The notes under the pieces are model-generated. The model made no database searches. It was not told the DNA's origin and saw only the letters and a list, made by a program, of their open reading frames with translations. A DNA stretch of 64,000 bases from Erythrobacter sp. (lineage in GTDB: Bacteria; Pseudomonadota; Alphaproteobacteria; Sphingomonadales; Sphingomonadaceae). Location: positions 496,001 through 560,000 of the forward strand of contig JAILWQ010000001.1 in the NCBI GenBank assembly GCA_025698865.1, given 5' to 3'. Below, piece after piece: positions 1 to 64,000 of this stretch; the stretch's first letter is position 1; the number at the start of each line of letters is the position of its first letter. The position numbers were made by a program, and so were the translations under genes.

Positions 1-1226
1 CAATGCTGAGCGACCCACATCTGGTGCTGGCCGACATCGCAGGCGGCGACGAAGCTGTCTCCGACCCGCTCCGACAGGTCTTTCAGCAAGGCGGGCGCGT
101 AGACGCCATTGCCCGGCGCATCGTATCGCGGCGCATGAGTTTCGCGCGCGGCCATGACGTCACTGCGCCAGCCATCGATCTCGCCCGGCTCGAAGTCGAT
201 CGCGACCAGGCTCGATTTGAGATTGCTGCAGACCGGCGCATGGGCATGGCGCAGCTTGCCCATCTCCGCGGCGTCGACGTCGATATGGACGATCGCGGCG
301 TGGGGCGCGAACTCGGCGAGCTTGCCGGTCGCCCGGTCGTCGAACCGCGCACCGACGACGATCAGCAGGTCGCATTCCTGCACTGCCATGTTCGCCGCGC
401 GGTGGCCGTGCATTCCCAGCATTCCGAGCATGGCGGGATGGCCGGACGGCAGGACGCCCAGCCCCTGCAATGTCGCGACCGCCGGGATGCCGCTGTCCTC
501 GACCAGGCGGCGGACCATCTCCGTCGCGTTGGACCGGGCGATCCCGCCGCCGAGATAGAAGAGCGGCTTTTCGGCCGCCGCGATCAGCCGCTCCGCCTCG
601 GCGATGGCCTCGGGCGCCGGTGCGGACAGGACCTGCGCCTCGCCGCGCCACTTGCCGGGCGGGGTGCAGCTCGCCTGCTGGACGTCCTTGGGCAGGTCGA
701 CCAGCACCGGACCGGGGCGCCCGCTCTCGGCGATGGCGAAGGCTTCGCCCAGCGCCGCCGGAATATCCTCGGGCCGGCGGACGATGATCGAATGCTTCAC
801 GATCGGCATGGTCATGCCGAAGATGTCCGTCTCCTGAAACGCGTCCGTGCCCATGAACGGCTGCGCGACCTGACCGGTGATCGCCACCATCGGGACCGAA
901 TCGAGATAGGCGTTGGCGATCCCGGTGATGAGGTTCGTCGCGCCCGGGCCGGAGGTGGCGAGGCACACCCCGGCCCGCCCCGTGATCCGGCCATAGGCAT
1001 CCGCCGCGAAGGCGGCCGCCTGCTCGTGCCGGACGAGGATGTGGCGCGTCGAACCGGCGGTGATCGCATCGTAGACCGGCATGATCGCACCGCCGGGATA
1101 GCCGAACACGCATTCGACCCCGAGCGCGTCCAGCGTGTCCACCACCAGCTGCGCGCCGGTACGGGTGGCTGGGCGAGTGGCAGGCCCGGTTTCGGGAATG
1201 GTGATGGGCTGGGGCATGACGGTCAT
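1..1226 (-). CDS. ilvB: Acetolactate synthase large subunit (3' end truncated by window edge)
   Basis: Minus-strand reading from ATG at 1226 gives MTVMPQPITIPETG...GAQLVVDTLDALGVECVFGYPGGAIMPVYDAI...TSGPGATNLITGIANAYLDSVPMVAITGQV, a ThDP-dependent AHAS signature; it runs off the left edge and follows ilvC. Confidence 0.95.
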   Translation of the reverse strand, partial: MTVMPQPITIPETGPATRPATRTGAQLVVDTLDALGVECVFGYPGGAIMPVYDAITAGSTRHILVRHEQAAAFAADAYGRITGRAGVCLATSGPGATNLITGIANAYLDSVPMVAITGQVAQPFMGTDAFQETDIFGMTMPIVKHSIIVRRPEDIPAALGEAFAIAESGRPGPVLVDLPKDVQQASCTPPGKWRGEAQVLSAPAPEAIAEAERLIAAAEKPLFYLGGGIARSNATEMVRRLVEDSGIPAVATLQGLGVLPSGHPAMLGMLGMHGHRAANMAVQECDLLIVVGARFDDRATGKLAEFAPHAAIVHIDVDAAEMGKLRHAHAPVCSNLKSSLVAIDFEPGEIDGWRSDVMAARETHAPRYDAPGNGVYAPALLKDLSERVGDSFVAACDVGQHQMWVAQH

Positions 1227-1261
1227 GGCTCTCGCTCGTTCTCGGCTCGGTCCGGGCGCGC

Positions 1262-2278
1262 TCAGGCGGCCTTCTTCGCGCTCTTCTTGTTGGCCTCAAG
1301 CCACGGCATCATCGCGCGCCGCGCGCGTCCGGTGGCCTCGATCGGGTGATCGAGATCGGCCTTCTGCATCCGGTCGTATTCGACTTTCCCGGCCTCGTTC
1401 TCGGCGATCCAGTTCTTCGCGAAGGTACCGTCGCGGATGTCGCTCAGCACGTCGCGCATCCGGGCGCGCGTCTCGTCGTTGATGACGCGCGGGCCGGAGA
1501 CGAGATCGCCGTAGATCGCGGTCTCGGAGATGAATTCGTGCATCTTGGCAAAGCCGCCTTCGTAGAGCAGATCGACGATCAGCTTCAGCTCGTGCAGGCA
1601 TTCGTAATAGGCGATTTCGGGCGCGTAGCCGGCATCGACCAGCGTCTCGAACCCGGCCGCGACCAGTTCGGTCGCCCCGCCGCACAACACCGCCTGTTCG
1701 CCGAACAGATCGGTCTCGGTCTCCTCGCGGAAAGTGGTCTCCAGCGTGCCCGCCGTCGTCCCCCCGATCAGGCTGGCATAGGCGAGTGCCTTGGCCGCCG
1801 CATCGCCGCTCGCATCCTGATGGACCGCGAACAGGCAGGGGACGCCCGCGCCGCGTTCGTATTCGCGGCGGACCAGATCGCCCGGCCCCTTGGGCGCGAC
1901 GAGGATCACGTCGATCTCGGCAGCGGGCTTGATCCGTTCGTAGAGAACGGTGAACCCATGCGCGACCAGCAGCGCGTCGCCTGCTTCCATGTGCGGCGCG
2001 ATCTCGCTGGCGAAGATCGCCTCGTGGCTCATGTCGGGCGTCAGCAGGGCGACGAGACCGGCGGCCTTAGCGGCCTCGGCAACGGGCATGGTCTTCAGCC
2101 CGTCGGCCTGAGCCTTCGCCGCGCTGGGCGATCCGTCGCGCAGGCCGATAATGACATCGCAGCCGCTGTCCTTGAGATTGAGCGCGTGGGCACGGCCCTG
2201 GCTGCCGTAGCCGATGACGGCGACCGGGCGGGACTTGACCTTGGCGGGTTGCGCGTCGCTGTCGGTATAGACTTTCAT
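1262..2278 (-). CDS. ilvC: Ketol-acid reductoisomerase
   Basis: [50 protein letters not shown]...; internal start in ORF 1262..2524; 338 aa. Confidence 0.95.
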
Positions 2279-2292
2279 GGATCGGGATTCCT

Positions 2293-3969
2293 TCACTTCG
2301 TGACGGGTGGAATGGTCGTCGCGCCGTAAGCGGCGGACGAGACGAGACGGGCGTATTTGTCGAAGACGCCGCCCAGGCGATTGGGCTCGCGCGGCGTGTG
2401 GGCGGCGCGGCGCGCCTCCCAGTCGATGTCGGCGTCGATCCGCCGGGTCTCGGCATCGATGCGGATCGTGTCGCCTTCCGCGATCAGCGCCAGCGGCCCA
2501 CCGGCGGCGGCTTCGGGCGAGCAATGTCCGATGACGAAGCCGTGGCTCGCGCCGGAAAAACGCCCGTCGGTGATCAGCGCGACCTTGCCCGCCAGACCCT
2601 GTCCGGCGAGCGCGGCGGTCACTGCCAGCATCTCGCGCATTCCCGGACCGCCCGAGGGACCTTCGTAGCGGATGACGACGACGTCGCCCTCGCGGATATC
2701 GTTGGCGTTGACGGCGGCGAAGCAGGCTTCCTCCCCATCGAAGACCCGGGCCGGACCCTCGAACGATCCCGTGCCGTAACCGGCCGTCTTGAGCACCGAG
2801 CCCTCGGGCGCAAGGTCGCCGTAGAGGATGCTGAGACCGCCGGTCGCCTTGACCGGATCGGCGGGCGAGCGGACCACCTGCTGGCCCTCTGTCTCCTGCG
2901 CTTCGGCCAGTTCGGCGAACAGGCTGCGGCCGGTGGCGGTGGGCGTGTCCTCCAGCATTCCGGCATCGGCCAGACGCTTGCCGAACAGCGGGATCCCGCC
3001 CGCCGCGAACAGGTCGCGAGCAAGGAACCGTCCGCCGGGCTTCAGATCGGTGATGACCGGCACGCTGCGCGACAATTCGTCGAAGATCTCGATCGGGAAA
3101 GCGAAGCCCGCCTCCGCCGCGATGGCCGGCAGATGGAGCACGGCATTGGTCGAACCGCCGCTCGCGACCACTGCGGTCGCCGCATTGCGCAGGGATGCGG
3201 GGGTGACGAATTCGCGCGCCGAGACGCCTTCATGCGCCAGCTTTGCCGCCAGTCTGCCGCAGCGCGCCGCCTCGACGCTCTTGGCCGCGTGCGTCGCGGG
3301 CGGATCGCCCGAGCCCATCGGGCTGATGCCCATCATCGCCAGCGCCATCGCCATTGTGTTGGCAGTGAACTGGCCCCCGCAGGCGCCTGCTCCGGGACAG
3401 GCGGCGCGCTCGACGCGGTCGAGCTCGGTATCGCTCATATCGCCCTTGGCATGGGCGCCGACCGCCTCGAACACGTCCTGGATCGACAGGTCGCGCCCGT
3501 CGAGCCGGCCGGGCATGATCGTGCCGCCGTAGAAGACGAGGCCGGGAATGTTGAGCCGCGCCAGCGCCATGGCGGCGGCAGGAATGGTCTTGTCGCAGCC
3601 GACCAGGATCACCGCCGCATCGAGCGAGTGGCCCTTCACCGCCAGCTCGATCGAATCCGCGATGATCTCGCGACTGATGAGCGAGGCGCGCATGCCCTCG
3701 CCGCCCATGGTGATCCCGTCGGACACGACGATGGTGTTGAAATCGACCGGCGTCGCGCCGGCACCGCGCAGACCCTCGCGGATCGGTTCGGCGAGGCTCG
3801 CCAGATGCATGTTGCAGGGCGTGACGGTCGACCAGGTGTTGACCACCGCGACCATCGGCTGCGCCATCTGCGCGTCGGTGAAGCCCGCCCCGCGCAGCAT
3901 CGCCCGCGCCGGCGCCTTCGCCGGCCCTCTGGTGATCGCGTCAGAACGTTTGTGAGGCGTATCGGTCAT
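2293..3969 (-). CDS. ilvD: Dihydroxy-acid dehydratase
   Basis: 558 aa; [49 protein letters not shown] motifs of the IlvD/Edd family. Confidence 0.95.
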
Positions 3970-4010
3970 TCGTGTTTCGTCCCGGAGCTGAAGCCACCGC
4001 AGGACGGACC

Positions 4011-4050
4011 CAACAAAAAACCCCGCTGTCCTTTCGGAGAGCGGGGTTCC
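4011..4050 (-). terminator. Rho-independent terminator/attenuator in the ilvD leader
   Basis: Minus strand: AACCCCGCTCTCCGAAAGGACAGCGGGGTTTTTTGTTG; arms 4040-4048 and 4019-4027, then a U-run, 42 nt before the ilvD ATG. Confidence 0.8.
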
Positions 4051-4071
4051 GGGAGGTCCGTCAGGCTTGGC

Positions 4072-4188
4072 TCAGCCGATGGGCACTCCCCCCCGCTCGA
4101 TAAGAAGTACGAGTACGAGAATCAGCACGAGGCCCAGCGCCTGAAGCACCGTGCCTTCGTTCATGGTGATGGCGGCCTGAGCCTGCAT
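4072..4188 (-). CDS. Candidate ilv leader peptide (38 aa, run of 11 consecutive Leu/Val/Ile codons)
   Basis: MQAQAAITMNEGTVLQALGLVLILVLVLLIERGGVPIG*; SD-like GAGGA 7 nt upstream of the ATG; directly upstream of the attenuator hairpin. Confidence 0.65.
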   Translation of the reverse strand: MQAQAAITMNEGTVLQALGLVLILVLVLLIERGGVPIG

Positions 4189-4234
4189 CGACGCGTCCTC
4201 GCACAAGCAGCGGAATTGCTGCGGTGGCGAGCTG

Positions 4235-4264
4235 TTTATATCCCCGACATGAAAGATCAAGCAA
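4235..4264 (-). promoter_or_regulatory. Candidate sigma70-type promoter for the ilv leader (TTGCTT-N18-TATAAA)
   Basis: Minus strand TTGCTTGATCTTTCATGTCGGGGATATAAA. Confidence 0.4.
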
Positions 4265-4475
4265 AAAAGTTGCGTTCAGAACCCCTCTTTCCACTGTTTG
4301 CATCGCAGGGGGTTATTTTCCGGGAGGCCGGTCGGCTGTTTCGGGGTTTGTGCGAGACGTCTCCTCGTATTGGATGCGCGCGCGGTCCCGCATGTCTTTC
4401 GACCACACCGCTTCGTCCCCGGATACGCGCGGAGAGGGGCTTTTTCGCTGGCGCGTTCCATGTCAGACCAGCGTG

Positions 4476-5489
4476 ATGAAACGCGCCCTCGTCACCGCGC
4501 TCGCGGCCACCGCCCTCGCCTTCCCGCTCACCGCGCAGGAAGCCCCGCCCGCACCGTCCCCGGCAGAGATCGTCGCCGGCGCCGATGGATCGGAGTGGAT
4601 CGATATTCTGCCGGAAGACCTGCTGGTGATGACTCTTGCCCCCGATCGCGACGGCAAGGCGCGGCGCGTGGTCATCCAGCTTATGCCCGAACCCTTCAGC
4701 CAGGGCTGGATCGCCAACATCCGCACCCTCGCCCGCGCAGGCTGGTACGACGGCATCAGCGTCAACCGCGTGCAGGACAATTATGTCACCCAATGGGGCG
4801 ATCCGAACTACGACAATCCCGAAGCGGAGGGGGAGGCGAAGCCGTTGCCGGAGGGACTGCGGGTAATAGATGAGGGTTCCTATACAACGCTATGGTCCGA
4901 TATTCCGGCCGTGTTCTCGCAAGCTGGTGAAATAATCACCAGTCGTGCTCAAGACCTGCAGCGTGCGATGACCGGGCAAAGCCCGATGCGCGGCGATGCC
5001 TATGCGGCCACAACGGTTCTAGCTGAAGGCTGGCCCCTCGGATTGGAAGATGGAAAGGCTTGGCCCCTCCACTGCTACGGCATGGTCGGCGTCGGGCGCG
5101 GCATGTCGCCGGACGCCGGATCGGGCGCGGAACTCTACACCGTGATCGGCCATGCCCCGCGCCATCTCGATCGCAACATCGCACTGGTCGGGCGCGTGAT
5201 CGAGGGGATGGAGCACCTCTCCAGCTTGCCGCGCGGCTCGGGCGATCTCGGTTTCTACACGGCCGAGGAGGCGGACAAGCGCACGCCGATCCTCTCGATC
5301 CGTGTCGCCCGCGACCTGCCCGCCGCAGAGCGTCCTCGGTTCGAATATCTCGGCACGGACAGCCAAACCTTCGCTCGCTATGCAGAAGCGCGCGCCAATC
5401 GCCGCGATCCGTTCTTCATCGTCCCGGCGGGCGGAGCGGATATCTGCAATATCCCCGTTCCCGTGAGGAGCACGCCAGCGACCGACTGA
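4476..5489 (+). CDS. Peptidylprolyl isomerase, cyclophilin-type, with signal peptide
   Basis: MKRALVTALAATALAFPLTAQEAP...; WIANIRTLARAGWYDGISVNRVQDNYVTQWGDP; HCYGMVGVGRG. Confidence 0.85.
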   Translation: MKRALVTALAATALAFPLTAQEAPPAPSPAEIVAGADGSEWIDILPEDLLVMTLAPDRDGKARRVVIQLMPEPFSQGWIANIRTLARAGWYDGISVNRVQDNYVTQWGDPNYDNPEAEGEAKPLPEGLRVIDEGSYTTLWSDIPAVFSQAGEIITSRAQDLQRAMTGQSPMRGDAYAATTVLAEGWPLGLEDGKAWPLHCYGMVGVGRGMSPDAGSGAELYTVIGHAPRHLDRNIALVGRVIEGMEHLSSLPRGSGDLGFYTAEEADKRTPILSIRVARDLPAAERPRFEYLGTDSQTFARYAEARANRRDPFFIVPAGGADICNIPVPVRSTPATD

Positions 5490-5498
5490 TCGACCGGT

Positions 5499-7583
5499 CT
5501 AGACCCGCTCCGCCCCGGCAATCGAGTCGCTTGCCCGCAAGGCGCTGAGAATGCGGTTGAGGTGCGCGACATCCTGCACTTCGAGGTCCATCTCGTAGCT
5601 GCCGAAGGGCGGATCGTTCTGGATCTGCGCGAGCGCGCGGACATTGGCATGGTTCTGCGCGAAGATCGCCGTCGTCTCGGCCAGCGTTCCGGGCCGATCA
5701 TAGAGCGTCACGCGGAGCCGCCCGATCGCGCCCGCCGCGCGCTTGCCCCAGGACAGGTCGATCCAGTCATTGTCGATCCCGCTTGCCAGCGCGTGGCAGT
5801 CGATCGTGTGGACCTCGACCTTCTCGCCCGGGCGCCTCGTGCCCACGATCCGGTCGCCCGGCACCGGGTGGCAGCAGGTGCCAAGCTCGTAGCCGACACC
5901 GGCGGTGAGCCCGCGGATCGACAGTTCGCTCTTGCTCCATTCGGGCTGTTCGGGCAGCTCTTCGGTGCAGCCCGGGACCAGCGCCTCCATCACCTCGCGA
6001 TCGGTGATCGTCGCCGCGCCGATGGCGTAATAGAGGTCGTCCTCCTCCTCCATCTCCAGCCGCTCAAGCGCGTGGCGGATCGCCTTCTTGCCGATCTTGG
6101 CGGGCACGCGGTCGGCGATCACGCCGAACAGCTTCTGGCCGATCTCGGCGACCTCGGCGCGCTCCTTCTGCCGCACCGCGCGGCGGATGGCGGCGCGGGC
6201 CTTGCCGGTGACGACATAGCTCAGCCAGGAAAGCTGCGGTTCGGCATCCTTGCCCTTCACGATCTCGACCACGTCGCCATTCGCCAGCGGGGTGCGCAGC
6301 GGCATGTGGCGCCCGTTGATCTTGGCGCCGACGGTCTGCGCGCCGAGATCGGTATGCACCGCGAAAGCGAAATCGACCGGCGTCGCGCCGATCGGCAGCT
6401 GGAACAGCGCACCCTTGGGCGTGAAGGCGAAGATCCGGTCCTGATAGATCGCTAGTCGGGTATGCTCGAGCAGTTCCTCGGCATCGTGGCTCGCATCGAC
6501 GATCTCGATCAGGTCGCGCAGCCAGCCGACCTGCCCGTCGGGCCGGTCGCCCTGCTTGTAGGCCCAGTGGGCGGCGAGGCCGAACTCGTTGAGGCGATGC
6601 ATCTCGCGCGTGCGGATCTGCACCTCCACCCGCATTGAATTCTCGTACATCAGACTGGTGTGCAGGCTGCGATAGCCGTTGGTCTTGGGCGTCGAGATGT
6701 AGTCCTTGAACTTGCCCGGCAGGAACTGCCACGTCGTGTGCAGCACGCCCAGCGCACGGTAGCAGTCCGCCTCGTCGTCGGTGATGACGCGAAAGGCCAT
6801 GATGTCGCTCACCTGCTCGAAGCTGACATGGCGTTCGGACATCTTGTGCCAGATGCTGAACGGGTGCTTCTCGCGTCCAGAGACCTCGACCTGTAGCCCC
6901 GCCTCGGCCAGCGCCTGCTTGATCGCCAGCGCGATCGCATCGACCTGTCCGCCATCGCCTTCGCGCAACTGGGCAAGGCGATTGGTGATCGTGGCGTATC
7001 CTTCGGGCTCGAGCTGCTCGAAGGCGAGGAGCTGCATCTCGCGCATATATTCGTACATTCCCACCCGCTCGGCGAGGGGGGCGTAGATATCCATCGTCTC
7101 GCGTGCGATGCGGCGGCGCTTTTCCGGCGACTTGATGAAATGCAGCGTGCGCATGTTGTGCAGCCGGTCGCCGAGCTTGACCAGCAGCACGCGGATATCC
7201 TCGCTCATGGCGAGCAGGAACTTGCGCAGGTTTTCCGCCGCGCGCTCGTTCTCCGGCATCTGCTCGATCTTGGACAGCTTGGTCACGCCATCGACCAGCC
7301 GCGCGACCTTGCTGCCGAAATTGAGCTCGATATCCTCGATGGTGACGAGCGTGTCCTCGACCGTGTCGTGCAGCAGTGCGGTCGCGATCGTTTCCTGATC
7401 GAGCCGCAGATCGGTCATCAGGCCAGCGACTTCCACCGGATGACTGAAATAGGGATCGCCGCTCGCGCGGGTCTGCGTGCCGTGCTTCTGCACGGTGTAG
7501 ACATAGGCACGGTTGAGCATCGCCTCGTCGGCGTCGGGGTCGTATTCCTTGACCCGCTCTACGAGTTCGTACTGGCGCAGCAT
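5499..7583 (-). CDS. rsh: Bifunctional (p)ppGpp synthetase/hydrolase (RSH)
   Basis: MLRQYELVERVKEYDPDADEAMLNRAYVYTVQKHGTQTRASGDPYFSHPVEVAG...ALLHDTVEDT (HD), synthetase and TGS regions, C-terminal ACT (GRLRVTLYDRPGTLAETTAIFAQ). Confidence 0.95.
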   Translation of the reverse strand: MLRQYELVERVKEYDPDADEAMLNRAYVYTVQKHGTQTRASGDPYFSHPVEVAGLMTDLRLDQETIATALLHDTVEDTLVTIEDIELNFGSKVARLVDGVTKLSKIEQMPENERAAENLRKFLLAMSEDIRVLLVKLGDRLHNMRTLHFIKSPEKRRRIARETMDIYAPLAERVGMYEYMREMQLLAFEQLEPEGYATITNRLAQLREGDGGQVDAIALAIKQALAEAGLQVEVSGREKHPFSIWHKMSERHVSFEQVSDIMAFRVITDDEADCYRALGVLHTTWQFLPGKFKDYISTPKTNGYRSLHTSLMYENSMRVEVQIRTREMHRLNEFGLAAHWAYKQGDRPDGQVGWLRDLIEIVDASHDAEELLEHTRLAIYQDRIFAFTPKGALFQLPIGATPVDFAFAVHTDLGAQTVGAKINGRHMPLRTPLANGDVVEIVKGKDAEPQLSWLSYVVTGKARAAIRRAVRQKERAEVAEIGQKLFGVIADRVPAKIGKKAIRHALERLEMEEEDDLYYAIGAATITDREVMEALVPGCTEELPEQPEWSKSELSIRGLTAGVGYELGTCCHPVPGDRIVGTRRPGEKVEVHTIDCHALASGIDNDWIDLSWGKRAAGAIGRLRVTLYDRPGTLAETTAIFAQNHANVRALAQIQNDPPFGSYEMDLEVQDVAHLNRILSALRASDSIAGAERV

Positions 7584-7839
7584 CTGGCCCTGCTGATGTG
7601 GGAAAACAGCGCTGCATTGCAACGGAAATCTGTGCCGCCGCGCCGCCTCTGCATCTTGATCAGCAAACTCGCCTTCGCGGACCGGCGAAGCGATCCGCAA
7701 AGTTCCTCCCCGGTTTTATGGTCAATTATTTCTATCCGGCGCCCTTTTGTATGATAGTCATGCGCTCAGGGGCTTTGTGCGGCTGGGAGGCTGCGGGAGG
7801 GCGCCCCTGTACATTTGTCCATATCCGGGGGGATTTCGC

Positions 7840-10800
7840 ATGACATCGAATGCACGCCGCACCGGCCTTCTGGCCGCCGCTTCCATGGTTTCGCTTGCCT
7901 TCGCGGCCAGCGCCCAGGCGAAGGACGAATCGCGTTCCGGCGGCGGAGTCGATCTTCGGACCGACAATCCCGCGGTCGGGCTGGACCTTGCCGACATCTC
8001 GCCGTTCCAGTCCTCCTATCAGGGGTTCTCGACCGTGCATTCGGTCCGGCCCGATCAGGTGGTGGACGAGCCGGCGGTGGTGCCCCGCAACGATCTCAGC
8101 CCCAACGCCTTTCCGCCCGCCGGTATTCTCGACCCGACCGACATCACCGGCGTCGGACAGATGGTCATCAACAACATTCCCGGGTCGCCCGGTGCCTCGC
8201 TCGGCACCTGCACCGGCACGCTGATCAATCCGCGGACCGTGATCTTCGCCGCGCACTGCGTTAACACCCGCGCGGCGAGCGCTTATGGCTCGAACACCGG
8301 CGGCACGCCGATCAGCTTCGGTTTCAAGCAGAACAACCTGCTGGCCCTGTTCGACTGGCTGGGCTTCAACGATCCGTCCAAGATCTTCCAGACCAATGTC
8401 GATTCCGCGATCTACAATGTCGAGAACGTCTGGTACGATCCGCGCTCGGTCGTTCCGGAGGGCAATTTCCTCCAGGCCGACGTGGCGATCGCGACGCTCG
8501 ATACGCCGGCCTTCGACATCCCCACCTGGGCGATGCTGTTCACCCCGCTCGATCAGCAGGAGCACGTGACCGTCACCGGTTACGGCAGCACCGGCAACGG
8601 GATCGTCGGTTCCAACACCTCGGGCAACTGGCGCCGGCGCATCGCCGAGAACTACGTCTCGTTTCTCGGCTCGCTCGCGGACCGGAACGTGTTCCTGTTC
8701 GGCTCGGCTTCGGGCGGGTTGCCGCAGAACCTCTACATGAGCTCGTTCAGCGATCCGAACCCGGCCTACAACACCGCCACCGGCAAGTACGATTTCGGCC
8801 TTTTCGGACCGAACGACGTGGCGTTGCCGCGTGAAGGCATTACCGGCCCCGGCGATAGCGGCGGCCCGCTGATCCTCGACCAGAAATACGACATTCCGCT
8901 GGTCATTGGCGTGCTGTCGGGCGGTTCGCGCTTCTTCGCCGGGCAACCCTTCGGGAGTTACGGCACGCACAGCTTCTACCAGCCGCTCCACGCGTTCTGG
9001 GACCTGATCGTCGCCAACAATCCCTATGTCTACGCCACCAACAAGGCCGGCATCGGCGACTGGACCGATTCGCGCCACTGGATCCAGGCGATGGACCCCT
9101 CCTACCAGATCGTCATCAACGGCGAGCTGGTGAACGGCCTGCCCTCCACGCCGGGCGAAGGCATTTCCGGCGAAGGCGCCAAGTTCGGCGATGTCTGCTT
9201 CCTCGACGAGTGTCAGGACTTCACCGATCCGGCCGAACCGACGGTCGGCGGAGACGCCTATTTCGTCGAGGGCGGTCCCGGCAGCCGGAACTTCGTTCCC
9301 AACAACATCGTCGCCAATCCCGGCCAGGGCGTTCGCCCGCGCTATTTCGACGTGACCCTGTCGGCGGCCGGCCTGACCCGGCTGCGCGATGCGAACATCA
9401 CCATCGACCGCCTGACGGTCGACGGGCCGACCACGCTCAACATCACGAAGACCGGCACGCTCAACGTGCTCGGCGATTTCACCCAGCTGGTCGGCTGGAC
9501 CCATATCGACGGCACGCTGTCGGCGAACGAGGCATTCCTGATGACCGGCGTGCTGGCCGGCTCGGGCACGCTGCGCGCGCCGTTCTTCACCAGCGCCGCC
9601 GGCCTCATCGCGCCGGGCAGCACCGGATCGACCGGCACGCTGACGATCGACGGCAACGCCACGCTCGCTTCGGGCACGACGCTGTTCATCGATTTGAACC
9701 GCAACGGGTCGGACATGCTGGCGGTCACGGGCACGCTCTCGCTGTCCGACCCGGCCGATGCCGGATCGAAGGGCGCCAGTCTGGTGGTCAGCTCGCTGTT
9801 CGGCTCGCAGCCGCGCTACCGGCAGACCTTCACCATCGCGACCGCCGGTGGGGGGATCGAAGGCAAGTTCGGCACGGTCGGTTCCTTCCTCGGCGTGCTG
9901 AAACCCGAACTGAGCTATAGCGCCAACACCGTCACCGCGACGATGCAGGCGGGCAGTTTCCTCGACCTGCTGCGCGGGGCGAGCGTGACGGCCAAGGCGT
10001 TCGGCAAGGCGCTCGATCAGCTGCGCGCCGGGTCGTACAACGCGCTCGGCAATTTCTACGGCATGGTCGACCTGATGGACGGCAATTCGCTGGCGATGAC
10101 GTTCGACGGCCTCGCGCCGACGCTCGGAACCGACACGAATTCGCTCCAGCGGCGCCAGAGCAACGTGCTGAGCTTCGCTGTCGCCGACCGTCTTTCGATC
10201 ATGGGCGGCGCAAGCGGGCAGATGGCGGTGATGGGCGAGCCCGGCACCATCCGCAACGGCCTCGCCGCGCTCGGCACTGGCCAGCCCGATGTCCGCATGG
10301 GCATCGCCGATTTGGCGCCCAAAGGCGGATCGAGCATCCAGCTGCCCGAAGGGGTCGCCGGCTTCGTGTCGGGTGGCACGTTCGGCGGCAACATCGACGG
10401 CGCGTCCAACCTCGCCGATGGCGGCCAGTACGGCAGCTATTTCGGCATGGGCCTCGAGCGGTCGGTTTCGCAAAAGGCGAGCGTCGGCATCGCGGTGGGC
10501 TATGCCGACGGACGCGAGCTGACCAGCTCGGGTACCAGCCGCGCGGCCACCAGCCAGCTTGCCGCCTACGGCTCGTACAAGCTCGGCGGCAATGCCTATC
10601 TCGGCGGCATGGCCAGCATGGAAAATGTCGAGATCGACACCCAGCGTGCCGGTTTCGACGGCGGGACGGATCAGCGTCTCTACGGCGCCAGCAACATGAC
10701 CCGCTATGCCACCAATGCCGAAATCGGGGTCAACCTGCCGCTCGGCAAGGGGATGACCCTGACGCCGCGCGCGCAGCTCGGCTACGATCTGACGAACCTC

Positions 10801-11178
10801 GGCGGCTACACCGAACAGGGCAGCCAGGTCGCCTTGCGGATCGACGGGCTCACCACCGAAAGCCTGTCGGCGCGCAGCGGCTTCAAGCTGGCCGGCTCGC
10901 ACACTACCATGAGCGGCTGGACAGTGACCCCGCAGCTCAACGCCGACTATGTCCGGCGGGTCGGCGGCAGCGACGACATGACCGTCCGCTTCGCCGCGGC
11001 CGACGATATCGGCATCCTGCTCCCGCTCGATCAGGGCGATACCAGCTGGACCGAAATCCGCGGCGGCCTCTCGGTCGCCCGGGGCAATCTGTCCTTCGGC
11101 GCCGGGTTCGAGACCGCGATCGATCGTCAGGCGTTCCGCAACGACCGGGCGATGGTGGAGTTCGGCTACCGGTTCTGA
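7840..11178 (+). CDS. Trypsin-like (S1) serine protease autotransporter
   Basis: Signal peptide; triad context FAAHC / DVAIATLD / GPGDSGGP; GSGTLRAPFF...GLIAPGSTGSTGTLTIDG passenger; C-terminal beta-barrel ending ...MVEFGYRF. Confidence 0.88.
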   Translation: MTSNARRTGLLAAASMVSLAFAASAQAKDESRSGGGVDLRTDNPAVGLDLADISPFQSSYQGFSTVHSVRPDQVVDEPAVVPRNDLSPNAFPPAGILDPTDITGVGQMVINNIPGSPGASLGTCTGTLINPRTVIFAAHCVNTRAASAYGSNTGGTPISFGFKQNNLLALFDWLGFNDPSKIFQTNVDSAIYNVENVWYDPRSVVPEGNFLQADVAIATLDTPAFDIPTWAMLFTPLDQQEHVTVTGYGSTGNGIVGSNTSGNWRRRIAENYVSFLGSLADRNVFLFGSASGGLPQNLYMSSFSDPNPAYNTATGKYDFGLFGPNDVALPREGITGPGDSGGPLILDQKYDIPLVIGVLSGGSRFFAGQPFGSYGTHSFYQPLHAFWDLIVANNPYVYATNKAGIGDWTDSRHWIQAMDPSYQIVINGELVNGLPSTPGEGISGEGAKFGDVCFLDECQDFTDPAEPTVGGDAYFVEGGPGSRNFVPNNIVANPGQGVRPRYFDVTLSAAGLTRLRDANITIDRLTVDGPTTLNITKTGTLNVLGDFTQLVGWTHIDGTLSANEAFLMTGVLAGSGTLRAPFFTSAAGLIAPGSTGSTGTLTIDGNATLASGTTLFIDLNRNGSDMLAVTGTLSLSDPADAGSKGASLVVSSLFGSQPRYRQTFTIATAGGGIEGKFGTVGSFLGVLKPELSYSANTVTATMQAGSFLDLLRGASVTAKAFGKALDQLRAGSYNALGNFYGMVDLMDGNSLAMTFDGLAPTLGTDTNSLQRRQSNVLSFAVADRLSIMGGASGQMAVMGEPGTIRNGLAALGTGQPDVRMGIADLAPKGGSSIQLPEGVAGFVSGGTFGGNIDGASNLADGGQYGSYFGMGLERSVSQKASVGIAVGYADGRELTSSGTSRAATSQLAAYGSYKLGGNAYLGGMASMENVEIDTQRAGFDGGTDQRLYGASNMTRYATNAEIGVNLPLGKGMTLTPRAQLGYDLTNLGGYTEQGSQVALRIDGLTTESLSARSGFKLAGSHTTMSGWTVTPQLNADYVRRVGGSDDMTVRFAAADDIGILLPLDQGDTSWTEIRGGLSVARGNLSFGAGFETAIDRQAFRNDRAMVEFGYRF

Positions 11179-11205
11179 TCCGCCCGGCGGACGACCGAAA
11201 GAAAG

Positions 11206-11235
11206 GGGCCGCGGAGCGATCCGCGGCCCTTTTTC
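11206..11235 (+). terminator. Rho-independent terminator after the autotransporter
   Basis: GGGGCCGCGGAGCGATCCGCGGCCCTTTTTCG. Confidence 0.8.
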
Positions 11236-11253
11236 GTCACCGATGCAATGGCT

Positions 11254-11631
11254 TCATTCGCAGCCGAAGGCGACGATCCGCGAATTGCCGTCGAGCGTGA
11301 TCGTAAGCCGCCCCGGCTCCCCGGCCATGGACATTGTCGTCTGCCCCCCGCCGAGCACCCGTACGCTGCCCGCCATGGAAGCCGCGACGATCTCCTCTTG
11401 CAGGGGCGGCGTCAGCACCTGCCCGACATAGCCGCCGAGCGGCTCGATCGTGCAGCCCATGGTTCGCCGCCGGAACTCGGCCTCGGCCTTGCTCATGCCG
11501 GGGTCAGCCACGCGCTCAGCTCCCTGCCCGCTGCCGGTCATCGAGGGCGGCGGGGGAACGGGAGCCGCGCCGCAGCCCTGCGCCATCGCAGCGCCGAGGA
11601 TCGCCAGGCCCCACGCCGCGCCGGTCCTCAT
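11254..11631 (-). CDS. Small putative lipoprotein/secreted protein
   Basis: MRTGAAWGLAILGAAMAQGCGAAPVPPPPSMTGSG...; lipobox-like AQGC; overlaps the stop of the upstream M1 peptidase. Confidence 0.6.
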   Translation of the reverse strand: MRTGAAWGLAILGAAMAQGCGAAPVPPPPSMTGSGQGAERVADPGMSKAEAEFRRRTMGCTIEPLGGYVGQVLTPPLQEEIVAASMAGSVRVLGGGQTTMSMAGEPGRLTITLDGNSRIVAFGCE

Positions 11632-13541
11632 CCCTCGCCCGGACGCCCGACCACACGGTCGACCCCGCTCCGCGTCACGGCGTGATAGCCCGGCCGCGTC
11701 TTCGCATAGATCCGCGTCGCGATCGGCCGGCCCCATTCGCCCTGATCCCACAACATCTGGAACAGCGGACGGACGAATTTCGCCCGGCCGACTTCAGCAA
11801 GGAAGCTCTCCGCCTGCGGCACTGCGGGCTGATACCGATTGGCGAGCGCCAGTTCGAGCCACAGGAACAGTTCCTCGTTATTGCCCGTGCGCGACAGGCC
11901 CAGCGCCTGATCCAGCGCGGCGAGCTGCTGCGCGCTGCGCTGCTTGGGAATGTTGTCGAGGAAGCGCTGCTTCTCCGCGCTGGTCCAGCCGGCATAGCCC
12001 GCCGGGACCGTGCCGGCGCTCGCATAGGCGGCGACCGCCGCGTCGACCTCGGCAAAGGCGGCCGGGTCGGGCTTCACCACGTTCGAGGGCAGGCCCGGCT
12101 CGAAGATCCATTCGCGCAGCATCAGCCGCTCGGCCTCTTCCGGCGAGCGAGCGAGATTGGTCCGCATGTCCTCGAAGATCATCTGGCTGGTCGCCGGCTC
12201 GAAGGCATGGTTGTCGAACCACTGGCGCAGCCAGGCATCGAACCGCTCGCGCCCGACCATCCGCTCGACCGTGCGCATGAAATAGGCGCCCTTGTCGTAG
12301 GCGATCGCGCTGCCGACCAGTTCGCCCGAACCGTCGGTGTGGAGCGCGGTGCCCGGCGCGTCGCGACCGACCTCGTCGAGCGTCTCGATGATGTTGGCAT
12401 AGGATAGCGCGGCTTCCTGATCGGCGCGCTTCTTGCCGTAGACTTCCTCCACGATGCGGTTCTCGAAATAGGAGGTCACGCCCTCGTTCAGCCAGCCGTC
12501 GCCCCACACCGCATTGGTGACGAGATTGCCCGACCAGCTATGCGCCAGCTCGTGCGCGACGAGACCGTTGTTCGAACGGTCCCCGGCGATGAAGGTCGGG
12601 GTGAGGAAGGTCATCACTGGGTTCTCCATCCCGCCATAGGGGAAGGACGGCGGCAGCACGATCATGTCGTAGCGGCCCCAGCGATAATCGCCGTAAAGCT
12701 TCTCGGCCGCCGCGATCATCTGCTCGGTATCGCCCACCTCGCGCGCCGCGCGGTCGAGCACGGCGGGTTCGGCCCAGACGCCCGAGCGCGGGCCGACCGC
12801 GCGGAAATCGATGTCGCCTGCGGCAAGCGCGATGAGATAGGGCGGTACCGGCTTGTCCATCACGAAAGTGAAGGCGCGGCGATCATTGCCGACATCGACC
12901 GGCTCGCCCTGCCGCACGCCGCTCATCACCACCTCGAGAGGCTTGGGCGCAGTGATCCTCGCTTCCCAGGTCTGGCGGATGCCGGGGCTGTCCTGCGTCG
13001 GGATCCAGGTGCGGTTGAGGATCGCCTGCCCCTGGCTGAAGAGGAAGGGATGCTCGCCACCCTTGGTCTGTTCGGGCGAGAGCCATTGCAGCGCCGCCGC
13101 ATCGGCGGGCGCGCTGTATTCGATCTTCACCTGGCGCGCGCCGTCCAGCTGGATGGTAAGCGGTGCGCCCTTGCCCGCCTCCTCGACATTCGCGCCGACC
13201 TCGTAGGCGAGCGCCCGGCCCGCACCGTCGGTTACCCGCGCGATCTCGAGGCCGTTGGTGTCGAGCACGATCTCGCGCGCATTCGGGGCGGCGAGCACGT
13301 CGAGCACGGCAGTCCCGCCGACCCGCTGCGCGTCGAAATCGAGCGCGAGGTCGAGCGCGACATGGGTCACCCGCGCTTCCTGCGGCCGGGCATAGGTCAA
13401 CTCGTCGACCGCCTCCGGGCTGGTCAGGATCGGCGAGACCATCGCGCCGTCAGTCCCGGCGTTCATGCCCCCCTCGCCCGTCGTGGTGCACCCGGCCGTG
13501 GCGAGTGCGAGAATGGCGGCGGCGGTAACGGTGCGGAACAT
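11628..13541 (-). CDS. M1 family metallopeptidase (aminopeptidase / LTA4 hydrolase-like), lipoprotein signal
   Basis: 637 aa; LATAGCTTT lipobox; YGGMENPVMTFLTP; HELAHSWSGNLVTNAVWGDGWLNEGVTSYFE. Confidence 0.93.
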   Translation of the reverse strand: MFRTVTAAAILALATAGCTTTGEGGMNAGTDGAMVSPILTSPEAVDELTYARPQEARVTHVALDLALDFDAQRVGGTAVLDVLAAPNAREIVLDTNGLEIARVTDGAGRALAYEVGANVEEAGKGAPLTIQLDGARQVKIEYSAPADAAALQWLSPEQTKGGEHPFLFSQGQAILNRTWIPTQDSPGIRQTWEARITAPKPLEVVMSGVRQGEPVDVGNDRRAFTFVMDKPVPPYLIALAAGDIDFRAVGPRSGVWAEPAVLDRAAREVGDTEQMIAAAEKLYGDYRWGRYDMIVLPPSFPYGGMENPVMTFLTPTFIAGDRSNNGLVAHELAHSWSGNLVTNAVWGDGWLNEGVTSYFENRIVEEVYGKKRADQEAALSYANIIETLDEVGRDAPGTALHTDGSGELVGSAIAYDKGAYFMRTVERMVGRERFDAWLRQWFDNHAFEPATSQMIFEDMRTNLARSPEEAERLMLREWIFEPGLPSNVVKPDPAAFAEVDAAVAAYASAGTVPAGYAGWTSAEKQRFLDNIPKQRSAQQLAALDQALGLSRTGNNEELFLWLELALANRYQPAVPQAESFLAEVGRAKFVRPLFQMLWDQGEWGRPIATRIYAKTRPGYHAVTRSGVDRVVGRPGEG

Positions 13542-13611
13542 CGGGTTCTCCGGTTGGAAGTCATGATCGTGAAACGGTTTGGGCGACCGACGGTTGCGCC
13601 GCCATGAAGCG

Positions 13612-14469
13612 TCAGCTCCAGACGGCTTCGGGCGGCAGGCTCATCAGGATGGCGTCGATATTGCCGCCGGTCTTGAGACCGAACAGCGTGCCGCGATCAT
13701 AGACGAGATTGAACTCGGCATAGCGCCCCCGCCATTCGAGCTGGGTGCGCTTGTCGGCCTCGGTGAAATCGCTGTCCATCCGGCGGCGCACGATGCGCGG
13801 GAAAACGTCGAGAAAGGTCTCGCCGACATCGCGGGTGAAGGCGAAGTTCCGCTCGAACGCGGCATCGTCGGTGCATTCGAGATGGTCGTAGAAGATGCCC
13901 CCGACCCCGCGATGGACGCCGCGATGGGGGATGTAGAAATACTCGTCCGCCCATTTCCTGAAGCGGTCGTAATAGGTCGGGTTGTGGGCCGAACAGGCGG
14001 CGCGGAAGCAGGCGTGGAATTCCTCCGTATCCTCCTCGTAGGGGATCGGCGGGTTGAGATCCGCCCCGCCCCCGAACCACGCCTTGCCGGTGATCAGGAA
14101 GCGCGTGTTCATGTGCACGGCGGGCACGTGCGGATTGGCCATGTGGGCGACCAGGCTGATGCCGGTGGCGGTGAAGCCGGGATTGTCCGCATCCGCCCCG
14201 TTGATCGTGGCCGCGAATTCGGGCGCGAAATTGCCGCGCACGGTCGAGACGTTGACGCCGACCTTCTCGAACACCTTGCCCTTCATCACGCCGCGTGTGC
14301 CGCCGCCCGGGTCCGCGTTGCCCTCTTCCTCGCGGTTCCAGGCGGTGTATTCGAACGCGGCGTCGGAGCCCGCCTCTCGCTCGATCGCCTCGAATTCGGT
14401 GCAGATGCGGGTTCGCAGGCTTTCGAACCAATCCTGCGCCGCGTGGCTCTTCTCGATCCAGTCGCTCAT
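13612..14469 (-). CDS. hemF: Oxygen-dependent coproporphyrinogen III oxidase
   Basis: MSDWIEKSHAAQDWFESLRTRI...GVNVSTVRGNF...KAWFGGGADLNPPIPYEED...RGVGGIFYDHL...FNLVYDRGTLFGLKTGGNIDAILMSLPP. Confidence 0.96.
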   Translation of the reverse strand: MSDWIEKSHAAQDWFESLRTRICTEFEAIEREAGSDAAFEYTAWNREEEGNADPGGGTRGVMKGKVFEKVGVNVSTVRGNFAPEFAATINGADADNPGFTATGISLVAHMANPHVPAVHMNTRFLITGKAWFGGGADLNPPIPYEEDTEEFHACFRAACSAHNPTYYDRFRKWADEYFYIPHRGVHRGVGGIFYDHLECTDDAAFERNFAFTRDVGETFLDVFPRIVRRRMDSDFTEADKRTQLEWRGRYAEFNLVYDRGTLFGLKTGGNIDAILMSLPPEAVWS

Positions 14470-14514
14470 GCCGGTCCCCTTGCCAAGCCCGGTGCGGCAG
14501 GGCAATAGCGGGCC

Positions 14515-15246
14515 ATGGTTCCCCTTTCGTTCGCGCCTTTCGAATTCGCCGGAGACGAGTGGCTGCTCGCCACCAACCAGGCCATGTTCTGGCCGCGCGA
14601 ACAGGCCTTGCTGGTGGCGGACCTTCACCTCGAGAAGGCGAGCTTCTTCGCGCGCCACGGCCAGCCGATTCCGCCTTACGACAGCCGCGAGACGCTGGAA
14701 CGGGTCGCGCTGGCGATCCGGGCGACCGGCGCGCGGCGGGTGATCACGCTGGGCGACAATTTCCACGACGCCGATGGCAGCACTCGGCTGGAACCCCACG
14801 CCTGCGGCATGCTGGAGGCGCTGACCAAGGCGGTCGACTGGGTCTGGATCACCGGCAACCACGATGACGGGCACGATCCCGCCATGGCGGCGCGCTGCGG
14901 CGGCACGCTTCTGGAGGAGCTGGAGATCGGCGGCACCGTGCTGCGCCATCAGGCGATGAAGGGCGAGACGCGGCCCGAACTGTCCGGCCATTTTCACCCC
15001 CGCGTGCAGATCAGGGTCCAGCAACGCCACATCCGCCGCCCCTGCGCGGTGGTGAGCAGCGCGGAAACCGCCGACGGCGCACCCTCGGGCCGGATGATCC
15101 TTCCCGCTTTCGGCGCCTTCACCGGCGGGATGCCGGCCAACGACCCGGCGATCCTGAGGGCCATGCAGCCCGCCCACCGGATCGACGCGCTGGTGCCCAC
15201 GAAGGAACGGCTGGCGCGCTTTCCACTCTGGCGCGAGGCAGCCTGA
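14515..15246 (+). CDS. pdeM: Ligase-associated DNA damage response endonuclease PdeM-like metallophosphoesterase
   Basis: VADLHLEKASFFARHGQPIPPYD, TLGDNFHD, ITGNHDDG, SGHFHPR. Confidence 0.85.
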   Translation: MVPLSFAPFEFAGDEWLLATNQAMFWPREQALLVADLHLEKASFFARHGQPIPPYDSRETLERVALAIRATGARRVITLGDNFHDADGSTRLEPHACGMLEALTKAVDWVWITGNHDDGHDPAMAARCGGTLLEELEIGGTVLRHQAMKGETRPELSGHFHPRVQIRVQQRHIRRPCAVVSSAETADGAPSGRMILPAFGAFTGGMPANDPAILRAMQPAHRIDALVPTKERLARFPLWREAA

Positions 15247-15355
15247 GCGACATATCGGCGCAAAATTGCGCGGGTGCGGCAAGTTCCCCTTCCGATTCGC
15301 CGCACGACTGCCTACATCCACCGCCTGTAACCGGTAAGAATCAGGAGAACCGACC

Positions 15356-15898
15356 ATAGCCCGTCCACCCCGGCGCAGCATGCAAATGCCCGTGAAAAGC
15401 GGCCCGCGCTACGACAACATGATCAATGTCCCCAAGGTCCGCGTGATCGATCACGAGGGCGAGAACCTGGGGGTGATGTACACCCGCGAAGCCGTCGAGC
15501 AGGCCAACGAGCATGGTCTGAACCTCGTCGAAGTGTCCCCCAATGCGGACCCGCCCGTGTGCAAGTTCCTCGACGTCGGCAAATATCGCTACGAGGCGCA
15601 GAAGAAGGCGAACCTCGCGCGCAAGACGCAGAAGACGCAGGAAATCAAAGAGATCAAGATGCGTCCGAACATCGACGATCACGATTACGATGTGAAGATG
15701 CGCAACGTGAACAAGTTTATCGAGAACGGCGACAAGGTGAAATGCACCCTACGCTTCCGCGGTCGCGAAATGGCGCACCAGCAACTCGGCATGGACCTCC
15801 TCAACCGCGTCCGCGACGATGTCGAGGAAATCGCCAAGGTCGAAGCCTTTCCGCGCCTCGAAGGCCGGCAGATGGTGATGGTGCTCGCACCCCGGTAA
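15356..15898 (+). CDS. infC: Translation initiation factor IF-3, probable ATA start at 15356 (ATG at 15380 has no SD)
   Basis: (M)[49 protein letters not shown]...; AGGAG at 15343-15347 with 8-nt spacing to ATA. Confidence 0.9.
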
Positions 15899-15949
15899 CG
15901 GCTCACCGCGAACCGGGGAACGGCGCTCGCCCTCCCCGGTTCGGGTTTC

Positions 15950-16573
15950 ATGATCCCGATACGACGACTTTCGCTGCTGGCATTGGGCACGGCCGGATCG
16001 CTGGCTCTCGCCGCCTGCTCGCAATCCAGTGACGACGCGGCGCCCCCGCCCGCCGCCGCCAGCGAGACTCCGGCCGCTCCCGCTACTCCCGCATCTGCTG
16101 AGCCATCGCCGGCGAACTCGACCGCCCCCGCCGGCTACACCGACGGTCAGGGCATCAACGAGGGTTATCCGGACCTGACCCCGGCGACGCTCACCCCGGA
16201 AGCCGAACGAACCGAAGCGGGTGCCCGCAACGTGCTCGTCTCCTTCGCGCGGGCGGTCGAAATGCGCGAATACGACCAGGCCTGGAACATGCTGAGCCGA
16301 CAGGCCGGCACGAAGTGGACCAAGGCGCAGTTCAACGAGCTGTTCCACGGCCTGTCGGATATCACGGTCGCCGTTCCGGATGGCCGGATGGAAGGGGCCG
16401 CAGGCTCGAGCTACTACACCAGTCAGGCCACGATCACCGCCACGGACGCCGACGGCCGCCCCATCCGCATCGAAGGCCCGATCGTGCTGAGCCGGGTGAA
16501 CGACGTACCCGGTTCGACTGCCGAGGACCGCCGCTGGCACATCCGCTCGGCCGATTTCGAATGGACTCACTGA
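15950..16573 (+). CDS. Hypothetical lipoprotein
   Basis: MIPIRRLSLLALGTAGSLALAACSQSSDD...; lipobox LAAC. Confidence 0.7.
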   Translation: MIPIRRLSLLALGTAGSLALAACSQSSDDAAPPPAAASETPAAPATPASAEPSPANSTAPAGYTDGQGINEGYPDLTPATLTPEAERTEAGARNVLVSFARAVEMREYDQAWNMLSRQAGTKWTKAQFNELFHGLSDITVAVPDGRMEGAAGSSYYTSQATITATDADGRPIRIEGPIVLSRVNDVPGSTAEDRRWHIRSADFEWTH

Positions 16574-16647
16574 GCGCACTCCCCCACCATCCCGCACCGA
16601 TTGAAACACTGCCGCCTCCGCGATAGAGAACGCGGCGCGATGCTGTC

Positions 16648-16738
16648 GGTGGAGAGGCGTTCCTGCGGAGGTTAGGAACGGGCGCCCCGGCCGTGCCACC
16701 CGGCTCCCGCCTTCCTGGGAGCGTGATACAGGAAGGAA
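16648..16738 (+). promoter_or_regulatory. Structured 5' leader with SD-sequestering H-type pseudoknot; candidate sulfur/SAM-responsive riboswitch
   Basis: GGTGG/CCACC closing stem with inner CGTTCC/GGAACG; then stem GCTCCC/GGGAGC whose loop CCTTCCT (16710-16716) pairs with AGGAAGG (16730-16736), the SD of the next gene. Confidence 0.6.
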
Positions 16739-16747
16739 GCTCTCCCT

Positions 16748-18073
16748 ATGAGCGACAACGACATCGATCCCACCACCCCGCGCAAGAACCCCAAGCCCGA
16801 GGTCAAGACCATCGGCGGACGCGAGCTGAAGCCGGCCACGCTGATGATGGGCCACGGCTACGATCCCGTCCTGTCCGAGGGCAGCCTCAAGCCGCCGATC
16901 TTCCTCACCAGCACTTTCGTTTTCCCCAGCGCCGCCGACGGCAAGCGCCATTTCGAAGGCATCACCGGCAAGCGTCCGGGCGGCGCAGACGGGCTCGTCT
17001 ATTCGCGCTTCAACGCGCCGAACCAGGAAATCCTCGAGGATCGCCTTGCGGTGTGGGACGGCGCCGAGGACGCGCTGAGCTTTTCCAGCGGCATGACCGC
17101 GATCTGCGTGCTGATGATGGCCTATGCCGATCAGGGCGACGTGATCGTCCATTCCGGCCCGCTCTACGCCGCGTCCGAAGGCTTCGTTGCCAAGGTGCTG
17201 TCGCGCTGGGGCATCAACTATTTCGACTTCCCGGCCGGTGCAACCCGCGAACAGATCGACGCCGTGCTCGAAAAGGCGAAGGCCAAGGCGTCCGAGACCG
17301 GCGGCAAGGTCTGCATGATCTACCTCGAAAGCCCCGGCAATCCGACCAATGCCCTGGTCGACATCGAGGCGGTGAAGGACGCGCGCGACGCTGCGGGACT
17401 GGGCGGTAGCACAGAAAAGGGTTGCCCGATCGCGATCGACAACACCTTCCTCGGCCCGCTGTGGCAGCGTCCGCTCGACCATGGCGCGGACATCGTCTGC
17501 TATTCGCTGACCAAGTATGTCGGCGGGCATTCGGACCTCGTCGCCGGCTCGATCGCGGGCGCCAAGAAGTGGATGGATCCGGTCCGCTCGCTGCGCAACA
17601 CGATGGGCGGCATTTGCGATCCGAACACCGCCTGGATGCTGCTGCGCAGCCTCGAGACCGTGGAGCTGCGGATGCAGCGCGCGGGCGAGAACGCGGAGAA
17701 AGTCTGCGGTTTCCTAGCCAAGCATCCAAAGGTCGAAGGACTGGGCTATCTCGGCATGATCAAGGATGCGCGCCAGCAGGATATCTATGACCGGCACTGC
17801 CTCGGCGCGGGATCGACCTTCTCGCTGCTGCTGAAGGGCGGCGAGGCGGAATGCTTCCGCTTTCTCGACGCGCTCAAGATCGCCAAGCTCGCGGTCAGCC
17901 TCGGCGGCACGGAGACGCTTGCCAGCCACCCGGCCAGCATGACGCACCTCTCGGTCGCCGAGGGGCGCCGGGCGGAGCTCGGCATTTCGGACAATCTCGT
18001 GCGGATCAGCATCGGGATCGAGGATGCCGACGATTTGATCGCCGATTTCGAGCAGGCGCTGGAAACCGTTTGA
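16748..18073 (+). CDS. Cystathionine gamma-synthase family PLP-dependent enzyme
   Basis: YSRFNAPNQEILEDRLAVWDGAEDALSFSSGMTAI; CYSLTKYVGGHSDLVAG (PLP Lys); SLGGTETLASHPASMTH. Confidence 0.92.
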   Translation: MSDNDIDPTTPRKNPKPEVKTIGGRELKPATLMMGHGYDPVLSEGSLKPPIFLTSTFVFPSAADGKRHFEGITGKRPGGADGLVYSRFNAPNQEILEDRLAVWDGAEDALSFSSGMTAICVLMMAYADQGDVIVHSGPLYAASEGFVAKVLSRWGINYFDFPAGATREQIDAVLEKAKAKASETGGKVCMIYLESPGNPTNALVDIEAVKDARDAAGLGGSTEKGCPIAIDNTFLGPLWQRPLDHGADIVCYSLTKYVGGHSDLVAGSIAGAKKWMDPVRSLRNTMGGICDPNTAWMLLRSLETVELRMQRAGENAEKVCGFLAKHPKVEGLGYLGMIKDARQQDIYDRHCLGAGSTFSLLLKGGEAECFRFLDALKIAKLAVSLGGTETLASHPASMTHLSVAEGRRAELGISDNLVRISIGIEDADDLIADFEQALETV

Positions 18074-18954
18074 GCCGCATCGGCTTCCTCGCTTGTGCCG
18101 ACACGCTGCCAGGTGAGGGGCCGCGGCGCGGCGACGCCTTCGAGCACGATCTCGAAGTCGCCGCGCTGCGCCCGGCTGTCGCGGAGGCCGGGCTGGAACT
18201 GGTCGAGCTGGACTGGCGCGCGCCGCTGAGCGAATTCGCCGGAATCGCGCTCGTCCTGCTCGGCACGGCCTGGGATTACCAGGATCACCCCGGGGAGTTT
18301 CTCGCCAAGTTGGAGGCGCTGACAGCGCGCGGCATCGCGGTCTGCAATCCGCCCGAGGTGGTGCGCTGGAACACGGACAAGACCTATCTGCGCGAACTGG
18401 GCGAACAGGGCGCGCCGATCGTCCCTACGCTTTATGCGGGCGACATGGACCGGGCGGATGTGCTGGCGGCGATGGCGAGCCTCGGCACGCACGATGTGGT
18501 GGTCAAGCGCCAGATCGGGGCGGGCGGGCTCGGCCAGCATCGCTTCACCCGCGACACTCCGCCCGAGCAGGACTGGCGCATGGGCCGCCCCTGCATGGTC
18601 CAGCCCTTTCTGCCGAGCGTGACCGAGGAGGGGGAATACAGCTTCGTCCTCATCGACGGCACTTTCTCCCACGCCATTCGCAAGCGCGCCGCGGCAGGCG
18701 AGTACCGCATCCAGTCGCTCTATGGCGGGAGCGAAGCCGTCCACCAGCCCTCGCCTGAGGATCTCGAAAGCGCGCGGCAGGTGCTGTCCGCCCTGCCCTT
18801 TACCGACCTGCTGTACGCCCGGATCGACATGATCCGCCTGCCGGACGGACGGTTGGCGGTGATGGAGGCCGAACTGATCGAACCCTATCTCTATCCCAAA
18901 CAGGGTCCCGATCTCGGCCAGCGCATGGCCTCGGCGATCGGAGCGCGCCTCTAG
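18070..18954 (+). CDS. ATP-grasp domain protein, TTG start overlapping the upstream stop
   Basis: (M)SRIGFLACADTLPGEGPRRGDAFEHDLEVAAL...DVVVKRQIGAGGLGQHRF...MVQPFLPSVTEEGEYSFVLIDG...RIDMIRLPDGRLAVMEAELIEPYL. Confidence 0.8.
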   Translation: MSRIGFLACADTLPGEGPRRGDAFEHDLEVAALRPAVAEAGLELVELDWRAPLSEFAGIALVLLGTAWDYQDHPGEFLAKLEALTARGIAVCNPPEVVRWNTDKTYLRELGEQGAPIVPTLYAGDMDRADVLAAMASLGTHDVVVKRQIGAGGLGQHRFTRDTPPEQDWRMGRPCMVQPFLPSVTEEGEYSFVLIDGTFSHAIRKRAAAGEYRIQSLYGGSEAVHQPSPEDLESARQVLSALPFTDLLYARIDMIRLPDGRLAVMEAELIEPYLYPKQGPDLGQRMASAIGARL

Positions 18955-20015
18955 GAGGCCGCAGCGCTCTCCCCGCTGTCATCGGCGCCATCGGCGCGGA
19001 TGCGATAGGCAACCCGCGCCTCGCAGCCCACGGCGCCCGCGCCTTCCGGCTTGCTGGCGCGTTCCAGCATGAACTTGGCCGCCTGCCCGAAATCGTCGCT
19101 CGGCTCGGCCGCCACGACGCTTACATTGCCGACCTCGCCCCACGGTGCGATGTCGAAATGCAGGATCGCCCAGCCCTCGATCGAGCGCGCGCGATAGGCC
19201 TCGGGGTAGACGAGCTTGGGCGGGGTCGCCCATTCGTCATCGCGGCATTCCGGGCGCTCGTCCCCGTTGGAAGGGGGCATGTCCGGTGCGGGCAGCAGGC
19301 CGGCACCGCGCCAATAGGGATAGGTGCAATTCCGGCGCAGCGGCCCTTCGTTGAAGCGTGTTTCCTCGACCGCCTCCCGCGCAGCCTCCTCGAGGTCATC
19401 GTTCCCCGTGCCACCGACATTCCGGACGTCTTGCGTTCGCCCTTCGGAATCGACGTCGAACCCGACCATTTCCCAATCTCGCACGCCCGGCGTGGCGTCG
19501 ACCTGCGAGAAATCGGGATAGGCTCGCATGAGCGGCTGCGTCGCGCGACGGCACTCGTCCCCCGCAAACACCTTCCGCAGCCCCTCCTCCGGCAGTCGAG
19601 GACGCTGGTTCGTCATCATGTAGGATTGCAGCTCGACGACGGGCGTATCCTCCAGCCGCTTGGCCACTGGCACGTAGGAGATCGAGCAGTCCTCGCGGCG
19701 CTCGCCAAGTGCGAACCTGCTGGCCGCCAAAGCGGATCCGGCCTGCTCGTTTGCGCCGCCTTCGGTGTTCCGCGCGATCGAAACCGGCCGGCCGCTGGCA
19801 TCGATGGCGAAAGTATATTCGACGGGTTTCAGATTGGCCCCATCACTCCGGGTCAGCATGTTGTAGGGCCGCCGACCCGAGACCGGAGTTTGCGTCGAAC
19901 CGGCGCACTGCGCGGGGCCGGGCATCCACATGACCATGCGCTGCTCGGAAACTGGAATGACTATTGGTGGCGGCACCACTGTCGCCGCCAGAACGGAACC
20001 AATCACAACCAGCAT
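18951..20015 (-). CDS. TonB C-terminal-domain-like (energy transducer) protein
   Basis: TPPKLVYPEAYRARSIEGWAILHFDIAPWGEVGNVSVVAAEPSDDFGQAA resembles the TonB C-terminal fold, with an earlier related segment. Confidence 0.6.
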   Translation of the reverse strand: MLVVIGSVLAATVVPPPIVIPVSEQRMVMWMPGPAQCAGSTQTPVSGRRPYNMLTRSDGANLKPVEYTFAIDASGRPVSIARNTEGGANEQAGSALAASRFALGERREDCSISYVPVAKRLEDTPVVELQSYMMTNQRPRLPEEGLRKVFAGDECRRATQPLMRAYPDFSQVDATPGVRDWEMVGFDVDSEGRTQDVRNVGGTGNDDLEEAAREAVEETRFNEGPLRRNCTYPYWRGAGLLPAPDMPPSNGDERPECRDDEWATPPKLVYPEAYRARSIEGWAILHFDIAPWGEVGNVSVVAAEPSDDFGQAAKFMLERASKPEGAGAVGCEARVAYRIRADGADDSGESAAAS

Positions 20016-20069
20016 TCCTGCGTTCCCCTATATTTCGTCTATATTGGCGGCACCCAAATTACCCCGGCT

Positions 20070-20603
20070 TCAACCTTTCCACTCTCGCCGTTCCTCGGCC
20101 GCTTTCAGAACGTCGTAGGCGACCGAGAGCTTCTGAAACTCGGCTGCTGCGTCGGCGTCGCCGGGCTTTACGTCGGGGTGGACGGTCTTGGCCTTGGCGC
20201 GAAAGGCCTTCTTCACCGCGGCGAAATCCGCGTCCGCCTCCAGATCGAGAATGTCGAGTGCGCGCATCTCGTCCGCGCTGCGCGAACCGTCGCCACTACC
20301 GCCCCAGCCGTAATGCTGCGCCTCGGCATAGCCGGCGTTCTCGCTACGCTCGGACTTCGCGCGCGCTTCCTTCTCGGCCTTGTCGAGACCTTCGAAATAG
20401 TCCCACTTGCGATTGTATTCGGCGGCGTGGGTCTGGCAGAACATCCAGCGTTCGGGGCTGTTGGGCGCCTTGGGAGCGGGGCAGTCGCCCACCTCCTCGC
20501 AGCCGTGCCGGTCGCACAGGCGCACCTGCGCCGCCTCGCGCCCGGCCTCGTAGCCACGCCAGCGGGGAAAGCCCCAGTCCATCGAGCGGCCGGGCTTAGG
20601 CAT
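20070..20603 (-). CDS. J-domain (DnaJ-like) protein
   Basis: MPKPGRSMDWGFPRWRGY...ALDILDLEADADFAAVKKAFRAKAKTVHPDVKPGDADAAAEFQKLSVAYDVLKA; HPD motif. Confidence 0.85.
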   Translation of the reverse strand: MPKPGRSMDWGFPRWRGYEAGREAAQVRLCDRHGCEEVGDCPAPKAPNSPERWMFCQTHAAEYNRKWDYFEGLDKAEKEARAKSERSENAGYAEAQHYGWGGSGDGSRSADEMRALDILDLEADADFAAVKKAFRAKAKTVHPDVKPGDADAAAEFQKLSVAYDVLKAAEERREWKG

Positions 20604-20740
20604 GGGAAGATTTCGTCGGTCGAACTGGCATCGCACACAGTCTAGGGATGATCGCGCCTCGCACAAGGACCGCAACCGGCGGCGAAGCGAAATGCCGCGA
20701 TTGGCCCACCAACCACCCCCGCCCGTCAGCTTGGACGGGC

Positions 20741-20779
20741 ATAGGAAAGGGAGCCCTCATCCGAAGACGAAGGCTCCCG
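20741..20779 (-). terminator. Hairpin terminator downstream of pal
   Basis: Minus: GGGAGCCTTCGTCTTCGGATGAGGGCTCCCTTTCC; a second hairpin GCCCGTC/GACGGGC follows at 20721-20740. Confidence 0.6.
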
Positions 20780-20785
20780 TTCCGG

Positions 20786-21304
20786 TCAGTTGATCACGAC
20801 AGTCGCAGCGCGGCGGTTCTGCGCCCAGGCCTGCTCGTTCGATCCCATCGCCACGGGGCGTTCCTTGCCGTAGCTGATCGTGCGGATGCGGTTGGCGGGA
20901 ATGCCGACCGAGACCAGATAGTTCTTCGCGGCGTTCGCCCGGCGCTCGCCAAGGGCGAGGTTGTATTCGCGCGTGCCGCGCTCGTCGGCATGGCCTTCGA
21001 TGGTGAAGGTCACGTTCGGGTATTGCGAGAAATACTGCGCCTGCGTCTGCAGGATGCGCTGGTCCTCGGCATCGACATTGTACTGGTCGAGCCCGAAATA
21101 GATCACGGTGTTCGCCTGGCCTACGGTCTGCAGGAAATGCTGCTGCGTGCCGGGACCGTTGTTCGGCGCGGTCGCGGTCGGCGTCGGGGTGGTCGTACCC
21201 TCCTGCTGCGGAGCGGGCGGAAGCTGCTCAGGCGCCTTCTTGGAACAGGCGGCCAGCGCCAGCGTGCCGGTGGCGAGTGCGAAAGCGATCTTACGTGTCG
21301 TCAT
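20786..21304 (-). CDS. pal: Peptidoglycan-associated lipoprotein Pal
   Basis: TLALAACSKK lipobox; TIEGHADERGTREYNLALGERRANAAKNYLVSVGIPANRIRTISYGKERP. Confidence 0.95.
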   Translation of the reverse strand: MTTRKIAFALATGTLALAACSKKAPEQLPPAPQQEGTTTPTPTATAPNNGPGTQQHFLQTVGQANTVIYFGLDQYNVDAEDQRILQTQAQYFSQYPNVTFTIEGHADERGTREYNLALGERRANAAKNYLVSVGIPANRIRTISYGKERPVAMGSNEQAWAQNRRAATVVIN

Positions 21305-21374
21305 GATGCTGATTCCCTTTTCAGCAGTGGAAATTCGGGCCCCGTTTCGGACCGCTCATTATGAAAGAATGCCC

Positions 21375-22778
21375 TCAGGGCAGGATCGGTCCCCATGCAG
21401 GGTCCGACGCATCGACTGGTGTCGGCAGTTCGCGCAGGTTCTCGCCGGTCAGGTCGACCTGCCACAGCGAGGTGCTGCCGGTGTTCCGCTCGGTCCGGAA
21501 GAACTGGACGATCCGGCCGTTGGGCGACCAGGTCGGCGCCTCGTCCTGCCATCCGCTGGTCAGCTGCCGGACATTGCCGCCGCCGGGGCTCATCACCGAG
21601 ACGTTGAAATTGCTGGTGTTGGTAAAGGCGATCTGGTCGCCGCGCGGGCTCCATTCCGGCGTCGCGCAACGCGCGCTGCCGAAGCTGATGCGCCGCTGGT
21701 TCGATCCGTCGGCGTTCATCACGTAGCATTGCTGCACGCCCGAACGGTCGCTCTCGAACACGATCCGGCTGCCGTCGGGCGAGTAGGATCCGCCGATGTC
21801 GATGCCGGGCGCGTCGGTCAGCTTCTCGCTACGGCCGCCACCGTTGGCCGAGACGCGATAGATGTCGGTGTTGCCGCCGACCGCCATCGAATAGAGTATC
21901 CAGCGCCCGTCCGGGCTCCAGCGGGGGGCGAAGGTCGGATTGGCGCTCTGAGTTATCAGAGTCTGAGTGCCGGTGCCGATGTCGTAGACATAGATGCGCG
22001 GATTGCCATCGACATAGCTCAGATAGGTGAGCTTGCGGTAATCAGGCGAATAACGCGGCGTCAGCGCGGTCGACTGGCCGGTGGTGATAAAGCGATGGTT
22101 CGCCCCGTCGCTGTCCATGATGGCGAGCCGCTTGGTGCGGTTATCCTTGGGGCCGGTTTCCGCGATATAGGCAATGCGGCTGTCGAAGAACGGGCTTTCC
22201 CCGGTCAGGCGCGAATAGACGAGGTCGGCGCATTTGTGCGCGGCGCGGCGCCAGTCGGCAGGCGGCACAACCCAGCCTTCGCGCACCAGTTCGCTGCGCA
22301 GTTGCATGTCGTAGAGGTAGCAGCCGATCGTCAGCCGCCCGTCGCCGCGCGCGCGGACATAGCCCTGCACCAGCATCTCGGCCCCGCGATTGGACCAGGT
22401 CGCGAAATTGGGGGCGGTGATTTCGGGATAGGTCGGGCGCGGCAGCGAATCCGGACCGGTCGGCTTGAACAGGCCGTTGTTTCTGAGGTCGGAGGTGATG
22501 ACGCGCGCAAGCTCCGTGCCGAGCGCGGCGGTGCCTTGCGAATTGGCCGGAGTCGGCCCGTCGCGGTCGGTCGCGAAGGCGGGAATGGCGATGCCGAGAT
22601 CGTCGAGATTGCCCTCGAAACTGACCGATCCGGTCAGGCCCTGGCTTTCCTCCACGGTTTCGACCTCGCCGCCCTCGGGGATCGGCGCACCGAGATCGCG
22701 GCTCGAATTCTGCGGAGCCGTTTGCGCCATCGCCGGCGCGGCGAGCAGGGCGGCGAAGGCGATGATGGTTGTCTTCAT
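21375..22778 (-). CDS. tolB: Tol-Pal system protein TolB
   Basis: MKTTIIAFAALLAAPAMAQ...; repeated WSPDGRWILY / YSPDGSRIVFESDRSG beta-propeller motifs. Confidence 0.94.
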   Translation of the reverse strand: MKTTIIAFAALLAAPAMAQTAPQNSSRDLGAPIPEGGEVETVEESQGLTGSVSFEGNLDDLGIAIPAFATDRDGPTPANSQGTAALGTELARVITSDLRNNGLFKPTGPDSLPRPTYPEITAPNFATWSNRGAEMLVQGYVRARGDGRLTIGCYLYDMQLRSELVREGWVVPPADWRRAAHKCADLVYSRLTGESPFFDSRIAYIAETGPKDNRTKRLAIMDSDGANHRFITTGQSTALTPRYSPDYRKLTYLSYVDGNPRIYVYDIGTGTQTLITQSANPTFAPRWSPDGRWILYSMAVGGNTDIYRVSANGGGRSEKLTDAPGIDIGGSYSPDGSRIVFESDRSGVQQCYVMNADGSNQRRISFGSARCATPEWSPRGDQIAFTNTSNFNVSVMSPGGGNVRQLTSGWQDEAPTWSPNGRIVQFFRTERNTGSTSLWQVDLTGENLRELPTPVDASDPAWGPILP

Positions 22779-22803
22779 GTCGCTGGTTCTCATTGAACGG
22801 ATT

Positions 22804-22850
22804 CTCACGGGTCGGGTCCTCACGGGTCGGGTCCTCATGGGTCGGTCCTC
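22804..22850. repeat. Three-copy ~15-bp tandem repeat at the tolA/tolB junction
   Basis: CTCACGGGTCGGGTC x2 plus CTCATGGGTCGGTC, ending at the tolA stop codon. Confidence 0.9.
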
Positions 22851-23727
22851 ATTGGGCCAATCTCCAATCGAAGCTGAACGGGCCGACGAGCTTCCAGGCT
22901 TCGTAATATTCTTCCGGCAGGTCGGAGAACGGGGCGGCGAGTTGCACGGCGCGGATCGCCTGTTCCGCATGGCGCGATGCCTGAGCCCGGTTCACGTCGT
23001 TGACGCCCGTCTGGCGCACCACTTCGGGGCGGCCGGAAAGAGAGCCGTTCTCGTTCAGCCGGAAGCGCAGGAAAGTGGTGATCTCCTCCACCTCGGGCCC
23101 GTTGGGCGGCGCCCAGTGCGGCTTGATCCGCCGCGCAATCGCCTGGACCAGAGAGGCCTTGGCGCTCGCGCCGATCTGCGAGGCGGGGGTGCGCGTCTCG
23201 CTCGTCCGGGTGCTGTCACCCGCGCCGGCGAGGAAGTTGTCGCCGATGCGCGAGCCGCCGCTACGCTCGACGGGGCGCGCGGGCGTGGGGCGCGGCTGGG
23301 CCTGGCGTGGCTGCTCGGGCGCGGGACGCTCGGCCCGGGGCGGATCGGGGCGGCGGCGGGGCTGAGTCTGCGCCGGGCGCGTGGGCGCCGGTGCGGGGCG
23401 GGTCCGCTCGACCGGACGGCGCACGGGCTGCTCGACCGGCTGGGGCACAGGCTGCGGTTCGGGCTGGGTCACTGGTTCGGGCGCCGGTGCCGGCGTGTCG
23501 GCAATGGTCGGCGCGATCGCGGCGCGGCTTTCGGGCACCGGATCGGGGGCGGTCGCTTCCATGCCGACATCCTCGGCCAGATTGACCGTCATGCGTTCGA
23601 CGGGCGTGATCTCCTCGCGCTTGCTCGGCTGGAGGAGGAGGACGAGCACCAGCGCGAGATGCAGCGCCGCGGCCACGAACAGGCCGATGCGCTCCTCCTG
23701 GCTGAATGTGCGTTCTCCCATGGCCAT
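22849..23727 (-). CDS. tolA: TolA-like cell envelope protein
   Basis: N-terminal TM; Pro/Arg/Glu-rich linker; C-terminal AIARRIKPHWAPPNGPEVEEITTFLRFRLNENGSL; between tolR and tolB. Confidence 0.85.
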   Translation of the reverse strand: MAMGERTFSQEERIGLFVAAALHLALVLVLLLQPSKREEITPVERMTVNLAEDVGMEATAPDPVPESRAAIAPTIADTPAPAPEPVTQPEPQPVPQPVEQPVRRPVERTRPAPAPTRPAQTQPRRRPDPPRAERPAPEQPRQAQPRPTPARPVERSGGSRIGDNFLAGAGDSTRTSETRTPASQIGASAKASLVQAIARRIKPHWAPPNGPEVEEITTFLRFRLNENGSLSGRPEVVRQTGVNDVNRAQASRHAEQAIRAVQLAAPFSDLPEEYYEAWKLVGPFSFDWRLAQ

Positions 23728-23731
23728 CGGG

Positions 23732-24175
<444 letters not shown>

Positions 24176-24195
24176 CGGCTAGATCCTCCGCCCGC

Positions 24196-24903
24196 TCAAA
24201 GGCCGTCCAGCTGGCGACTAAAGGTCGCGGCGAGCTTGTCGGCGAAACGGTGGAGCCGTGCTTCGTAATTGTTCACCGCATGGCTGAAGCGGTTGTACGC
24301 GATAACTGCCGGAATAGCCGCGAAAAGACCGATTGCGGTGGCGAAAAGTGCCTCGGATATGCCCGGCGCGACCACCGCGAGCGACGAACTTTCCTGCGAA
24401 CCGATCTGGAAGAAGCTGTTCATGATGCCCCAGACGGTGCCGAACAGGCCCACGAACGGCGCGACCGAGCCCGTAGTGGCGAGGAAATTGAGACGGTCCG
24501 ACAGCGTATCCGCCTCGCCCGCGACCTGGGTTTCCATCGCCGAGGCAACCCGGGCACGCACGCCCTCGCGATCCTTGACCCCGCCCTTGGTCGAGCGCCT
24601 CCATTCGCCGACGCCGGCACCTGCGACGCGCGAGGGCGGCAGGTCCTTGCGGCCGCGTTCGGACATGAAGCGGTCGTAGTTCTCCGCCTGCCAGAAATCG
24701 TCCTCGTAGGTGCGGGTGGCGCTGCGCAGGCGCCGCATCCGCAGCGAGAAGCTGACGATGATCATCCAGGTCCAGATGCTGGCCAGCAGCAGCCCGGCCA
24801 TGACCAGCTGGACGATGATGTCGGCATCGAGAAACAGCTGGACCGGATCGAGACGGGTCGGAGCGGCGATGGCAGCCGGGGCGAGAAAGCCGAGCGAAGT
24901 CAT
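24196..24903 (-). CDS. tolQ: TolQ/MotA-ExbB family protein
   Basis: MTSLGFLAPAAIAAPTRLDPVQLFLDADIIVQLVMAGLL...APFVGLFGTVWGIMNSFFQIG. Confidence 0.94.
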   Translation of the reverse strand: MTSLGFLAPAAIAAPTRLDPVQLFLDADIIVQLVMAGLLLASIWTWMIIVSFSLRMRRLRSATRTYEDDFWQAENYDRFMSERGRKDLPPSRVAGAGVGEWRRSTKGGVKDREGVRARVASAMETQVAGEADTLSDRLNFLATTGSVAPFVGLFGTVWGIMNSFFQIGSQESSSLAVVAPGISEALFATAIGLFAAIPAVIAYNRFSHAVNNYEARLHRFADKLAATFSRQLDGL

Positions 24904-25369
24904 GCGGTTGCGGTCTCTTCCATGAATTGAGCGAAAGCCGTGCGCCACGCGGCGGGCTGGCGGATCGGGCGGCCTTCGGGACTGACGAAACCCACGCGCA
25001 GACGCGCCTCGGTGAGCAATTCCTCGCCGCGAAAGGCGCGCTGGTGCATCCGGCAGCTTGCGGCGCCCATGTCGGTGCAGCGCGTTTCGATCACCACATC
25101 GTCGTCGAGCCTGGCGGGGCGGTGATATTTCAGTTCGATCTCCGACACGGCATAGGCCCCATCACCCGCTTCGATCGCGGCACGCTGGTCGATCTCGAGC
25201 ATCCGCAACAGGTCGGAACGGGCGCGTTCGAACCAGCGCAGATAATTGGCGTGATAGGCTATCCCCGACAGATCGGTATCCTCGTAATAGACGCGTACGG
25301 CATAATAATGCTCGCGCCGTGGATCGTGCCGCCCGGGAGCCGGGGGCCGGGTTCGGGCACGATCGACAT
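24900..25369 (-). CDS. ybgC: YbgC-family tol-pal acyl-CoA thioesterase, apparently frameshifted near its 5' end
   Basis: In-frame sequence REHYYAVRVYYEDTDLSGIAYHANYLRWFERARSDLLRMLEIDQRAAIEAG... is YbgC hot-dog, but has no ATG/GTG/TTG after an in-frame TAA at 25382; the ATG with SD (25369) is in another frame. Confidence 0.75.
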
Positions 25370-25466
25370 GGCCCGCGCCTTAGCGGAGGCAAGAATCGCT
25401 AGGCAAGCTGTCCAAAGTTAAAATGTTGCGCAGCGGGGGCGAACCGCTTGCGGCGACCGCCGAGGA

Positions 25467-25841
25467 TCAGGCGATCATCCGTCCAAGCGACTGGCCGCCG
25501 AAGATATGCACATGGAAATGCGGGACTTCCTGCCCGCCATGCGCGCCGACATTGGCCAGCAGACGATAGCCCGGCTCGACCAGACCCTTGTCCCGCGCGA
25601 CCTTGCCGACAGCGCGGACGAAGCCGGCGATTTCCTCGGCGCTCGCGCTCGTGCTGAAATCGTCCCAGCTGACATATTCGCCCTTGGGGATGACGAGCGT
25701 GTGGATTTCGGCCTGCGGATTGATGTCCTCGAAGGCGTAGGCCCATTCGTCTTCATAGACCTTGGAAGACGGGATCTCGCCCCGCAGGATCTTCGCGAAG
25801 ATGTTGTCCGCATGGTAGGGCTCGGTCGCATCGATCGGCAT
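25467..25841 (-). CDS. HIT family hydrolase
   Basis: IFAKILRGEIPSSKVYEDE...GGQEVPHFHVHIFGGQ (HxHxH). Confidence 0.93.
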   Translation of the reverse strand: MPIDATEPYHADNIFAKILRGEIPSSKVYEDEWAYAFEDINPQAEIHTLVIPKGEYVSWDDFSTSASAEEIAGFVRAVGKVARDKGLVEPGYRLLANVGAHGGQEVPHFHVHIFGGQSLGRMIA

Positions 25842-26168
25842 TCAGTCGCTCCTTTCCGCAGTTCTGGCCGCCTTTTCGGCAAGGCCGGACACCCCATCGC
25901 GCCGGTCGAGTTCGGCAAGCACATCGGCCAGAGCGACGCCCTTCGCCTCGAGCAGGACCAGCAGGTGGAACAGCAGGTCGGCCGCCTCGTCGCGCAGTTC
26001 GGCCGGCCCTTGCGCAAGTGCGGCGACAACGGTCTCGACCGCTTCTTCCCCCACCTTGCGCGCGATCGCGGGTGGCCCGTCCGCCAGCAGACGCGCGACA
26101 TAGCTGCTGCCGGCATCGGCGCCGCGCCGTTCGGCGATGGTTTCTGCAAGGCGGGCCAGCGTGTCCAT
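25842..26168 (-). CDS. hisE: Phosphoribosyl-ATP diphosphatase
   Basis: MDTLARLAETIAERRGADAGSSYVARLLADGPPAIARKVGEEAVETVVAAL...ELRDEAADLLFHLLVLLE. Confidence 0.93.
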   Translation of the reverse strand: MDTLARLAETIAERRGADAGSSYVARLLADGPPAIARKVGEEAVETVVAALAQGPAELRDEAADLLFHLLVLLEAKGVALADVLAELDRRDGVSGLAEKAARTAERSD

Positions 26169-26219
26169 GGCCGGGCTCATGGATCGCCTGCCGCCGCCGG
26201 TCAATCCCGCGGCACGACC

Positions 26220-26987
26220 TTAGATCCGCACCGGCAGCCCGGCCGCGCGCAATGCGGCATGCGCCTCGGCGATGGTGTGCGCTCCGAAATGAAAGATCGA
26301 GGCGGCAAGCACCGCGCTCGCATGGCCGCGAGTGATGCCCGCCACCAGATGGTCGAGCGTGCCCACGCCGCCGCTCGCGATCACCGGCACCGGCACCGCA
26401 TTGGCGATCGCACGGGTGAGCTCGACATCGTAGCCGTCCTTGGTCCCGTCGGCATCCATCGAGGTGACGAGCAACTCGCCCGCGCCAAGTTCGGCAAGGC
26501 GGATCGCATGCTCGACCGCGTCGATCCCGGTCGCGCGGCGACCGCCATGGGTGAACACTTCCCAGCCCCGCGCCCCGTCCGTGCCGACGCGCGCATCGAC
26601 GCTGGCGACGACGCACTGGCTGCCGAAGCGATCGGCGATCTCGCTCACCAGTTCCGGTCGTGCGACCGCCGCACTGTTGACCGCCACCTTGTCCGCACCG
26701 GCGAGGAGAAGCGCACGCGCATCTTCGACACTGCGCACGCCGCCGCCCACGGTCAGCGGCATGAAACACACCGCCGCCGTCCGCCGCACGATGTCGAGCA
26801 AGGTGCCGCGCCCCTCGTGGCTGGCGGAGATGTCGAGGAAGCAGAGTTCGTCCGCCCCGGCCAGATCGTAGGCCTGCGCCTGCTCGACCGGATCGCCCGC
26901 ATCCTTCAGATCGACGAAATTGACGCCCTTGACCACGCGCCCGTCGGCAACGTCGAGACAGGGGATCACGCGCACGCGGACAGTCAT
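26220..26987 (-). CDS. hisF: Imidazole glycerol phosphate synthase subunit HisF
   Basis: [41 protein letters not shown]...[10 protein letters not shown]. Confidence 0.96.
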
Positions 26988-27724
26988 GATGGTCGCGCTC
27001 CCGAACCCGCGACGGCAAGCGCCTCGGCAAGATCGAGCCGGCCGTCATAAAGGGCGCGTCCGGTGATGACGCCCTCGATACCGTCAGTCGCGTGGTGCGA
27101 GAGAGCCTCGATATCCGCGATCCCCGCAACGCCGCCGCTGGCAATCACGGGGATGGACACCTGCCGCGCCAGTTCGACCGTCGCGTCCAGATTGACGCCG
27201 CGCAGCAGGCCGTCGCGCCCGATGTCGGTGAAGAGCAGCGCCGCGACGCCCGCATCCTCGAACCGGCGGGCGAGATCGACCACCGGCACGTCGGACAGTT
27301 CGGCCCAGCCCTCGGTCGCGACCATGCCGTCGCGCGCATCGACCGCGACGACGATGGCGCCGGGATGCGCGCCGGCCATGTCGCGCACGAATTCCGGGTC
27401 CTTGAGAGCAGCGCTGCCCATTACGATCCGCGCAATGCCGGCGGCGAGCCAGCCCTCGACATCCTCGCGCTTCCGGATGCCGCCGCCCAGTTGCACCTTG
27501 CCGGGAAAAGCCTCGACCACCCGCTCGACCGCCGAGCGGTTGCGAGCGCTTCCGGCGAAGGAACCGTCGAGATCGACGACATGGAGATGCGTCGCCCCTG
27601 CTTCCGCAAAAATGCGTGCCTGCGCGGCGGGGTCGTCGCCATAGACGGTCGCGCGGTCCATGTCCCCTTCGGCGAGGCGCACCACCTCGCCGCCCTTGAG
27701 GTCGATGGCGGGAAAGACGATCAC
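26984..27724 (-). CDS. hisA: Phosphoribosylformimino-5-aminoimidazole carboxamide ribotide isomerase (GTG start)
   Basis: [32 protein letters not shown]...; overlaps hisH stop by 4 nt. Confidence 0.95.
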
Positions 27725-28347
27725 GGGCGCCACTCCAGGAAATTGGCGAGCAGGCCGAGGCCGTAGCTCTGGCTCTTCTCGGGATGGAACTGGACGCCGG
27801 CGATATTGTCGCGTCCCACTGCGGCGACAAGGCTGCCGCCGTGGTCCGTCATCGCCAGTATGTCCGCTCCGCGCTCGGCGTGAAAATGATAGGAGTGGAG
27901 GAAATAGGCCTCGCCCGCATCGAGCACGGCATGGTCGCGGGCATGGGGCAGCGGGGCAACCTCGTTCCAACCCATATGCGGGACCTTCACGTCGCGGTCC
28001 TTCGGCGCGAGCGGGCGGACCTCTCCCGCGATCCACCCGAGCCCCGGCGTGCTGCCATGCTCGAGCCCGACATCGGCGAGCAGCTGCATCCCCACGCAGA
28101 TGCCGAGGAACGGCGCGCCGCCCACCAGCACGCGCTCGCTCATCGCCTCGAGCGCGCCGTCGACCGCGCGCAGACCTTCGGCGCAGGCGCGAAAGGAGCC
28201 GACGCCGGGCAGCACGATCCGGTCGGCGGCGCGCAGGGTTTCCGGGTCGGCGGTCACCACCACCTCGGCCCCGACCTTGCGCAGCGCGTTCTCGACCGAA
28301 TGGAGATTGCCGGCGCCGTAATCGACCAGCGCGACGATCTCAGCCAC
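27721..28347 (-). CDS. hisH: Imidazole glycerol phosphate synthase subunit HisH (GTG start)
   Basis: [35 protein letters not shown]...[13 protein letters not shown]...[13 protein letters not shown]. Confidence 0.95.
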
Positions 28348-28933
28348 CGAGCTGACCCTTGGTGCTCGGCACCGCCCCGCCCTTGCGCGGGTCGATCTCC
28401 ACCGCGATGCGCATCGCGCGGGCGAACCCCTTGTACAACGCCTCGCAGACATGGTGGTTGTTCTGGCCGTAGAGGATCTCGCAATGCAGCGTGATCCCGG
28501 CGGTCTGGGCGATCGAGTGGAACCAGTGCTCGATCAGTTCGGTGTCCCACTCGCCCAGCTTTTCCTGTGTGAAGCGCGCATTCCACACGAAATAGGGCCG
28601 CCCGGAAATGTCGAGCGCGACGCGCGCCAGCGTCTCGTCCATCGGCGAATAGGCGCTGCCGTAACGCGCGATCCCGCCCTTGTCGCCGAGCGCCTGCGAC
28701 AGCGCCTGCCCCAGGGCAAGCGCGCTGTCCTCGGTGGTGTGGTGCTGATCGACGTGGAGGTCGCCGTTCACCTTCATGGTCACGTCGATCAGGGAGTGCT
28801 TGGCGAACTGTTCGACCATGTGATCGAGGAAGCCGATCCCGGTGGACACGTCGTACGTGCCCGTTCCGTCGAGGTTGACCTCGACCAGAATGTCGGTTTC
28901 CGCGGTCTTGCGCTCGATACGTCCGGTTCGCAT
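28340..28933 (-). CDS. hisB: Imidazoleglycerol-phosphate dehydratase
   Basis: [54 protein letters not shown]...[16 protein letters not shown]. Confidence 0.96.
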
Positions 28934-29042
28934 GACACCGCGCTATAGGCGCAGCGGCGACACTGGCAAGTGGTCCGGGGCGGTGGGCCGGCGCGACTTC
29001 ACGCTTGACCGGATGCTCGCCCCAAGCCACCTAGCACGGCAT

Positions 29043-29558
29043 ATGAGCGACGAAACGCCCGACAGCCTGATCCCCTACGATGCCATCGTGCAGGAAGCCC
29101 TGCGCGCCGTGGTCGGCCGCGTCCTCGGCGAAATCGAGGATTCGGGCGGCGAATTGCCCGGCAACCACCACTTCTACATCACCTTCAAGACCCACGCCCC
29201 CGGCGTCTCGGTCCCGAAATCCCTGCGCGAGCGGTTTCCCGACGAGATGACGATCGTGCTCCAGAACAAGTTCTGGAACCTGAACGTGCGCGAGGACGGG
29301 TTCGGCGTCGGCCTCAGTTTCAACCAGATCCCGGCCGAACTCGAAATCCCCTACGCCGCGATCACCCAGTTCGTGGATCCGGCGGTCGATTTCGGGCTCC
29401 AGTTCCAGGCGACCGTCGCCGACATGGCGCCGGCCGCGACGGAAACGCCGGAAAACGATTCCGCTGGCGGTGACGCGGAACAGGGCGGCGCGGCGTCCGT
29501 TAAGGACGCGGACGACGGATCGAACGTCGTCACGGTCGATTTCGGCCGCAAGAAATAA
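29043..29558 (+). CDS. sspB: SspB family protein (ClpXP adaptor)
   Basis: IPYDAIVQEALRAVVGRVL...FYITFKTHAPGVSVPKSLRERFPDEMTIVLQNKFWNLNV...VTVDFGRKK. Confidence 0.85.
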   Translation: MSDETPDSLIPYDAIVQEALRAVVGRVLGEIEDSGGELPGNHHFYITFKTHAPGVSVPKSLRERFPDEMTIVLQNKFWNLNVREDGFGVGLSFNQIPAELEIPYAAITQFVDPAVDFGLQFQATVADMAPAATETPENDSAGGDAEQGGAASVKDADDGSNVVTVDFGRKK

Positions 29559-29599
29559 GGCACGGCTCTTTTGCTGTGCCGAACAGGGGCAGCAGCAAG

Positions 29600-30013
29600 A
29601 TGGTCAAGCATGTGGCGGGGTATGGTGCCGAAGTCGTGGACAAGGCACGCGCGAAAACTCCCGGCAGCAAGAAGGGCATGCCCGGGCCGACGGAAAATCC
29701 GGCAAGCAACCTGATGATGGCCGATGTGGCGATCCGTGCCGGGTCCTATCTGGCGCGGCGGGCGATCGAGCGCGGCATACTGCGCGGGCGTTACGGCGAC
29801 ACGACAGCGAAACGGATCATCGGCAACAAGTCCCTCGGCCAGTCGCTGATGAGCTTCGGCCTCGCCAAGCTCGCCATTCGCAACGTGCCGGGCGCGCTGA
29901 TCGTCGGCGGAGGCGCGATCGCAAAGACGCTCTATGATCGGCGCCAGAGCAAGCGGCGCCAGCAAAGCGAGGGCGATCAGGAGCTGATCGAACGCGCGCA
30001 CGGAAACGACTGA
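29600..30013 (+). CDS. Hypothetical protein
   Basis: MVKHVAGYGAEVVDKARAKTPGSKKGMPGPTENPASNLMMADVAIRAGSYLARRAIERG...; AGGGG upstream of ATG. Confidence 0.6.
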   Translation: MVKHVAGYGAEVVDKARAKTPGSKKGMPGPTENPASNLMMADVAIRAGSYLARRAIERGILRGRYGDTTAKRIIGNKSLGQSLMSFGLAKLAIRNVPGALIVGGGAIAKTLYDRRQSKRRQQSEGDQELIERAHGND

Positions 30014-30063
30014 CGCTCCACCCGCCCCTTGATTTGCAGGCGCGGCGCGTCTCTTAGACGCCC

Positions 30064-30711
30064 ATGCCCGAATCCGACCATACGGACGATACCCTCGCGC
30101 GGCGGGGCCTCATGTTCATTCTCTCGTCCCCCAGCGGAGCGGGAAAGACGACGATTAGCCGCATGCTGCTCGATGCCGACGAGGAGATCCGGCTTTCCGT
30201 GAGCGTGACGACCCGTCCGCCGCGCCCGGGCGAGATCGAGGGCATCCATTATCACTTCGTGTCCGAAGCGGAATTCGACCGGTTGGTCGAAGAAGACGAT
30301 TTCTACGAATGGGCTCACGTCTTCGGCTATCGCTACGGCACACCCAAGGGCCGCATCCGCAATGCATTGAAAGGCGGGCAGGATTTCCTTTTCGACATCG
30401 ACTGGCAGGGCACGCAGCAGCTGTACCAGAAGGATCAGCAGGACGTGGTCCGTGTGTTCATCCTGCCGCCGAGCATTGCCGAACTGCGTCGCCGGCTCGA
30501 AAGTCGCGCCACCGATTCCGTCGAGGTCATCGACGCCCGCATGGAACGCGCCCGCAGCGAGATCAGCCACTGGGATGCCTACGACTATGTCGTGATCAAC
30601 GACGACATGGTCGGATGCTTCGCGAAAGTCCGCGAGATCCTCGATGCCGAACGCATGAAGCGCCAGCGCCAGACCGGCCTCATCCCCTTCGTGCGGAAAC
30701 TGATGCTCTAG
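30064..30711 (+). CDS. gmk: Guanylate kinase
   Basis: MFILSSPSGAGKTTISRMLL...SVSVTTRPPRPGEIEGIHYHFVS...FLFDIDWQGTQQL. Confidence 0.96.
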   Translation: MPESDHTDDTLARRGLMFILSSPSGAGKTTISRMLLDADEEIRLSVSVTTRPPRPGEIEGIHYHFVSEAEFDRLVEEDDFYEWAHVFGYRYGTPKGRIRNALKGGQDFLFDIDWQGTQQLYQKDQQDVVRVFILPPSIAELRRRLESRATDSVEVIDARMERARSEISHWDAYDYVVINDDMVGCFAKVREILDAERMKRQRQTGLIPFVRKLML

Positions 30712-30786
30712 GAGCGGGCGGTCGGGCAGCGAGAGCTGGACCGACCGCACGTCTGCCTTGATTGCCTGAACGTCTGCCGGACGCCT

Positions 30787-31587
30787 TTACGCCGAAGCAT
30801 CCGCGAAATGCGACGGAAGGTGCGCGTTCACGACGCCGCCGTCCACCGTCAGCGTCTCACCGATCGTGTAGTCGCCCGCGCGGCTGGCAAGATAGACGGC
30901 CGTTCCGCCCATGTCGAACTTGTCGCCCACGCGCTTGTTGGGGATGCGCTTGGCGCTCTCCTCTTCCATGTCCCGGGCGGCCCGGTTCATGTTCGACGGG
31001 AATGCTCCCGGCGCAAGGCTGGTGACGTAGATGTGGTCCTGCACCAGCCGCGCCGCCATCCTGCGGGTGAGGTGAATGAGCGCCGCCTTAGACGCTTGGT
31101 AGCTGTAGGTTTCCCACGGATTGACCCGCTGCCCGTCGATCGAGGTGATGTTGATCACCTTGGCCGGCCGGTCGGCGCTGGCGGCGGCGGTCAGCAGCTT
31201 GTGCAGCTTCTGCGTGAGGAAGAACGGCGTCTTGACGTTGAGGTCCATGACCTTGTCCCAGCCGCTCTCCGGAAATTCGAGATAGTCGACACCCCATGCG
31301 GCGCCGGCATTGTTGACGAGAATGTCGAGCCTGTCCTCGCGGCCCGAGATTTCGGCCACAAGTTCGTCGATACCCTCGATGGTCGAGATGTCCCCCTGGA
31401 TGGGGACCACCTTGTCACCCAGCTCTTCGGCCGTCTCGTGCAATTCGCCGCCCTTGCGCGCGGTGATGTACACGCGATCGATCCCGGCGGCGAGGAAACC
31501 CTCGACGATCATCCGGCCGATGCCGCGGCTGCCGCCGGTGACGAGCGCGACGCGCCCTTCTAGGCTGAACAAGTCTTGTAGGTTCAT
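30787..31587 (-). CDS. SDR family oxidoreductase
   Basis: LEGRVALVTGGSRGIGRMIVEGFLAAG; NNAG; YSYQASKAALIHLTRRMA. Confidence 0.9.
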   Translation of the reverse strand: MNLQDLFSLEGRVALVTGGSRGIGRMIVEGFLAAGIDRVYITARKGGELHETAEELGDKVVPIQGDISTIEGIDELVAEISGREDRLDILVNNAGAAWGVDYLEFPESGWDKVMDLNVKTPFFLTQKLHKLLTAAASADRPAKVINITSIDGQRVNPWETYSYQASKAALIHLTRRMAARLVQDHIYVTSLAPGAFPSNMNRAARDMEEESAKRIPNKRVGDKFDMGGTAVYLASRAGDYTIGETLTVDGGVVNAHLPSHFADASA

Positions 31588-31616
31588 GATACGCTTTCCC
31601 TTGTCTCGATCGGGTC

Positions 31617-32756
31617 TCAGTAGCCGCTGAGTTCCGCCACGCGCCCGGCGTGATAGTACTGGTCGCCCAAGAACTCCTGCAGCGCGCGGTCGCGCTTCAT
31701 GTAGAGGCCGATATCGTACTCGTCGGTCATGCCGATGCCGCCATGCATCTGCACGCCTTCGCGCACGGCGAGCCCGGCGGCTCTGGCGACCTTGGCCTTG
31801 GCGACCGAAGTCATCAAATCGGCCTTCTCGCTGCCACCGTCGAGCAGCTGCGCCGCCTTGATCGTGACTGCGCGGGCGATCTCCACCTCGGAATAGAGAT
31901 GCGCGGCACGGTGCTGGAGCGCCTGAAACTCGCCGATCAGCCTGCCGAACTGCTTGCGCTGCTTGATGTAGTCGACGGTCATGTCCATCGCGCCTTGCGC
32001 GACACCCACGCCCTCGGCGGCCACGCCGACCCGGCCGGCGGCGAGCATCGCGTTCAGGATCTCACGCCCGCCATCGACCTCGCCGATCACCGCGTCGCCA
32101 TCCAATTCGACGCCGTCGAACTTCGTGTGGGTTGCCATCGAGCTGTCGACGAGGCGGACAGCATCGTGGCTCATCCCCGAAGCATCCTTGGGCACTGCGA
32201 ACAGGGTGATGCCGTCGGCATCGCCGTCGCTGCCGGAAGTGCGCGCGGCGACGATCATCATGTCCGCGCTCGCGCCGTGAATCACGAAGTCCTTCTGGCC
32301 CGACAGGCGGAAGCCATTGCCCGACTTTTCCGCCTTGGTGCGGATCGTTTCGGGCCGGTGCTTGGCACCCTCGTCGATCGCGACGGCATAGACCTTTTCG
32401 CCCTCGATCATGCCGGGGAGCCAGCGTCCCTTGGCATCGTCGCCGGCGTGCCGGAGCGCGGTTGCGGCGATAACCGAACTGGTGAGGAAGGGCGATGGGG
32501 TAAGATTGCGGCCGATCTGCTCGAGCACGATCCCCGCCTCGACATGGCCCATGCCCAGCCCGCCATCGTCCTCGTCCACGAGGATCCCGGTAAAGCCCAT
32601 TTCGGCGAACTGCTTCCACAATGCGTGGCCGAATCCGTCCTTGCATTCGCGGTCGCGCCAGTGGCGCAGTTGGTCCTTGATGTTGCCCTGATCGGCCATG
32701 AACTGGCTGGCGCTCTCGGCGAGCATCGCCTGATCTTCGTCGTGATAGAGAGGCAT
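31617..32756 (-). CDS. Acyl-CoA dehydrogenase family protein
   Basis: MPLYHDEDQAMLAESASQFMADQG...RKQFGRLIGEFQALQHRAAHLYSEVEIAR...VQMHGGIGMTDEYDIGLYMKR. Confidence 0.92.
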   Translation of the reverse strand: MPLYHDEDQAMLAESASQFMADQGNIKDQLRHWRDRECKDGFGHALWKQFAEMGFTGILVDEDDGGLGMGHVEAGIVLEQIGRNLTPSPFLTSSVIAATALRHAGDDAKGRWLPGMIEGEKVYAVAIDEGAKHRPETIRTKAEKSGNGFRLSGQKDFVIHGASADMMIVAARTSGSDGDADGITLFAVPKDASGMSHDAVRLVDSSMATHTKFDGVELDGDAVIGEVDGGREILNAMLAAGRVGVAAEGVGVAQGAMDMTVDYIKQRKQFGRLIGEFQALQHRAAHLYSEVEIARAVTIKAAQLLDGGSEKADLMTSVAKAKVARAAGLAVREGVQMHGGIGMTDEYDIGLYMKRDRALQEFLGDQYYHAGRVAELSGY

Positions 32757-32770
32757 GTTGCGTTACCTTG

Positions 32771-33154
32771 TCAGTTTGATCCGAGCGTCTCGCCCAGCCA
32801 CTGCGACAGCAGCATGGGATTGAAGCCGGTTTCGAAATAGAGGCTGACCTGTCCGAAGGCCCCGAACAGCGTCAGATTGACGAGCTTGTCGGGATCGATC
32901 GCGTAGGAGACGATGGCGTCGCGGCGAAAGGCCTTCACCGCCAGCCGCTTGTTGATGATGCCGGACTGTTCGGCCACGATCACCCGGGTCGAGGTGAACA
33001 GCACCGCCCCGTCCTCGCCCCCTGCGGCAAGGATCGCCTCCTCGCCCGAGACGAGGAGACCGATGAGCTGCGAATCCTCGACATTCTCGATCGCGCCGCC
33101 GACCGTGGCCGCGCCGACCAGCGTGTAGGGGCTGCTCGTCATGGCCGCCATCAT
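32771..33154 (-). CDS. PH-domain-like (bacterial PH) protein between two acyl-CoA dehydrogenases
   Basis: ENVEDSQLIGLLVSGEEAILAAGGEDGAVLFTSTRVIVAEQSGIINKRLAVKAFRRDAIVSYAID... Confidence 0.6.
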   Translation of the reverse strand: MMAAMTSSPYTLVGAATVGGAIENVEDSQLIGLLVSGEEAILAAGGEDGAVLFTSTRVIVAEQSGIINKRLAVKAFRRDAIVSYAIDPDKLVNLTLFGAFGQVSLYFETGFNPMLLSQWLGETLGSN

Positions 33155-33183
33155 CGCGGCGTTGGTCGCCGCAGTCGCCACGA

Positions 33184-34362
33184 TCAGGCTCCGGGAAGGT
33201 CGAGGATGCGCTTGGCGATGACGTTGAGCATCACTTCGCTGGTGCCGCCCTCGATGCTGTTCGCCTTCGTGCGGAGCCAGCTGCGCGCGGGCTTGCCACC
33301 CGAGGTCTCCTCGCTCTCCCATTCGAGCGCCTGGCTGCCGCCCGCCGCCATGATGAGCTCGTGCCGTCGCTTGTTGAGTTCGGTGCCCGCATATTTGAGC
33401 ATGTTGGGCTGCGCCGGGTGGCCCTTGCCCGCCTTCAGCTCGTCCATGAACTTCTCGCTCATCGCGGTGAAGGACAGGGCGTCGACGTCGAACAGGGCCA
33501 TTTCCGCACGCAACACGGGATCAAGCTCGTCCTGGCGGCTAGTCGCCGCGCCGAGCGACGTCGCGCGGTCGCCGCCACCGGTGCCGGAAATCATCTCGCG
33601 TTCGTGACCGAGCAGATACTTGGCCACGTCCCACCCGCGATTGATCTCGCCGACATAGCCGGGAATGTCCTCGCCATAGGATTTGGGAACATTCACGTCG
33701 TCGAAGAAGGTTTCGCAGAAGGGGCTGTTGCCGCTGATCAGCTTGATCGGCTTGGTGTCGACGCCCTGGTTCTCCATGTCGAACAGCATGAAGGTGATGC
33801 CCTGATACTTGTTCTCCTTGTCCGTGCGGACGAGGCAGAAGATCCAGTCGGCTTCGTCCGCGTAGGAGGTCCAGATCTTCTGGCCGTTGACCACCCAGTG
33901 ATCACCCTTGTCCTCGCCGAAGGTCTGCATCGAAACGAGGTCGGAGCCGCTGCCGGGCTCCGAATAGCCCTGGCACCAGCGGATTTCGCCACGGGCGATC
34001 TCGTTGAGGAACTTCTGCTTCTGGCCCTCGGTCCCGAAATGCAGCAGCGCCGGGCCGAGCATCCAGATGCCGAAGCTGGAAAGCGGCGGGCGTGCATTGA
34101 TGCGGGCCATTTCCTGCCGCAGGATCTTGGCCTCCGCCGCGCTCAGCCCAGCGCCGCCATATTCCTTGGGCCAGTCGGGAACGGTGTAGCCCTTGTCGCG
34201 GCACGCTTCGAACCACGCCTTCTGCGCGTCACTCTTGAAACTGCCATTTCGGCCACCCCAATAGACATCGCCCTCGTCGCGGACGGGTTCGCGCATTTCG
34301 GGCGGACAATTGGCTTCGAGCCACTCGCGCACTTCGGCGCGGAAGGCTTCGGGATCGGACAT
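33184..34362 (-). CDS. Acyl-CoA dehydrogenase family protein
   Basis: MSDPEAFRAEVREWLEANCPPEMREPV...WCQGYSEPGSGSDLVSMQTFGEDKGDHWVVNGQKIWTSYADEADWIFCLVRTD. Confidence 0.93.
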   Translation of the reverse strand: MSDPEAFRAEVREWLEANCPPEMREPVRDEGDVYWGGRNGSFKSDAQKAWFEACRDKGYTVPDWPKEYGGAGLSAAEAKILRQEMARINARPPLSSFGIWMLGPALLHFGTEGQKQKFLNEIARGEIRWCQGYSEPGSGSDLVSMQTFGEDKGDHWVVNGQKIWTSYADEADWIFCLVRTDKENKYQGITFMLFDMENQGVDTKPIKLISGNSPFCETFFDDVNVPKSYGEDIPGYVGEINRGWDVAKYLLGHEREMISGTGGGDRATSLGAATSRQDELDPVLRAEMALFDVDALSFTAMSEKFMDELKAGKGHPAQPNMLKYAGTELNKRRHELIMAAGGSQALEWESEETSGGKPARSWLRTKANSIEGGTSEVMLNVIAKRILDLPGA

Positions 34363-34395
34363 GGTGATCGTTCCTCTCGTTTCCGACTCTCTTTG

Positions 34396-34410
34396 TTGAC
34401 GTAAACGTTA
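34396..34410. promoter_or_regulatory. Candidate operator TTGACGTAAACGTTA upstream of the acyl-CoA dehydrogenase cluster
   Basis: ACGT-AA-ACGT core in the divergent intergenic region, about 35 nt upstream of the 34362 start. Confidence 0.35.
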
Positions 34411-34581
34411 GGTCGATTCGCGGGAGGTTCGCAAGGGTCTAAACGGCAGGCCGCCATGCCGTAACGTCGGGCGGATATCGTTGACGGGGCCGGCTTCGCA
34501 GCTACTCTGAACGGCGGGAAGAGGAGCGATCGGAGTGCCCGAACTGGTGCGGAAAAACGGCGCGGCGAGCGGCCAAGCCTG

Positions 34582-36018
34582 ATGGCTTTCGTGCAGGGCG
34601 CGCTGCCGCAGAGGCTCAAGATCGTTCACGGCTTCGGCGCGGTGGCCTTCGGGGTGAAGGACAGCGGGTTTTCCTTCTTCCTGCTCATTTTCTACAACCA
34701 GGTGCTGGGCATGGATGCGGGGCTGGTCAGCCTGGCGCTGGCCTGCGCGCTGCTGGTGGACGCGGTGGTCGATCCGATCCTCGGCAACCTGTCGGATCGC
34801 ACCTATTCGCGGTGGGGCAGACGCCTGCCCTGGCTCTATGCCGCCGCCCTGCCGCTCGCGCTGGCATGGGCCGTGCTGTGGGACCCCGCCGTCGACGGAA
34901 CGCCGAGCTTTGCCGAACTGCTCGGCATTGCGGTCGTGGTGCGCGTGCTGCTGTCCGCCTGCGAGGTACCCTCGGTCAGCCTGCTTCCCGAGATCACCGC
35001 CGATTACGACGAGCGGACCACGCTGTTCCGCTATCGCTATCTGTTCGGATGGATGGGCGGGCTGCTGATGATGACGCTCGCCTACACCGTCTTCATGCGT
35101 GGACCAGAGGGCCTGCTCGGCACCGGCGGCTACAGTCCTTTCGGCATTTGCGGGGCCGTGCTGATCTTTGTCTCGGTCGTGGGATCGGCGCTGGGGCAGC
35201 ACCGGCTGGTGGCGCACCTGCCCGCCGACCGCCCCCCACCCTTTTCCATCCGCCGCGCCTTTGCCGAGATCCGCGAGGCCTTCTCCGAACGCGCGTTCCT
35301 GATCTTCGCTGCCGGTGCCCTTGCCGCCTATGTCAGTCAGGGGATGACCTTCTCGATCACGAACTACCTCAACCTGTTCGTGTGGCAGTTCGACCAGAAC
35401 GCGCTGACGGTCTATCCGGCGGTGCTGTTCCTGTCGGTCGTGCTGATGTTCTTCGTCGTCGGCCCGCTGCATCGCCGGCTGGGCAAGCCGCGGAGCGCCG
35501 CGTGGTCCGCCATCGTCGCCGTCGTCGTTACTCTGACGCCATATGCGCTGTTTCTCGCCGGTTTCTGGCCCACGCCGGGCAGCACCGCGTCCACCGTCGG
35601 GTTCTACGCCTTCCTGCTGGTGGGCAATACCAGCGGCATCGTCACGATGATTTCTGGCTCCTCCATGATCGCGGAGATCGTGGAAGCCTTTCAGGAGCGC
35701 ACCGGGAGACGTGCGGAGGGCAGCTTCTATTCGGGCAACTGGTTCGTCCAGAAATGCGCGACCGGCCTCGGAATCTTCCTGACCGGCCAGATCGTCGCCT
35801 TTTCCGGGCTGTCGACCGATGCGGCGCAGGGCGCGGTTCCCGGCGACGTCCTGACCCGCATGATCCTGCTCTACGGCGCAGGTACGGTCGTGCTGGCAAT
35901 CGTCGCGGCGTACTGGCTCGCCCGCTTCCCGATCACCCGGGAAGAACATGAGGCAAGGATCGCAGCGCTGGATCTCGCCGCGCGCGGAGATATCGACGGG
36001 GGGACGACCGGGCCCTGA
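34582..36018 (+). CDS. MFS transporter (GPH/sugar-cation symporter-like)
   Basis: [44 protein letters not shown]; 478 aa, multiple TM segments. Confidence 0.85.
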
Positions 36019-36125
36019 TCCCGCGAGGGACAAATGCCTTGGCGAGGCAACCACGCTCTGCCAGTTTCAGGCAGAAGCGGATTCGCAAGAACAGAACCAA
36101 GAACAGCATAGAGAGGACTTACCAG

Positions 36126-37445
36126 ATGGATTTCGAACCTACCGAACGGCAGGCATATTGGCGCGACCGGGTGAAGAATTTCATCGACGAGAATGTCCGT
36201 CCCGCAGTGCCGACCTACGCCGAGCAGGATGCCGAGGGCGACCGCTGGAAGGTCATCCCGGTGGTCGAGGAGCTCAAGGCCAAGGCGAAGTCGCAGGGCA
36301 TCTGGAACCTGTTCATGCCGCCGCGCAACGAGGGCCATCACCACGTCGAGGAAAGCTACGAGTTCGAAGGCCCCGGCCTTACCAATCTCGAATACGCGCT
36401 CTGTGCGGAGGAAATGGGCCGCGTCGGCTTCGCGTCGGAAGTGTTCAACTGCTCCGCGCCCGACACCGGGAACATGGAGGTGTTCCACCGCTACGGCACG
36501 CGCGAGCAGAAGGACCGGTGGCTCACCCCGCTGATGAACGGCGAAATCCGCTCCGCCTTCCTGATGACCGAACCCTTCACCGCGAGTTCCGACGCCACCA
36601 ATATCGAGACGCGGATCGAGAAGGATGGCGACGAATACGTCATCAACGGCCGCAAATGGTGGTCCTCGGGCGTCGGCGATCCGCGCTGCGAGGTCGCGAT
36701 CGTGATGGGCAAGACCGACTTTTCCGCCGGACGCCACGCGCAGCAATCCATGGTGCTGATGCCGCTCGATGCTGAGGGCGTGACGGTGCTGCGCCACCTG
36801 CCCGTCTTCGGCTATGACGACGCGCCGCACGGTCACATGGAGGTCGAGCTGAAGGACGTGCGCATTCCGGCCAGCAACATGCTGCTGGGCGAAGGGCGCG
36901 GCTTCGAGATTGCGCAGGGCCGCCTCGGGCCGGGCCGCATCCATCACTGCATGCGCACGATCGGCGTCGCCGAGGAAGCGCTGGCCAAGATGTGCAGCCG
37001 GCTTCAGGAGCGCGAGGCGTTCGGCAAGCCGATCTACAAGCATTCGGTGTGGGAAGAACGCGTCGCCCGCGCCCGGATCGACATCGACATGACCCGCCTC
37101 CTCTGCCTCAAGGCGGCGGACATGATGGACAAGGTCGGCAACAAGGCGGCCAAGCAGGAAATCGCGATGATCAAGGTCCAGGCGCCGAACATGGCGCTGA
37201 AGATCATCGACGATGCCATCCAGGCCCATGGCGGCGGGGGCGTTTCCAACGATTACGGGTTGGCCAAGGCTTACGCCCATCAGCGCACGCTGCGCCTCGC
37301 CGACGGGCCGGACGAGGTCCATGCCCGCTCGATCGCCCGGATGGAGTTCGCCAAGCACCTGCCGAAGGAAGGCGAGAGCTCCAACGCACTGCGGGGCGGG
37401 AACGCCCAGTCCGCCAGCGCCGGGAGCGCGGGAGCCGCCCGCTAG
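36126..37445 (+). CDS. Acyl-CoA dehydrogenase family protein
   Basis: [34 protein letters not shown]...[47 protein letters not shown]...[34 protein letters not shown]. Confidence 0.93.
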
Positions 37446-37515
37446 GCGCCGACACGGCATCTGAAATAGAGAAGGTCCCCTTGCGACAGGCTAGGGGCGA
37501 ACGGAGATCGGATAT

Positions 37516-38604
37516 ATGGCGAAAGCCGCAATTCTGGAGCAGGTCGGCTCTCTTACCATCGGCGAGGTCGAACTCGCCGAACCGAGGGCGCACGAGGTGC
37601 TGATCGACACCAAGGCCTGCGGGCTGTGCCATTCGGACCTGCACTTCATCGACGGTGTCTATCCTCACCCCGTACCCGCCATTCCGGGGCACGAGGCGGC
37701 GGGCGTGGTGCGCGCGGTGGGCAGCGAGGTGAAGACGGTGAAGCCGGGCGACCACGTCGTCACCTGCCTCTCCGCCTTTTGCGGGCACTGCGAGTTCTGC
37801 GTCACCGGCCGCATGGCGCTGTGCATGGGCGCGGACACTCGCCGCGCCCAGACGCAGGGTCCGCGGATCATGCGCGCCGACGGCAGCGAGCCGGTGGCGC
37901 AGATGCTCAATCTGTCGGCCTTCTGCGAGCAGATGCTGATCCACGAGAACGCCTGCGTCGCGATCGACAAGGACATGCCGCTCGACCGCGCCGCGATCAT
38001 CGGCTGCGCGGTGACGACCGGGGCGGGCACGATCTTCAACGCCTGTTCGGTGGTACCGGGAGAAGCGGTTGCCGTTGTCGGCTGCGGCGGGGTCGGCCTC
38101 GCAGCGATCAATGCGGCGAAGATCGCCGGTGCGGGCAAGGTCATCGCGATCGATCCGATTGCCGAGAAGCGGGAACTCGCCGAGGTGCTCGGCGCGACCC
38201 ACACGGTCGACGCCATGGCGGACGATGCGGTCGAGCAGGTCATGCGCATCTCGGCGGGCGGCGTGCATCACGCCATCGAGGCGGTCGGACGGCAGGCCAG
38301 CGCCGATCTCGCCGTGAAGCTGCTGCGCCGCGGCGGCACGGCAACGATCCTCGGCATGATGCCGCTCGACTGCAAGGTGGGCCTCGGCGCGATGGATCTT
38401 CTCAGCGGCAAGAAGCTGCAAGGGGCGATCATGGGGATGAACCACTTCCCGGTCGATCTGCCGCGGCTCGTCGATTTCTACATGCGCGGCCTGCTCGATC
38501 TCGACACGATCATTGCCGAGCGAATCCCGCTCGAGAAGATCAACGAGGGGTTCGAGAAGATGAAGCAGGGCACCTCGGCCCGCAGCGTGGTGGTGTTCGA
38601 CTGA
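37516..38604 (+). CDS. Zinc-dependent alcohol dehydrogenase (MDR, class III-like)
   Basis: CGLCHSDLHFIDGVYPHPVPAIPGHEAAGVV; four-Cys structural zinc CxxHCxxC-like segment; VVGCGGVGLAAINAAKIAGAGKVIAID. Confidence 0.9.
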   Translation: MAKAAILEQVGSLTIGEVELAEPRAHEVLIDTKACGLCHSDLHFIDGVYPHPVPAIPGHEAAGVVRAVGSEVKTVKPGDHVVTCLSAFCGHCEFCVTGRMALCMGADTRRAQTQGPRIMRADGSEPVAQMLNLSAFCEQMLIHENACVAIDKDMPLDRAAIIGCAVTTGAGTIFNACSVVPGEAVAVVGCGGVGLAAINAAKIAGAGKVIAIDPIAEKRELAEVLGATHTVDAMADDAVEQVMRISAGGVHHAIEAVGRQASADLAVKLLRRGGTATILGMMPLDCKVGLGAMDLLSGKKLQGAIMGMNHFPVDLPRLVDFYMRGLLDLDTIIAERIPLEKINEGFEKMKQGTSARSVVVFD

Positions 38605-39701
38605 TGGCCGGTAACGAAACGACGAGCGAGAGCGGGATCGACTACGACAAGGAAATGGTCGGCACGACCGAGGTACCCGAACGCGACCGGCTCGACCTCG
38701 AACGTCTGACCGCCTGGTTCGAGGCGAATGTCGAAGGCTTCGCGGGGCCGATTTCCTATTCGAAGTTCAAGGGCGGGCAATCCAACCCGACCTACCGCAT
38801 CGATACGCCCGGCCGATCCTATGTCCTGCGGCGCCAGCCCTTCGGCAAGCTGCTGCCCAGCGCCCATGCGGTCGACCGCGAATACATGGCCATGCATGCC
38901 CTGGGGCCGACCGGATTTCCGGTGCCGAAGACCTATGGCCTGTGCGAAGACACCGATGTCATCGGCTCGAAATTCTTTGTGATGGGCCTCGCCGACGGGC
39001 GCTCGCTGTGGAGCGGCGCCCTGCCCGGCATCGCGCCGGAGGAGCGACGCGCGATCTACAACGCGATGATCGACACGATGGCCGACCTTCACCTCAAGGA
39101 CCCGGTCGAAATCGGTCTCGGCGATTACGGCAAGCCGACCGATTACTGCGCGCGCCAGATCGCCCGCTGGTCGAAGCAGTACAAGCTCTCCGAGACCGAG
39201 CACATGCCGAAGATGGAGCGGCTGATCGAATGGCTGCCGCAGTCCATCCCGCCCCAGCACGAAAGCAGCGTGGTCCATGGCGACTACCGGCTCGACAATC
39301 TCATCTTCGAGAAGGACAGCCCGAAGGTGCTGGCCGTGCTCGATTGGGAGCTATCGACGCTGGGCGATCCGATCGCCGACTTCAGCTACCTGATGCTGAA
39401 CTGGCATAATCCCACCGACGGGCGCGCCGGGCTCCTCGGTCTAGACCTAGGCGAACTCGGCATTCCGACGCAGGACGAGGCGGTCGAACGCTATGTCGCG
39501 CGCACGGGCTACCCGGTGCCGCCGATGGACTGGTATTTCGCCTACAACCTCTTCCGCCTTGCCGGGATCATCCAGGGCATCAAGAAGCGCGTGATCGACG
39601 GCACCGCATCTTCCGCTCATGCAAAGCAGATGAGCGAACGGGTCGGCCCGTTGGTCGAGCGCGCGCACCAGTTCGCGCTGGCGGCGGGAATGCCGGCCTA
39701 G
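38604..39701 (+). CDS. Phosphotransferase family protein (APH/ACAD10-like)
   Basis: FKGGQSNPTYRIDTPGRSYVLRRQPFGKLLPSAHAVDREY...VVHGDYRLDNLIFEKDSPKVLAVLDWELSTLGDPIADFSYLM. Confidence 0.9.
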   Translation: MAGNETTSESGIDYDKEMVGTTEVPERDRLDLERLTAWFEANVEGFAGPISYSKFKGGQSNPTYRIDTPGRSYVLRRQPFGKLLPSAHAVDREYMAMHALGPTGFPVPKTYGLCEDTDVIGSKFFVMGLADGRSLWSGALPGIAPEERRAIYNAMIDTMADLHLKDPVEIGLGDYGKPTDYCARQIARWSKQYKLSETEHMPKMERLIEWLPQSIPPQHESSVVHGDYRLDNLIFEKDSPKVLAVLDWELSTLGDPIADFSYLMLNWHNPTDGRAGLLGLDLGELGIPTQDEAVERYVARTGYPVPPMDWYFAYNLFRLAGIIQGIKKRVIDGTASSAHAKQMSERVGPLVERAHQFALAAGMPA

Positions 39702-42127
39702 AAGCCGCGGCGCCAGCTCAGCGCCACGCCGGTGTCGTCGGGCAAGGCCGCATAGTGGCCGGGCTGGCGCCGGTAGAACAGGCTGGCGCTGGCATCGCCC
39801 CATAACAGCGGCCCGCGCCACGCCATCTCGCCGGTGATTTCGCGCCCGCTCGGAGCCAGCGACAGGTGGCGCAGCCCCACGCCCGCGCTCGTCGTCGCGT
39901 AGTCGTAGCTTACGGGTAAGGCGAAGTTGATGCCGCCGCCGGTCACCCGCAGCGGCTGCGCGATCCGGAAGCCGAGGCTGTCGCCGGTCCGGAGCATATC
40001 GCGCCGCGAGAGATCGAACGACCATGCGTTGCTGGCGAAGTTCGATCCCGCCGCGACCAGCCCGCCGCGATGCGGGCGCGTGTATCCTTGGCGATAGTTC
40101 GCACCCAGCGCCCAGTCGCCGCCTACCGGCACCGCAGCACCGGCGTCGAGAAACAGGCTGTCGGCACCCGCCGCGCCAAGACTGTCGTCGAAATAGCCGC
40201 CCAGTACCGTGCGGTCTTCCTGCAGCCAGGTCACGCCCCAGACGGTATCGACCGGCCCGAAGGCGCGATCGACCGCGACGGCGAAGCTGCGCGTGGGAAA
40301 CCGTTCCCGCTGCCCCCTTGCCACGCCGACACCCCGGCGCAGATTGCCAAGCCAAGCCTCGCCGCTTTCGGCACTGATAGTCAGGCCGGCGCCTGCCCCG
40401 ACCTCGCGGCGCAGGGCCAGCGACAGCGCCGAAACGCGCTCGAAACCCGCATCGCCATTCGCCTGACCCGCGATCAGGAAAGCCGGCCGGTGATGATCCT
40501 GCAACTGGCCGACGAGCCCCTGCGCACCTTCGCGCATGGCGAAACCGATCTGCGTCTGCGGATCCACCCGCAGTGCCAGTCGCGCCGCAAGCACGCGTGC
40601 GCTTTCCGCCTGCTCCGGGCTCAGCCGCAACTGGTTGATCCATCCGTCGCGCGGCTTGCTGCCCGGATCGGCGATGGTGAAGGCGAGCGCGACATCGCGA
40701 TTGCCCGCCGCAATCTGCCGTGCCCCACCATCTAGCGCGCCGTGCAGCCGGAATTGCGGCACCGCCCCGCGCAGCCGCGATCCGAAATCGTATTCGTAGG
40801 CGCGGGCATATTTGTCGAGCACGATGCCGCGCAGATCCTGTCCGCCGGCAAAGGCATCGCCCATCGCGGCGGAGGCCACCGCGCTGTCCGCACCGAGGCG
40901 GACCACCGCCGTGCCGCCCGCCATGGTCGTCGCCCCGGCGGGTGCGAACGCGGAGGCGATGTCGAGAATGCCGCGGCCGTAAACCGTGTCCGTCCCCGCA
41001 TCGCCGGCATCCCGCGCGCTCGTCAGCAGTATCTCCACGATCTGCTGGCCCGTGAGATTGGGAAAGGCCTGCGCCAGCAAGGCGACAGCTCCGGCCACCT
41101 GCGGCGCGGCGAAACTGGTCCCTGAAATCAGCAGGCGGAAGGATCCGTTCTCGTCCTGGCCGACGAAAATCTCTCCGTTCTTGTAGACGCAGCAGACCCG
41201 CTCGCCCCGCGCGCCCAGATACCAGTTCGCCTCGTTCCCGGCACGCTGGCTGAAACTGGACATCGTCCCGCCCTCGTTCACCGAGCCGACGATGATGACG
41301 TTGTCGCCTCCTGCGGCCCGCAGGGCGCTGGCAAAGCCGGTGGGCTGATTGGGGTCGGTATCGGCGACGTCGCCCTCGCCTCCGTTTCCGGACGAAACCA
41401 CCACGACCACTCCGGCCTGCGATGCCCGGCGGACGGCGTCGAGCACGGCGCGAGACGCCCTCGCGCCGCCGAGGCTGAGATTGACAACTCTCGCCTGGCT
41501 GCCGATCGCCACGTCGATCGCGGTGGCAATGTCCGTGTCGAGGAAGCTGCAACCCAGCGAAGTGTCCTCGGGCGTGTCCGTGCCACAGGTGCCGACGCGG
41601 TCGGCGCGAAGAACCAGCACGCTGGCATCGAAGGCTATGCCAAGAACGCCCGAATTGTTGCGCGCGGCGGCGGCGACCAGCGCGACATTGGTGCCGTGAT
41701 CGTCTTCCTGCTGGATGCCGCGACTGCCGGCCACGTCCCGCGAATCCGGATGGATGCGCCCTGCGAATTCCGGATTGTCCCGGTCGATGCCCGTATCGAC
41801 GATCGCGATGGTGACCCCCCTTCCCGTCGCCCCGCGCTGCCATGCGGCGATTGCGCCGTGCTGGTCCGGCCCGTCCGAGCGATCGAACTCCGCCGTGCGG
41901 AAATTGACCGGCGGGGGGGTGGGTGTGGGCGTGGGTGTCGGCACGGGTGCGGGCGTAGGTACCGGCGTGGGCTGCGGGGCAGGCGTGCTGCTGATCCCGT
42001 CGTTTCCGCCTCCGCCGCCACACGCAGCGAGGAACACCAGCGCGCCCAGCGCGGCGGCACAATGCAATCTTTTTTTGAGCGGCACCTGCGATCCCTTCGA
42101 TCCTGCGCCCGATCCATTAACGATCAT
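39698..42127 (-). CDS. S8 (subtilisin) serine protease autotransporter with lipoprotein-type signal
   Basis: [16 protein letters not shown] lipobox; [15 protein letters not shown] (Asp), [13 protein letters not shown] (His), [18 protein letters not shown] (Ser); C-terminal barrel ending ...[12 protein letters not shown]. Confidence 0.88.
41918..41990. repeat. Degenerate low-complexity Pro/Thr-encoding repeat
   Basis: GTGGGTGTGGGCGTGGGTGTCGGCACGGGTGCGGGCGTAGGTACC..., encoding (P-T/V/A)n linker [26 protein letters not shown]. Confidence 0.8.
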
Positions 42128-42239
42128 CTATGGCCAATCACTTAACGCACCATCCGCTCGCGGGCGGCCCATCCATGACGCTTGCGAGCCTCCCGGCAGC
42201 CGCCTAACAGCCTCGCCATATCGCAAGGCTGGAGAAAAA

Positions 42240-43064
42240 ATGAGCGCCGATCTGGAAGCCCGCATCGAAACCGCATGGGACAACCGCGCCGAGGTGACGC
42301 CGGACAGCGGCGACGTGCGCGAGGCGGTCGAGGCCGCGCTCGCTTTGCTCGACAGCGGCGAAGGGCGGGTCGCCCAGCCTGACGGCAATGGCGGATGGAC
42401 CGTCAACCAGTGGCTCAAGAAGGCCGTGCTCCTCAGCTTCCGCCTCAACGACAACCGGGTGATGGAGGGCGGCAGCGCCGGCCACCCCGCCTTCGACAAG
42501 GTGCCGAGCAAGTTCGCCGGATGGGACGATGCGCGGTTCCGCGCCGCCGGTTTCCGCGTGGTTCCCGGGGCGATCGCTCGCGAGGGCGCCTACATCGCGC
42601 CCGGCTGCGTGCTGATGCCGAGCTTCGTCAATATCGGCGCCTATGTCGGCAAGGGCACGATGGTCGATACCTGGGCCAGCATCGGCAGCTGCGCCCAGAT
42701 TGGCGAGAACTGCCACATCTCGGCCGGCGCGGGGATCGGCGGCGTCCTCGAACCGATGCAGGCCAATCCTACGATCATCGGCGACAATTGCTTCATCGGC
42801 GCGCGCAGCGAGATCGTCGAGGGCGTGATCGTCGGCGAAGGCTCGGTGATCGCGATGGGCGTCTTCGTCACCGCCTCGACCAAGATCGTCCACCGCGACA
42901 GCGGCGAAATCGTGCGCGGCCATATCCCGCCATATTCAGTCGTGGTCCCGGGATCGCTGCCGGGCAAGGACGGCGGACCGGCGCTCTCCTGCGCGGTGAT
43001 CGTCAAGACGGTCGACGCCCGGACACGCGAAAAGACCGGGATCAACGAGCTTTTGCGCGATTGA
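42240..43064 (+). CDS. dapD: 2,3,4,5-tetrahydropyridine-2,6-dicarboxylate N-succinyltransferase
   Basis: [21 protein letters not shown]...NDNRVMEGG...[61 protein letters not shown]. Confidence 0.96.
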
Positions 43065-43142
43065 CGCAGGCGCCGATCGGGAACAATGCCTGCGCGTACA
43101 GGTAACTCTGGCAAAGGCCAGGAACTCAGGAGCACGAAAAAG

Positions 43143-43463
43143 ATGCAGACGGACGGTGATCGGATCGAAGTCAGCGAAGTGGAAGCCCGCGGCGGTTCGA
43201 AAGAAGGCGTCGTTCGCTGGGTGCTCATCATCGGAACCCTGCTGGCGATCGTGCTGTTGTCGGTGATCTGGATCACCGGTGCGGCAACACAGGGCGATGT
43301 CGAGGAAGAAGCGACGGTCAGCGGCGCAATGGAAGCGCAGACCGATGGCGAGAGCACCGATTCCATTCTCGGAACCGAGGAAGCGGACAGCTTCTCCGAC
43401 GGTGCGACCACCAGCGAAGGCGCGGCTGCGGACTCCGTGGTCGAGGACGTGCCCGGAAACTGA
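43143..43463 (+). CDS. Small single-TM hypothetical protein
   Basis: MQTDGDRIEVSEVEARGGSKEGVVRWVLIIGTLLAIVLLSVIWITGAATQ... Confidence 0.65.
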   Translation: MQTDGDRIEVSEVEARGGSKEGVVRWVLIIGTLLAIVLLSVIWITGAATQGDVEEEATVSGAMEAQTDGESTDSILGTEEADSFSDGATTSEGAAADSVVEDVPGN

Positions 43464-43478
43464 TCCAAGAGAATTGCG

Positions 43479-43514
43479 GCTGGAGGCGCCGAGGAACCGC
43501 TCGGCGCCTCCAGC
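43479..43514. other. Perfect 15-bp hairpin GCTGGAGGCGCCGAG-GAACCG-CTCGGCGCCTCCAGC
   Basis: Direct reading; between the TM protein and the DUF2945-like gene; weak T-run follows (TGTTGGTTT). Confidence 0.85.
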
Positions 43515-43518
43515 TGTT
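43493..43518 (+). promoter_or_regulatory. Candidate general-stress ECF (EcfG-type) promoter GGAAC-N17-TGTT
   Basis: GGAAC at 43493-43497, TGTT at 43515-43518, upstream of a small stress-type DUF cassette. Confidence 0.35.
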
Positions 43519-43549
43519 GGTTTCCCGTGGACATGCGAGGAGACACGGA

Positions 43550-43777
43550 ATGAGCAATTCCAACAGCTTCCAGACCAGTCAGTACGTCAAGTGGAACTGG
43601 GGCAACGGCGAAGGCTGCGGCCAGATCGAGGAACGCTTCGAGCGCGAGGTGACGCGCACGCTGCAGGGCAGCGAGATCACCAAGGACGGTACCGAAGACA
43701 ACCCCGCCTACCTGATCAAGCAGGATGACGGGGACAAGGTGTTGAAGCGCGGCTCCGAACTGAAGGCCGCGAACTGA
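43550..43777 (+). CDS. DUF2945 (HVA1-like) small protein
   Basis: QYVKWNWGNGEGCGQIEERFEREVTRTLQGSEITKDGTEDNPAYLIKQDDGDKVLKRGSEL. Confidence 0.8.
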   Translation: MSNSNSFQTSQYVKWNWGNGEGCGQIEERFEREVTRTLQGSEITKDGTEDNPAYLIKQDDGDKVLKRGSELKAAN

Positions 43778-43971
43778 TGCCGGCGAAATCCAAGGCGCAG
43801 CAGAAGGCTGCCGGCGCGGCCCTGTCGGCGAAGCGCGGCGACACAAAGGTCTCCGACCTTCAGGGTGCATCGAAAGACATGTACGACAGCATGTCGGAAG
43901 ACGAGCTGGAAGACTTCGCCTCCACCGATCTCGACGGGCTTCCCGATCATGTCGAAGACGACGACAAGTGA
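43777..43971 (+). CDS. DUF3008-like small protein
   Basis: MPAKSKAQQKAAGAALSAKRGDTKVSDLQGASKDMYDSMSEDELEDFASTDLDGLPDHVEDD. Confidence 0.75.
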   Translation: MPAKSKAQQKAAGAALSAKRGDTKVSDLQGASKDMYDSMSEDELEDFASTDLDGLPDHVEDDDK

Positions 43972-44300
43972 CCGACGACGAGAAGAGCGAAGTCTATGAC
44001 GAATTCCGCGCCTGCGTGAACATGCAGCCGAAGGAACTCGAAGACTGGCTCGATACCGAGGAATCGAAATCCGTCGGCGACAGCGATAGCGGCGAAAGCA
44101 CTGGTCATCGCTCTGGCCGACGGATCGTCGAAATCAAGCGCACCAACAAGAGCGATCTGACCGATGGTCAGTACGAGCATATGCAGAAGGTGGTCGGTTA
44201 CATTCACCGACATCTTGCGCAAAAGCCGGATGGCGACATCGGGGAAAGCGACTGGCGCTACAGTCTGATGAACTGGGGCCACGATCCCACCAAGAGCTGA
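43968..44300 (+). CDS. DUF3140-like protein (GTG start, overlaps upstream stop)
   Basis: VTDDEKSEVYDEFRACVNMQPKELEDWLDTEESKSVGDS...SGRRIVEIKRTNKSDLTDGQYEHMQKVVGYIHRHLAQKP. Confidence 0.8.
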   Translation: MTDDEKSEVYDEFRACVNMQPKELEDWLDTEESKSVGDSDSGESTGHRSGRRIVEIKRTNKSDLTDGQYEHMQKVVGYIHRHLAQKPDGDIGESDWRYSLMNWGHDPTKS

Positions 44301-44379
44301 GGCGAATGCGACAGTCTCGCCAAGGACGGTTGGCGGGGTTTCGTCGAACCGATCAATACCTATTACGGAGGCTGGAACC

Positions 44380-44622
44380 TTGACGGACGCCACCGATGCG
44401 ATCGCCATCCTTCTCGGCAAGCGGAGCGAGGACGCGACAATCTGCCCGAGCGAAGTCGCCCGCTATATTGCCGGCAGCGAAGGCGATTGGCGCGCCGAAA
44501 TGCCGGCAATCCATGCGTCCGTCGATCGCCTTGTCGATCAGGGTCGGATACGTCTCAGCTGGAAGGGTGAGCCGATGCAAAAGCGAAACGGGCCTTATCG
44601 GATCGGCGCACCGGCGAAATGA
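44380..44622 (+). CDS. DUF3253-like protein (TTG start)
   Basis: DATICPSEVARYIAGSEGDWRAEMPAIHASVDRLVDQGRIRLSWKGEPMQKRNGPYRIG; GGAGG upstream. Confidence 0.75.
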   Translation: MTDATDAIAILLGKRSEDATICPSEVARYIAGSEGDWRAEMPAIHASVDRLVDQGRIRLSWKGEPMQKRNGPYRIGAPAK

Positions 44623-45020
44623 TCCGCACGGCCTTTCGCTACGGTCTCGCGCTGTTCTATGCTGTCGCCGGCGTCTTCCACCTCGCCATACCGCGCCCGT
44701 TCCTCGAGATCATGCCGGATGGGGTTCTCGCGCCCGAGGCGATGGTGTTGTGGACCGGAATCGCCGAACTCGCCGGTGCGCTTGCGCTGGTGCAGCCCGG
44801 ATCGATCCGGTTACGCCGGGCTGGGGCCATCGGGCTGGCACTCTATGCGGTGTGCGTCTTCCCTGCGAACATCAATCATTTCGCAATGGACATGGGGCGA
44901 GCGGATGGCGGTTTGGGCCTTGCCTACCACGTGCCGCGCATGTTCGCGCAGCCGCTGATCGTGTGGCTCGCGCTGTGGGCCGGCGGCGTCACGGACTGGC
45001 CGCTTCGCCGCCGGCGCTGA
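44619..45020 (+). CDS. DoxX-like membrane protein
   Basis: FYAVAGVFHLAIPRPFLEIMPDGVLAPEAMVLWTGIAELAGALALV; 4 TM pattern. Confidence 0.7.
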   Translation: MIRTAFRYGLALFYAVAGVFHLAIPRPFLEIMPDGVLAPEAMVLWTGIAELAGALALVQPGSIRLRRAGAIGLALYAVCVFPANINHFAMDMGRADGGLGLAYHVPRMFAQPLIVWLALWAGGVTDWPLRRRR

Positions 45021-45022
45021 AA

Positions 45023-45274
45023 TTAGCTCATGTGCTTGGAGACGGCACCGGTCATCTTGAACATGGAGATCTGCTCCTTGCCGATCACGGCGCCGAGCTT
45101 GTCGTCCGGATTGATCATCCGGCGGTCCTTGGAATCCTGGAGGTCGTTGGCCTTGATGTGATCCCACACCTTGGAGGTCACCTGAGCGCGGGTCATGGGA
45201 CCCTTGCCGACCACGTTTTCCAGTTCCGGCGAAAGATTCACCGGCTTTTGCAGAGCGTTGTTCTTGCCAGCCAT
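45023..45274 (-). CDS. SWIB/MDM2-domain protein
   Basis: LSPELENVVGKGPMTRAQVTSKVWDHIKANDLQDSKDRRMINPDDKLGAVIGKEQISMFKMTGAVSKHM. Confidence 0.9.
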   Translation of the reverse strand: MAGKNNALQKPVNLSPELENVVGKGPMTRAQVTSKVWDHIKANDLQDSKDRRMINPDDKLGAVIGKEQISMFKMTGAVSKHMS

Positions 45275-45348
45275 GGATTGTTCCTTTCCTGTAAGGCCTG
45301 CTTGTTAGCACCGGCTGCACAATGCAACCGGAATTCACGCATTGTCGT

Positions 45349-45951
45349 TCAATCGTCGGCGTCGTCGCCCCATTCGTCCGCGTCCCACTCCTCGACCTCG
45401 TGGCCTTCGAAGCGCGCGGTCACCATCGCCGCGGCGAGGACGTGGCCGCGCAGATTCTTGGCGACATCCTCGTATTCCGCACCCGGCATCAGGGTAAGCG
45501 GCAGATCAACGGCGAAGAGCTGGAAAGCATACCGATGTTCCTCGCCCAGCGGGGGATCGGGCAGCAGCCATTCCGAATTGCCCTGTCCGTTCTTGCCCGC
45601 ACGCGGCGGCGCCTCGCCTTCCAGCAGCGCGCCCTTCTGCGGCGCCAGACCCCAGACGAGCCAGTGCAGCACGGGCTTGTCGCCCGGCGCGTCGAGATCC
45701 TCGACCACCAGCACTAGCTCCTGTGATCCGGGGGGCGGCGCGGTCCATTCGAGCGGGGGCGCCACGGCGAATTCCTCGATGGCGGTGAAGGACGGGTCCA
45801 GCTCGCCCCCATCGGAAAAGGCCGCGCTCGACAGCGCAAAGCCGCCGCGCCCGAATTCACGCTCGGTGGCGAGTTCGGCAAGGACAGGCGCACGCTTCAC
45901 CGCAGCGCCGCCGAACGCTTTCGAAATCCAGTCCGGCACGGACGCACTCAC
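45349..45951 (-). CDS. YbhB/YbcL (PEBP, Raf kinase inhibitor-like) protein
   Basis: PPLEWTAPPPGSQELVLVVEDLDAPGDKPVLHWLVWGL...YAFQLFAVDLPL. Confidence 0.9.
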   Translation of the reverse strand: MSASVPDWISKAFGGAAVKRAPVLAELATEREFGRGGFALSSAAFSDGGELDPSFTAIEEFAVAPPLEWTAPPPGSQELVLVVEDLDAPGDKPVLHWLVWGLAPQKGALLEGEAPPRAGKNGQGNSEWLLPDPPLGEEHRYAFQLFAVDLPLTLMPGAEYEDVAKNLRGHVLAAAMVTARFEGHEVEEWDADEWGDDADD

Positions 45952-46158
45952 GCGGTATTCTCCATAATCATTCCCTTCTCATGCGCTGCGATGGACGCCG
46001 AGGCCATGGGCAAAACAGGAGATTTGCACCGTTTTCCCCGGTCATCCATCCGTAAACGAATTATCGGCGGCTGTAGCATCCTCGCCCTATCGAGGGTAAG
46101 ACCCGTGCTACCGAAACGGTCCGAAGGGAGAGGCCGTTTTCCGTCCGGGAGGAAAATC

Positions 46159-47580
46159 ATGTCATTGGGTCGCACCGTCCTGTCGTCGATTGTCGCTATT
46201 TCGCTCGCCTCATGCGGGGGCGGCGGAAATGGAAACTCCAGTGGGGCCGTGTCCAGCGGGGGCTCAACCAGCGGAGGGACCGGGGGCAATCAGTGCTCGC
46301 TCGCGTCGCGCCAGCAATTCGTGCGCGACACGCTCAACGAGTGGTATCTCTTCCCAGAACTGCTCGCGGCGAACGTCGATCCGGCGTCCTTCTCGACAGT
46401 GCAGGACTATATCGACGCGCTCGTCGCCCCGGCCCGGGCACAGTCGAAAGACCGCTTCTTCACCTACCTCACCTCCATTCGCGAGGAGAACGAGCTGATC
46501 AACAGCGGCGCGAGCGCGGGATTTGGTATCCGCCTCAGCTACGATACCGCCAATGGTCGGCTGTTCGTGCTTGAGGCGTTCGAGAATGCACCCGCCTTCC
46601 GCCTCGGAATCGATCGGGGCAGCGAAATCATCGAGATCGACGGCGTCAGCGTCGCGCGGCTGTTCGAGTCCGGGGGCCCTGATGCCGTAACGGATGCGCT
46701 GGGTCCGAGCACGCCCGGCGTGTCTCGTACGCTACGTGTTCGTCAGCCAGACGGTACGGTGATCGCACCGCAAGTCACGAAAGCCGAATTTGCGCTCGAT
46801 CCGGTGTCCGACCGCTACGGCGTGCGCACCATCGACGATAACGGCACGCAGATCGGTTACATCAATCTGCGGACCTTCATCGTACGCGATGCGGAGCAGC
46901 AATTGCGCAACGCCTTTGCCCAGTTCCGCGCTGCCGGGATCAATCAGGTCATCCTCGACCTTCGCTACAATGGGGGCGGACTGGTGTCGGTAGCAGAGGT
47001 CCTCGGCGACCTCATGCTGCGCAATCAGGTCGGTCAGGTGTTCAGCCGGACGGTGCTCAGGCCATCCAAGTCCTCGGAAAACTCCACCGATCTTGTGACC
47101 GCCCAGCCCGAGGCCGTGCAAGTGACGAAGCTGGCGGTGATCGGTCGAGGAGGCACCGCTTCTGCGAGTGAGCTGGTGACCAATTCGATGATCCCTTATC
47201 TCGGCAGCAATATGGCACTTGTCGGAGCGAACACGTTCGGCAAGCCGGTGGGCCAGTACGCGTTCGACCGGTCCGCGTGCGACGATCGGCTTCGTGCGGT
47301 GACGTTCAAGACCGTTAACCGGGATAATCAGGGCGAATATTTCACCGGACTCGCCAGTGTCGTGCCCAACACCTGTGCGGCCCCGGACGACATCGGCTCA
47401 CAGCTGGGAAGCCCTGCGGAAGGGTCTGTCGCAGCCGCGCTCAACTTCCTTCGCGGCGGAACCTGCACTCCGATCACCGGCGTGCAGGCACGCGGGGTTC
47501 AATCCCTAGAGGGCCGGCTGACCCTGTTGCAGCCCGAGCGACCGAACGCGGCCCAGGTCAATATTCCGGGGCTGTACTGA
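46159..47580 (+). CDS. S41 family (C-terminal processing) peptidase lipoprotein
   Basis: ISLASCGGGG lipobox; PDZ-like GFGIRLSYDTANGRLFVLEAFENAPAFRLGIDRGSEIIEIDG; ILDLRYNGGGLVSVAEVL; GGTASASELVTNSM. Confidence 0.88.
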   Translation: MSLGRTVLSSIVAISLASCGGGGNGNSSGAVSSGGSTSGGTGGNQCSLASRQQFVRDTLNEWYLFPELLAANVDPASFSTVQDYIDALVAPARAQSKDRFFTYLTSIREENELINSGASAGFGIRLSYDTANGRLFVLEAFENAPAFRLGIDRGSEIIEIDGVSVARLFESGGPDAVTDALGPSTPGVSRTLRVRQPDGTVIAPQVTKAEFALDPVSDRYGVRTIDDNGTQIGYINLRTFIVRDAEQQLRNAFAQFRAAGINQVILDLRYNGGGLVSVAEVLGDLMLRNQVGQVFSRTVLRPSKSSENSTDLVTAQPEAVQVTKLAVIGRGGTASASELVTNSMIPYLGSNMALVGANTFGKPVGQYAFDRSACDDRLRAVTFKTVNRDNQGEYFTGLASVVPNTCAAPDDIGSQLGSPAEGSVAAALNFLRGGTCTPITGVQARGVQSLEGRLTLLQPERPNAAQVNIPGLY

Positions 47581-47586
47581 TTCAGG

Positions 47587-47622
47587 CGGCGGGCGCGCAG
47601 ATCGGGACCGCGCCCGCCGTTT
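47587..47622 (+). terminator. Probable terminator after the S41 peptidase
   Basis: CGGCGGGCGCG-cagatcgggac-CGCGCCCGCCG followed by TTTG. Confidence 0.5.
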
Positions 47623-47654
47623 GACCTTTGGAAAAAATCGGTTTTAATCCGCCG

Positions 47655-48014
47655 ATGACTCGGGCCTATTCCACCTTCGCCGCGTTCTGGCCGTTCTATC
47701 TGCGCGAGCATTCGCTGCCGCGAACACGGGCCCTGCATTATATCGGGACCAGCCTCGTGGTCCTGCTCGCCATCGCCGCAGTGCTGACGGGAACGTGGTG
47801 GCTGTTGCTGGCGCTTCCGGTCGCGGGATATTTCTTCGCCTGGATCGCCCATTTCCGGGTCGAGAAAAACCGCCCGGCGACCTTTACGTATCCGCTCTGG
47901 AGCCTATTCGCCGACTTCCGGATGTGGTGGATGTGGCTGACCGGCCGGCTCGGCCCGGAGCTCGACCGAGCAGGCGTGGACCGCGCGGTCAGTCGCTCCG
48001 ACGGCCGGCGGTAA
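47655..48014 (+). CDS. DUF962/Mpo1-like membrane protein
   Basis: TRAYSTFAAFWPFYLREHSLPRTRALHYIGTSLVV...FFAWIAHFRVEKNRPATFTYPLWSLFADFRMW. Confidence 0.85.
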   Translation: MTRAYSTFAAFWPFYLREHSLPRTRALHYIGTSLVVLLAIAAVLTGTWWLLLALPVAGYFFAWIAHFRVEKNRPATFTYPLWSLFADFRMWWMWLTGRLGPELDRAGVDRAVSRSDGRR

Positions 48015-48375
48015 GCAGAAATGCGATAAAGCCAAGCGCGAAGATCAGGTCTCCGGCAACCACGAAGCCCGTTGCCGCGTCGCTGCCCGTTCCGAACCCC
48101 GAGGAGCCGAGCAGAAGGACGACGCCCAGCTTGCTCGCAACGCCGGCCCAGAGGATTTGCGCATACCGCAGGGGATCGCTCGCTACGATCGCGTAGACAA
48201 GGCCGAAACAGGCTACCAGGAGCGAAAGCACCATGCCGTCCGTATCGGTGCCGGGGACGAACATGCCGGCCAGACCGACCGCGACATTGTAGAGCGCCGC
48301 GATCCAGAGAAACGCGCGCCAGCCCCCGGATACAGACACTGGTCGGCTGTCAGATTCGACTACGGGATCGGTCAC
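47989..48375 (-). CDS. Hypothetical membrane protein
   Basis: WRAFLWIAALYNVAVGLAGMFVPGTDTDGMVLSLLVACFGLVYAIVASDPLRYAQILWAGVASKLGVV; 4 TM pattern. Confidence 0.7.
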   Translation of the reverse strand: MTDPVVESDSRPVSVSGGWRAFLWIAALYNVAVGLAGMFVPGTDTDGMVLSLLVACFGLVYAIVASDPLRYAQILWAGVASKLGVVLLLGSSGFGTGSDAATGFVVAGDLIFALGFIAFLLTAGRRSD

Positions 48376-48803
48376 GGATTCCTCGGCCCCTCGAAAGGCT
48401 GCGTATCGGTCCAGGCGCAGCCGCTCAGCGAATCCCGCCCACCCAGTTTCAGCGTCGCGACGAAGGGAAACCTCCGGTCGCTCATGCCATCGGAACAGGT
48501 TCCGGGCGTCACCATGAGATCGAAAGCCGCACCCTCGAACTGGCCGCTGAAGGAGAGTCCGTTATTCCCAGCGAACCGCTGGACCGGAATGACAGTGCCG
48601 TCGGCGTCTTGCGGAGTAGAATAAGTCAGGCTCATACCCGTCACCTCACCACCCCAGAACGGCTCGGTGCCGACAAAGTGTACCGTCTCCTCGCTGCCGA
48701 TGGCTGCGAAGGGTTGAGTGTTCGCGGTGTCCGCCGCCCCGCCGGTACAGGCGGCCAGCGTGGAAGAAGCGAGGAGGATTATCGCGCTGCGCATGGACAC
48801 CAT
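48372..48803 (-). CDS. Lipoprotein of COG3650-like type
   Basis: STLAACTGG lipobox; HFVGTEPFWGGEVTGMSLTYSTPQD...GTCSDGMSDRRFPF. Confidence 0.7.
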   Translation of the reverse strand: MVSMRSAIILLASSTLAACTGGAADTANTQPFAAIGSEETVHFVGTEPFWGGEVTGMSLTYSTPQDADGTVIPVQRFAGNNGLSFSGQFEGAAFDLMVTPGTCSDGMSDRRFPFVATLKLGGRDSLSGCAWTDTQPFEGPRNP

Positions 48804-48873
48804 CCTAGGGTTCGTTCGATTTCAGTCCAAGATGTTTCGGCCAGTTACGCGGGGGAGGATCGATATGTAGCGA

Positions 48874-48900
48874 AAAAGGGCGGCCGTGACGGACCGCCCC
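48874..48900 (-). terminator. Rho-independent terminator downstream of the fasciclin gene
   Basis: Minus: GGGCGGTCCGTCACGGCCGCCCTTTTTC. Confidence 0.75.
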
Positions 48901-48924
48901 TTCGTGTTCGGAATGTCGAGACGC

Positions 48925-49506
48925 TTATTCCGGCATCAGCACCGTATCGATGGCGTGGATGACGCCGTTCGACGCATCGACGTCGGTCTGGGTCACAGTC
49001 GCGGTGTTCCCCGCCGCATCACGCAGGACAACGTTCCCGCCATCCATCATCGCGGTCAGCGTGGCGCCATTGACCGTCGTGATCGTGTACCCGGCATCGC
49101 CGGCGCCCTCGATCGCCTGCTGCAACGCCGCGGCGTTCGTTTCGCCCTCGACCACGTGATAGGTGAGAATGTTGGACAGGTCCTCGCGGCCCGCCGGGCT
49201 CATCAGCTCGTCACGCGTTGCCTGCGGCACCTTTTCGAACGCCGCATTGGTGGGCGCGAAGACCGTGTACGGGCCCGTGCCCGAGAGCGTGTTGCCAAGC
49301 TGCGCGGACTGGATCGCGGAAACCAGCGTCGAGAAGTCCGGATTGGCCGTCGCGACGTCGACGATCGTGCCTTCTGCTGCCGTGTCGTTGGCCATCTGGT
49401 CGGCCATGGCGGTGTCGTCAGTCACAGTGTCGGTCGCAGGGTCCTGCGAGCAAGCCGCAATAGCCAGCGAGGCGGCGGAGGCGAGCGTGATTGCAATCTT
49501 GTTCAT
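48925..49506 (-). CDS. Fasciclin (FAS1) domain lipoprotein/secreted protein
   Basis: DFSTLVSAIQSAQLGNTLSGTGPYTVFAPTNAAFEKVP...ILTYHVVEG...ASNGVIHAIDTVLMPE; LAIAACSQD lipobox. Confidence 0.93.
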   Translation of the reverse strand: MNKIAITLASAASLAIAACSQDPATDTVTDDTAMADQMANDTAAEGTIVDVATANPDFSTLVSAIQSAQLGNTLSGTGPYTVFAPTNAAFEKVPQATRDELMSPAGREDLSNILTYHVVEGETNAAALQQAIEGAGDAGYTITTVNGATLTAMMDGGNVVLRDAAGNTATVTQTDVDASNGVIHAIDTVLMPE

Positions 49507-49558
49507 GTCGTGTGCCCTTCTGTATATTCCGAGTTTCAGTTCGGTTTTCCCAATGAAG

Positions 49559-49601
49559 GGATACGGAGGCGACTGCGCAAATCGCTACCGCCTCCGTATC
49601 C
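49559..49601. other. Perfect 13-bp inverted repeat (GGATACGGAGGCG / CGCCTCCGTATCC), 17-nt loop
   Basis: Direct reading; upstream of the fasciclin ATG, in its likely 5' UTR or promoter region. Confidence 0.9.
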
Positions 49602-49646
49602 TATACCCAACCAATCATCATGGCAGAAACATGTTCCGAAAAAGGC

Positions 49647-49674
49647 GAAATGATGGCGGTGGCGCCATCATTTC
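49647..49674 (-). terminator. 12-bp perfect hairpin, probable terminator of the HPF-like gene
   Basis: GAAATGATGGCG-GTGG-CGCCATCATTTC; the minus strand continues GCCTTTTTCGG. Confidence 0.65.
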
Positions 49675-49681
49675 TTTATTC

Positions 49682-50026
49682 TTACATCGCTTTTTCGGGG
49701 CGCTGATCGTGTGAATGCGCGGATTCCTTGCCGAAATGACGGCGCAACCTTTTCGCCAATGTGTTGACAGCCTTTCGCGCCGCATCGTCGACAGTGGACG
49801 CGTGTTCGGTAACACCCATCGGACGCCCACCGCGGGGACGCGCTTCGATCATACAGGCCTTGTCATCCGCCCCGCCCTTGGATCCGTTCTCGTCGCGGAC
49901 ATGGACCTCAACGCGAGTGAGCCGCTCGGCGAACCGCTCGAGCTTCTCGCGCACTCGCGCTTCGATCCGTTCGGCGACGTTCTCCGTGCCCATGACGGAA
50001 CTGTCGGAATTGAATTGAACCTGCAT
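49682..50026 (-). CDS. HPF/RaiA family ribosome-associated protein
   Basis: MQVQFNSDSSVMGTENVAERIEARVREKLERFAERLTRVEVHVRDENGSKGG...CMIEARPRGGRPMGVTEHASTVDDAARKAVNTLAKRL. Confidence 0.8.
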   Translation of the reverse strand: MQVQFNSDSSVMGTENVAERIEARVREKLERFAERLTRVEVHVRDENGSKGGADDKACMIEARPRGGRPMGVTEHASTVDDAARKAVNTLAKRLRRHFGKESAHSHDQRPEKAM

Positions 50027-50119
50027 GTCTTTGTAGCCTTTCGTTCTGCGAAATCCTGTTTTCAGAACCCGTGCGTAACAGCCCGGGTTCCGGCCGTTCC
50101 CCCGTTTTCGACCGCCTTG

Positions 50120-50144
50120 GGAACACGGTCGGTCGCGGCCTGTT
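50120..50144 (+). promoter_or_regulatory. Candidate EcfG-type promoter GGAAC-N16-TGTT
   Basis: GGAAC 50120-50124, TGTT 50141-50144, ~26 nt before the ATG at 50170, which has an AGGAG SD. Confidence 0.35.
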
Positions 50145-50169
50145 GGGAAGGCAGCAACAGGAGACGATC

Positions 50170-50601
50170 ATGACCACTGCCAAATTCGCCCTCATCCCGT
50201 TCGCCGCCCTTTCGCTGGTCGCCTGCGAATCCCAGGCCGAGCAGGAAGCCGATCGCGCCGAAGACGCGGTGGAGGCCCAGGCCGAACAAAGCGCCATGGC
50301 ATCGGGCACCGAACAGGTCGCGCTCGGCATGACCGAAGCGCAGCTGATCGACGCCGATCTGGTTGCCGCGGACGGCACCGATCTCGGCGATGTCGAGCAG
50401 GTCCGCCGCGACGCGAGCGGCGCGGTGACCGGCCTGCTGGTCGAACTCGACGACACCGACCCCGACCGCTGGGTTGTGGTGCCGATGGACGGCCTGACCA
50501 CGCGCCCGGACGGCAGCGACATGGACGTGCAGACCAGCATGACCGCCGCCGACCTCGCCGCTCTGCCCGACGCACAGATGACCCCGGCGCCGACCACCTG
50601 A
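50170..50601 (+). CDS. PRC-barrel-like domain lipoprotein
   Basis: ALSLVACESQ lipobox; LIDADLVAADGTDLGDVEQVRRDASGAVTGLLVEL. Confidence 0.7.
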   Translation: MTTAKFALIPFAALSLVACESQAEQEADRAEDAVEAQAEQSAMASGTEQVALGMTEAQLIDADLVAADGTDLGDVEQVRRDASGAVTGLLVELDDTDPDRWVVVPMDGLTTRPDGSDMDVQTSMTAADLAALPDAQMTPAPTT

Positions 50602-50662
50602 AGCCCCGAGCGTCTGTTGGACATGGACCGGGTGTTACACGGTCCGGAACAGCTTTTCCCCG

Positions 50663-50695
50663 CCCCTCCGCACCGTCCGTGCGGAGGGGTTTTTC
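50663..50695 (+). terminator. Rho-independent terminator
   Basis: CCCCTCCGCAC-CGTCC-GTGCGGAGGGG-TTTTT. Confidence 0.88.
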
Positions 50696-50823
50696 GTGCG
50701 GCCAACAAGACACGCCGGGCCCGAGTAGGAAAGTAAAAACGCACGATCATGCGGCCAGGTTCGGGAACCGCTTTCCGGTTCCGCCACTTGCGATCAATGC
50801 AATCCCTCACGGAGCTTCCACCC

Positions 50824-51273
50824 ATGGCCGACAAGACACCGCAGCAGCATCTCGCCCATATCGCCGAGGCGATGAAGGACATCGATTTCGTGATGTTCAA
50901 CACGCATACCAAAGACGGCCAGATCGGCGCGCGCCCGATGAGCAACAACCGCCAGGTCGATTACGACGGCGACAGCTATTATTTCACCTGGGACGACAGC
51001 CTGATGGCAAAGGACATCGGGAAGAACGCAAAGGTCGGCCTCTCCCTCCAAGGCCGACAGAGCGCGGATGGCGCTCCGGGGATCTTCATTTCCATCGAGG
51101 GAACGTGCGAAATCGTGCGCGACAAGAACGCCTTCGCCAACCACTGGACCCCCGAGCTCGACCGCTGGTTCGAGGACGGCGTCGACACCGATGGACTAGT
51201 GATGCTGCACGTCCACGCCACCCGGGCAGCTTACTGGGACGGCGAGGACGAAGGCGACTTCGATATCGACTAA
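50824..51273 (+). CDS. Pyridoxamine 5'-phosphate oxidase family (general stress protein 26-like)
   Basis: AEAMKDIDFVMFNTHTKDGQIGARPMSNNRQVDYDGDSYYFTWDDSLMAKDIGKNAKVGLSLQG. Confidence 0.85.
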   Translation: MADKTPQQHLAHIAEAMKDIDFVMFNTHTKDGQIGARPMSNNRQVDYDGDSYYFTWDDSLMAKDIGKNAKVGLSLQGRQSADGAPGIFISIEGTCEIVRDKNAFANHWTPELDRWFEDGVDTDGLVMLHVHATRAAYWDGEDEGDFDID

Positions 51274-51295
51274 GGGACTTGCCCGGTACGGGACT

Positions 51296-51322
51296 GGCGC
51301 TTCGTGAGGAAGCGCCTGTTCC
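51296..51322 (+). terminator. Possible terminator hairpin
   Basis: GGCGCTTC-GTGAG-GAAGCGCC followed by TGTTCC. Confidence 0.4.
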
Positions 51323-51331
51323 GCCCTCCCG

Positions 51332-51757
51332 TCAGCGGCGCGCGCTCACCATTGTCAGTGTGCCGAGATCGACCGTGTCCCCGCCCGGCACCAAAGTGAC
51401 CGGATTGCTGGTATCCGTGATCCAGAGCAGCGCGCCGTCCGGCCCCTCGATCCGCACCCGGGCCGATGTCCGGACGGCGCTCCGGAGCGCCTCACGCGGC
51501 ACCTCGACCGAAAAGGCCAGCGGCACTTGGCGTCCGTTGGACGGATAGTCTTCCTCGGCCAGCACCAGTGCCGGCGCATCGGCACGGCTGACATCCTCGA
51601 TCCGGACATGCATCACGGACCCGGTCGGCAGGGCGATCCGCTCGCGATAGGTCGCCTGACCGGAAACGGTCACGGTATCACTCGCGGGCGGCACACTGGC
51701 GCAGGCGGCTAGAGCGAACACAGCGGCAGGGGCGAGGAAGGCGAGACGTTTCATCAT
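51332..51757 (-). CDS. YbaY-like lipoprotein
   Basis: VFALAACASVPP lipobox; VTVSGQATYRERIALPTGSVMHVRIEDVSRADAPALVLAEE. Confidence 0.8.
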   Translation of the reverse strand: MMKRLAFLAPAAVFALAACASVPPASDTVTVSGQATYRERIALPTGSVMHVRIEDVSRADAPALVLAEEDYPSNGRQVPLAFSVEVPREALRSAVRTSARVRIEGPDGALLWITDTSNPVTLVPGGDTVDLGTLTMVSARR

Positions 51758-51822
51758 TCTGGCGAAATCCGGCTACGGTCCTCGGGTTCCCATCATTTCC
51801 CGCTATGCCAAGGCGGGACCGT

Positions 51823-53781
<1,959 letters not shown>

Positions 53782-53789
53782 TTACCCGT

Positions 53790-53893
53790 CCACTCCCTCC
53801 GCCGATGCTAGTCGGTTCAGGTTCGACGGGTCGGGCGTTGCTTACACGCCCCTCTCAGCCTTGTCCTTTGACGGACAAGCAGGCTCCCCGGGG
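53790..53893 (-). ncRNA. TPP riboswitch (THI element)
   Basis: Minus: GGGGAGCCTGCTTGTCC...GGCTGAGAGGGGCG...CGACCCGTCGAACCTGAACCGACTAGCATCGGCGGAGGGAGTGG; 72 nt upstream of thiC. Confidence 0.95.
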
Positions 53894-53963
53894 ATGGCGG
53901 GTTTCTAGGGCAAGCGAAGCGGCGCGTCCAGCGCGGACGTGTTCGCTCGTGGGCGGTACAGGG

Positions 53964-54149
53964 TCAGTCGAAGCTGTCCTTGATCTTCTTGCCCGCCCGC
54001 ATTCCCAGGAACAGGAAGACGAGGAACAGGATCACGGCGATCACGAAGAGGACGATCGCAAGGTCGACCATGGTCCCGGCGAGCCCGCCGAAACCGAGGA
54101 TGGCCGCCACCAAAGCGACGACGAGGCAGAGAAGGGCGAGCTTGATCAT
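53964..54149 (-). CDS. DUF1328 (YtjA-like) membrane protein
   Basis: MIKLALLCLVVALVAAILGFGGLAGTMVDLAIVLFVIAVILFLVFLFLGMRAGKK. Confidence 0.85.
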   Translation of the reverse strand: MIKLALLCLVVALVAAILGFGGLAGTMVDLAIVLFVIAVILFLVFLFLGMRAGKKIKDSFD

Positions 54150-54196
54150 ACGATCACAACCCGCCCTTCCCGATTATCGTTCCCCAAAGGCAGCGA

Positions 54197-56026
54197 TCAG
54201 GCGCCGCCGCCGCGCGCGATCCAGCGGTCGATCTTGGCCTCCAGCACCGGCAGCGGCAGCGCGCCCGTGCCGAGGACCTGCGCGTGGAACGCCTTGATGT
54301 CGAAGCGATCGCCCAGTGCCTTTTCCGCCTTCGCGCGCAGTTCCTGGATCTTCAGCGCGCCGACCTTGTAGGCGAGCGCCTGACTCGGAATGGCGATGTA
54401 GCGTTCGACCTCGGCCGTCGCGTCGGTGCGGCCCATGCCCGAATTGGCGAGCATGTATTCGATCGCCTGATCGCGGGTCCAGCCCTTGGAATGGAGACCC
54501 GTGTCGACCACCAGTCGCATGGCGCGCAGCATCTCGTCGTCGAGCGTGCCGAAGCGGGCATAGGGGTCCTCGTACAGCCCCATCGGATAGCCGAGCGTTT
54601 CCGAATAGAGCCCCCATCCCTCGACATAGGCGGTGTTGCCGCCGAAGCGCATGAAGGCGGGCAGCGCCTCGTTCTCCTGCGCCAGGCTGATCTGGAAATG
54701 GTGCCCCGGCGCGCCTTCGTGAAGGTAGAGCGTCGTCTCGCCCGGAGTGGTCCGGCTGGGCAGGTCGTAGGCGTTGAAATAGAAGATGCCGGGCCGCGAA
54801 CCGTCGGGCGCGCCGGACTGGTAGGAGCCGCCCGCCTCGAACTTCTCGCGGAAGGGTTCGTAGGGCCGGATTTCGAGCGGGGTCTCGGGCACTTCGGAGA
54901 AGAAGGCGGGGATCTTCGCGTCCACTTCCCTGCCGATCGCGTAGAAGCGCTGAGTCAGATCCTCGCGGCTCTTCGGCTTGAAGCGCGGATCGGTGCGGAT
55001 GTAGTCGAAGAATTCGGGAAGCGTGCCGGTGAAGCCGACCTCGTCCTTGACCTCCATCATGCCGGCCTTGATCCGCTCCACCTCGGACAGGCCGAGATTG
55101 TGCAGGTAATCGGCGGTCAGCGGCAGCGTGGTCGTCTGCTCGATCAGCTGATTGTAGAGCGCGGCCCCGCCCTTCATCTGCGCGAGGCCGACGCTCTCGC
55201 GCGCGACCGGATAGTATTCCGCCTTCAGGAAATCGTGGAGCCGCTTGTTCGCCGCGAACACCTCGCTCACCGACTGGCGATAGGCGGTGGTCAGCCGGGC
55301 TTTCTCGGCGGCGCTGAAATCCTCGGGCAGGTTCCGGATCGGCCCCCAATACGGCGATTCCTCGAGATCCATCGCCGCCTGCGTCTCGAGCTGTTCGATC
55401 ACGTTGCCGATGGTCAGCTTCGTTTCGAGAACGCCCGAGCCCATCCCCTCGCGGAACTTGGCGATCGCGCGGTCGGTCAGCGCGACATAGTCCGCCATGC
55501 GGCTCATCGCGTTCTCGTAATCCTCAACCGTCTCGAACTGTGCGGCCCCGTCGCCGCTTTCGAAGGTCGGGTAGAAGGTGTGGAAGCCGCTGAAGTGATT
55601 GACCGGCCGCACTTCGGTGAGGGCAAGGATTTCCGGGGTCAGGCCCTTCAGCACCTCCTGCTGGTTGTAGGCGAAGACGTCGTAGGCGATCCGGTCGGTC
55701 TGATCGAGGGCGGCGCGGTCGATGGTGCGCAGGCCCGCCAGATTGGCCTCGGCATTGGCGCGGCTCGTCTGGTTGTATTCGTCGGTCAGGAAATCGCCCA
55801 GCCTGTCGGCATAGCGCATGTCGCCTCGGAAAAGCGCGCTGAGCGGATTGAGCTTCAGATCGCGCTCGTCCGCCTCGGCGAACAGCGCGAACAGGCGATC
55901 ATGCGCGCTGGCGTCGGGAGCGGCGGCGACCGGACCCGCAGCGCCGCTATCGGTCGATCCGGGCACGGCGGCGCAGGCTCCCAGCATCAGGGCGCTTCCG
56001 GCGAGCAGAGCGTGGTGAAGTCTCAT
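54197..56026 (-). CDS. DUF885 family protein (M3-like metallopeptidase fold), lipoprotein signal
   Basis: ALMLGACAAVPG lipobox; TTLYLHEGAPGHHFQISLAQENEALPAFMRFGGNTAYVEGWGLYSETLG. Confidence 0.92.
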   Translation of the reverse strand: MRLHHALLAGSALMLGACAAVPGSTDSGAAGPVAAAPDASAHDRLFALFAEADERDLKLNPLSALFRGDMRYADRLGDFLTDEYNQTSRANAEANLAGLRTIDRAALDQTDRIAYDVFAYNQQEVLKGLTPEILALTEVRPVNHFSGFHTFYPTFESGDGAAQFETVEDYENAMSRMADYVALTDRAIAKFREGMGSGVLETKLTIGNVIEQLETQAAMDLEESPYWGPIRNLPEDFSAAEKARLTTAYRQSVSEVFAANKRLHDFLKAEYYPVARESVGLAQMKGGAALYNQLIEQTTTLPLTADYLHNLGLSEVERIKAGMMEVKDEVGFTGTLPEFFDYIRTDPRFKPKSREDLTQRFYAIGREVDAKIPAFFSEVPETPLEIRPYEPFREKFEAGGSYQSGAPDGSRPGIFYFNAYDLPSRTTPGETTLYLHEGAPGHHFQISLAQENEALPAFMRFGGNTAYVEGWGLYSETLGYPMGLYEDPYARFGTLDDEMLRAMRLVVDTGLHSKGWTRDQAIEYMLANSGMGRTDATAEVERYIAIPSQALAYKVGALKIQELRAKAEKALGDRFDIKAFHAQVLGTGALPLPVLEAKIDRWIARGGGA

Positions 56027-56234
56027 TGCAATTCCCCCAAATGAATGTCGTCGTGATCGACATCGCCGCATTTTCGCCCAGCAGGACATCGCTGGCAAGC
56101 CGTCCCATCGTCGAACGGCCAACCTGTTGCGACGAGGGCATGGGCCGCTATAGCTCGCGCGAACGAACACGCCCGCACGAAGGTTTCGCAGGCCGGCAAC
56201 CCGCGCCGGACAGTTCAACGGAGAACGCGCTTAC

Positions 56235-57680
56235 ATGGCAACATCCTCGTCCGCCCTCCTGCTTTTCGGCGCCACCGGCGACCTGTCGAAGCGGATGCTG
56301 CTGCCATCGCTCTATGCACTTCATGAGGACGGGCTGATCGCGGCGGACCTGCGGATCGTCGGCACCGCCCGCAGCGAACTGAGCGACGAGGAATTTCGCG
56401 CGATGGCCCGCGAGGCCTTGCTGGAGCATCTGCCCGAGGACCGGCGGCACGAGGAAAATCTGGCGAGCTTCATCGACCATCTCGTCTACCAGCCGCTCGA
56501 CGCCTCGACGATCGAGGGGTTCGACGCGCTGGCCGAGAAGGTCGGCGATATCTCGGGCGGGCTGTCGATCTTCCTCTCGACCGCGCCGTTCCTGTTCGAA
56601 CCGACGATCAAGGGGCTGAAGGCATCGGGCTTGGCGGACGGGAATGTTCGCATCGGGCTCGAAAAGCCGCTCGGCAACGATCTGGCGAGTTCGCGGGTCA
56701 TCAACGACGCGGTCGCCTCCGCCTTCGAGGAGGACCGGATCTTCCGGATCGACCACTATCTGGGCAAGGAGACGGTCCAGAACCTGCTCGCCCTGCGCTT
56801 CGCGAACGCCATGTTCGAGCCGCTATGGAACGCCAACGGGATCGACCATGTCCAGATCACGGTGAGCGAGACCGTCGGGCTGGAAGGTCGCCACGGCTTC
56901 TACGACGACACCGGTGCGCTGCGCGACATGGTGCAGAACCACATGCTCCAGCTGCTCGCCATCACCGCCATGGAGCCGCCCGCCGACTTCGACGCGACCG
57001 CCGTACGCGACGAGAAGGTCAAGGTCCTGCGCTCGCTCCGCCCGCTCGAGGTGGCCGAAATGGTTCGCGGCCAGTATGGCGAGGGCGCGGTCAAGGGCGA
57101 GAGCGTCGACAGCTACGAAGCCGATCTGGGCGAGAGTTCGGATACCGAGACCTTCGTCGCGCTGAAGGCCCATGTCGACAACTGGCGCTGGCAGGGCGTC
57201 CCCTTCTACCTGCGCACCGGCAAGCGCATGGCCGAACGCCGCAGCGAGATCGTGATCCAGTTCAAGCAGGTGCCGCACAACATCTTCGCCGAGCGTGGCG
57301 GAGAGCTTACGGCCAACCGGCTCGTCATCCGCCTCCAGCCCGAGGAATATGTCCGCCTGATGGTCATGGCCAAGAAGCCGAGCATGGACCGCGACGGGGT
57401 GACCCTGCGCGAGGTGCCGCTCGATCTTTCGCTGACCCAGGCCTTTGCCAAGGCGCGGCGGCGGATCGCCTACGAGCGGCTGCTGCTCGACCTGATCGAC
57501 GGCGATCCGACGCTGTTCGTCCGCCGCGACGAGGTGGAGGCGCAGTGGAAATGGATCGACGCCATCCGGGCGATGTGGACGAAACAGGGCATGGAACCCA
57601 AATCCTACGGTTCGGGCAGCTGGGGGCCGAGCGCGGCGATCGCGCTCACCGAGCGCGACGGGAGAAGCTGGCATGAGTAA
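56235..57680 (+). CDS. zwf: Glucose-6-phosphate 1-dehydrogenase
   Basis: LLLFGATGDLSKRMLLPSLYALHEDGL...RIDHYLGKETVQNLLALRFAN...PFYLRTGKRMAER. Confidence 0.97.
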   Translation: MATSSSALLLFGATGDLSKRMLLPSLYALHEDGLIAADLRIVGTARSELSDEEFRAMAREALLEHLPEDRRHEENLASFIDHLVYQPLDASTIEGFDALAEKVGDISGGLSIFLSTAPFLFEPTIKGLKASGLADGNVRIGLEKPLGNDLASSRVINDAVASAFEEDRIFRIDHYLGKETVQNLLALRFANAMFEPLWNANGIDHVQITVSETVGLEGRHGFYDDTGALRDMVQNHMLQLLAITAMEPPADFDATAVRDEKVKVLRSLRPLEVAEMVRGQYGEGAVKGESVDSYEADLGESSDTETFVALKAHVDNWRWQGVPFYLRTGKRMAERRSEIVIQFKQVPHNIFAERGGELTANRLVIRLQPEEYVRLMVMAKKPSMDRDGVTLREVPLDLSLTQAFAKARRRIAYERLLLDLIDGDPTLFVRRDEVEAQWKWIDAIRAMWTKQGMEPKSYGSGSWGPSAAIALTERDGRSWHE

Positions 57681-58296
57681 GCCCGATCCGATCTGGGCCG
57701 AGGACGGTTCGGGAGATGCGGTGGCGCGGCATCTGGCGCGCGTGATCGCCGCGCATCCGAGCGCGACGATCGCGGTGCCGGGCGGCTCCACCCCGCTGCC
57801 GATCTTCGAGAAACTGGTCGGTGAAGGGATCGACTGGTCGGGCGTCACCCTGATGCTCGGCGACGACCGTATCGTGGAGCACGGCCACGCCGCCAGCAAT
57901 CAGGCGAAGCTCGAAGGCGCCTTCTGCGCCACCGAAGCGCGGATCGTGGCGCTGGAGGAGGGGATGGCGGTGCCCGATCTCGACCTACTGTGGCTCGGCA
58001 TGGGCGAAGACGGTCATATCGCCTCGCTCTTTCCCGAGATGGAGGGGGAAGACGCCCCTGGCCGCACGGTCATCCGCACCCGCCCCGTGCCGCTGCCGCC
58101 CGAAGCGCCCTTCCCCCGCCTCAGCATGAACATGGAGGCGCTGACCGGGGCGCCGCGCGAGATCATCCTCGTCATCCGCGGCGAGGCGAAGAAGCGCGTG
58201 CTCGCAGATGCCATCGCCGGGCGCGGCACAGTGCCCGTCGCCACGCTGATAGCGCGCGCGACCTGCCCGATCACGATCTACTGGAGCCCCGAATGA
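57673..58296 (+). CDS. pgl: 6-phosphogluconolactonase
   Basis: [43 protein letters not shown]...[16 protein letters not shown]. Confidence 0.95.
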
Positions 58297-60113
58297 CCCT
58301 CCATCCCGTTCTCGCCCGTGTCACCGACCGGATCGTCGAGCGCAGCCGCGATGGACGCCGCCGCTATCTCGACCTGATCGAGCGCCAGCGCGATGCGGGC
58401 GTCAACCGGCCCAAGCTGTCCTGCGGCAATCTTGCCCACGGCTTTGCCGCCAGCGGCGAGGACAAGCCCGCCATCCGCGGCGGCGAGGCGATGAATATCG
58501 GCATCGTCACTGCCTACAACGACATGCTCAGCGCGCATCAGCCCTATGGCCGCTATCCCGAGCAGATTAAAATCTTCGCCCGCGAGAAAGGCGCCACCGC
58601 GCAGGTTGCAGGCGGCGTTCCGGCGATGTGCGACGGGGTGACGCAGGGTCAGGATTCGATGGAACTCTCGCTGTTCAGCCGCGACGTGATCGCGATGAGC
58701 GCGGCGGTCGGCCTCTCCCACGGCATGTTCGAAGGCGCCGCACTGCTCGGCATCTGCGACAAGATCGTGCCGGGTCTGCTTATCGGCGCGCTGCGCTTCG
58801 GCCATCTGCCGACCATCCTGATCCCCGCCGGACCCATGCCCTCGGGCCTCGCCAACAAGGAGAAGATCCGCGTCCGCCAGCTCTATGCCGAGGGCAAGGT
58901 GGGCGAGGACGCGCTGATGGACGCCGAGAGCGCCAGCTATCACGGCGCGGGCACCTGCACCTTCTACGGCACGGCCAATTCCAACCAGATGATGATGGAG
59001 ATGATGGGGCTGCACATGCCCGGCTCCAGCTTCGTCAATCCGGGCAACAAGCTGCGCCAGGAGCTGACCCGCGCCGCGATCCACCGCCTGACCGAGATCG
59101 GCTGGCGGGGCGGGGATTACCGCCCGCTCGGCCATTGCGTGGACGAGAAGGCGATCGTCAATGCGGTCGTCGGCCTGCTCGCCACCGGGGGATCGACCAA
59201 TCACGTCATCCACCTGCCCGCCATCGCGCGGGCGGCGGGCATCCAGCTCGACTGGGACGACATGGACGAGCTCAGCAACATCGTCCCGCTGATCGCCAGC
59301 GTCTATCCCAACGGATCGGGCGACATAAACTATTTCCATGCGGCCGGAGGAATGCCCTACGTCATCCGCGAGCTGCTCGAGGCGGGTCTGGCGCATGGCG
59401 ACATCCGCACGGTCTATGGCGGATCGCTGGCGGACGGCGCGCGGGAACCGGTGATGGACGGCGAGGAACTCGTCTGGACGCCCGCCGCGCCCATCAGCCG
59501 CGACGATACGCTGCTCGCGCCCGTATCCGCGCCGTTCCAGCCCAATGGCGGCCTCGCCCTGCTGCAAGGCAATCTCGGCCGCGCGACGATGAAGGTGAGC
59601 GCGGTTGCGCCCGAGCGCTGGACGATCGAGGCGCCCTGTCTGGTCTTCTCCGACCAGCATCAGGTGATCGACGCGTTCAAGAACGGCGCGCTCGACCGCG
59701 ACGTGGTGGTGGTCGTGCGCTTCCAGGGCCCGGCCGCGAACGGCATGCCCGAACTGCACAAGCTGACCCCGCCGCTCGGCGTGGTGCAGGATCGGGGCCA
59801 CCGCGTCGCGCTGGTTACCGACGGGCGGATGTCGGGGGCGAGCGGCAAGGTGCCCTGCGCGATCCACGTCTCGCCCGAGGCGTGGCATGACGGGCCGCTC
59901 GGCAAATTGCGCGACGGCGACGTGGTCCGCGTCTGCGCCAAGACGGGCACGCTCGCCGCGCTGGTGGGGGAAGCCGAATGGGCCGACCGCGAACAGGTGA
60001 GCGCCCCGCCCCCTGCCCTCGGCACGGGACGCGAGCTCTTCGCCATGCTGCGCCACCATTCCGACCCGGCGGAAAAGGGCGGCAGCGCCATGCTCGCGGA
60101 GGCGGGGCTGTGA
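58293..60113 (+). CDS. edd: Phosphogluconate dehydratase
   Basis: [32 protein letters not shown]...[20 protein letters not shown]...[24 protein letters not shown]...[31 protein letters not shown]. Confidence 0.97.
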
Positions 60114-61105
60114 CTGCCGGGCACACAGGTAGCGCGCGCGAGATCGTCGTCGCCGATATCGGCGGCACCCATGCGCGCTTCGCGCTCGCCGCGATCGCGG
60201 AAGACGGCGCGGTGTCGCTGGGCGAGCCGATCAAGCTCGAAACCGCCGAACACGCCAGCTTGCAAACCGCGTGGGAAGCGCTCGGCCGCATGCTCGACCG
60301 GCCCCTGCCGCGCGAGGCCGCGATCGCCATAGCTGCGCCGATCCAGGGCGAGGTGGTCCGGATGACCAACAGCCCCTGGACCCTGCATCCGGGCCGGCTT
60401 GCCGAACAGCTCGGCCTCGACGCACATATCCTGATCAACGATTTCGCTGCCGTCGCCCATGCGGTCGACTGCGCGGCGCCGGAAGATCTCGTCCATCTGA
60501 CGGGTCCGGACATACCGCTCCCGGATCGCGGTGCGATCAGCATCGTGGGCCCCGGCACCGGGCTCGGCATCGCCCTGTTGCTGCGGACCGGCGATCACTC
60601 GCATGTCGTCGAGACCGAGGGCGGCCATGTCGATTTCGCCCCGCTCGACAGCGTGGAGGACCGCCTGCTGGCGCATTTGCGCGAGCATCACACCCGCGTC
60701 TCGGCCGAACGGGTCGTGTCCGGGCCGGGGCTGCGGGCAATCTACCAGGTGCTTGCCGAACTCGAGGATCGCGACATGCCGCGGGCTGACGACAAGGCGC
60801 TGTGGAGCCTTGCGCTCGAAGGGTCGGACAGCCTCGCGGCGGCCGCGCTGGAGCGGTTCTGCCTCTGCCTCGGCGCGGTGGCGGGCGACGTGGCGCTAAC
60901 CCACGGCCCCGGCCCGGTGGTGATCGCGGGGGGGCTGGGCTACCGGCTGCGCGATGTCCTGCCGCGGTCGGGCTTTGCCGAACGGTTCGCCGCCAAGGGG
61001 CGCTACGCCGCGCTGATGCGGAGCCAGTCGGTGAAGCTCATCACCCATCCCGAGCCGGGCCTGTTCGGCGCCGCCCACGCCTTCGCCAGACGGCCGGTGC
61101 GCTGA
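60110..61105 (+). CDS. glk: Glucokinase (GTG start)
   Basis: [27 protein letters not shown]...[12 protein letters not shown]...[12 protein letters not shown]...[12 protein letters not shown]...[11 protein letters not shown]. Confidence 0.95.
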
Positions 61106-61106
61106 T

Positions 61107-62183
61107 CTAGCCGGCGTCTCCGACCACGATCTCGTCATAGACCGGATCGTAGCGCACCGGGATGCCTTCCGCCGCGAGCCGGTCGAGCGAGACGAAGCTG
61201 TCGCTCGCGGCCGAATTGCGCAGCCGCGCGAAGGTCGGCGCGTCCATTCCGTCGCGGAACAGGTCGAGCAGCTGCCCGCTGTGGACGCTCATGCCCGCGC
61301 CGGGCACGATCTGGAACGCGACGGTCGCCAGCGCGCGGTCGCCATAGCGCATCGCCAGCCGCCCCTGCTGCACCGTGGGATCGATCTGCCCCATATAGGC
61401 GCTCGAGGATCTGCTCCCGATCTGGTCGATATAGGCGGAGGAACCGTTACTCGCGGGTAGCGGCGGAGGCGGGGTCGCCTGCGCGATAGCGGCGACCGCC
61501 AGCTGCTCGGAAGATTGCGGAACACCTGCGAGAGCCGAGCGCGCAGGATCGGTCGCCGCAGCGCCGGGGGGCCGCCCGGGCGGTGTATGCGGCGCCGGAG
61601 CATCGGACCGATCGGCACTTGCCACCTTCTCGCCGAAATCGTCACGCCCGATCCGCTCGCCGATCTCGCGCAGAAGCGCAGGCGGCACCGCGCCGAACAG
61701 ATTGGCATCCCGGCCGCCCATCAGCGCCTGATATTCGGACCGAGGGGGTGCAGACAGTGGTTCCTTGGCCTGCGCCGCCTCTTGGCCATGCGATTTGCGC
61801 GAAAGCCCGGCCGCGCGATCTTCCCCCGCCCCATCATCGGAGATGCCAGCGGGGATCGTCTGAAGGGACGGGCTGTTGGCCAGCCGTACCGGCGTTGGTC
61901 CGGCCTCGGGACGTTCCGGTGGGGCCGGCTCGCGGACAATCCCGCTTCCGCTCGCCGGGACCGGAGTAAACGCAGACGTCATCCCCGCCGCAGCGTCGAT
62001 GTCCGGCAAGTCGTCTTTGACGAAAGCCGCATCGCCGCGGAGTCCGACACGAACGATCGACCCGGTGCCCTTCGCTGCCGCCGCTTCGCCGGGAGCCGGC
62101 TGCACAACATCGAGCGGCGCCGCGCCGCCGAGCAATCCGCCGAGAGTCAGGCAGGCCAGCGTGCCGAGCGATGTGCTCCGCAT
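61107..62183 (-). CDS. Hypothetical secreted protein in the curli-like locus
   Basis: MRSTSLGTLACLTLGGLLGGAAPLDVVQPAP... low-complexity middle; C-terminal GDRALATVAFQIVPGAGMSVHSGQLLDLFRDGMDAPTFARLR. Confidence 0.6.
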   Translation of the reverse strand: MRSTSLGTLACLTLGGLLGGAAPLDVVQPAPGEAAAAKGTGSIVRVGLRGDAAFVKDDLPDIDAAAGMTSAFTPVPASGSGIVREPAPPERPEAGPTPVRLANSPSLQTIPAGISDDGAGEDRAAGLSRKSHGQEAAQAKEPLSAPPRSEYQALMGGRDANLFGAVPPALLREIGERIGRDDFGEKVASADRSDAPAPHTPPGRPPGAAATDPARSALAGVPQSSEQLAVAAIAQATPPPPLPASNGSSAYIDQIGSRSSSAYMGQIDPTVQQGRLAMRYGDRALATVAFQIVPGAGMSVHSGQLLDLFRDGMDAPTFARLRNSAASDSFVSLDRLAAEGIPVRYDPVYDEIVVGDAG

Positions 62184-62237
62184 GAAAACGCTCGTGGAGG
62201 AGCGCCTCGCTGGCGGCCAGTCGCCCATGCCTGCCCG

Positions 62238-62609
62238 TCAGTCGCCCGCCATCGGCGTCGCGCAGGGTCCTGCGTTCAGAGTGTAGGCCGCGCCCTCGTT
62301 CTCGCGGATCCGGGCCTGCGCACACCAGTCGTCGGTGTAGTTCACCTTGAATCGGGACAGCACCCGCTCCTCGTGAGCCGGTATCGTCGTGCGGCCCTTG
62401 TGCACCGCCCTGGATGCTCCCTGAATTTCGATTTCGTAGGACACCGTCTGCTCGACGGCGGAGTGCGCGACGAGCGCGATATTCACCTCGCCCCCGTTGT
62501 CCGAGACCTGCATCGAGATTGCCTGCGTGCCTGCCTGTTCCCCGGCCATAGCCGTTCCTCCGATGACCAAGGCCGCAATGACGGCCACACTGCGAAACAT
62601 ACCCTTCAT
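62238..62609 (-). CDS. CsgH-like curli assembly/chaperone protein
   Basis: MKGMFRSVAVIAALVIGGTAMAGEQAGTQAISMQVSDNGGEVNIALVAHSAVEQTVSYEIEIQGASRAVHKGRTTIPAHEERVLSRFKVNYTDDWCAQARI. Confidence 0.65.
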   Translation of the reverse strand: MKGMFRSVAVIAALVIGGTAMAGEQAGTQAISMQVSDNGGEVNIALVAHSAVEQTVSYEIEIQGASRAVHKGRTTIPAHEERVLSRFKVNYTDDWCAQARIRENEGAAYTLNAGPCATPMAGD

Positions 62610-63307
62610 GGGTTTCCTCCCGGTCCGGCGAGTTGATTGACGATCGCCTCGATCAGCGCCTGCGTCTCGGCCGACAATTGCCCTGCGCCCGCCGGCTCTT
62701 CACCGGGCTGTTCGGGCGGCGGCGTATTCGCGCCGAGCGCGACGGATGCGATCGCCTGATTGTCCGCATCGTCAGCGGCGCCGGTGTTGCGGGCGAGACG
62801 CTGGATCACCCGATCGAGGGTTGGCGCCTTCGTGCCGTCGAGCGCCTGCCCCAATAGCCGTTCTTCGGGCGAAAGGCGGTTCTGCGGGGTCTGCGCGAAC
62901 TCGCGCGAACGGGTCTCGAGGCGGTTGGCGCAGAGTTTCCTCACCGCCGGAATATCCGGAGGGTTCGAGCACACGTCGCGCCCTTCCACCGTTTCCAGCA
63001 GCACCTCTCGCTCCGAGGGGGTCAGTTGGGACAGGAGCGTCGAGAATTCCGCTTCGGAAAGCTGGGCCACGGGGGTTTCCGAGGCTTCCGGCGAGGCGAT
63101 CTGGACGATGCCGCTTGCCCGCGCGGCCCCGGTGGCGGAGCGCGCCGCGGGATTGCGGCCATAGACCTTGGCTTCGGGTGGCGCTCCAGTGGGCTGGGCA
63201 GCCTGATCGACATAGACCCCGCCCTCGCCCTCGGATTCCTGCGCGGTGGCGGCGCCTGCCGGCAGCGACAGGACCACGGCGATCATCAGGCTCGAGACGC
63301 GCTTCAC
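62606..63307 (-). CDS. Hypothetical secreted protein of the curli-like locus (probable GTG start)
   Basis: VKRVSSLMIAVVLSLPAGAATAQESEGEGGVYVDQAAQPTGAPPEAKVYGRNPAARSATGAARASGIVQIASP...; overlaps csgH-like start by 4 nt. Confidence 0.6.
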   Translation of the reverse strand: MKRVSSLMIAVVLSLPAGAATAQESEGEGGVYVDQAAQPTGAPPEAKVYGRNPAARSATGAARASGIVQIASPEASETPVAQLSEAEFSTLLSQLTPSEREVLLETVEGRDVCSNPPDIPAVRKLCANRLETRSREFAQTPQNRLSPEERLLGQALDGTKAPTLDRVIQRLARNTGAADDADNQAIASVALGANTPPPEQPGEEPAGAGQLSAETQALIEAIVNQLAGPGGNP

Positions 63308-63311
63308 GATC

Positions 63312-64000
63312 CTAACCTCCGCCATTTCCGCTCGGCGGAGCGCCGGTGTTGGTCTGGGTGATCTCCATCGCCTGGCCGCCGTCCTGCGTGATCCGGAGAT
63401 CGGAAAGGCCGTTGCCGTCCTGAGTCCAGGAGAGACGATTTCCGTCGCCCTGCTGGATCGCGGTCATTGCATTCCCGTCGCCGTTCTGGATCAGGCGCGC
63501 CTGATTGTCGCTGCCGTCCTGCACCAGGCTGAGGAGATTGTCGGATCCGGTCTGGCCGATGGCGGCCGCCGAGTAAATCGCCTGCGATTCCGTCTGCGAA
63601 ACATCGGCCCGGTTGCCGTCGCCCTGCTGCGCGAGCATCAACACGGTCTGGCCCTGCCCCTGCTGCCCGACATTCGCGGCGTTGCGATTGCCGTCCTGCG
63701 CGATCGAGGCGTGGTGATTGCCATCGTCCTGTCCGATATCGACCTGGTTCTCGTCGCCGTTCTGAATGATGCGCACGTAGGAGTTGCTGCCGGACTGGCG
63801 CGCTTCGGCCCGGTTGGTCGCGCCGATCTGGGAAATGAACACACCGCGGCGGTCTTCCTCTGGAACGGGGATGCGCTCGAACTCGAACTGGCCCCCGCGT
63901 CCCGCGCCGGGCGCTGCATTGCCGGGATTTGCATTGGTGGTCTGGGCCGCGACGGGCGAACCGGACGCCAGTGCGATCGCCGTGAGCGAAGCAAGGGTGG
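63312..64000 (-). CDS. Curlin-repeat amyloid protein (CsgA/CsgB-like), N-terminus cut by window edge
   Basis: ...LASGSPVAAQTTNANPGN...VFISQIGATNRAEARQSGSNSYVRIIQNGDENQVDIGQDDGNHHASIAQDGNRNAANVGQQGQGQ...; about 7 Q-x-G-x-x-N/D repeats. Confidence 0.85.
   Translation of the reverse strand, partial: TLASLTAIALASGSPVAAQTTNANPGNAAPGAGRGGQFEFERIPVPEEDRRGVFISQIGATNRAEARQSGSNSYVRIIQNGDENQVDIGQDDGNHHASIAQDGNRNAANVGQQGQGQTVLMLAQQGDGNRADVSQTESQAIYSAAAIGQTGSDNLLSLVQDGSDNQARLIQNGDGNAMTAIQQGDGNRLSWTQDGNGLSDLRITQDGGQAMEITQTNTGAPPSGNGGG

Follow-up and report, generated by a model that had tools for sequence, protein, structure and literature searches.

A probable ribosome-mediated attenuator of the ilvL type ahead of an ilvD-ilvC-ilvG-ilvM-leuACDB operon in Erythrobacter sp. 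and its relatives

The ilvD gene in the window (the whole 64 kb stretch of Erythrobacter sp. DNA analysed here) is preceded on the minus strand by a leader region that very probably works as an ilvL-type transcription attenuator controlled by the ribosome. A short open reading frame (ORF) containing 11 Leu/Val/Ile (L/V/I) codons without interruption (4131-4099) is followed by its stop codon, an intrinsic terminator and then the ilvD start at 3969, and the end of the ORF is complementary to the 5' arm of the terminator. The region had been described in the initial annotation, and that description matches the minus-strand sequence base for base: the ORF with its Shine-Dalgarno (SD) sequence, the codon run and the terminator hairpin with its T6 tract ahead of ilvD were read exactly so (Table 1), and the complementarity of GAGCGGGG with CCCCGCTC, said to be perfect, is exact. 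Leader-peptide attenuation of this branched-chain amino acid (BCAA) operon by the ribosome, as proposed there, is strongly supported by conservation, by changes in the terminator that are matched in the antiterminator, and by codon bias.

Table 1. Coordinates of the leader region and of the operon genes within the window.
Feature	Position	Strand	Remarks
-35-like TTGCTT	4259..4264	minus	18 nt from the -10; as TTTTTGCTTG in relatives; read by eye
-10-like TATAAA	4235..4240	minus	conserved among relatives; read by eye
5' hairpin CTCGC/GCGAG, inner GCAGC/GCTGC	4198..4231	minus	overlaps leader SD
Shine-Dalgarno GAGGA of leader ORF	4200-4196	minus	7 nt ahead of ATG
Leader ORF MQAQAAITMNEGTVLQALGLVLILVLVLLIERGGVPIG	4188-4072	minus	38 codons + stop; putatively translated; TGA stop at 4074-4072
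Regulatory codon run CTC GTG CTG ATT CTC GTA CTC GTA CTT CTT ATC	4131-4099	minus	
Antiterminator 5' strand	4086..4098	minus	GAGCGGGG (4098-4091) + GGGAG (4090-4086)
Antiterminator 3' strand	4039..4055	minus	CTCCC (4055-4051) + CCCCGCTC (4046-4039); overlaps terminator 5' arm
Outer helix 5' strand GACGGACC	4055..4062	minus	
Intrinsic terminator hairpin GAACCCCGCTCTCC-GAAA-GGACAGCGGGGTTT	4049-4018	minus	-22.2 kcal/mol
Terminator U tract (T6)	4020-4015	minus	
Outer helix 3' strand GGTCCGTC	4003..4010	minus	past the U tract
ilvD, first operon gene	2293..3969	minus	
ilvC	1262..2278	minus	
ilvG-type acetolactate synthase II large subunit	1..1226	minus	extends past window end

The 64 kb window, read in six frames, has no run of at least eight L/V/I codons other than that of the leader; in shuffles such runs came to 0.03 for at least eight codons and 0 for at least 11. 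A simple pattern scanner reported no promoter over the leader region, nor did it pick up the terminator at 4049-4018, the latter probably because of a 1x1 mismatch in the stem. The 5' hairpin is kept in close relatives, with z-scores that vary and are weak for the window sequence itself. Upstream of the leader start of the closest relative (L004), about 28 bp (CAATTCTGCTGCGTGTGCGAGGATA) are duplicated in tandem, which doubles part of this hairpin together with the SD. Upstream of ilvD in one clade of the Sphingomonadales (L126-L129 and L131-L133) about 10 nt separate the end of a -10-like box from the leader ATG (e.g., TTGACA, spacer, TATCCT, GCACCCATG in L127), so that the leader peptide may be translated from a leaderless mRNA in these loci.

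The leader, the codon run, the terminator and the pairing of the leader with the terminator arm are found again in over 30 genomes, belonging to the Erythrobacteraceae, the Sphingomonadaceae, Parvularculales-like lineages, Brevundimonas and the Xanthomonadaceae. An L/V/I leader with terminator stands ahead of ilvD in Citromicrobium, Erythrobacter, Alteriqipengyuania, Novosphingopyxis, Marinicaulis, Aquisalinus, Parvularcula, Euryhalocaulis, Brevundimonas and two members of the Xanthomonadaceae (L050, L052). Conservation across the Sphingomonadales had been proposed as a check, and among 401 genomes of the order this type of ilvD was found in 15, with an L/V/I leader and terminator upstream in 14 of them. 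Within the genus of the window, this ilvD is found in one other genome out of 60, at 98% identity across the N-terminal 140 residues; most other genomes of the genus have an ilvD version at 41-47% identity, and no L/V/I leader was found upstream of that version in the 28 loci examined. In Sphingomonas parva and relatives the element is found ahead of ilvC-ilvG-ilvM-leuA instead, and in several Parvularculales-like genomes the leader is still present although ilvC is followed by an acetolactate synthase gene of the ilvI/ilvB type (41-44%); the element thus follows the operon and not one gene.

Two other elements were seen in the course of this comparison. Six further members of the genus (L168-L173) have no L/V/I leader upstream of the acetolactate synthase gene; about 100 nt ahead of this ilvI/ilvB-type gene, directly after a TTGACA-like promoter, they share a conserved GC-rich hairpin (GTCGGCCCGGCGCT ... 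AGCGCCGGGCCGATTT) with a loop that ends in GACCCC. An Rfam search with this hairpin gave no convincing match (one sub-threshold match to a microRNA family, at one locus). It is a different, putative element for the BCAA pathway. In one locus of the Sphingomonadales (L125:918-1043, minus strand) a SAM riboswitch aptamer (RF00162, 79.8 bits) is found near the ilvD leader, at a distance of a few hundred bases.

The predicted antiterminator helix of the window consists of two parts, GAGCGGGG/CCCCGCTC and GGGAG/CTCCC. In 33 leaders that were compared, the distance from the leader stop to the start of the terminator is 21-39 nt, and in all of 24 lineages the last part of the ORF pairs with the terminator 5' arm. 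Complementary pairs with altered sequence include GGAAGCGG/CCGCTTCC (L048), GGTGCGG/CCGCACC (L052) and GGAGGAAGCA/TGCTTCCTC (L125). When partners were swapped between lineages, own partners paired better than swapped ones (permutation p = 0.035), a test that has little power because the terminator arm is so conserved; synonymous-codon controls in single lineages gave p values of 0.02-0.5. All these p values are optimistic because the lineages share ancestry.

The choice of synonymous codons sets the run apart. GUA makes up 31 of the 58 Val codons in the runs (53%) vs 6 of 466 in the adjacent ilvD genes (1.3%; odds ratio 88), CUU 48 of 110 Leu codons vs 25 of 450 (odds ratio 13) and AUU 24 of 36 Ile codons vs 70 of 385 (odds ratio 9). 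Ahead of the run, codon use in the leader is ordinary (GUA in 2 of 18 Val codons), and among the leader parts and the adjacent ilvD the rare synonymous codons are enriched in the run only. GUU and AUA are not enriched in the runs, so the bias is not simply one for A/T-ending codons. Owing to kinship the p values of this bias are optimistic, and its effect sizes are not in doubt. Attenuators are known to show a strong codon bias toward the isoacceptor most sensitive to limitation (PMC1183508). Among the tRNA genes of the genome, those for Val(UAC), Val(GAC) and Val(CAC) and those for Leu(GAG), Leu(CAG), Leu(UAG) and Leu(UAA) each occur once. Within the run windows 85% of the residues (204/240) are L, V or I, the interruptions being R, S, T, P, E or N, and L, V and I swap freely with each other among the leaders of relatives.

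These features bear on a caveat raised at the outset, namely that the ORF might encode a small hydrophobic membrane peptide that lies upstream of ilvD by chance, the terminator ending its own transcript. The hydrophobic run would fit this idea, as would the apparently functional SD and start codon, but the charged and polar interruptions, the free exchange of L, V and I, and rare synonymous codons confined to the run, for which a protein would have no need, speak against such a peptide, as do the maintained distance to the terminator and the maintained complementarity with it. This caveat can largely be dismissed, and we regard a membrane peptide as extremely improbable.

The logic of an attenuator is that of a classical control device in which slow translation of a decoy leader gene should switch the pathway on. 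The ORF, the codon run, the terminator, the complementarity, the conservation, the codon bias and the operon are all seen in the sequence, and from this arrangement we infer a transcription start, translation, stalling, termination and a response to starvation as follows. The promoter at about 4264-4235 would make the leader RNA. When charged Leu-, Val- or Ile-tRNA runs short, the ribosome would stall in the codon run (4131-4099) and leave 4098-4086 free to pair with 4055-4039 once the latter is transcribed; with this antiterminator formed, RNA polymerase would continue into ilvD-ilvC-ilvG-ilvM-leuA-leuC-leuD-leuB. With charged tRNAs the ribosome would get to the stop codon (4074-4072) and cover about 4090-4060, so that no antiterminator could form, the terminator (4049-4018) would fold and transcription would end near 4015.

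Equilibrium folding was dropped as a test of this switching because it does not discriminate: the terminator prevails in nearly all states, including that with a stalled ribosome in the window sequence. Since the terminator wins at equilibrium, the switch would have to be kinetic. When the RNA was folded as it stands before the terminator 3' arm is made, the mean predicted antiterminator fraction was 0.69 for the best stall codon vs 0.25 for a ribosome at the stop codon; the window alone gave a weaker contrast (0.54 vs 0.37), and E. coli ilvL gave 0.75 vs 0.01. The equilibrium result, which gives no ribosome-dependent switch for the window, could suit an attenuator in which the hairpins sense a ligand, a protein or the speed of RNA polymerase and the ORF is incidental, and a conserved 5' hairpin and an outer helix (see below) do exist. 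Against this, codon identity and the rare-codon bias are the best-conserved part of the ORF, and an Rfam search with the region and the leaders of relatives gave no family at gathering score; control without the ribosome is accordingly judged very unlikely.

The operon downstream encodes the Val and Leu pathway, whose end products are matched by the leader codons. An ilvD-ilvC-ilvB gene order had been assigned to it: ilvD, ilvC and an acetolactate synthase gene do follow each other in this order, but the operon goes on to leuB (ilvD-ilvC-ilvG-ilvM-leuA-leuC-leuD-leuB, the part beyond the window being read from L033) and the supposed ilvB is an ilvG-type AHAS II gene. The large subunit matches the AHAS II model PRK08978 with 850 bits (cut-off 738) and is 55% identical to E. 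coli IlvG, 44% to IlvB and 42% to IlvI. The small subunit encoded after ilvG is IlvM-like (92 aa), with a score below its curated cut-off. A search of the genome found no second ilvD or ilvC and no second acetolactate synthase large subunit over the cut-off. The AHAS II (ilvG/ilvM) type is rare among alphaproteobacteria, the ilvG type occurring in two of the 289 genomes sampled, the window's own genome included.

A further helix is predicted around the terminator, formed by GACGGACC (4062-4055) and GGTCCGTC (4010-4003). It recurs with altered sequence in several leaders of Erythrobacteraceae and Parvularculales-like lineages (e.g., ACGGACCTCCG/CGGAGGTTCGT in L043 and GGACCTCC/GGAGGTCC in L048); among the leaders compared, one clade of the Sphingomonadaceae and the Xanthomonadaceae show no sign of it. 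The swap test gave p = 0.005 for this helix and shuffles over all lineages p = 0.018; shuffles of a subset of lineages chosen post hoc gave 1e-5. The helix cannot aid termination, because the polymerase has already passed the U tract when it makes the 3' strand, and any role in the read-through message is speculative. One such reading, which we consider doubtful, is that GACGGACCTCC, just before the terminator, would be held in the antiterminator while the polymerase is upstream and would re-pair with GGTCCGTC after read-through, the leader chiefly sensing tRNA-Val(UAC) and tRNA-Leu(GAG). Re-pairing beyond the U tract would refold the message as a long hairpin that might protect or process the mRNA, or free the ilvD start. 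In L043, L044 and L048 the 3' strand of the helix could, by eye, alternatively pair at the ilvD ribosome binding site (e.g., GTCCGTTC/GAACGGAC in L044), a possible translational switch.

The initial annotation took the leader to be an independent alphaproteobacterial version, i.e., one that became ilvL-like through convergence. Short peptides carry little information, and by a covariance model built from alphaproteobacterial leaders only, E. coli ilvL scores 23.8 bits, within the range of unrelated terminators. That model was dropped as proof of homology with ilvL, as ordinary GC-rich terminators score too (background terminators in genomes reach about 31 bits), and its scores were for the same reason trusted only above about 40 bits. 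However, the same leader precedes ilvD or ilvC in Xanthomonadaceae (L050, L052) as well as in Sphingomonadaceae, and the operon carries an AHAS II of the gammaproteobacterial type. Moreover, in L134 the peptide has an ending (...VVLVLIIIPSKGAEPEPAS) similar to that of E. coli IlvL (...SVVVIIIPPCGAALGRGKA), and GAGCGGGG/CCCCGCTC is one compensated pair apart from GTGCGGGG/CCCCGCAC of E. coli. Because the AHAS II operon, the members in the Xanthomonadaceae and the ilvL-like motifs come together, shared ancestry with the gammaproteobacterial ilvL-ilvG unit appears to be the better reading; common descent of the leader with E. coli ilvL is likely, the likeness of the motifs being judged by eye, and the claim of independent origin is not upheld, convergence seeming rather unlikely.

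The marine Erythrobacteraceae and their relatives thus appear to use a classical attenuator over a whole Val/Leu superoperon, a control element that stays with its operon despite a change of the acetolactate synthase gene and probably also through gene transfer. The very strong preference for GUA and CUU, confined to the run and seen in GC-rich genomes, offers clean natural data bearing on the theory that an attenuator relies on whichever tRNA isoacceptor reacts most sensitively to starvation.

The ilvBN attenuator of Caulobacter was reportedly described by Tarleton et al. in 1994, and Vitreschak et al. are said to have predicted alphaproteobacterial ilvIH attenuators with BCAA leaders by comparative genomics (FEMS Microbiol Lett, 2004); the latter predictions reportedly concern ilvIH, unlike the element of the window. 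The kind of control is classical; it is well supported here, in a lineage and operon for which no earlier description of it was found in the literature consulted. The leader of Caulobacter crescentus ilvBN (ilvIH) has Ile and Val codons in tandem as well as a terminator and acts by attenuation (PMC4117421), so that BCAA attenuation is not new in alphaproteobacteria. By that description it is, as here, an alphaproteobacterial BCAA leader with terminator before an acetolactate synthase operon, but it controls ilvBN only and not an ilvD-ilvC-leu operon. The ilvD motif WRC-18-2, a structured RNA upstream of ilvD found only in Veillonella and a weak riboswitch candidate, has, unlike the leader of the window, no leader peptide described (PMC8632094). 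With E. coli ilvL (ilvGMEDA) the leader shares the L/V/I codon run, an AHAS II operon, an antiterminator strand, predicted in the window, within the last part of the leader ORF (GTGCGGGG in E. coli) and a terminator, which in E. coli lies 22 nt past the stop and has an apex, CCGAAAGG, identical to that of the window. It differs from E. coli in that ilvD comes first, ilvE and ilvA are absent and leuACDB follows, in codons that favour GUA and CUU, in the outer helix and in the low overall sequence identity of the two leaders.
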